A stretch of DNA of 20,882 nt from positions 1-20,882 of IMG/VR virus record IMGVR_UViG_3300044616_001507. One strand, written 5' to 3'. Each line of letters starts with the position of its first letter. The first letter of the stretch is position 1. A model generated the notes under the pieces. The model saw only the letters and a list, made by a program, of their open reading frames with translations, ran no database searches and was not told the DNA's origin. Positions 1 to 20,882 of this stretch are shown here, one piece after another. Source of the stretch: a virus. Position numbers and translations under genes: made by a program.

Positions 1-104
1 ACAAGAGCACCCGCTCGCTCATCGCATCGCTCGAAGTGATGTTCGGTGCCGCTGCAGGCCTCACCGACGGCACGATGGCCCTCATCGTCCCAGCCGCCCC
101 GTAA
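1..104 (+). CDS. C-terminal end of an unidentified phage protein (partial)
   Basis: An open frame enters from the left edge and stops at TAA 102-104. Only 33 residues are visible; they read roughly KSTRSLIASLEVMFGAAAG, then LTDGTMALIVPAAP. This is too short to assign a family. Its place directly before head-tail joining genes suggests a structural or head-proximal protein, but that is inference. A strong terminator follows 30 bases later, so this gene probably ends a transcription unit. Confidence 0.5.
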   Translation, partial: KSTRSLIASLEVMFGAAAGLTDGTMALIVPAAP

Positions 105-135
105 TTCCAAGCGCACCCCGCGCTCCGCACCCGCA

Positions 136-179
136 CAAAGCCCTCGCCGGTCTCACTCCCGGCGGGGGCTTTTCTTTTG
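136..179 (+). terminator. Rho-independent terminator
   Basis: An 11-bp GC-rich stem (GCCCTCGCCGG pairing with CCGGCGGGGGC, one G-T wobble) closes an 8-base loop and is followed directly by TTTTCTTTT. A T-rich tract straight after a GC stem is the canonical intrinsic terminator. It lies between the truncated upstream gene and the head-tail genes, so it should separate two transcription units or tune late expression. Confidence 0.85.
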
Positions 180-183
180 ACAC
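176..183 (+). promoter_or_regulatory. TTTGACAC element, copy 1
   Basis: TTTGACAC followed by GCGCCC, directly after the terminator T-tract and 13 bases before the GTG start of the next gene. It is one of six related copies in the window. TTGACA matches the sigma70 -35 hexamer, but I see no matching -10 box 16-18 bases downstream. Confidence 0.45.
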
Positions 184-200
184 GCGCCCAGTGGCGTGTC
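179..200 (+). other. Inverted repeat over the start codon of the head-tail gene
   Basis: GACACGC (179-185) pairs perfectly with GCGTGTC (194-200) across an 8-base loop. The proposed GTG start at 196 lies inside the right arm. A hairpin here could hide the start codon, or the palindrome could be a protein-binding site. The element is seen directly; its role is inferred. Confidence 0.4.
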
Positions 201-516
201 GCCAACCGCTCGCAACGCCCTCGCTCTCCGCTCCGCGCAACTGCGCCAAGCCGCGCACGGCACCACGGTCAAGTTCCGCCAGGCTGAAATCCGCGTCGGC
301 CTCGCCCCCGTCTCCATCGGCCTCGACCTCGAAACCGGCGGCCTCCGTCAAGGCGGCGAGTTCTCGATCCGTTTCCTTGCCGCCGACCTGCAAAGCCCAC
401 CCCGCCGAGGCGAAGCCGTCACCTTCAGCGCCAAGACCTATTTCCTCTCGCAGATCAGCGAGACCCACGCCCCCGGCGAATACCTCGCCACCATGTCGCC
501 AGGAGGTGCCGCGTGA
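196..516 (+). CDS. Putative head-tail joining (head completion) protein
   Basis: A 106-residue protein rich in predicted beta strand. The segment around residues 67-90 (PRRGEAVTFSAKTYFLSQI) resembles the late strand pattern of small lambda gpFII-like attachment proteins, where a PxxGD-type turn is followed by a barrel strand. It would seal the DNA-filled head and form the joint to the tail. A stop codon at 178-180 rules out a longer N-terminus, so GTG 196 is the first usable start; no clear Shine-Dalgarno sequence precedes it. The stop overlaps the GTG of the next gene (GTGA). Position before terminator and tube genes supports the role. Family assignment is from pattern and context only. Confidence 0.5.
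   Translation: MSPTARNALALRSAQLRQAAHGTTVKFRQAEIRVGLAPVSIGLDLETGGLRQGGEFSIRFLAADLQSPPRRGEAVTFSAKTYFLSQISETHAPGEYLATMSPGGAA
501..506 (+). promoter_or_regulatory. Strong Shine-Dalgarno site for the tail terminator gene
   Basis: AGGAGG lies six bases before the GTG at 513 and inside the 3' end of the previous gene. It fixes the GTG start in the GTGA overlap. It stands out because most other starts in the window have no such site. Confidence 0.8.
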
Positions 517-920
517 ACATCCCCGTCGAAACCTCCCTCGCCGCGTGGCTCCGCGCCCTGCCCGACTTTGACGGCATCCCCGTCCACACCGGCCAGAGCG
601 CCGAGACCATCCCGCAGGACCAAAGCGTCCTCCTCGCCGGGTGCGAATCCACCGAAGCCGTGGCGCGCGGATTCTACAAAGCCGCCGCCTCGATCGTGCT
701 GGTCACGCCCTCCGTCCTCGAAGGCTCGCTCGAAGCCCACACCGCCCTCGCCGATTCCCTCCGCTCGTCCCTCCTCGCCGCGACCGATCTCGCCGACGCC
801 TTCGCGCCCGCGCTCACCCTCGCCGGAGCCGACCTCCGCTCGGTCGACGACACGCAAAGCGACGGCCGCTGGGTCACCACCGCCGCGCTGAGTTTCGCGT
901 TCACGACCTCCGGCATTTGA
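513..920 (+). CDS. Putative tail terminator / tail completion protein
   Basis: A 135-residue protein whose position between the head-tail joiner and the tube gene is that of lambda gpU-like or DUF3168-like tail terminators. These cap the tail tube during assembly and bind the head connector. The N-terminus has a short helix (SLAAWLRALPDFDGIPVH), the middle alternates strands and helices (SIVLVTPSVLEG), and the C-terminus is a strand-rich segment (WVTTAALSFAFTTSGI). This matches the alpha/beta layout of that family, but I see no diagnostic motif. It starts at GTG 513 with a strong AGGAGG. Its TGA stop lies inside the second TTTGACAC element. Confidence 0.5.
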   Translation: MNIPVETSLAAWLRALPDFDGIPVHTGQSAETIPQDQSVLLAGCESTEAVARGFYKAAASIVLVTPSVLEGSLEAHTALADSLRSSLLAATDLADAFAPALTLAGADLRSVDDTQSDGRWVTTAALSFAFTTSGI

Positions 921-923
921 CAC
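916..923 (+). promoter_or_regulatory. TTTGACAC element, copy 2
   Basis: TTTGACAC followed by CCGCCC. The TGA inside it is the stop codon of the tail terminator gene. It heads the 51-base gap before the tail tube gene, whose leader is C/A-rich and unstructured. No convincing -10 box follows at 16-18 bases. Confidence 0.5.
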
Positions 924-971
924 CCGCCCCTCTCCGAAACCCGCAACCACCAACCCAACTCCACCACTACC

Positions 972-1340
972 ATGGCCGCAACTCTCTATCGCTCCACCGC
1001 AGTCAGCTCCGCCGAATACGGCACACCTGATGTCACAGGGCTCATCGTCACCAGCTTCAGCGTCAACGAAACCGCATCGCTCTCCGAGGTCAAAGACGAC
1101 CAAGGCGGGGTGGTTGCTGTGGCGGTCGCCGAGCCAATCCAAGAAATCTCCATCGAGGGCATGCGCACCGGCTCTTTCACCGCAAATGTCGGCAGTGCGC
1201 TGACCATCACCATGCCCGCATCTGTCGATCTCGGCGCCACCACGATCGTCACTGGCCTGACCTCGAACTTCGCGGCGGAACAATTTGAGACCGTCAGCCT
1301 GACCGCCCGCTCCTACCAGACCACGATGACGGCTTCCTAA
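972..1340 (+). CDS. Putative tail tube (major tail) protein
   Basis: A 122-residue protein dominated by alternating strands (for example TGLIVTSFSVNETASLSEV and PIQEISIEGM) with few charged residues, ending in a strand-rich T/S region. The size and beta character fit tube proteins whose hexameric rings stack along the tape measure. It follows the terminator gene and precedes the chaperone and tape measure genes, which is the usual place. It starts at ATG 972, with a CCACCACTACC leader and no Shine-Dalgarno sequence. A strong hairpin lies just downstream, which could help raise the yield of this message relative to the next genes. A small baseplate protein is an alternative. Confidence 0.5.
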   Translation: MAATLYRSTAVSSAEYGTPDVTGLIVTSFSVNETASLSEVKDDQGGVVAVAVAEPIQEISIEGMRTGSFTANVGSALTITMPASVDLGATTIVTGLTSNFAAEQFETVSLTARSYQTTMTAS

Positions 1341-1359
1341 GCCCAGCCCGCACCCAGCG

Positions 1360-1388
1360 CCCGGAGCGGAGTGATTCACCGCTCCGGG
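1360..1388 (+). terminator. Strong intergenic hairpin after the tube gene (no T-tract)
   Basis: CCCGGAGCGG (1360-1369) and CCGCTCCGGG (1379-1388) form a perfect 10-bp stem around a 9-base loop. The following bases are TTCCCCATC, so this is not a canonical intrinsic terminator. It may be a partial terminator, an RNA 3'-end stabiliser or a processing site that lets the tube gene be expressed above the chaperone and tape genes. Confidence 0.55.
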
Positions 1389-1404
1389 TTCCCCATCACG
1401 AAAA

Positions 1405-1809
1405 ATGACGACAAAACCTCTCGCAGTATTTTCCACCCGGGACCTCAAACTCGCCACGATCCTCCTCACGCTCGGCTTCGAGCCGGAGAACCCCGCCGCT
1501 CCCGCCACGCGCATTCGCCGCGATTCGGGCGACGAAACGACCGTTTTTCATTTCCTCGCCAACCATCCCACCAGCGGCCAGCAGGCCAACCAGGTGATGG
1601 AGTGGTTCCGCGATGCCGACATCTTCCTCGAGAAAAACCCCGAGCATCCCGTGGCCTACCTCATCGCCGCCCTCCGCAACCGCGACACGCTCGTCAGCGT
1701 CGTCAAGGCCACCCCGCGCCAGCTCGTCTTCGAGCGAAACGGAAAAATCGTCTCGATCTCCGAGAACGCCACCGAGGCCGACAAAAAGCGATTCGCCAAA
1801 TTTCTATGA
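1405..1809 (+). CDS. Unknown tail-region protein (DUF5659-like N-terminus)
   Basis: A 134-residue protein. The N-terminus (FSTRDLKLATILLTLGFEP, residues 9-27) followed by a strand that ends TVFHFLAN resembles the short DUF5659 pattern, in which a label-like strand and hydrophobic helix precede a phenylalanine-rich strand. The middle (FRDADIFLEKNPEHPVAYL) is helical, and the C-terminus ends in a basic helix. The function is unknown. It lies between the tube gene and the chaperone gene, and its stop overlaps the next start as ATGA, indicating translational coupling. Similar extra proteins in this slot may be accessory chaperones or tail structural parts, but nothing here shows that. Confidence 0.45.
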   Translation: MTTKPLAVFSTRDLKLATILLTLGFEPENPAAPATRIRRDSGDETTVFHFLANHPTSGQQANQVMEWFRDADIFLEKNPEHPVAYLIAALRNRDTLVSVVKATPRQLVFERNGKIVSISENATEADKKRFAKFL

Positions 1810-2219
1810 AAAAACAAAACGACAAATCCACCACCAACGAAACCCTCGAGACCGACGACGAAGTCCTCCGCGAGCAGGCCATGACCAGCGGCCCGCAGAA
1901 GCTCTCCCGCTGGGAACTCCGCCCAACCGCCGCGCTCGAGATTAGCTGGATGCAGCGCAACAAAATCCTCGCCACCGACATGGACATCATGTGGCGCGCC
2001 TCCGGCTTCGGCTTCATCCACGGCGCACCCAAGGCCACCGTCCGCGCCGTCGTGAACGACTTCCCCCGATTCGCCGCTGCCGTGGACGACTGGATGGAAA
2101 AACAATCTCCGAGCGCCCAAGAGATCGCCGACCTCCAAAGCCTCTGCCTCGAGCGGACGAACGAATACTTCGCCAGCTACTCCAGCCAACCAGGCGCCAA
2201 GGATTCCTCGGGAAACTAA
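1806..2219 (+). CDS. Tail assembly chaperone, short form (lambda gpG-like)
   Basis: A 137-residue acidic, helical protein between the tube and tape measure genes, where siphophages encode the chaperone that coats and solubilises the tape measure protein. The visible parts are a charged N-terminus, a helix around WMQRNKILATDMDIMWRASG, and a helical C-terminus ending SSGN. The length is close to lambda gpG (about 140). The last two sense codons, GGA AAC, together with the preceding G form the heptamer G GGA AAC, immediately followed by the TAA stop. This is the expected layout for a -1 frameshift into the next open frame. The start at ATG 1806 overlaps the preceding stop. Confidence 0.75.
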   Translation: MKKQNDKSTTNETLETDDEVLREQAMTSGPQKLSRWELRPTAALEISWMQRNKILATDMDIMWRASGFGFIHGAPKATVRAVVNDFPRFAAAVDDWMEKQSPSAQEIADLQSLCLERTNEYFASYSSQPGAKDSSGN

Positions 2220-2443
2220 ACAGCCCCGGCTGGCTCGCGAGCTATGTCTACCGCATCGCCAAGATCACCGGCTGGGGCTTCCGCGAAATCCTCGAAGACC
2301 TCCCGTTCGCGGCGGGCCTTCAAATCCTCCACGCCGACGACTTCGCGCACGGGCGCAAACGAGTCTGGGGCCGCAACAACCGCGCCACCGATTTTGACTC
2401 CCTCGCTGCGATAGAAGCCGCTTTCCAAAACCTCGATGCCTAA
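1806..2443 (+). CDS. Tail assembly chaperone, frameshifted long form (lambda gpGT-like)
   Basis: If ribosomes slip by -1 on G GGA AAC at 2210-2216, translation continues from CTA at 2216 to TAA at 2441-2443. The product is 212 residues: 137 shared with the short form plus a 75-residue extension. The extension (LNSPGWLASYVYRIAKI, then TGWGFREILEDLP, then LQILHADDFAHG) has the hydrophobic helices and the GW..EIL.LP feel common in T domains of these chaperones, which bind tube protein. The extension has no ATG, GTG or TTG start of its own near its beginning, so slippage is the only evident way to express it. Its end overlaps the start of the next gene by 8 bases. Confidence 0.75.
2210..2216 (+). 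promoter_or_regulatory. Programmed -1 ribosomal frameshift site G GGA AAC
   Basis: The heptamer GGGAAAC fits X XXY YYZ with the zero frame reading GGA AAC and then TAA. Lambda uses the close relative GGGAAAG for G/GT. Downstream, CAGC/GCTG (2221-2232) and the palindrome GCTCGCGAGC (2233-2242) could form stimulatory structure, though these stems are small. Confidence 0.8.
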
Positions 2444-3083
2444 AGCCTCCGCCAGTCTCAATGTTGTCGCCAGCGACTTCACCCGCGCCATGCGGGAGAT
2501 GTCCAAGATCACCGGCGCGTCGTTTCAAGACATCATCCGCGCCGAGACCCAATCGATCCTCGAGGCGGCGGTGAAGAAAACCCAATCCGCACAGGTCAAA
2601 CTCATCACCGCTCGCGTTCAAGGCACCGTGGCCCGCACGCTCAACGGCAAAACCTACCTCATGCCAGGCAGCGCTCATGCCTCTCGAGGGTGGAAACTCC
2701 CCGATGCCATCTGGGCAGGGATTCAGAAGCAGATCAAAAGCAGCATTGCCAAACGCAAAGAAGCCCGAGGCCTCGCAAAGAAAAGCTGGATGCAAGTCGC
2801 CGAATCGCTCGGCATCTCGATCAGCGTCCCCGCCTATGTCGAGAAGGCCAAAACCGCCGGAGGCGACTACCCGCAAAACGCCACTGGCGCGGAAAAGCAG
2901 GACGGCTCCTCATTCTTCATAGAACTCACCAACTCCCGCACCTACACGCCGAGCGTGCGCGATGCCATCCGCGCCGCCATGCGTGGCCGCACGAACTTCT
3001 TCAAGAAAAACCTCCGCCTCGGCGTGTTCAAAAAAACCAGCGACATCGCCGCTAAATACCCCGGCCTCAAGGCCACCGCATAA
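2436..3083 (+). CDS. Unknown phage protein between chaperone and tape measure
   Basis: A 215-residue basic protein that I do not recognise. It has a helical N-terminal half (DFTRAMREMSKITGASFQDII, starting near residue 14), a basic helix near residues 105-125 (SSIAKRKEARGLAKKSW) and a C-terminal region rich in R/K and aromatic residues (RTYTPSVRDAIRAAMRGR). The N-terminal pattern loosely recalls minor tail or HK97 gp10-like proteins, which interact with the head-tail interface, but its place after the chaperones is unusual for those. Its start overlaps the end of the frameshifted chaperone by 8 bases. It is probably a virion component or an assembly partner of the tape measure. Confidence 0.5.
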   Translation: MPKASASLNVVASDFTRAMREMSKITGASFQDIIRAETQSILEAAVKKTQSAQVKLITARVQGTVARTLNGKTYLMPGSAHASRGWKLPDAIWAGIQKQIKSSIAKRKEARGLAKKSWMQVAESLGISISVPAYVEKAKTAGGDYPQNATGAEKQDGSSFFIELTNSRTYTPSVRDAIRAAMRGRTNFFKKNLRLGVFKKTSDIAAKYPGLKATA

Positions 3084-3085
3084 CC

Positions 3086-5683
3086 ATGGCCGAAGGATCC
3101 GCAATCACAGTCAAAATAGGAGCCGAGACAGACGGCATCGAGCAAGGCCTCAAAGGAATTCAGAACTCGCTCAAAAACCTAGAGTCCAACACCAAATCCT
3201 CGGCGGAAGGCTTCGGAAACTCTTTTACCGGAATGGCCGGGGCTGTCGCCGTTGGCGAACTCGCCGTCAAAGCCTTCACCGGAGTTGTGAATGCAGGATT
3301 CGCAGCCGCTCGCAATGTGATTCAAGGCTTCGGGGAAGCCCTCGACCTCGGCGGCCGCCTCTCCGACCTCTCCGCCTCCACCGGCGAGACCGCAGGCAAG
3401 CTCCTCGTGCTCGAGCGAGCGTTCGACAATTCCGGCATCGGCGCGGAGAAAGTCGGCAGCTCGATCGCCAAGATGCAGAAGAACATCGAGGACGCCCGCG
3501 ATGGCTCCGGCACGGCTGCCAGCGCCTTCGCCATGATGGGCGTGAGGGTCGAAGAACTCGAAGGCAAGCTCCCCACCGAGCAGTTCAAAATCCTCTCCTC
3601 CGGCATCCAATCGATCGACGACCCCACCCAGCGCGCAGCCGCCGCCATGGGAGTCTTTGGAAAATCCGGCGCCGAACTCCTCCCACTCCTCACCAACCTC
3701 GACGGCGAACTCGGCGAAGCCCGCGACACCGTCGGATCCATGGCCGAGATCATGGACCGCCGCTCCTCGGTCTTCGACGCCGTCGGCGACCGCTTCAAAA
3801 CCATCGGAGAAAAAGTCCGCGACTTTGCCGCAGGCATCCTCGACAAAGCCCTCCCCGCCATCGACGCCATCACCTCGGCCCTCTCCCGCATCGACGCCGC
3901 CAAGATCGGCCAAGACCTCGCCAATTCCTTCCTCGGCGGCGAGAAAGCCATGTCGGGATTCCAGAGCGCAGTGGATGCTTTCCAGACCGGCCAAATCTCC
4001 GCCGCGTTCCAGATTTTCTGGGACAGCACCAAGCTGCAAGCCGCCCAGACAGCAAATGAAATCTACAAGCGCCTGATCGCGGCGTTTCAGACCGCCGGTG
4101 ATTTCCTTGGGACAATCTTTTCCCCATCTGGCGCTCTGATTTCTACGGTGATCAGCACTTTTGAAATGTTTGGAAAAAAAGTCGCCTCTAGTATCCAGAG
4201 AGACTTAGCAACGACTTTCGAAGCGCTCCCTTATGGTCTAGGCGAGTCCGTGGCATTGGCCTTAAACGATATGGCCAATCAATCAAACACGGCCGCCAAT
4301 AACATTGAAGACAACTTAAAAGGAGCAGGCGGGCGCATCGCCGAGCAGTTCACCGAAGCAGGCAAAGCCCTTCCGAAATCCTTCGAAGAAAACTACGCCA
4401 AAGTCCCGCCGCTTTTCAACGACCTCAGTGCGCTCCAAAAAAGTATTGATGAGCAAGAAAAGGCCATCAAAAAAACAACCGAGGAAACCAACGCCGAGCG
4501 CGCCAAGTCCACCGAGCAACTCGAAAAAGAAAAAGAGGAGCGTGCCAAAATCCGCGCCGAAGCCGAAGCCGCCGCCGCCACCGAGAGAGCCAACGCCGTC
4601 GCTCTCATCGAATACGAGACCGCCATCAACGAAGCCAAAGCCGCAGGGAACGAGGAATTGGTCAAGTCTCTCGAAAGCGAAAAGAAAAAGCTGGAGAATG
4701 AAAAAGAGATCGCAAAGCTGACGGCAGAATATTTACCGCTGGTCGGAAACAACGCCACCGAAGCAGGCCGCCTCGCGACCAACATGGTCAACGCCAAAAA
4801 CGCCGCCGCTGCCATCGGCGACCGCAGCGCAATCGTCACCATCACGACCACGGTGGACGATACGCGCTGGAAAGACCTACTCGCCGAACTCTCCGCGAAC
4901 TCCAACCCAAAAGCCATCGCCGTCGCCCTCGAAGTCACCGGCAAGGACAATGTCAAGGACGCCTTCGCTACGCTCCAGAACATGGAGCAGATCAACAAAA
5001 ACTTCCAAGCCAGCTTCGAGACCATCGGCGCGCGCAGCCTCGAAGAGGTCAAAGCCAACCTAGAAGGCATCCCCACCGAAGCGCAGAAGCAGCTCGCCCT
5101 TCAGATCACCGGCGAGACCGATATCGACCGCGCCATCGGCAAGCTCGACTCTTTCGCCGGAACAAAAACCGCCAATGCCCTTCTCGAGACCCAAGGTTTC
5201 GAGAAGATGGACGAGCTCCAGAACGCCCTTAACGGCGTCGTCGGCGAGAAGCGAACCCAGATGATCGTCGAAGCGCTCGGCGTGAAAGACGCCGAAGCCG
5301 CCAAAGATGCCCTCAACGCCATCCTCGCCAACAACGGCAAAACCGCCACCGTCACCGCCGACGCAGACACCAAGCCCGCCGAGCAAAAGATCGCCGACCT
5401 CTCCACCAAAACCGCCACCGTCCCCCTCGATGGCGACACCTCCCCGCTCCAGAGCAGCCTCTCCGCCTTCACCGCCACCGCCCAAAGCATCACCCTCGAC
5501 GCCGCCGCCTCCATCTCCGCCATTCGCACCGCCCTCGCCGAGCCGATCACGATGGACCTGACTGGCTCCAACAGCGGCGGCAGCGAAGGGAGCAGCTCCG
5601 GCCTCACCGGCCTCGTGAGCGAAATTAAAGGCATCCTCACCGAACTCAACCGCAAGCTCCCCACTGCCGCACTCGCCGCCTAG
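3086..5683 (+). CDS. Tail tape measure protein
   Basis: This is the longest gene of the window (865 residues), immediately after the chaperone region. The N-terminus carries amphipathic helix and glycine/alanine-rich hydrophobic segments (residues about 45-95, including GMAGAVAVGELAVKAFTGVV), and the middle has long charged coiled-coil stretches (residues about 450-555, rich in E and K), as in TMPs. These set tail length and help DNA cross the cell envelope. At roughly 1.5 angstrom per residue the tail would be about 130 nm, an inference from the known scaling. The C-terminal third holds about seven degenerate strand-helix repeats. A patch near 4081-4330 is AT-richer than its surroundings. 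Start ATG 3086 follows the previous stop by two bases with no Shine-Dalgarno sequence. Confidence 0.9.
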   Translation: MAEGSAITVKIGAETDGIEQGLKGIQNSLKNLESNTKSSAEGFGNSFTGMAGAVAVGELAVKAFTGVVNAGFAAARNVIQGFGEALDLGGRLSDLSASTGETAGKLLVLERAFDNSGIGAEKVGSSIAKMQKNIEDARDGSGTAASAFAMMGVRVEELEGKLPTEQFKILSSGIQSIDDPTQRAAAAMGVFGKSGAELLPLLTNLDGELGEARDTVGSMAEIMDRRSSVFDAVGDRFKTIGEKVRDFAAGILDKALPAIDAITSALSRIDAAKIGQDLANSFLGGEKAMSGFQSAVDAFQTGQISAAFQIFWDSTKLQAAQTANEIYKRLIAAFQTAGDFLGTIFSPSGALISTVISTFEMFGKKVASSIQRDLATTFEALPYGLGESVALALNDMANQSNTAANNIEDNLKGAGGRIAEQFTEAGKALPKSFEENYAKVPPLFNDLSALQKSIDEQEKAIKKTTEETNAERAKSTEQLEKEKEERAKIRAEAEAAAATERANAVALIEYETAINEAKAAGNEELVKSLESEKKKLENEKEIAKLTAEYLPLVGNNATEAGRLATNMVNAKNAAAAIGDRSAIVTITTTVDDTRWKDLLAELSANSNPKAIAVALEVTGKDNVKDAFATLQNMEQINKNFQASFETIGARSLEEVKANLEGIPTEAQKQLALQITGETDIDRAIGKLDSFAGTKTANALLETQGFEKMDELQNALNGVVGEKRTQMIVEALGVKDAEAAKDALNAILANNGKTATVTADADTKPAEQKIADLSTKTATVPLDGDTSPLQSSLSAFTATAQSITLDAAASISAIRTALAEPITMDLTGSNSGGSEGSSSGLTGLVSEIKGILTELNRKLPTAALAA
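4829..5560 (+). repeat. Degenerate strand-helix repeats in the tape measure C-terminus
   Basis: Units begin with a V/A/L-alternating strand, then an acidic turn, then a helix. Examples: TITTTVDDTRWKDLLAEL, VALEVTGKDNVKDAFATL, LALQITGETDIDRAIGKL, MIVEALGVKDAEAAKDAL, VTADADTKPAEQKIADL, VPLDGDTSPLQSSLSAF, ITLDAAASISAIRTAL. Their spacing varies (24-62 residues). Duplication of such units is a plausible way for tail length to evolve. Confidence 0.5.
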
Positions 5684-5688
5684 CCACC

Positions 5689-6555
5689 ATGCCACAAATC
5701 ATCTTCCGCAAGACCGCCGCATCGCCATGGATCAAGCAGAGCGACCGACTCACGAAGACCTTCTCCAGCGGCCTCTGCCTCATCCAGCAGACCTACATCG
5801 CCCCAAAAGCCTTGGCCACCTACGACGCCTTCCAGGAAGGCGACGCCATCACCGAATCGCAGCCGTGCATCGATGGCGCCTACATCTTTCCAGCACCCGA
5901 CTACCAAGACACCGGCAATGGATTCATGCGCTGCACCGTCACAGCCTACGGTCGCTGGAAGACGGATTCAGAAGTCAGTCGGCGAAAAAGAAAAATCACC
6001 CTCGGCGTGTATGGCTCAGTTGCCAACATGCCAGGCTTTTTTTTTACTGTAGAGGGTGAAGAACCCTTGCCGGTCACAATAAATTTTGGGCAGGTTTTTT
6101 CTAACGATCCGTTAAACAAAGCCGAGGTTTTGACCGACGACTTGGTTTTAAAGTTTGTTCTCCCATCCACGCAGACCGACCTGCCTTTGACGCCCCCTAA
6201 TTCGCTTATCAAAATTTACAAAATTACAGGCGAACAATTCCCTTCTGAATTCGATATTTTAATCCTGCAAACACTTTTTGGCGGGAAACTTAAATGGCAA
6301 TACAGTCAACAGGTGAACGGTGAATTTCAGTCTACTTCAGGCTTTATAACCTTAAATTCAAACGATTACAAGTCTGTTGGCTACGATAGCCTTGTGGCTA
6401 TTCAAAACGGAATTTCTTTTATTTTAACGAGTTGCGAGAGTGTCGAATATGGCCGCTTTCACGAATATACAGCTACATTTGAAGCGGCGGGTAAGTCATT
6501 TACAAAAAACGAATTCATTCTGAGTAAAAACATCGAGGATCTCCCGCAGGCGTAA
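5689..6555 (+). CDS. Putative distal tail / tail tip protein with AT-rich insert half
   Basis: A 288-residue protein in the position after the tape measure, where distal tail or tail-tip genes lie. The N-terminal third (residues 1-95, with AYIFPAPDYQDTGNGFMRC) is in GC-rich DNA. From about base 6000 the GC content drops to around 40 percent and codon choice changes, while the reading frame continues to TAA 6553-6555. The protein is mostly alternating strands with scattered cysteines (residues 29, 50, 82 and 258 or thereabouts). A conserved N-terminal docking part with an exchanged C-terminal part is typical of receptor-contacting tail proteins. Exact family not recognised. It starts at ATG 5689 behind the leader TAGCCACC. 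Confidence 0.5.
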   Translation: MPQIIFRKTAASPWIKQSDRLTKTFSSGLCLIQQTYIAPKALATYDAFQEGDAITESQPCIDGAYIFPAPDYQDTGNGFMRCTVTAYGRWKTDSEVSRRKRKITLGVYGSVANMPGFFFTVEGEEPLPVTINFGQVFSNDPLNKAEVLTDDLVLKFVLPSTQTDLPLTPPNSLIKIYKITGEQFPSEFDILILQTLFGGKLKWQYSQQVNGEFQSTSGFITLNSNDYKSVGYDSLVAIQNGISFILTSCESVEYGRFHEYTATFEAAGKSFTKNEFILSKNIEDLPQA

Positions 6556-6561
6556 AAAATA

Positions 6562-6837
6562 ATGCCCGCCGACCCACCAGTCTCATTCCAGCAAATGGCG
6601 CAGAGCGGCGGCAATCCCGCTGCGGGCGGTTACCCTTACCAAATCCGCGCGTCCGACTTGGATAAAAACTTCGTCTTTGCAACTCTCGATGCCGACCCGT
6701 CACTCATCGAGACCACTACCGGCCAAGGTGGGCACCGAGCGCGGAAGCTCAAAATCCCAGCCGTTCCCGGCGGCGGCACTTTTGTCCTCGGCGCGGTGGG
6801 AGGCGCGCTGCAATGGATCGCCACGGAGGAATGCTAG
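6562..6837 (+). CDS. Small unknown tail-region protein
   Basis: A 91-residue protein, unrecognised. It is rich in glycine and proline (GGNPAAGGYPYQIRASDLD at residues 15-33) and ends in a hydrophobic strand-like segment and a terminal cysteine (GGALQWIATEEC). The ATG follows the previous stop by six bases behind an A-rich stretch. The DNA is GC-rich again, unlike the preceding gene's 3' half, so it is a conserved piece between variable ones. It may be an adaptor or a baseplate accessory; nothing in the sequence decides this. Confidence 0.45.
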   Translation: MPADPPVSFQQMAQSGGNPAAGGYPYQIRASDLDKNFVFATLDADPSLIETTTGQGGHRARKLKIPAVPGGGTFVLGAVGGALQWIATEEC

Positions 6838-6840
6838 CAC

Positions 6841-6935
6841 AAGTCTTAAGTCTTAAGTTTGTAAGTTTTAAGACACGCCACCGAGACAATCACGCAAACC
6901 GCCACTTAATACTTAATTCTTAAAACTTAAAACTC
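6841..6935 (+). repeat. Heptamer repeat array AANNCTT, in two blocks
   Basis: The left block (6841-6875) reads AAGTCTT twice, then AAGTTTG, TAAGTTT and TAAGACA. The right block (6908-6935) reads AATACTT, AATTCTT, AAAACTT and AAAACTC. All units keep a 7-base step. TAAGTTTTAAGA (6862-6873) and TCTTAAAACTTA (6918-6929) are perfect 12-base inverted repeats, so a large AT-rich hairpin is possible. The array fills the gap before the cysteine-rich gene and ends seven bases from its ATG. Confidence 0.7.
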
Positions 6936-6941
6936 TCTCCC

Positions 6942-7445
6942 ATGACCCTCGGCCGCACATCCGACAACAAGCTCAAAATCAAAACCGACGGCGAGGCCGG
7001 CCTCCGTGCTGTGTCGTGCGGGTGTTGTGGTGCGAGTTGCGGTGGTGGTTGTAAGACATTAGCAAATGGGTTTGATTTCCCAACAGCGGTTTCGGTATCG
7101 GTTGCGTATACACCACCTGACCTATCGTGGATTATGGCTTACCCAGAAGTGTGTTATGGTAGTAGTGTGGCAGAAAATCAAGGGTGCGCCATAGCTAATT
7201 CTTTTGGAACAGACTGCGGCGAAGCCAGCTTTGATGTAATAGTATCGAAAGATGACAGGAATAATTGTTATCTCTCATTATCTGTTTGGCTTAATACATG
7301 GCCCGGCTCGTTCAGTGCAAGCGGAATAATTGATGGTTTAGGCACATTTACACTTTCAGGGACTTGGTTAATCAATAATTTCTGCGCGGACTGCGAGAAC
7401 CCTTACTACACGGAGCCTGGTTCTGTTACTATAGGCTTGGGATAA
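6942..7445 (+). CDS. Cysteine-rich tail-region protein, chimeric composition
   Basis: A 167-residue protein. The first 37 residues are GC-rich in DNA and carry a cluster of six cysteines (CGCCGASCGGGC near residues 26-37). The rest is AT-richer (about 42-45 percent GC in sampled lines) and strand-rich, with further cysteines (VCYG, GCAI, DCGE, NCYL, FCADCENP). There is no signal peptide. The cysteines could bind metal or form disulphides in an extracellular fibre part. It sits between two heptamer arrays with the following zinc-ribbon gene, suggesting a movable cassette. Not a family I can name. Confidence 0.5.
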   Translation: MTLGRTSDNKLKIKTDGEAGLRAVSCGCCGASCGGGCKTLANGFDFPTAVSVSVAYTPPDLSWIMAYPEVCYGSSVAENQGCAIANSFGTDCGEASFDVIVSKDDRNNCYLSLSVWLNTWPGSFSASGIIDGLGTFTLSGTWLINNFCADCENPYYTEPGSVTIGLG

Positions 7446-7467
7446 ATAAAACATGTGCATTTATTTA
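7443..7467 (+). other. AT-rich inverted repeat at the gene junction
   Basis: TAAATAAA (7443-7450) and TTTATTTA (7460-7467) are perfect 8-base arms around ACATGTGCA. The first arm contains the stop codon of the cysteine-rich gene and the loop contains the first ATG of the next frame. A hairpin here would favour the later start at 7486. Confidence 0.4.
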
Positions 7468-7485
7468 GTTAAAATAAACGAATCT

Positions 7486-7884
7486 ATGAACTTGTGTAAG
7501 CTGGGGCTCTATGGTGGGAGGCCTAGCAAAGGCGTATGTAAACATTGCATCTCGCGTGGAGAGAACACGCCCGAGCACGCCGCAAGGATCAAAGCCAATC
7601 CACCAACCCTCCCGCAACAAGCCGCCAGCCTCGGCAAGTCCCTCCTCAACTGGACATCTAGCGGCTTCAGCGCGACCCCGCCCGACATCCTCGCCGCCCG
7701 CGAAGCCACCTGCCGCGCTTGCACCGAGTGGGACGCCGCCGCGCTGAACAACACCGGACGCTGCCGCAAGTGCGGCTGCTCGACCTGGGCAAAGCTCCGC
7801 ATGTCCACCGAACGCTGCCCGATAGGTAAATGGGAAGCCGCCGAACCGAGACCGGAAACCGGAGCACTGAAACCGGAAACCTAA
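7486..7884 (+). CDS. Phage zinc-ribbon-like protein
   Basis: A 132-residue protein from ATG 7486 (an earlier ATG at 7453 would add 11 residues). Cysteine pairs stand out: LCKLGLYGGRPSKGVCKHC near the N-terminus, CRAC (near residue 80), then RCRKCGCSTWAKLRMSTERCP and a final GKW. The C-x2-C pairs and the C-x-x-C-G-C...CP.GKW tail are a pattern I associate with small zinc-binding proteins encoded near tail genes of several phages; function unknown. The last residues (RPETGALKPET) are encoded by a heptamer repeat array, so the C-terminus seems to have been extended by repeat growth. GC content rises from the start to the end of the gene. Confidence 0.55.
   Translation: MNLCKLGLYGGRPSKGVCKHCISRGENTPEHAARIKANPPTLPQQAASLGKSLLNWTSSGFSATPPDILAAREATCRACTEWDAAALNNTGRCRKCGCSTWAKLRMSTERCPIGKWEAAEPRPETGALKPET
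7848..7882 (+). repeat. Heptamer array GAAACCG inside the 3' end of the zinc-ribbon gene
   Basis: Five contiguous heptamers: GAGACCG, GAAACCG, GAGCACT, GAAACCG, GAAACCT. The 10-base block ACCGGAAACC occurs at 7851-7860 and 7872-7881, 21 bases apart (three heptamers, seven codons). The array overlaps the last codons and nearly reaches the stop. Confidence 0.65.
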
Positions 7885-7892
7885 CCGCATCT

Positions 7893-7920
7893 TTCCGCCC
7901 TCCGCCTTCCGCTCTCCGCA
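7893..7920 (+). repeat. Heptamer array YTCCGCN
   Basis: Four contiguous heptamers: TTCCGCC, CTCCGCC, TTCCGCT, CTCCGCA, in the gap after the zinc-ribbon gene. The last copies also form the left arm of a hairpin (GCTCTCCG 7911-7918 with CGGAGAGC 7933-7940). Confidence 0.65.
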
Positions 7921-7940
7921 TTAGGAGACGCTCGGAGAGC
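7911..7940 (+). other. Intergenic hairpin before the 7976 gene
   Basis: GCTCTCCG and CGGAGAGC are perfect 8-base arms with a 14-base loop. There is no T-tract after it, so it is not a canonical terminator. It lies eight bases before the third TTTGACAC element. Confidence 0.4.
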
Positions 7941-7947
7941 CGCCCGA

Positions 7948-7955
7948 TTTGACAC
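7948..7955 (+). promoter_or_regulatory. TTTGACAC element, copy 3
   Basis: TTTGACAC followed by CCGCCG, 20 bases before ATG 7976. The adjoining bases form the hairpin at 7958-7975. The downstream spacing offers no -10 box. Confidence 0.5.
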
Positions 7956-7957
7956 CC

Positions 7958-7975
7958 GCCGCTCGCTCGAGCGGC
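7958..7975 (+). other. Hairpin directly abutting a start codon
   Basis: GCCGCTCG (7958-7965) and CGAGCGGC (7968-7975) are perfect complements; realistically a 7-bp stem with a GCTC loop. The ATG at 7976 begins on the next base, and any ribosome-binding site would be inside the stem, so it may restrain translation of the following gene. Confidence 0.45.
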
Positions 7976-8524
7976 ATGAAACTTTTCCTCGACCAAAAAA
8001 ACCGGCGCTTCGTGAAGTCCGCCGCGAGCAATGTCGCGTTGCAGACGCTCGTGCTCAAGCGCCGCGACCAAGTGCCGATCGAGGTCGTCTTTGTCGAGAA
8101 CGGCGTCGCCATCTCCGCGATCCCCGGCACGCAGACCACCGTCGCGCTCAAGTCCTCGTTTTCCGACTCCAACTTTCTCGCTCTGGCGGCCCACGGCCAA
8201 ACCATCCTCGATCTCAATACCCAGCCTGTCGAGGCCGCCTTTTCATCTTCTCCCGACAGCATCCCCGCCTACCTCGAGGTCAAGTGGACTGCCCCCACGC
8301 AAGCCCTCCGCACCGCCACGCTCCAAGTCGAAATCCAAAACTCCGTCATCCTCGGCGACGAAGCCACCCCCGCGACCATACCAGACGGCAAAGCCACGCA
8401 GCTCGAAGCTGAGGCAGCCACCTCGAACGAAAAGTGGATGACCCCGCTCCGCACAAATCAAGCGATCGCCGCGTTCAACTCCTCCGCAGGCATCGGATTA
8501 ATGCCAGCACCGACCACGCCATGA
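7976..8524 (+). CDS. Putative baseplate / fibre-adaptor protein
   Basis: A 182-residue protein with a strand-rich N-terminal domain (LKRRDQVPIEVVFVENGVA near residues 27-46) resembling the opening of BppU-like upper baseplate proteins, where a basic strand leads to an E-V-V-F strand and then a TTVALKSSF strand. The C-terminal third (residues about 130-182) is helical and ends in a proline-rich tip. I chose ATG 7976 over TTG 7949 because the latter would run through the regulatory element and hairpin. It ends in an ATGA overlap with the fibre gene, so the two are probably made together and may contact each other. The family link is tentative. Confidence 0.5.
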   Translation: MKLFLDQKNRRFVKSAASNVALQTLVLKRRDQVPIEVVFVENGVAISAIPGTQTTVALKSSFSDSNFLALAAHGQTILDLNTQPVEAAFSSSPDSIPAYLEVKWTAPTQALRTATLQVEIQNSVILGDEATPATIPDGKATQLEAEAATSNEKWMTPLRTNQAIAAFNSSAGIGLMPAPTTP

Positions 8525-10008
8525 CCGAGCAACTCGTCCGCTTCATCAATTTCGGCATCGCTGGAAGCGCGCCAGAGGCCCCCGACCACGGCCGCCGACT
8601 CTATCTCCTCCCCAACGGAGACTTTGCCACCATCGACTCGACCGGCACCGTCACGCCGCTCGCCACCGATTGGGACAGCATCACCGGCAAGCCCACCGAG
8701 TTCCCGCCCGAGCCTCACCTTTCCAGCAAGATCACCGACTTCGCGGCCGCCGTCGTCGCTGCCGCGCCTCCCACCACCGACGCCAGCCTGCTCACCACCG
8801 GCACGCTGCCAGACGCCCGCCTCGCCGCTACCATCGCCCGCAGCGCCGACCTGACCACGGAGCAAAATGCACGCATCGCCGGAGATGCCGCGCTCTCGAC
8901 GCGGATCGATTATCTCGCCGCGAACCTCGACCCCGCAGCCCTCGACTCCATCGCCGAAGCAGCCGCATCGATCGGCAGCCTACAGACCCAGATCGACGGC
9001 AAGGCCCCAACCGTCCACACGCACCTCGCCGCCGACATCACCGACCTCGCCGGAGCCGTAGCCACGCTCGCCCCCACGCCCACCACTCCCGCGAACTCCG
9101 GCCTCGCCATCTCCGGCAACTCCCTCGCCACCGCTTACAACTCTTCGATCGCCGACGGCGTCGTCTCCGTCGCCGTTGGTGGCGCCCCCGCCGCACCCGC
9201 CAGCGCGTGGAAATCCAAGAGCCTCGTCCAAGTCCTCGACGACATCCTCTTCCCCACCATCCTCGCCTCCGTCGGCTCCGCAAAATCCATCACCCTCGCC
9301 GTGAGCGGAGCCTCTGGCGTCCTCGAGATCGGCAGCAGCATCGCCCGCACTCTCACCGCCACATTCGGGCGCGGCACGATCCTCGACGGCAACGGCTCCA
9401 CCAATGCCAACCCCCTCGTCGGCGACGCCACCGCCTACACCTTCACCGGCACCGGCATCACCTCCACCACACAGCCCGGCAACGCGCTCACCTTCACCAC
9501 CGCCGTCGTCAGTGGCTCGAACAACTGGGCCGTCACCGCCGCCCACGCCGCAGGCACCGGCTCCTATTTCGACAACAAAGGCGTCCCTGGCACCAACCTC
9601 GCCGCCTCTCGCGCCGCAGGCACAGCCACCGACAGCACCAGCGCCCCCACCATCACCGGCGTCCATCCATTTTACCATTTCCGATCCTCCAGCCCGATCA
9701 GCGCCGCCGCCATGGTCGCCGCCATCCAGAACGGCACCGCCACCAAAGTCATCGCCGACTCCACCGGCACGCTCACCATCCCCTACGCGCCGAGCGCCCA
9801 ATTCCTCGCCATCGCCTACCCCAGCACCAGCACGACCAAGACCCGGTATTTCGTCACCGCGCTGGATAACGGCGCAATCACCGTCGTCTTCGCCCCCGTC
9901 GCCACCCTCAGCGTCACCACCGCACTCTGGACGCAGAGTTACAAAATCCACACCTCCGCCGGAGCGCTCACCAACTCCGCCGCGAACATCGAATTGAGGA
10001 ACTCCTGA
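8521..10008 (+). CDS. Tail fibre protein
   Basis: A 495-residue protein starting at ATG 8521, in an ATGA overlap; the frame is open further upstream, but that part lies over the previous gene. The N-terminus has the adaptor pattern RRLYLLPNGDFATIDSTG followed by WDSITGKPTEFPP, a motif of many phage tail fibres (W.xITGKPTxF). Next comes an alternating helix and linker region (residues about 70-190) with KAPTVHTHLAADITDLAGAV, also typical. The C-terminal two thirds are Ala/Thr/Gly/Ser-rich strands (TFTGTGITSTTQPGNAL), probably a beta-structured receptor-binding tip. The next gene starts at TGATG. Host recognition is the inferred role. Confidence 0.75.
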   Translation: MTEQLVRFINFGIAGSAPEAPDHGRRLYLLPNGDFATIDSTGTVTPLATDWDSITGKPTEFPPEPHLSSKITDFAAAVVAAAPPTTDASLLTTGTLPDARLAATIARSADLTTEQNARIAGDAALSTRIDYLAANLDPAALDSIAEAAASIGSLQTQIDGKAPTVHTHLAADITDLAGAVATLAPTPTTPANSGLAISGNSLATAYNSSIADGVVSVAVGGAPAAPASAWKSKSLVQVLDDILFPTILASVGSAKSITLAVSGASGVLEIGSSIARTLTATFGRGTILDGNGSTNANPLVGDATAYTFTGTGITSTTQPGNALTFTTAVVSGSNNWAVTAAHAAGTGSYFDNKGVPGTNLAASRAAGTATDSTSAPTITGVHPFYHFRSSSPISAAAMVAAIQNGTATKVIADSTGTLTIPYAPSAQFLAIAYPSTSTTKTRYFVTALDNGAITVVFAPVATLSVTTALWTQSYKIHTSAGALTNSAANIELRNS

Positions 10009-10751
10009 TGCCCACCGGAATCGAACTCTCAGCCGGAATCGTCGTAGGAGCCGCCAAGCCCATCGATGCAAAATACGGCCCCTACGCCAGCACCGCCGCC
10101 GCGCTCGCCGACATCACCAGCGCCCTCCGTTACAAAGGCCTCACGATCGGCATCGAGAGCGGCAGCGCCGTGGTGGAATACTGGTTCCGCGACGGCACCA
10201 CAAATGCCGACTTCGTTGAAAAAATCACCCCGCTCGAGGCCACAAACATCATCGGCCTGACCGATTTCATCATCGCTGCCGCCCCCGGCCTTCAGATCAA
10301 CACCACCGTCCGCATCGGCGACGGCGCCAGCGTCATTTTCCCGATTGACGGCCTAGTCAGCTCTGACCCCGAGCATGTCCTCGTGGCCTTGAACGGTGTG
10401 ACCCAGACCCCAGTCACCGACTACACCGTCAGCGAAGCCACCGGCACCATCACATTCGACGAGCCGCCCGCCAGCGGAATGCAAATCTCCTGCACCGCCC
10501 TCGGCCTCCGCACCGTCCAGCCCCCGATCGACCCGACCCTCTACCTCTACGCATTCGACATCAGCGCCAACGGCCTCACCACCTACAGCGGACGCCTCCT
10601 CAACGCCAACCGCCCCGCCGCGCCAGCCCTGCCCGAGACCGCCACCACCTGGACCATTCGCCGCAGCACCCTCAACGCCGCAGGCCAAATCCTCGCCACC
10701 GCCTCCGCCACCGGCTCGTGGGCTAACCGGGAGACTCTCGTCTACGCATGA
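10008..10751 (+). CDS. Tail fibre / tail tip protein with shared C-terminal module
   Basis: A 247-residue protein. Residues about 18-70 (DAKYGPYASTAAALADI, VVEYWFRDGTTNADFV) form an adaptor-like domain seen in many phage fibres: a P-x-D-x-K/R-Y-G start and a Y-W-F strand. Residues about 110-165 (VLVALNGVTQTPVTDYTV, ITFDEPPASGMQI) are a strand domain like those repeated in fibre stalks. The last 70 residues (AFDISANGLTTYSGRLL, TWTIRRSTLNAAGQILA, GSWANRETLVYA) are clearly related to the C-terminus of the protein encoded at 12013. It overlaps its upstream neighbour by one base and its downstream neighbour by four. Confidence 0.65.
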   Translation: MPTGIELSAGIVVGAAKPIDAKYGPYASTAAALADITSALRYKGLTIGIESGSAVVEYWFRDGTTNADFVEKITPLEATNIIGLTDFIIAAAPGLQINTTVRIGDGASVIFPIDGLVSSDPEHVLVALNGVTQTPVTDYTVSEATGTITFDEPPASGMQISCTALGLRTVQPPIDPTLYLYAFDISANGLTTYSGRLLNANRPAAPALPETATTWTIRRSTLNAAGQILATASATGSWANRETLVYA

Positions 10752-10975
10752 CAACGATCACCGAATCCAACATCACGCAGACGCTCGATCTCTCTTCGTT
10801 CGAACTCACTCTCCCGCCGAGCGTCGTCGAATACCCGAACCGATCGAGCTTCCCGAGCATCGGGAAACCCGACCGCCTCTACATGGCCCTTGACGAAGGC
10901 ATGCCCTACCGCTGGTCGCCCACCGCGAGCGCCTACAGGTCGTTAATCGAAACCATCGACGGCGGCAATTTTTGA
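10748..10975 (+). CDS. Short fibre-associated protein ending IDGGNF
   Basis: A 75-residue protein. Residues about 30-66 (NRSSFPSIGKPDRLYMALDE, then YRWSPTASAYRSL) match a small module common in tail fibres, with FP..G.p..LY.A.D....YRW....Y, which often carries a few extra strands. The C-terminal residues IDGGNF resemble the IDGGSY end of the coiled-coil fibre downstream. It starts in an ATGA overlap and stops inside a TTTGACAC element. It is probably a small fibre section or connector. Confidence 0.5.
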   Translation: MTTITESNITQTLDLSSFELTLPPSVVEYPNRSSFPSIGKPDRLYMALDEGMPYRWSPTASAYRSLIETIDGGNF

Positions 10976-10978
10976 CAC
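10971..10978 (+). promoter_or_regulatory. TTTGACAC element, copy 4
   Basis: TTTGACAC followed by TCACCC; its TGA is the stop of the short fibre gene. The remaining 40 bases to ATG 11019 are C/A-rich and look unstructured. No -10 box at the right distance. Confidence 0.5.
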
Positions 10979-11018
10979 TCACCCACCCACGAACACCAAC
11001 ACCTAACCCATCACCACT

Positions 11019-11930
11019 ATGCCACAAGTCATCAAACTAAAACGCGGTTCTGGAATTCCCGTTTCCTTGCAGAACGGGGAAGCCGGTTTCGACACCTTAA
11101 ACAAGGCCCTTTACATCGGCACAGCCGAGGGGGTCTACGACCTCGCGGGCGTCAATTACGCGAAGAAGACCTTCGTCAACGACGCGGTAGAAGCCGAAGC
11201 CGATCTGCGCAGCGCAGCGGATTCGACGCTCACCACGAACCTCAACGCCGAAATCTCCCGCGCTCAAGGAGCCGAGAGCGACCTCGCTGACGACATCGCC
11301 GCCGAGACATCCGCGCGCCAGTCCGCTATCAGCTCCGCCGTTTCCACTTTGGAAGCAGCCGACCTCGTTCTCGACGGCAAAATCTCGACCGAGAAAGGCC
11401 GCATCGACGCGATCCTCTCCGCCGCTGATGCCGACAAAGACAGCTTCGCGGAAATCGTCAGCTTGATCAATTCGGTCGATCTCACGAACGACAACGCCCT
11501 GGCGTCCGCAATCTCCTCGATCAACGACGACATCGCCGCCGAAGAGACCGCACGCATCGCTGGCGATTCCGGCCTTCAGACCTCGATCAACACCGTCTCG
11601 AGCGACCTCTCCGCGCTGACCACCCGCGTCACCGCAGCGGAAGCAGATATTGTTTCCGAGGAATCCGCCCGCATCGCCGCAGTCTCCGCCGAAGCCGCTG
11701 CCCGCGCGTCGGATGTGTCCGGCCTCGAGTCCGACATCGCCGCAGTCCAGACCAATCTGGATGCCGAGAGCTCGACTCGCGCGACAGCCGACACCTCGTT
11801 GTCCAACCGCATCACCACCCTCGAAAACGCCAGCGCGGACAGCCGCCTGGACGCAGTCGAGGCCGATGTCGCCGACCACGAGACCCGCATCAGCGCTCTC
11901 GAGAGCGTCATCGATGGCGGCAGCTACTAG
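11019..11930 (+). CDS. Long coiled-coil tail fibre protein
   Basis: A 303-residue protein. The N-terminal domain (residues 1-45, IKLKRGSGIPVSLQNGEAGF and ALYIGTAEGVYDLAG) is the adaptor type in which a short basic strand is followed by L..GE.g....ALYIG. From about residue 55 to 290 the protein is a nearly continuous helix with repeating A/D/E/S heptads (DDIAAETSARQSAISSAV, DIVSEESARIAAVSAEAAA, RITTLENASADSRLDAVEA), predicting a trimeric coiled-coil stalk. It ends IDGGSY. The C/A-rich leader before ATG 11019 has no Shine-Dalgarno sequence. As a fibre it would extend from the tail tip; no receptor-binding head domain follows in the same gene. Confidence 0.7.
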   Translation: MPQVIKLKRGSGIPVSLQNGEAGFDTLNKALYIGTAEGVYDLAGVNYAKKTFVNDAVEAEADLRSAADSTLTTNLNAEISRAQGAESDLADDIAAETSARQSAISSAVSTLEAADLVLDGKISTEKGRIDAILSAADADKDSFAEIVSLINSVDLTNDNALASAISSINDDIAAEETARIAGDSGLQTSINTVSSDLSALTTRVTAAEADIVSEESARIAAVSAEAAARASDVSGLESDIAAVQTNLDAESSTRATADTSLSNRITTLENASADSRLDAVEADVADHETRISALESVIDGGSY

Positions 11931-11946
11931 TCCCTAACCCAACCCC

Positions 11947-11973
11947 GGCGGGGCGCTCAAATAGCGCCTCGCC
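11947..11973 (+). other. Strong intergenic hairpin after the coiled-coil fibre gene
   Basis: GGCGGGGCGCT (11947-11957) pairs with AGCGCCTCGCC (11963-11973) over 11 bp with one G-T pair and a CAAAT loop. No T-tract follows, so termination would have to be partial or factor-dependent. It may protect the 3' end of the fibre message. Confidence 0.55.
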
Positions 11974-12012
11974 ACGCGGGGGGTCAAAACTCCGCAAAAC
12001 AAAAAACGCCAC

Positions 12013-12393
12013 ATGGCAAACACACAAATAGTTCCCAAACTCTCGACGGTCGCGGGCAAAATCCCAACCGCCGACCAGCTCTCGCCCGGAGCGATTTCGA
12101 TCAACCACACCGACCGCCGAATCTACGCCAAGCACCCCTCCACCGGCGAAGTCTACAAACTGGCCGGAACCAAAGACGCGCCAGATCGCGTCTGGGCCTT
12201 CGACCTCTCTGCCGACGGCACCACCACCTACCTCGGCTTCCTACTTTACTCGGACTTCCCCAACTCCGGCTCGGTGTATGACTCCGAGTCCTGGGAAATC
12301 TCGAGGACAATTTTCAACGCCGCTGGCACCACATCCAGCGAAAGCTCCGCCACCGGCGCGTGGTCAAATCGCGCCTCCCTTTCCTACAGCTAA
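12013..12393 (+). CDS. Short fibre protein with the shared AFDLSADG module
   Basis: A 126-residue protein. The N-terminal adaptor (IPTADQLSPGAISINHTDRR, then IYAKHPSTGEVYKLAG) is the same class as in the coiled-coil fibre. The rest (VWAFDLSADGTTTYLGFLL, SWEISRTIFNAAGTTSSESS, TGAWSNRASLSYS) aligns well with the C-terminus of the gene at 10008, sharing AFD.SA.G.TTY.G.LL, W.I.R...NAAG and SATG.W.NR..L.Y. It is likely a capping or docking domain of fibres. It starts at ATG 12013 after an A-rich stretch (AAAAAACGCCAC). Confidence 0.6.
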   Translation: MANTQIVPKLSTVAGKIPTADQLSPGAISINHTDRRIYAKHPSTGEVYKLAGTKDAPDRVWAFDLSADGTTTYLGFLLYSDFPNSGSVYDSESWEISRTIFNAAGTTSSESSATGAWSNRASLSYS

Positions 12394-12415
12394 AAACCTC
12401 AAAAAACCCACCACC

Positions 12416-12700
12416 ATGACAGCATCCACTCCACTCCAAATCGACGGCAAAACCTACGACCGCTACTCGCTGAACCTCGCCATCAATGGCAAATACAACG
12501 CGGATGGCTCCAGCGATGCGTCCATCGCCGCCCGTTTCATCCCAACCCGTTTAGTCGAAGACGGCGAGCCAGAGCAGGCGCAAGAGCAGTCGGTGAATAT
12601 CGCTCTCGGCTCCCTCTCCGGTGCAGACGCCCCCACTCTCACCGCCGTTGCTGAAATCAGCGCGGCTATCCAAAAATTCATTATCTCGAAAGGGTTTTAA
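12416..12700 (+). CDS. Unknown small fibre-region protein
   Basis: A 94-residue protein from ATG 12416, chosen because the leader ACCCACCACC matches other starts in this phage and because an earlier start would run through the previous gene. It reads LQIDGKTYDRYSLNLAINGK, then DASIAARFIPTRLVEDGEPE, and ends IQKFIISKGF. It looks like a two-sheet strand domain followed by a C-terminal helix. I do not recognise the family. Its tight spacing (one base) to the large adhesin gene suggests a chaperone or a small subunit for that protein. Confidence 0.45.
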   Translation: MTASTPLQIDGKTYDRYSLNLAINGKYNADGSSDASIAARFIPTRLVEDGEPEQAQEQSVNIALGSLSGADAPTLTAVAEISAAIQKFIISKGF

Positions 12701-12701
12701 T

Positions 12702-14978
12702 ATGCCGAACAGATTCGCCGTTGCCTCTGGCAACTTTAATGATACCGCCACATGGTCAGCGACTGCTACAGGGTCTCCTGGAGCGTCCGTTCCCGTAGCT
12801 GGCGACAATGCTATTGCCAACAACCGCACGGTCACAATCACCGCCAACGCCACCTGCGACAACATCACAAATGGCACTACCTACGGTGGGACTGCAGGGG
12901 GGTTTTTTGCGCTGCAAAACGGAGTCGCGCTGACGGCGACAACAATTTCTGCGGCTGGCACAACACCGGTTATTCAGTTTTCGCAAGCTAGCCCAGCAAG
13001 CGCGTCACTTACTTTGAGTGAAACGATCTCGCTGGGAACTGGAGTCGTTGTTTCTAATACAAGTTCTGGAATATTAAATATAAATGCCGCAGTATTTAAA
13101 AATAATTCAAGCGGCCAAAACGCTTTCGGCATATCAAACTCGGCTGGCGGAACCATAAATTTCACCGGATTGTTGTCACAAACTGGCGGAGCATCCGCGC
13201 CAGTTATTTCAAACGCCTCTGGAGGAACAATAAATGCAAATGGAACCAATTTAGGCAGAGCAATAACAAATAGCACAACCGGAACGATTATTTGGAACGG
13301 TGAATTGACTGCGCTGAATGATATTCCCGCAATAACCTCTACCACAGCGGGCAGCACGGTTATGGCCAGTGGGAGTTTTATTTTTTCCCCAAACGGAACC
13401 GTGCCAATTTATGCGCAAAAATTTATATTGAATACGACCCCGCTGGCCGCCAAGACGCGCTACGCTCTCAACGGAATCGGCACCTATGTGGATATGTTCA
13501 CCGCCGACAACTCGACCGCACTGAACCAAGCCGCCCCGACCGATGTCCGCAGCGGCGTGGCATACGGTATCAGCAACTCCCAGACCGGACGCCTCACCGT
13601 CCCTGCTCGCGGATCGGTGGCGCTCTCGGTAAACTACGGGCCAAGCATGCCATTCACGGCCACCCGCAGCGGCACGACTGCCACGGCTACTCTGGCTTAT
13701 AGCTATCCGCTCGTAGTCGGCGATGAGTTTAAGGTCACCGGCGCATCGAACTCCGAGTGGAACAGCACCTACACCATCGCCTCGGTGGTGTCTGGAACAT
13801 CAGTGACATTCACCGTCCCTGCCACGCACAGCGCCACCGCAGGCACAGGCGCAGTGATGCAAACAACCGGCACAGCCGTGCTTGATCCAACTGCCGTAGC
13901 CTCGGCCGTATGGGGAGCAGCCAGCCGCACCATCACGGGTGGATTGGTCGATACCGCAACAACCCTCACCAACGCGCCGACCGTGCCGACGCCGAGCCAA
14001 ATCGCCTCACAGGTGAGAACGGAGCTATCCACCGAGCTTGGGCGTCTGGATGTCGCCACCAGCACCAGATCGACCCTCACGACCGCCGACATCCCTAGCG
14101 TGCCTAGTGCCGCCTCGGTGGCCTCCGCCGTGCGCACCGAACTGACCGAGCTTTCCAATCTCGACGCCTCCGTGTCGAGCAGGCTCGCTGGTTCGGCCTA
14201 CACCGCGCCAAGCACTCCACCAACAGCCGGAGACATCGCATCGGCAGTTTGGGCGGCGGCAGACAAGACAGGCTACTCGCTCACCACCGCAGAACGCGCA
14301 GCCATTGCAACCGCCGTCGAGTCCTCCATCCTCAACGAAGGCGACGGCCAAGCCGTGCTCAACGCAATCGTGGGAGCGATCGGCAACCAGAACCTCTCGG
14401 AAGTTTCGCTTGTCGCGGCCATCCGCAGCGACCTAGAGCGCACCGGAGGCAAGATCGACAGCATCCCGACCGATGCCGCTCCCAGCGCGGCCTCTGTGGC
14501 AACAGCCGTCTGGTCCGCAAGCACCAAGGAAATCACCGGCGGCACCGTGGACACGCTCACGAACGCCCCGGCGTCGGTCACTCCCGCTGATATCTGGGAC
14601 TACAATTCACGCACGCTCACAAGCGCCAGCGGACCGACAGCCGTCGAGATTCGCCAGGAGATCGACGCCAACTCTACGAAGCTGGATGTCGCCGTCGGAA
14701 CCCGCCTCGCCGATGCTGACTATGTCGAGCCAGCCAACAGCGATGTCGCCGCCATCAAAGCGAAGACCGATGCGCTGCCTAGCGATCCCGCAGACCAAAG
14801 CCTCCTCGAAGCCGCTATCGCCGGAGTCACTGCGCCTGCAGCGGCCACGGTGGCCGCAGCCGTGCGTTCTGAGCTCACCGCCGAACTCGCCAAAGTCTCG
14901 GCCCTCAACACCGAGCGCCTCGCCAATGTGGCGACCACTGCCATCGTCGGCAACCTCATCGCCCAGGCGAACTCATGA
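12702..14978 (+). CDS. Large fibre / adhesin-like tail protein, mosaic
   Basis: A 758-residue protein. The N-terminus (NRFAVASGNFNDTATWSATA, then PVAGDNAIANNRTVTITANA) is the opening of a strand-helix (beta-helix) passenger often seen in phage and secreted adhesins. Residues about 85-240 are N/T/G-rich beta-helix rungs encoded by DNA near 37 percent GC, and a GC-rich part follows. From about residue 400 on, degenerate helical units recur (ASAVWGAASRTITGG, ASAVWAAADKTGYSL, ATAVWSASTKEITGG, DIWDYNSRTLTSASG), giving a shaft of alternating helices and turns. The N-terminal part probably binds tail or receptor surface. Start ATG 12702 excludes the earlier frame extension, which overlaps the previous gene. 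Confidence 0.65.
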   Translation: MPNRFAVASGNFNDTATWSATATGSPGASVPVAGDNAIANNRTVTITANATCDNITNGTTYGGTAGGFFALQNGVALTATTISAAGTTPVIQFSQASPASASLTLSETISLGTGVVVSNTSSGILNINAAVFKNNSSGQNAFGISNSAGGTINFTGLLSQTGGASAPVISNASGGTINANGTNLGRAITNSTTGTIIWNGELTALNDIPAITSTTAGSTVMASGSFIFSPNGTVPIYAQKFILNTTPLAAKTRYALNGIGTYVDMFTADNSTALNQAAPTDVRSGVAYGISNSQTGRLTVPARGSVALSVNYGPSMPFTATRSGTTATATLAYSYPLVVGDEFKVTGASNSEWNSTYTIASVVSGTSVTFTVPATHSATAGTGAVMQTTGTAVLDPTAVASAVWGAASRTITGGLVDTATTLTNAPTVPTPSQIASQVRTELSTELGRLDVATSTRSTLTTADIPSVPSAASVASAVRTELTELSNLDASVSSRLAGSAYTAPSTPPTAGDIASAVWAAADKTGYSLTTAERAAIATAVESSILNEGDGQAVLNAIVGAIGNQNLSEVSLVAAIRSDLERTGGKIDSIPTDAAPSAASVATAVWSASTKEITGGTVDTLTNAPASVTPADIWDYNSRTLTSASGPTAVEIRQEIDANSTKLDVAVGTRLADADYVEPANSDVAAIKAKTDALPSDPADQSLLEAAIAGVTAPAAATVAAAVRSELTAELAKVSALNTERLANVATTAIVGNLIAQANS

Positions 14979-15274
14979 CCCCCGAGTCCGCCCTGAGCTT
15001 TGTCAACCACGCCGCGCGACAGGATGCCACCTGGCACCTGATCGCGCTCGTGGTGATCGGCCTCATTTTTGCCGGCGTGCTTTTCCGGTGGTTCACCCGC
15101 CGCCTTGAGCGCGTCGAGTCGAAGATGGACCAGCAGAACGAGGAATTCGTCACCCACCTCAAAACCGCGAACCGCGAAATGCTCGAAGTGATTTCCAGCA
15201 ACCAGCAGACCACCAACCGCGCCATCACGATCATGGACCGGCTGGAATCCAAGCTCGACCGGCACAACAGCTAG
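14975..15274 (+). CDS. Membrane protein with one TM helix and a coiled coil (lysis cassette)
   Basis: A 99-residue protein. Residues 1-20 are polar, 21-37 form a single transmembrane helix (HLIALVVIGLIFAGVLF), and from residue 38 the basic stretch RWFTRRLERVESK opens a coiled coil to about residue 95. The positive charges directly after the helix predict a cytoplasmic C-terminus, so it does not fit an i-spanin well, which needs a periplasmic coiled coil. It may act like XhlA-type haemolysin-related proteins or as an anti-holin partner. It overlaps the adhesin gene by ATGA and precedes the holin. Confidence 0.5.
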   Translation: MTPESALSFVNHAARQDATWHLIALVVIGLIFAGVLFRWFTRRLERVESKMDQQNEEFVTHLKTANREMLEVISSNQQTTNRAITIMDRLESKLDRHNS

Positions 15275-15277
15275 GGC

Positions 15278-15285
15278 TTTGACAC
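15278..15285 (+). promoter_or_regulatory. TTTGACAC element, copy 5
   Basis: TTTGACAC followed by GCCGCG, 14 bases before the holin ATG at 15300, in the only gap of the lysis cassette. No Shine-Dalgarno site is visible, so the element overlaps the region where a ribosome-binding site would be. Confidence 0.45.
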
Positions 15286-15299
15286 GCCGCGCCAACTCG

Positions 15300-15473
15300 A
15301 TGAAAGCAATCTTCTTTGTCCTCGACCGTCTCTCCGAGAACTCTACATGGCGCGGACTGATTCTCGTCGCCGTCGCCCTCGGCGTGAAGCTCGAGCCAGA
15401 ACTTCAAAACCAGATCGTGGCGGCCGGCCTCGGCCTCGTCGGAACGATCAACATTTTCCGAAAAGAAAAATGA
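15300..15473 (+). CDS. Holin
   Basis: A 57-residue protein from ATG 15300; the frame is open a little further upstream, but there is no ATG there and it runs through the element at 15278. Two hydrophobic segments are visible, residues about 17-30 (WRGLILVAVALGVK) and 39-52 (IVAAGLGLVGTINI), joined by LEPELQNQ, with a final basic FRKEK. The pattern STWRG.I....GV.L.PE......AG..LVG.INVFRK is a familiar small phage holin type. It would form membrane lesions that release the amidase. It is followed directly by the lipoprotein gene in an ATGA overlap. Confidence 0.7.
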   Translation: MKAIFFVLDRLSENSTWRGLILVAVALGVKLEPELQNQIVAAGLGLVGTINIFRKEK

Positions 15474-15721
15474 CCCCGCCCCGCGTCGCGGCAACCATGG
15501 TGATGCTGGGATGGATATTTCTGGCGCTCGCCTTCCTGACCTCGTGCGTGGCCGTCCCGATGCCCCCATTTGGCGACCGCGTCGGCGAGGCAGGCACGCT
15601 GCACATCCGCACCAGCGTCCGTTTCGAACCGCGCCTGACTGAAGGCGAAGCCGCCAACCGCGACCTCTGGAACGCCCTTGGGGAGTTCCAAAAAACCCTG
15701 CCTGCTCTGAAAGACAAATGA
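15470..15721 (+). CDS. Lipoprotein of the lysis cassette (possible outer-membrane spanin)
   Basis: An 83-residue protein from ATG 15470. Residues 1-26 are a lipoprotein signal peptide: an arginine in the N-region, hydrophobic MVMLGWIFLALAF, and the lipobox LTSC ending at Cys26. The mature part (about 58 residues) has a proline-rich start (VAVPMPPFGD) and a strand-like middle, then a C-terminal amphipathic helix. Its size and place next to the holin and endolysin recall o-spanins, which join outer and inner membranes, but no matching i-spanin partner is certain. The start overlaps the holin stop (ATGA) and the end overlaps the amidase start (ATGA). Confidence 0.55.
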   Translation: MTPPRVAATMVMLGWIFLALAFLTSCVAVPMPPFGDRVGEAGTLHIRTSVRFEPRLTEGEAANRDLWNALGEFQKTLPALKDK

Positions 15722-16326
15722 TCTCCCTCCTCGCTCGCTTCTTTATGCTCCCCAAGCCGCAGGTATCCCCCGCGCCACAGCCAGAGCCGAAGCCCGCGAA
15801 GCCCGCCAAAACCTCCCCCGCCAAAACCTCCGGCACCCTCAAGCCCGAGCCAAAGTTTTACCAACAGACGAACAAGCGCACGCCCAACATCAGCGCGGGC
15901 CGCGTGATAAAGCCCACCCATGTGATCTTGCACCACACCTCCGGAGCCTACGCCGGATCGGTCTCATGGTGCTGTGACCCCGTCAGCAAAGTCTCCTACC
16001 ACTGCATCATCGCCCGCAACGGAAAGCGCGCCGTCCTCGCCCTGCCGAGCCAGAGAACATGGCACGCCGGGGTTTCAAGCTGGCAAGGCCGCAAAGACGC
16101 CAACTCATTCTCTGTCGGCATGGCATGGGAGGGCGACACCTACCAAACTCCGCTCAGCGAAGACGCCCTCCTCAGCGCCGTCGAATACCTCCTCCCCATC
16201 ATCCGCGAGCACCACATCCCCCTCGCCAACATTCTCCGCCACGCCGATGTCGCCCCCGGCCGCAAAGACGACTGCTCCCCCGCCGCCCACGCCGCCCTGC
16301 TCGCCGCCCTCAACCGCGTGCTCTGA
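15718..16326 (+). CDS. N-acetylmuramoyl-L-alanine amidase (endolysin)
   Basis: A 202-residue protein. Residues 1-45 are a proline/lysine/alanine-rich linker behind a hydrophobic start (MISLLARFFM). Residues about 60-200 form an Amidase_2/PGRP-type domain. Candidate zinc ligands are His72 (ILHHTSG), His175 (ILRHADVAPG) and Asp185 in RKDDCSP, which aligns with the Asp of the AmpD RKxDPG motif. Also seen are SYHCII (His95) and WHAG. The enzyme cuts the lactyl-L-Ala bond of peptidoglycan during lysis. Overlapping ATGA links it to the lipoprotein gene. A full signal peptide is not evident, so export would need the holin. Confidence 0.85.
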   Translation: MISLLARFFMLPKPQVSPAPQPEPKPAKPAKTSPAKTSGTLKPEPKFYQQTNKRTPNISAGRVIKPTHVILHHTSGAYAGSVSWCCDPVSKVSYHCIIARNGKRAVLALPSQRTWHAGVSSWQGRKDANSFSVGMAWEGDTYQTPLSEDALLSAVEYLLPIIREHHIPLANILRHADVAPGRKDDCSPAAHAALLAALNRVL

Positions 16327-16327
16327 T

Positions 16328-16567
16328 ATGGCAAAAAAACCCGCCCCGCCCAAAGACCGCGAGGCCGTCATGCTCCAAGCCCGTGCACTCCTCGCCGAGC
16401 ATTTCGCCCACGGCATCGCGGTCGTGAGTTGGGAAGACGAAGGCACGACATACAACATGGATTTTAAATTCGGAAACCAGTTCGCAGCCAAAGCCCTCGC
16501 CCGCGAAGCCGAAGACCTGCTCTGGCCTTTCGAAGAGGACGAAGAAGAAGAGGAGGAGGAAGCGTGA
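16328..16567 (+). CDS. Small acidic-tailed unknown protein
   Basis: A 79-residue protein from ATG 16328, one base after the amidase stop. It has a basic N-terminus (MAKKPAPPKDRE), a helix (LQARALLAEHFAHG), a strand (IAVVSWEDE) and a C-terminal tail made almost only of E and D after residue 66. The GA-rich DNA of that tail (GAGGAGGAGGAAG) also provides the Shine-Dalgarno site for the next gene, whose GTG overlaps the stop. It could be a DNA mimic or a partner of a basic protein, but nothing specific is visible. Confidence 0.5.
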   Translation: MAKKPAPPKDREAVMLQARALLAEHFAHGIAVVSWEDEGTTYNMDFKFGNQFAAKALAREAEDLLWPFEEDEEEEEEEA

Positions 16568-16773
16568 GCCTGCGCTGCGAGCAGTATTACGCCCTCCAAA
16601 AGACCCGACAATTTTTGCGCGACCTCATGACCACGGACACACGCCCCAAAAAAGGCAGCGAACTCAAAGACCGCGCCTATTCCTGCCTCCGCCATTTCCC
16701 GACTCTCGACGAGCACGGGAAGCCACTTTTTAGCCGAGACGACTTCGGCCCTGACGCCCCTCCCAAAATATGA
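16564..16773 (+). CDS. Small unknown phage protein
   Basis: A 69-residue protein starting at GTG 16564 with AGGAGG inside the upstream gene's acidic tail. It reads LRCEQYYALQKTRQFLRDLM, then RPKKGSELKDRAYSCLRHFP and LFSRDDF. The basic N-terminal helix and the cysteine/histidine placements are distinctive, but I cannot name a family. It overlaps the phosphoesterase start (ATGA), so the two are made together and may act in one pathway. Confidence 0.5.
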   Translation: MSLRCEQYYALQKTRQFLRDLMTTDTRPKKGSELKDRAYSCLRHFPTLDEHGKPLFSRDDFGPDAPPKI

Positions 16774-17492
16774 AAGGCTGGAAGAAATGGATGGCCGTCG
16801 GGTGCAGCCACGGCGCGGAGATCGATCCCGAGGCCCGCAAGGCCGTGCTCACTTTCAAAGAACGCTGGAAGCCCGACACGACCCTGCACCTCGGCGACTT
16901 CATCGATCTCTCGGCCTTTCGCGCCGGGGCCGTGCGCGATAGCAACGACTCCGACCACGCCGCCGATGTCACCGGAGACCTCTCGGCGGGCATCGAATTC
17001 CTGCACGAGCTCCGGCCGCAGCACATCCTGTGCGGCAACCACGAGGCGCGCCTGTGGAAATTCTCCAAAAGCCCGAACGCGCTCCTCGCCTACGCGGCGA
17101 ACATGACGATCGCCAAGCTCGAGGACACGGCGAAGACCCTCAAGGCCACCCTCACCCCCTACGGCATCCGTCGCAGCGTCACCCTCGGCGGCACGAAATT
17201 CGTCCACGGCTACATGTTCAATGTCTCCGCCATCCGCGACCACGCGGAGACCTATGGGAATGTGGTGCTCGCCCACCTGCACCGAGTCGGCTGGGAGCGC
17301 GCCCGCAATCTCGATGGCGCCAGCGGCTACTGCGTGGGCATGCTCGCCAACTTCGACATGGCGTATGCCTCCACCCGCCGGGCGACCCTCGCCTGGTCGC
17401 AGGGCTTCGCCTACGGCCACTACTGCGACACATCCCTCACCGTGAATTTATGCGAAAGAAAAAAGGGGAATCCCTGGCTTCTCCCGATCTGA
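16770..17492 (+). CDS. Calcineurin-like metallophosphoesterase
   Basis: A 240-residue protein with the ordered metal-binding motifs of this superfamily: LGDFID (Asp43, Asp46), GNHEAR (Asn90, His91), FVHGYMF (His146) and AHLHR (His169, His171). Motif I, normally D-x-H, reads GCSHG here, so Cys12 replaces the Asp while His14 is kept; this may change metal use or activity. Such phage enzymes cleave phosphodiesters of nucleic acids or nucleotides; the substrate is unknown. The C-terminus ends in a basic and proline-containing tail. Its last 43 bases overlap the next gene in another frame. Translationally coupled to the previous small gene. Confidence 0.8.
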   Translation: MKGWKKWMAVGCSHGAEIDPEARKAVLTFKERWKPDTTLHLGDFIDLSAFRAGAVRDSNDSDHAADVTGDLSAGIEFLHELRPQHILCGNHEARLWKFSKSPNALLAYAANMTIAKLEDTAKTLKATLTPYGIRRSVTLGGTKFVHGYMFNVSAIRDHAETYGNVVLAHLHRVGWERARNLDGASGYCVGMLANFDMAYASTRRATLAWSQGFAYGHYCDTSLTVNLCERKKGNPWLLPI

Positions 17493-17743
17493 CATCCGCG
17501 TGGGAAGCCGTATTTGAAACCTCCCGCATCACGGATGCCGCTCCTCTCCGCGCCGCCGGATGGCGCACCGTCCGCGAAATCGCCGACGACCTCGGCCTCA
17601 GCTACTCCGGAGCCTCCCGTATGCTTTCCGGGAAAGCCAGCAAGGGCCTGCTCGACCGCTGCACCCACAAAGTGGACGACGGCAAAGGCACCCCGCGCAC
17701 AACAACCTTCTACCGCCCCGCAAAAAAATCGGGCAAGGCTTAA
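17450..17743 (+). CDS. Winged-helix / helix-turn-helix DNA-binding protein
   Basis: A 97-residue protein from ATG 17450, which starts inside the phosphoesterase gene. Residues 38-71 (WRTVREIADDLGLSYSG, then ASRMLSGKASKGLLDRC) are a classic helix-turn-helix in a winged-helix layout: IADDLG in the first helix, S..GASRML as the recognition helix, then a wing with KVDDGKGTPRTTTFYR. This is the MarR/Rrf2-like size class, but no closer family is clear. It probably regulates nearby genes. Its TAA stop shares the palindrome TTAA with the stop of the convergent minus-strand gene. Confidence 0.65.
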   Translation: MRKKKGESLASPDLTSAWEAVFETSRITDAAPLRAAGWRTVREIADDLGLSYSGASRMLSGKASKGLLDRCTHKVDDGKGTPRTTTFYRPAKKSGKA

Positions 17744-18126
17744 TCCTCGCCGGTCATGTCGAGATACCAGATATCGTTGATCTGCTCGAGGGTGCCGCGC
17801 ATGGAGACTTTTCGCACTTTGTCTCCCTGGTATTTGAAATCCGTGCCGTAGCGCCGCGCGAAGGCGTCGGCTTTGTCTTTCGGCACGAGGACATCGATGT
17901 AGGAGGTATCATCCTCATCGCGCGACATCGTGTAGGCGCTGAAGATCACCTTCGAACCATCTTGGCTCGATGCCTGGCGCCTGACATGGGCCGTGTAGAG
18001 AACGATCTTTTTGCCTTCGTATTTCTCTGGAGTGTTCAAATAAAACTGCGCATCCCGTGTGGAGTTAGCCTTGGCAAGAGTGGCGGCTAATACCAGCGCG
18101 GCGAGAGTGGAAAATAAAAGTTTCAT
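17740..18126 (-). CDS. Secreted OB-fold-like protein (candidate moron)
   Basis: A 128-residue protein from the ATG at 18126 (minus). Residues 1-20 form a signal peptide (MKLLFSTLAALVLAATLAKA) with an AxA-type cleavage site. The mature part is strand-rich: YLNTPEKYEGKKIVLYTAHV, then VIFSAYTMSRDEDDTSYIDV, VPKDKADAFARRYGTDF and MRGTLEQINDIWYLDMTGED. The NTP.KYEGKK.VL and RGTL..IND.WYLD strands have an OB-fold feel. It is read opposite to all surrounding phage genes, in an operon with the RHH gene, and converges on the HTH gene. It may be a lysogenic-conversion (moron) gene or a host-derived fragment. Confidence 0.6.
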   Translation of the reverse strand: MKLLFSTLAALVLAATLAKANSTRDAQFYLNTPEKYEGKKIVLYTAHVRRQASSQDGSKVIFSAYTMSRDEDDTSYIDVLVPKDKADAFARRYGTDFKYQGDKVRKVSMRGTLEQINDIWYLDMTGED

Positions 18127-18136
18127 GACTTGGAAA

Positions 18137-18376
18137 TTATTGACCTTTAATTTTTCCAGGGCGATAAGAAACTTTGGAGCGTGGGGCAAGAGGCGCAGGA
18201 TCGTTTCCTTCCGGGCTGTCCTGCAGTATCGAGCTGTTCCCTCCTCCGAGATCTTGCTCCACCAACCACCGCATGTGGGCGGCTAGGCTGCGGTGTTCGG
18301 ACTTGGCACGCTTTTTGATTTTCTCCACAAGGCGGGGGTCCGCCCGGAAGCCAACGAATTTTTCTTCTGCGCTCAT
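18137..18376 (-). CDS. Ribbon-helix-helix protein 1 (minus-strand repressor candidate)
   Basis: A 79-residue protein starting at ATG 18376 (minus). Residues about 6-45 fit the Arc/MetJ-type ribbon-helix-helix: a strand FVGFRADP, a first helix LVEKIKKRAKSEH and a second helix LAAHMRWLVEQDL. The C-terminal 35 residues are polar and basic. Members of this family are small dimeric repressors. The start codon sits two bases from a perfect palindrome (18379-18397), as expected for autoregulation. The stop is 10 bases before the secreted protein's ATG, so the two form an operon. Confidence 0.75.
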   Translation of the reverse strand: MSAEEKFVGFRADPRLVEKIKKRAKSEHRSLAAHMRWLVEQDLGGGNSSILQDSPEGNDPAPLAPRSKVSYRPGKIKGQ

Positions 18377-18378
18377 AT

Positions 18379-18397
18379 CGTTAAAAATTGTTTAACG
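18379..18397. promoter_or_regulatory. Palindromic operator candidate O1
   Basis: CGTTAAA, AATTG, TTTAACG: two perfect 7-base arms with a 5-base spacer, two bases upstream of the minus-strand RHH gene start. It covers the place of that gene's ribosome-binding site and probably of the -10 region. Likely an autoregulatory operator; this is inference. Confidence 0.65.
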
Positions 18398-18477
18398 AGT
18401 GCACGCATTCCGCAACTTTTATTTTCTCTCTCGCTGCACCCCGAAAAAATAATTTCGCCCGCAAACCCAGTCCCCAT

Positions 18478-18489
18478 GCGGGTGTCAAG
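18478..18489 (-). promoter_or_regulatory. TTGACACCCGC element on the minus strand, copy 6
   Basis: The reverse complement of 18478-18488 is TTGACACCCGC, matching copies 2 and 3 over 11 bases. It points towards the minus-strand RHH gene about 100 bases downstream. This is the only copy on the minus strand and the only one outside the structural region. Confidence 0.5.
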
Positions 18490-18509
18490 AGAAATCTTTC
18501 GTGAAACAT

Positions 18510-18523
18510 GGGGTGAATACCCC
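18510..18523. other. Small palindrome in the divergent control region
   Basis: GGGGT and ACCCC with a GAAT spacer. Its position midway between the two RHH genes fits a regulator site or a small hairpin, but the arms are short. Confidence 0.3.
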
Positions 18524-18535
18524 GCCAGATAAAAT

Positions 18536-18580
18536 CTTTGATTGCAAAGTGAGCACACTTTGAAAATAAAGTGAGCACAC
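18536..18580. promoter_or_regulatory. Multi-half-site operator candidate O2
   Basis: CTTTG (18536-18540), CAAAGTG (18545-18551), CACTTTG (18556-18562) and AAAGTG (18568-18573) lie as alternating half-sites. CAAAGTG-AGCA-CACTTTG is a perfect palindrome. AAAGTGAGCACAC is repeated exactly at 18546-18558 and 18568-18580, 22 bases apart (two helical turns). The last copy touches the ATG at 18581. This suits cooperative binding by an RHH dimer array that blocks its own expression. Confidence 0.7.
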
Positions 18581-18769
18581 ATGAGCGACGAACAAAACGA
18601 CACGGCCAACCCCTTCATCGGATTCCGCATCCCGGCCGAACTCCACGCCCAAGCCCTTCGGCGGATCGATGGGACCTACTCCAGCTTTTCCGAATACCTC
18701 CGCGACCTCGTGCGCCGCGACACGGCGGCCCGGCGCGAGTTTTCGGATGCCAACCCAACCCAACCCTGA
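18581..18769 (+). CDS. Ribbon-helix-helix protein 2 (plus-strand repressor candidate)
   Basis: A 62-residue protein. Residues about 10-50 form an Arc-like ribbon-helix-helix: a strand PFIGFRIPAELH, a helix AQALRRIDG, then TYSSFSEYLRDLVRRDTA. The opening MSDEQ... and the GFR in the strand resemble RHH protein 1 (MSAEE, GFR), so the two look like distant paralogues. The start codon directly follows the repeated AAAGTGAGCACAC, with no clean Shine-Dalgarno site. The C-terminal NPTQP is encoded by a short CCAAC repeat. It starts the rightward micro-gene chain. Confidence 0.7.
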   Translation: MSDEQNDTANPFIGFRIPAELHAQALRRIDGTYSSFSEYLRDLVRRDTAARREFSDANPTQP

Positions 18770-18776
18770 TCAATAA

Positions 18777-18890
18777 ATGAGTGAGCAATACGAAACCATC
18801 CTTCGATGCCTCGGCTACGGCATCGAGTTTTTCCAACTCCTCGCCCTGCCGGTCGTGCTGGCGGCGCTTACCAAGAGGTTGGCGAAATGA
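18777..18890 (+). CDS. Micro-gene: 37-residue membrane peptide
   Basis: Starts at ATG 18777 and stops at TGA 18888-18890. The peptide begins MSEQYETILRCLGYG and then has a hydrophobic stretch (FFQLLALPVVLAALTKRL) long enough to cross or sit in a membrane. The stop overlaps the next ATG by ATGA, which supports it being translated. Function unknown. Confidence 0.45.
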   Translation: MSEQYETILRCLGYGIEFFQLLALPVVLAALTKRLAK

Positions 18891-19177
18891 TTAACCACAG
18901 AGAACACAGAGAGCACGGAGGGGTTGATCTCAAGGACTGGCGCGAGTGGCTCATGCCCGATCGTCAGGGGATCATCATCGATGGCGAGGATGTGGACCGC
19001 TTGGTTTTCGGCTCGGTCGACGATCTGCGGACTCAAATCAAACTTTCGAACATCCAGGGCACTCAGCGGTGTTTAGCCAATCTGCAAGTGGCGCGCCAGA
19101 TGTGTCTGGACCATGGCTACAAAACCAAGGCGAAGATTTTAGAGGCTGCTATCAAAAAACAGGAGGTCGCGAAATGA
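18887..19177 (+). CDS. Unknown small protein with repeat-derived N-terminus
   Basis: A 96-residue protein starting at ATG 18887 (ATGA overlap, with an AGAGG eight bases upstream). Residues 2-12 (INHREHREHGG) come from three tandem 9-base units. The rest reads LKDWREWLMPDRQGIIIDGE, then VDRLVFGSVDDLRTQIKLSN, and continues as a helical, charged C-terminus (CLANLQVARQMCLDHGYKTK). I do not know the family. A start at ATG 18953 would remove the repeat, and the repeat could therefore be untranslated; the coupling overlap favours the longer version. Confidence 0.5.
   Translation: MINHREHREHGGVDLKDWREWLMPDRQGIIIDGEDVDRLVFGSVDDLRTQIKLSNIQGTQRCLANLQVARQMCLDHGYKTKAKILEAAIKKQEVAK
18894..18920 (+). repeat. 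Tandem 9-base repeat at the gene start
   Basis: ACCACAGAG, AACACAGAG, AGCACGGAG: three contiguous 9-base units. I recall similar CACAGAGAACACAGAG strings as dispersed repeats in several environmental bacterial genomes, which would make this an imported host-type repeat; that recollection is not verified here. Confidence 0.5.
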
Positions 19178-19326
19178 GCGCGTGGGAGGCTGTATTGTTG
19201 TCGTTCATCGCCTTTGGCTCGATGTGGGCCTGCTACTGCATGGGCCAGCGGAATATGTATGACCGCATCCGCCGGATGCAGGAGCGCCGCCAGCGGTGGG
19301 CGGAATGGGAGGATTTCGATGAATAG
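19174..19326 (+). CDS. Micro-gene: 50-residue single-TM protein
   Basis: Starts at ATG 19174 with a strong AGGAGG eight bases before it (19161-19166) and an ATGA overlap. Residues 5-22 are hydrophobic (EAVLLSFIAFGSMWACYC), followed by a basic helix (NMYDRIRRMQERRQRW) that predicts a cytoplasmic C-terminus, and an acidic end. This is a well-marked small membrane protein of unknown role. Confidence 0.55.
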   Translation: MSAWEAVLLSFIAFGSMWACYCMGQRNMYDRIRRMQERRQRWAEWEDFDE

Positions 19327-19516
19327 CCTCGAACTCTCCGAGGACCAAGTCGGCTGCCTGTGCTTGGTCTGCGATGCTTTCGGCCATGCGCGGGTCTCGG
19401 AACTCCTCGATCCGGACCTCGGGCCTGTGTGCGCCGAGTGCTACTTCGACCACTGCCAAATCGCAACCGTGGAACTCCTCTGGCAATGCGCCGCCATTTC
19501 CCCCTCCAAACCCTAA
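19319..19516 (+). CDS. Small zinc-ribbon-like protein
   Basis: A 65-residue protein from ATG 19319, eight bases inside the end of the previous gene, with GGGAGGA upstream. Cysteines are arranged as CLCLVC near residues 13-18 and CAEC near residues 38-41, plus H/C near 45-46. The two C-x2-C pairs predict one structural zinc site. The acidic N-terminus (LELSEDQVG) is unusual. It could be a regulator of transcription or a small adaptor; no DNA-binding signature is visible. Confidence 0.5.
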   Translation: MNSLELSEDQVGCLCLVCDAFGHARVSELLDPDLGPVCAECYFDHCQIATVELLWQCAAISPSKP

Positions 19517-19523
19517 ACCAACT

Positions 19524-19730
19524 ATGAATCACGAAAAAACCGCCGCCCAACTCCTCGCCACGGCCACCGAGCTTTTGGCCACCGCCCAAAAACTCCTGGC
19601 GAAGCCAAATCCTCCCGCTCGTCCGCAACCGCCCCGCCCGCGCCGCCGCCGCCCGCACCCCCACCGGCTCGTCGAGGCCCAAGTCGCCGAGGAATTCGCC
19701 AAGATCCGCGCCCACCTCGCCACCCTATGA
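19524..19730 (+). CDS. Small Pro/Arg-rich protein
   Basis: A 68-residue protein from ATG 19524. The N-terminal helix (AAQLLATATELLATAQKLLA) is an amphipathic 7-residue repeat of ATxLLA type. The middle is an Arg/Pro string (PPARPQPPRPRRRRPHPHR), and the C-terminus is a short helix (QVAEEFAKIRAHLATL). The basic middle suggests binding to nucleic acid or an acidic partner. The stop overlaps the next start by ATGA. Confidence 0.45.
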   Translation: MNHEKTAAQLLATATELLATAQKLLAKPNPPARPQPPRPRRRRPHPHRLVEAQVAEEFAKIRAHLATL

Positions 19731-19876
19731 CGACCAAAATCTCCCACCCTGCTCCAAAAACTCCCAAGGACGAAAAAAAGATCCGGGCCCTGGAGGACAA
19801 GGCCATCGCGCTGCTGCGCCGCTCCGAGGAATTGCGAGCCAAAGCCCACGAACTCATCCGCCAAAGCATGCAATGA
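19727..19876 (+). CDS. Micro-gene: 49-residue charged coiled coil
   Basis: Starts at ATG 19727 (ATGA overlap) and ends at TGA 19874-19876, again overlapping the next ATG. After a polar start (MTTKISHPAPKTPKD) it is one continuous charged helix (EKKIRALEDKAIALLRRSEE, then LRAKAHELIRQSMQ). Very likely translated because of the double coupling, but no function is apparent. Confidence 0.45.
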   Translation: MTTKISHPAPKTPKDEKKIRALEDKAIALLRRSEELRAKAHELIRQSMQ

Positions 19877-20307
19877 TCCGCGAGCCACACTACTACGACG
19901 ACATGAGCGAGATCGACACGGAGGTGGATCTCATTTGCGAGGAAATGGGCGTAGGCTTGGCCCTCGCCCGCCGGATCAAGGAATACAAGGATGCCGCCCT
20001 CTCGGAGAGCGTGGATTGGGAAGTCGCCCAAATCCTTTCCAAGGTGCTCTCAGAATTTACAAGGCCCTGCAAAAACATCCGCGCCAAAGTCTATGGGCTG
20101 ATCTTCGCGGCCGGCCTGGATGAGGCGAACAGCATTCACAGTCAGGCCGAGATCGCGCGGCAGATCGAGTGCACCCGCGCGCTCATCAGCCACTACACGA
20201 CCCAGTGGGCCGACAAGATCCGGCTGGGCGTTTTCAAATTCCGGAAGGCCGAAAGCTCCAGGCAGACCTTCCGCGATGCACAAATCAAGGCCTGGGAGAA
20301 ACGATAG
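19873..20307 (+). CDS. Helix-turn-helix protein
   Basis: A 144-residue protein. The N-terminus is acidic and helical (YYDDMSEIDTEVDLICEEMG). Residues about 92-115 (SQAEIARQIECTRALISHYT) look like a helix-turn-helix with AEIARQIE as the first helix and CTRALISHYT as recognition helix, followed by a basic tail (KFRKAESSRQTFRDAQ). The layout resembles sigma region 4-like or recruitment-type phage DNA-binding proteins. It may switch early or replication genes. The start sits in an ATGA overlap; the stop is four bases before the next gene's ATG. Confidence 0.55.
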   Translation: MIREPHYYDDMSEIDTEVDLICEEMGVGLALARRIKEYKDAALSESVDWEVAQILSKVLSEFTRPCKNIRAKVYGLIFAAGLDEANSIHSQAEIARQIECTRALISHYTTQWADKIRLGVFKFRKAESSRQTFRDAQIKAWEKR

Positions 20308-20311
20308 AATC

Positions 20312-20882
20312 ATGAACAACAACACCACCCTCACCCTACCCGAAGGGCTCTGCACATTTTCACGCGGGGCTCTTGTTTTTACCCGGCCGCCCTCCCAGGA
20401 GGAATGGGAGCAGATCGGCCGCTATGTCCACGCCGCGCGCGGCTCGTCGCTGCGGTGGATGGCGGATTGGCGCATGGAGGGCCGCAGGCAATTCGGCGAT
20501 GAAGTCGTGGCCGAGGCGGAAAAGTCGCTCCAACTCGAATTTAAGGACCTGCGTGCGGCGGAGGCGCTGGAAGCGCTGGAGGGAGCGCGATCAGAGGCAC
20601 TTTCCGATGAACACCACCTGACGCTCTCAAAAGCGCTTGATGGCCTCGGCAAGGCGCGTGAGGAATGGCAACAGGAAGCGAGCAAGTGGCTGCAAGTGGC
20701 GGAGGAATTCGCCCTGACCCCGCTGGAGTTGAAAAAATCGATCAAAGCGGGGGAGGTCGTGCGGGAGGATTCGAGCAAGGGCGGCACGGCCTCGGCGGGC
20801 ACGACGGGCATCCTCACGCTCGAGGCGATTCACATGGATTTCCTGCGCTGGGTGAAGCGGGCGGAGGATGATGGCTTCCCCG
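20312..20882 (+). CDS. Partial protein with a WMADWRMEG...LSDEHH pattern
   Basis: Open frame from ATG 20312 running off the right edge (190 codons visible). After LPEGLCTFSRGALVFTRPPS it reads EEWEQIGRYVHAARGS, RWMADWRMEGRRQFGDEV, then ALSDEHHLTLSKALDGLGKA and FALTPLELKKSIKAGEVV. The W..DW...G...FG and LS.EHH spacing resembles a family of phage and plasmid proteins with a helical domain of regulatory or ParB-like character that I have seen near replication modules, though I cannot name it with certainty. The end is missing, so domain content beyond residue 190 is unknown. Confidence 0.55.
   Translation, partial: MNNNTTLTLPEGLCTFSRGALVFTRPPSQEEWEQIGRYVHAARGSSLRWMADWRMEGRRQFGDEVVAEAEKSLQLEFKDLRAAEALEALEGARSEALSDEHHLTLSKALDGLGKAREEWQQEASKWLQVAEEFALTPLELKKSIKAGEVVREDSSKGGTASAGTTGILTLEAIHMDFLRWVKRAEDDGFP

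Follow-up and report, generated by a model that had tools for sequence, protein, structure and literature searches.

The arc/mnt locus of phage P22 is the textbook example of a divergent pair of ribbon-helix-helix (RHH) repressors. In the annotated P22 record, sieA, orf59a and mnt are on the minus strand, arc and ant are on the plus strand, and the arc/mnt operators lie in between. This region, immI, modulates immC and the frequency of lysogeny (PMC11016777). AmrZ of Pseudomonas aeruginosa, a host regulator with many targets, represses its own gene from an operator whose half-sites flank an A/T linker of 5 bp (PMC3325190), and the RelB box of E. coli is TTGTAATTACAA (PMC2812701). Here we analyzed a 20.9-kb IMG/VR virus fragment (the window) in which two RHH genes, RHH1 on the minus strand and RHH2 on the plus strand, point away from each other with 204 bp in between. 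The pair is placed at the border of the late and early genes: late genes for tape measure, amidase and phosphoesterase lead up to it, and very small genes follow in a chain beyond RHH2. No description of this pair was found in the literature searched. On sequence evidence, we consider it fairly probable that RHH1 and RHH2 are paralogous RHH repressors that form the early-control region, probably for immunity, in a lineage of temperate phages. The features of the locus are as follows.

17740..18126, minus strand: small secreted protein (signal peptide by inspection), the cargo behind RHH1; same gene in the sister contig L197
18137..18376, minus strand: RHH1, 79-aa Arc/Mnt/AmrZ-like ribbon-helix-helix protein (Pfam, PDB profile, structure model)
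18378..18398, no strand: site 1, TCGTTAAA-AATTG-TTTAACGA, proposed RHH1 operator (sequence, shuffles, conservation)
18456..18490, no strand: third conserved block, an inverted repeat (CGCCCGCA-N13-TGCGGGTGTCAAGA) with a minus-strand TTGACA (alignment, 14 distinct intergenic regions)
18545..18562, no strand: site 2a, CAAAGTG-AGCA-CACTTTG (core TGAGCACA at 18550-18557), distal box of the proposed RHH2 operator
18568..18580, plus strand: site 2b, AAAGTGAGCACAC (core TGAGCACA at 18572-18579), proximal box directly 5' of the RHH2 ATG
18581..18769, plus strand: RHH2, 62-aa ribbon-helix-helix protein, apparent RHH1 paralog (hhalign, NCBIfam, structure model)
18777..18890, plus strand: membrane microprotein of 37 aa (by inspection), first gene behind RHH2 and start of the micro-gene chain

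A first-pass annotation of this DNA had proposed a divergent pair of RHH candidates, and both open reading frames were found, each RHH-like by profiles and models. The Pfam Arc model matched the window RHH1 with an E value of 0.0028, under the cut-off, and it matched 10/10 RHH1 family members (best E 1.4e-5). Searching the RHH1 profile against the PDB returned AmrZ (0.0029) and Mnt (0.1); by this comparison AmrZ is the nearest solved relative of RHH1. The RHH1 structure model has helices at residues 14-26 and 31-44 and its top structural match is Arc, with a probability of 0.99 but an E value of 0.39. The Arc/CopG-type profile together with the two model helices places RHH1 in the ribbon-helix-helix (MetJ/Arc) superfamily. 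RHH2 had no Pfam RHH match in a single-protein search and was assigned to the RHH fold through profile comparison. Aligned by hhalign, RHH2 matched RHH1 at 97.6% with an E value of 3.4e-12, indicating common descent of the two proteins, and the YlcI/YnfO and ParD models of NCBIfam matched 12/12 RHH2 members, weakly. The RHH2 structure model, with helices at 19-29 and 36-57, gave weak structural matches to Arc (Z 3.5-3.8) and NikR; together with the RHH1 and NCBIfam matches, the Arc match puts RHH2 in the same superfamily. The RHH proteins scored low in single-chain fold searches, which is expected because a protein of this kind is an obligate dimer of ~60 aa. The predicted DNA-facing residues F-G-R, taken from our alignment to known RHH proteins, are identical in the window RHH1 and RHH2, and specificity for different sites must therefore come from elsewhere.

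The first protein searches recovered close relatives and one diverged relative, and the final set comprised 18 IMG/VR contigs with RHH2 relatives, down to ~45% identity. A divergent RHH1 was present in 17/17 contigs that extend far enough, at a spacing of 182-204 bp. We sorted the contigs into group A (the window and L195-198), group B (L199, the same contig as L007), group C (L201-203), group D (L204-206) and group E (L207-212), while L200 stands alone. Searches of the phage collection gave one weak Arc-type match and distant amidases. In a tree of the first 46-50 residues, RHH1 and RHH2 formed two separate clades with support of 100/100, and the within-clade distances of RHH1 and RHH2 were correlated (Mantel r 0.94; 0/2000 permutations), suggesting an old duplication that was passed on jointly. 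As judged by tree and distances, RHH1 and RHH2 are ancient paralogs co-inherited as a unit.

Each start codon had been proposed to abut its own palindromic site, and both sites were located and are kept in relatives. The CGTTAAA-N5-TTTAACG described before the minus-strand gene is present, with arms one bp longer than described (8 bp), and the RHH1 start is 1 bp away. When the intergenic region was dinucleotide-shuffled, a dyad as good as site 1 was seen at the same place in 2 of 500 shuffles. L200 and groups A, B and C keep GTTAAA-N5-TTTAAC with varying linkers. The same 17-bp frame reads GTGCAC-ACCTT-TTGCAC in group D (dyad GTGCA..TGCAC), and the group E counterpart, GTAAAC-AAACA-TTTCAC, is a poorer dyad; taken singly, the D and E dyads are insignificant (matched in 108-156 of 500 shuffles). 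The RHH1 dyad is rewritten in the groups with an altered DNA-reading strand of RHH1, while the RHH2 core stays. The strand FVGFRA, FIGFRA or FVAFRA accompanies the GTTAAA-type site, and in D and E it becomes F(I/V)S(F/V)RVP, position 9 changing from G/A to S. This joint change of site and strand is no more than suggestive of a link between the protein and site 1, because one or two changes along the tree account for it. Among the matches listed for the first DNA scan with the site-1 pattern, the majority were unrelated; the site-1 scans also retrieved three contigs (L089, L186 and L190) with distant, previously unseen RHH1 genes that start at the site. The geometry of site 1 matches that of the AmrZ operator, with its half-sites on either side of a 5-bp linker, although the half-site is GGC in AmrZ and GTTAAA here.

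Before the plus-strand gene, CAAAGTG-N4-CACTTTG and a 22-base-spaced repeat were both found where the first-pass annotation had placed them. The 13-bp AAAGTGAGCACAC occurs at 18546-18558 and at 18568-18580, a spacing of 22 bp, with the second copy ending at the ATG, and the first TGAGCACA box sits within CAAAGTGAGCACACTTTG. Dinucleotide shuffles of the intergenic region produced the 13-bp repeat in 0/500 cases and the 7-bp site-2 dyad alone in 12/500. Two boxes 21-22 bp apart precede every RHH2 start seen, the second touching the ATG or lying <=2 bp away in all cases. The TGNGCNCA core occurs twice, spaced by 22 bp in A and B and by 21 bp in C-E, and each of the two L200 boxes has one mismatch. 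A scan of 2.9 million contigs with TGTGCACA-N13/14-TGTGCACATG returned 14 stretches, 12 of them RHH2 starts; the remaining two share one repeat sequence. The pattern was taken from groups C-E, and the scan is a measure of specificity, not of discovery. Conservation in relatives is stronger evidence for the sites than the shuffle statistics. Loss of the palindromes in related phages had been named as an outcome that would speak against the first-pass proposal; the sites persist and the bases between them change. At least five natural forms of the paralogous RHH pair, with operator forms to match, exist in this lineage, and the parting of the DNA specificities of duplicated regulators is therefore directly testable on natural sequence pairs.

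A second exact copy of site 1 or site 2 was not found elsewhere in the window, and the exact sites were each confined to their own gene in 7/7 contigs checked. Mutual repression and autoregulation had both been offered as possibilities; this confinement favors autoregulation of RHH1 and RHH2, and mutual repression is invisible in the window, where RHH1 has no good RHH2 box. We infer the pairing of protein and site from adjacency, uniqueness and joint change, and repression and a role in lysis-lysogeny are likewise putative. In the proposed mechanism, RHH1 would bind site 1 as a dimer of dimers, on half-sites either side of an A/T-rich 5-bp linker in the manner of AmrZ, and would repress its own leftward operon, made of RHH1 and the cargo gene. 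RHH2 would bind the pair of 8-bp boxes, spaced by two helical turns, cover its promoter as far as the start codon and repress the rightward early operon that it heads. In the window these circuits seem to be separate, with cross-repression at most weak, and in group D cross-repression may be real.

In temperate phages, CI and Cro normally occupy a position such as that of RHH1 and RHH2. Integrase genes were found in 10/17 contigs, and the lineage is therefore temperate; in L200 and groups C-E the integrase gene adjoins the RHH1 operon, and in A and B it is found on the far side of the early operon. The locus resembles the lambda-type CI/Cro region in having a leftward gene with cargo and a rightward gene heading the early operon, in a temperate phage with an integrase. 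It differs in fold (RHH here, HTH in CI/Cro) and in its operators, which are separate in the window and shared in the lambda type. We read the region as one of probable immunity because the pair has the place and the company of CI and Cro. The 17 contigs gave no HTH_3 match over the cut-off, which agrees with this reading, although all of them are fragments and may lack the part that holds another repressor. If this role is true, an RHH-based immunity region would be added to temperate phage biology. As a tentative possibility, two duplicated RHH repressors whose operators extend to the start codons might replace CI/Cro as the primary lysis-lysogeny switch; a cross-acting switch (group D, one operator type at both genes) and separate autorepressed circuits (the branch of the window, two distinct types) would then have arisen from each other.

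We also considered a cross-acting switch of the CI/Cro kind, in which both proteins bind both operators with unequal affinity and repress each other. Group D carries an exact RHH2-type box, TGTGCACA, on both start codons and another copy in between; cross-repression is suggested there, and only there, because of the exact box on the RHH1 start codon. The paralogy of the proteins and their shared predicted DNA-facing residues in the window also fit such a switch, as does a one-mismatch RHH2 box in the RHH1 promoter of some A and C members (L195, L201). However, the one-mismatch box near the window RHH1, which we rejected as a third RHH2 site, is about what chance provides (0.64 expected in the region), and the window operators are unlike in sequence and spacing. 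We regard a cross-acting switch as somewhat unlikely for the lineage.

The genes around the pair bear on a further reading, an unlikely one in our judgment, in which the locus is a secondary immunity region like immI of P22, with RHH1 as Mnt, RHH2 as Arc and an antirepressor directed against a distant main repressor. The resemblance to P22 arc/mnt in another arrangement, already remarked in the first-pass annotation, held up: both loci have a divergent RHH pair in mnt(-)/arc(+) order, distinct operators in between (here by sequence conservation only) and accessory genes behind the leftward gene (orf59a and sieA in P22). The Bro-N domain is common in antirepressors, and a 260-aa Bro-N protein (E 1.1e-24; 27034-27816 of G006, a group B phage) is encoded in the early operon behind RHH2. 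It is a possible antirepressor and hints at a further target repressor in that phage. However, Bro-N was found in just this one of the 7 contigs tested and not in the window, ant is absent from the window, and an HTH_3 repressor gave no match above the cut-off in 17 contigs, all of them fragments. In other contigs the early genes behind RHH2 are, by inspection, HTH/excisionase-like, RecT-like and NTPase-type, which also speaks against an immI-like region; overall, RHH2 is followed by microgenes, HTH/excisionase-like genes and genes of recombination or replication. The locus also departs from P22 in its intergenic region, which at 204 bp is longer, in the placing of one operator at each start codon, and in its position at the late/early border and not inside the late region, with RHH2 heading the early operon. 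The region looks related in style to arc/mnt, differently built and placed and not a copy of immI; by analogy, it may work like part of immI without being a full member.

The secreted-protein gene is probably co-transcribed with RHH1. One side of the pair had been said to control a secreted protein; that gene does lie directly behind RHH1, but it is not constant, and the cargo of the slot differs between phages. The slot is hypervariable across L195-L212. It holds a 95-aa protein in L195, a different secreted protein of 223 aa in L198, a 100-aa membrane protein in L199 (B) and L204 (D), and further proteins elsewhere. These RHH1-side cargo genes are candidates for lysogenic conversion or exclusion genes. 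On the other side, proteins of ~39 aa similar to the window microprotein were seen behind RHH2 in L007 and L204, and these recurring microproteins of 37-39 aa have one probable membrane span and a CRSLGY/LRCLGY-like start.

It is very unlikely that RHH1 and RHH2 belong to toxin-antitoxin modules as antitoxins that autoregulate through these operators. RHH2 is weakly ParD-like, and scans of genome collections gave no match or only ParD-like antitoxins (by inspection), in alphaproteobacterial MAGs without the pair. RelB/ParD-type antitoxins share the RHH fold and autoregulatory palindromic boxes, and groups D/E have a sequence, TTGTGCACAA, similar to the RelB box (TTGTAATTACAA). However, the boxes here are 21-22 bp apart and not contiguous, the genes behind RHH1 vary freely, and no recognizable toxin adjoins RHH1 or RHH2 among the neighboring proteins scanned for toxin families; we rejected this reading for want of an adjacent toxin gene. 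That the palindromes arose by chance or are shared through recent descent alone is scarcely credible: the group A intergenic regions are almost identical, but the sites are kept across groups despite far-diverged flanks and with dyad-preserving changes, and they were near-diagnostic in the DNA scans.

Leaderless translation was rejected as a special feature of RHH1 and RHH2; both start without a Shine-Dalgarno motif, yet so do the majority of predicted window genes, which may hint at the host group. A scan for a consensus sigma-70 promoter found none, and the promoter boxes picked by eye, TTGATT-N17-TGAAAA for RHH2 and TTGCGG-N17-AACAAT for RHH1, are guesses. In groups D and E an extra TGTGCACA/TGTGCGCA box was observed at a near-constant position, about 53 bp away from the RHH1 start (intergenic position 56 in L204; likewise in L206, L210 and L211). 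Every group has the third conserved block in the middle of the intergenic region, although in E it is weaker; the block could be a promoter, an activator site or a hairpin.
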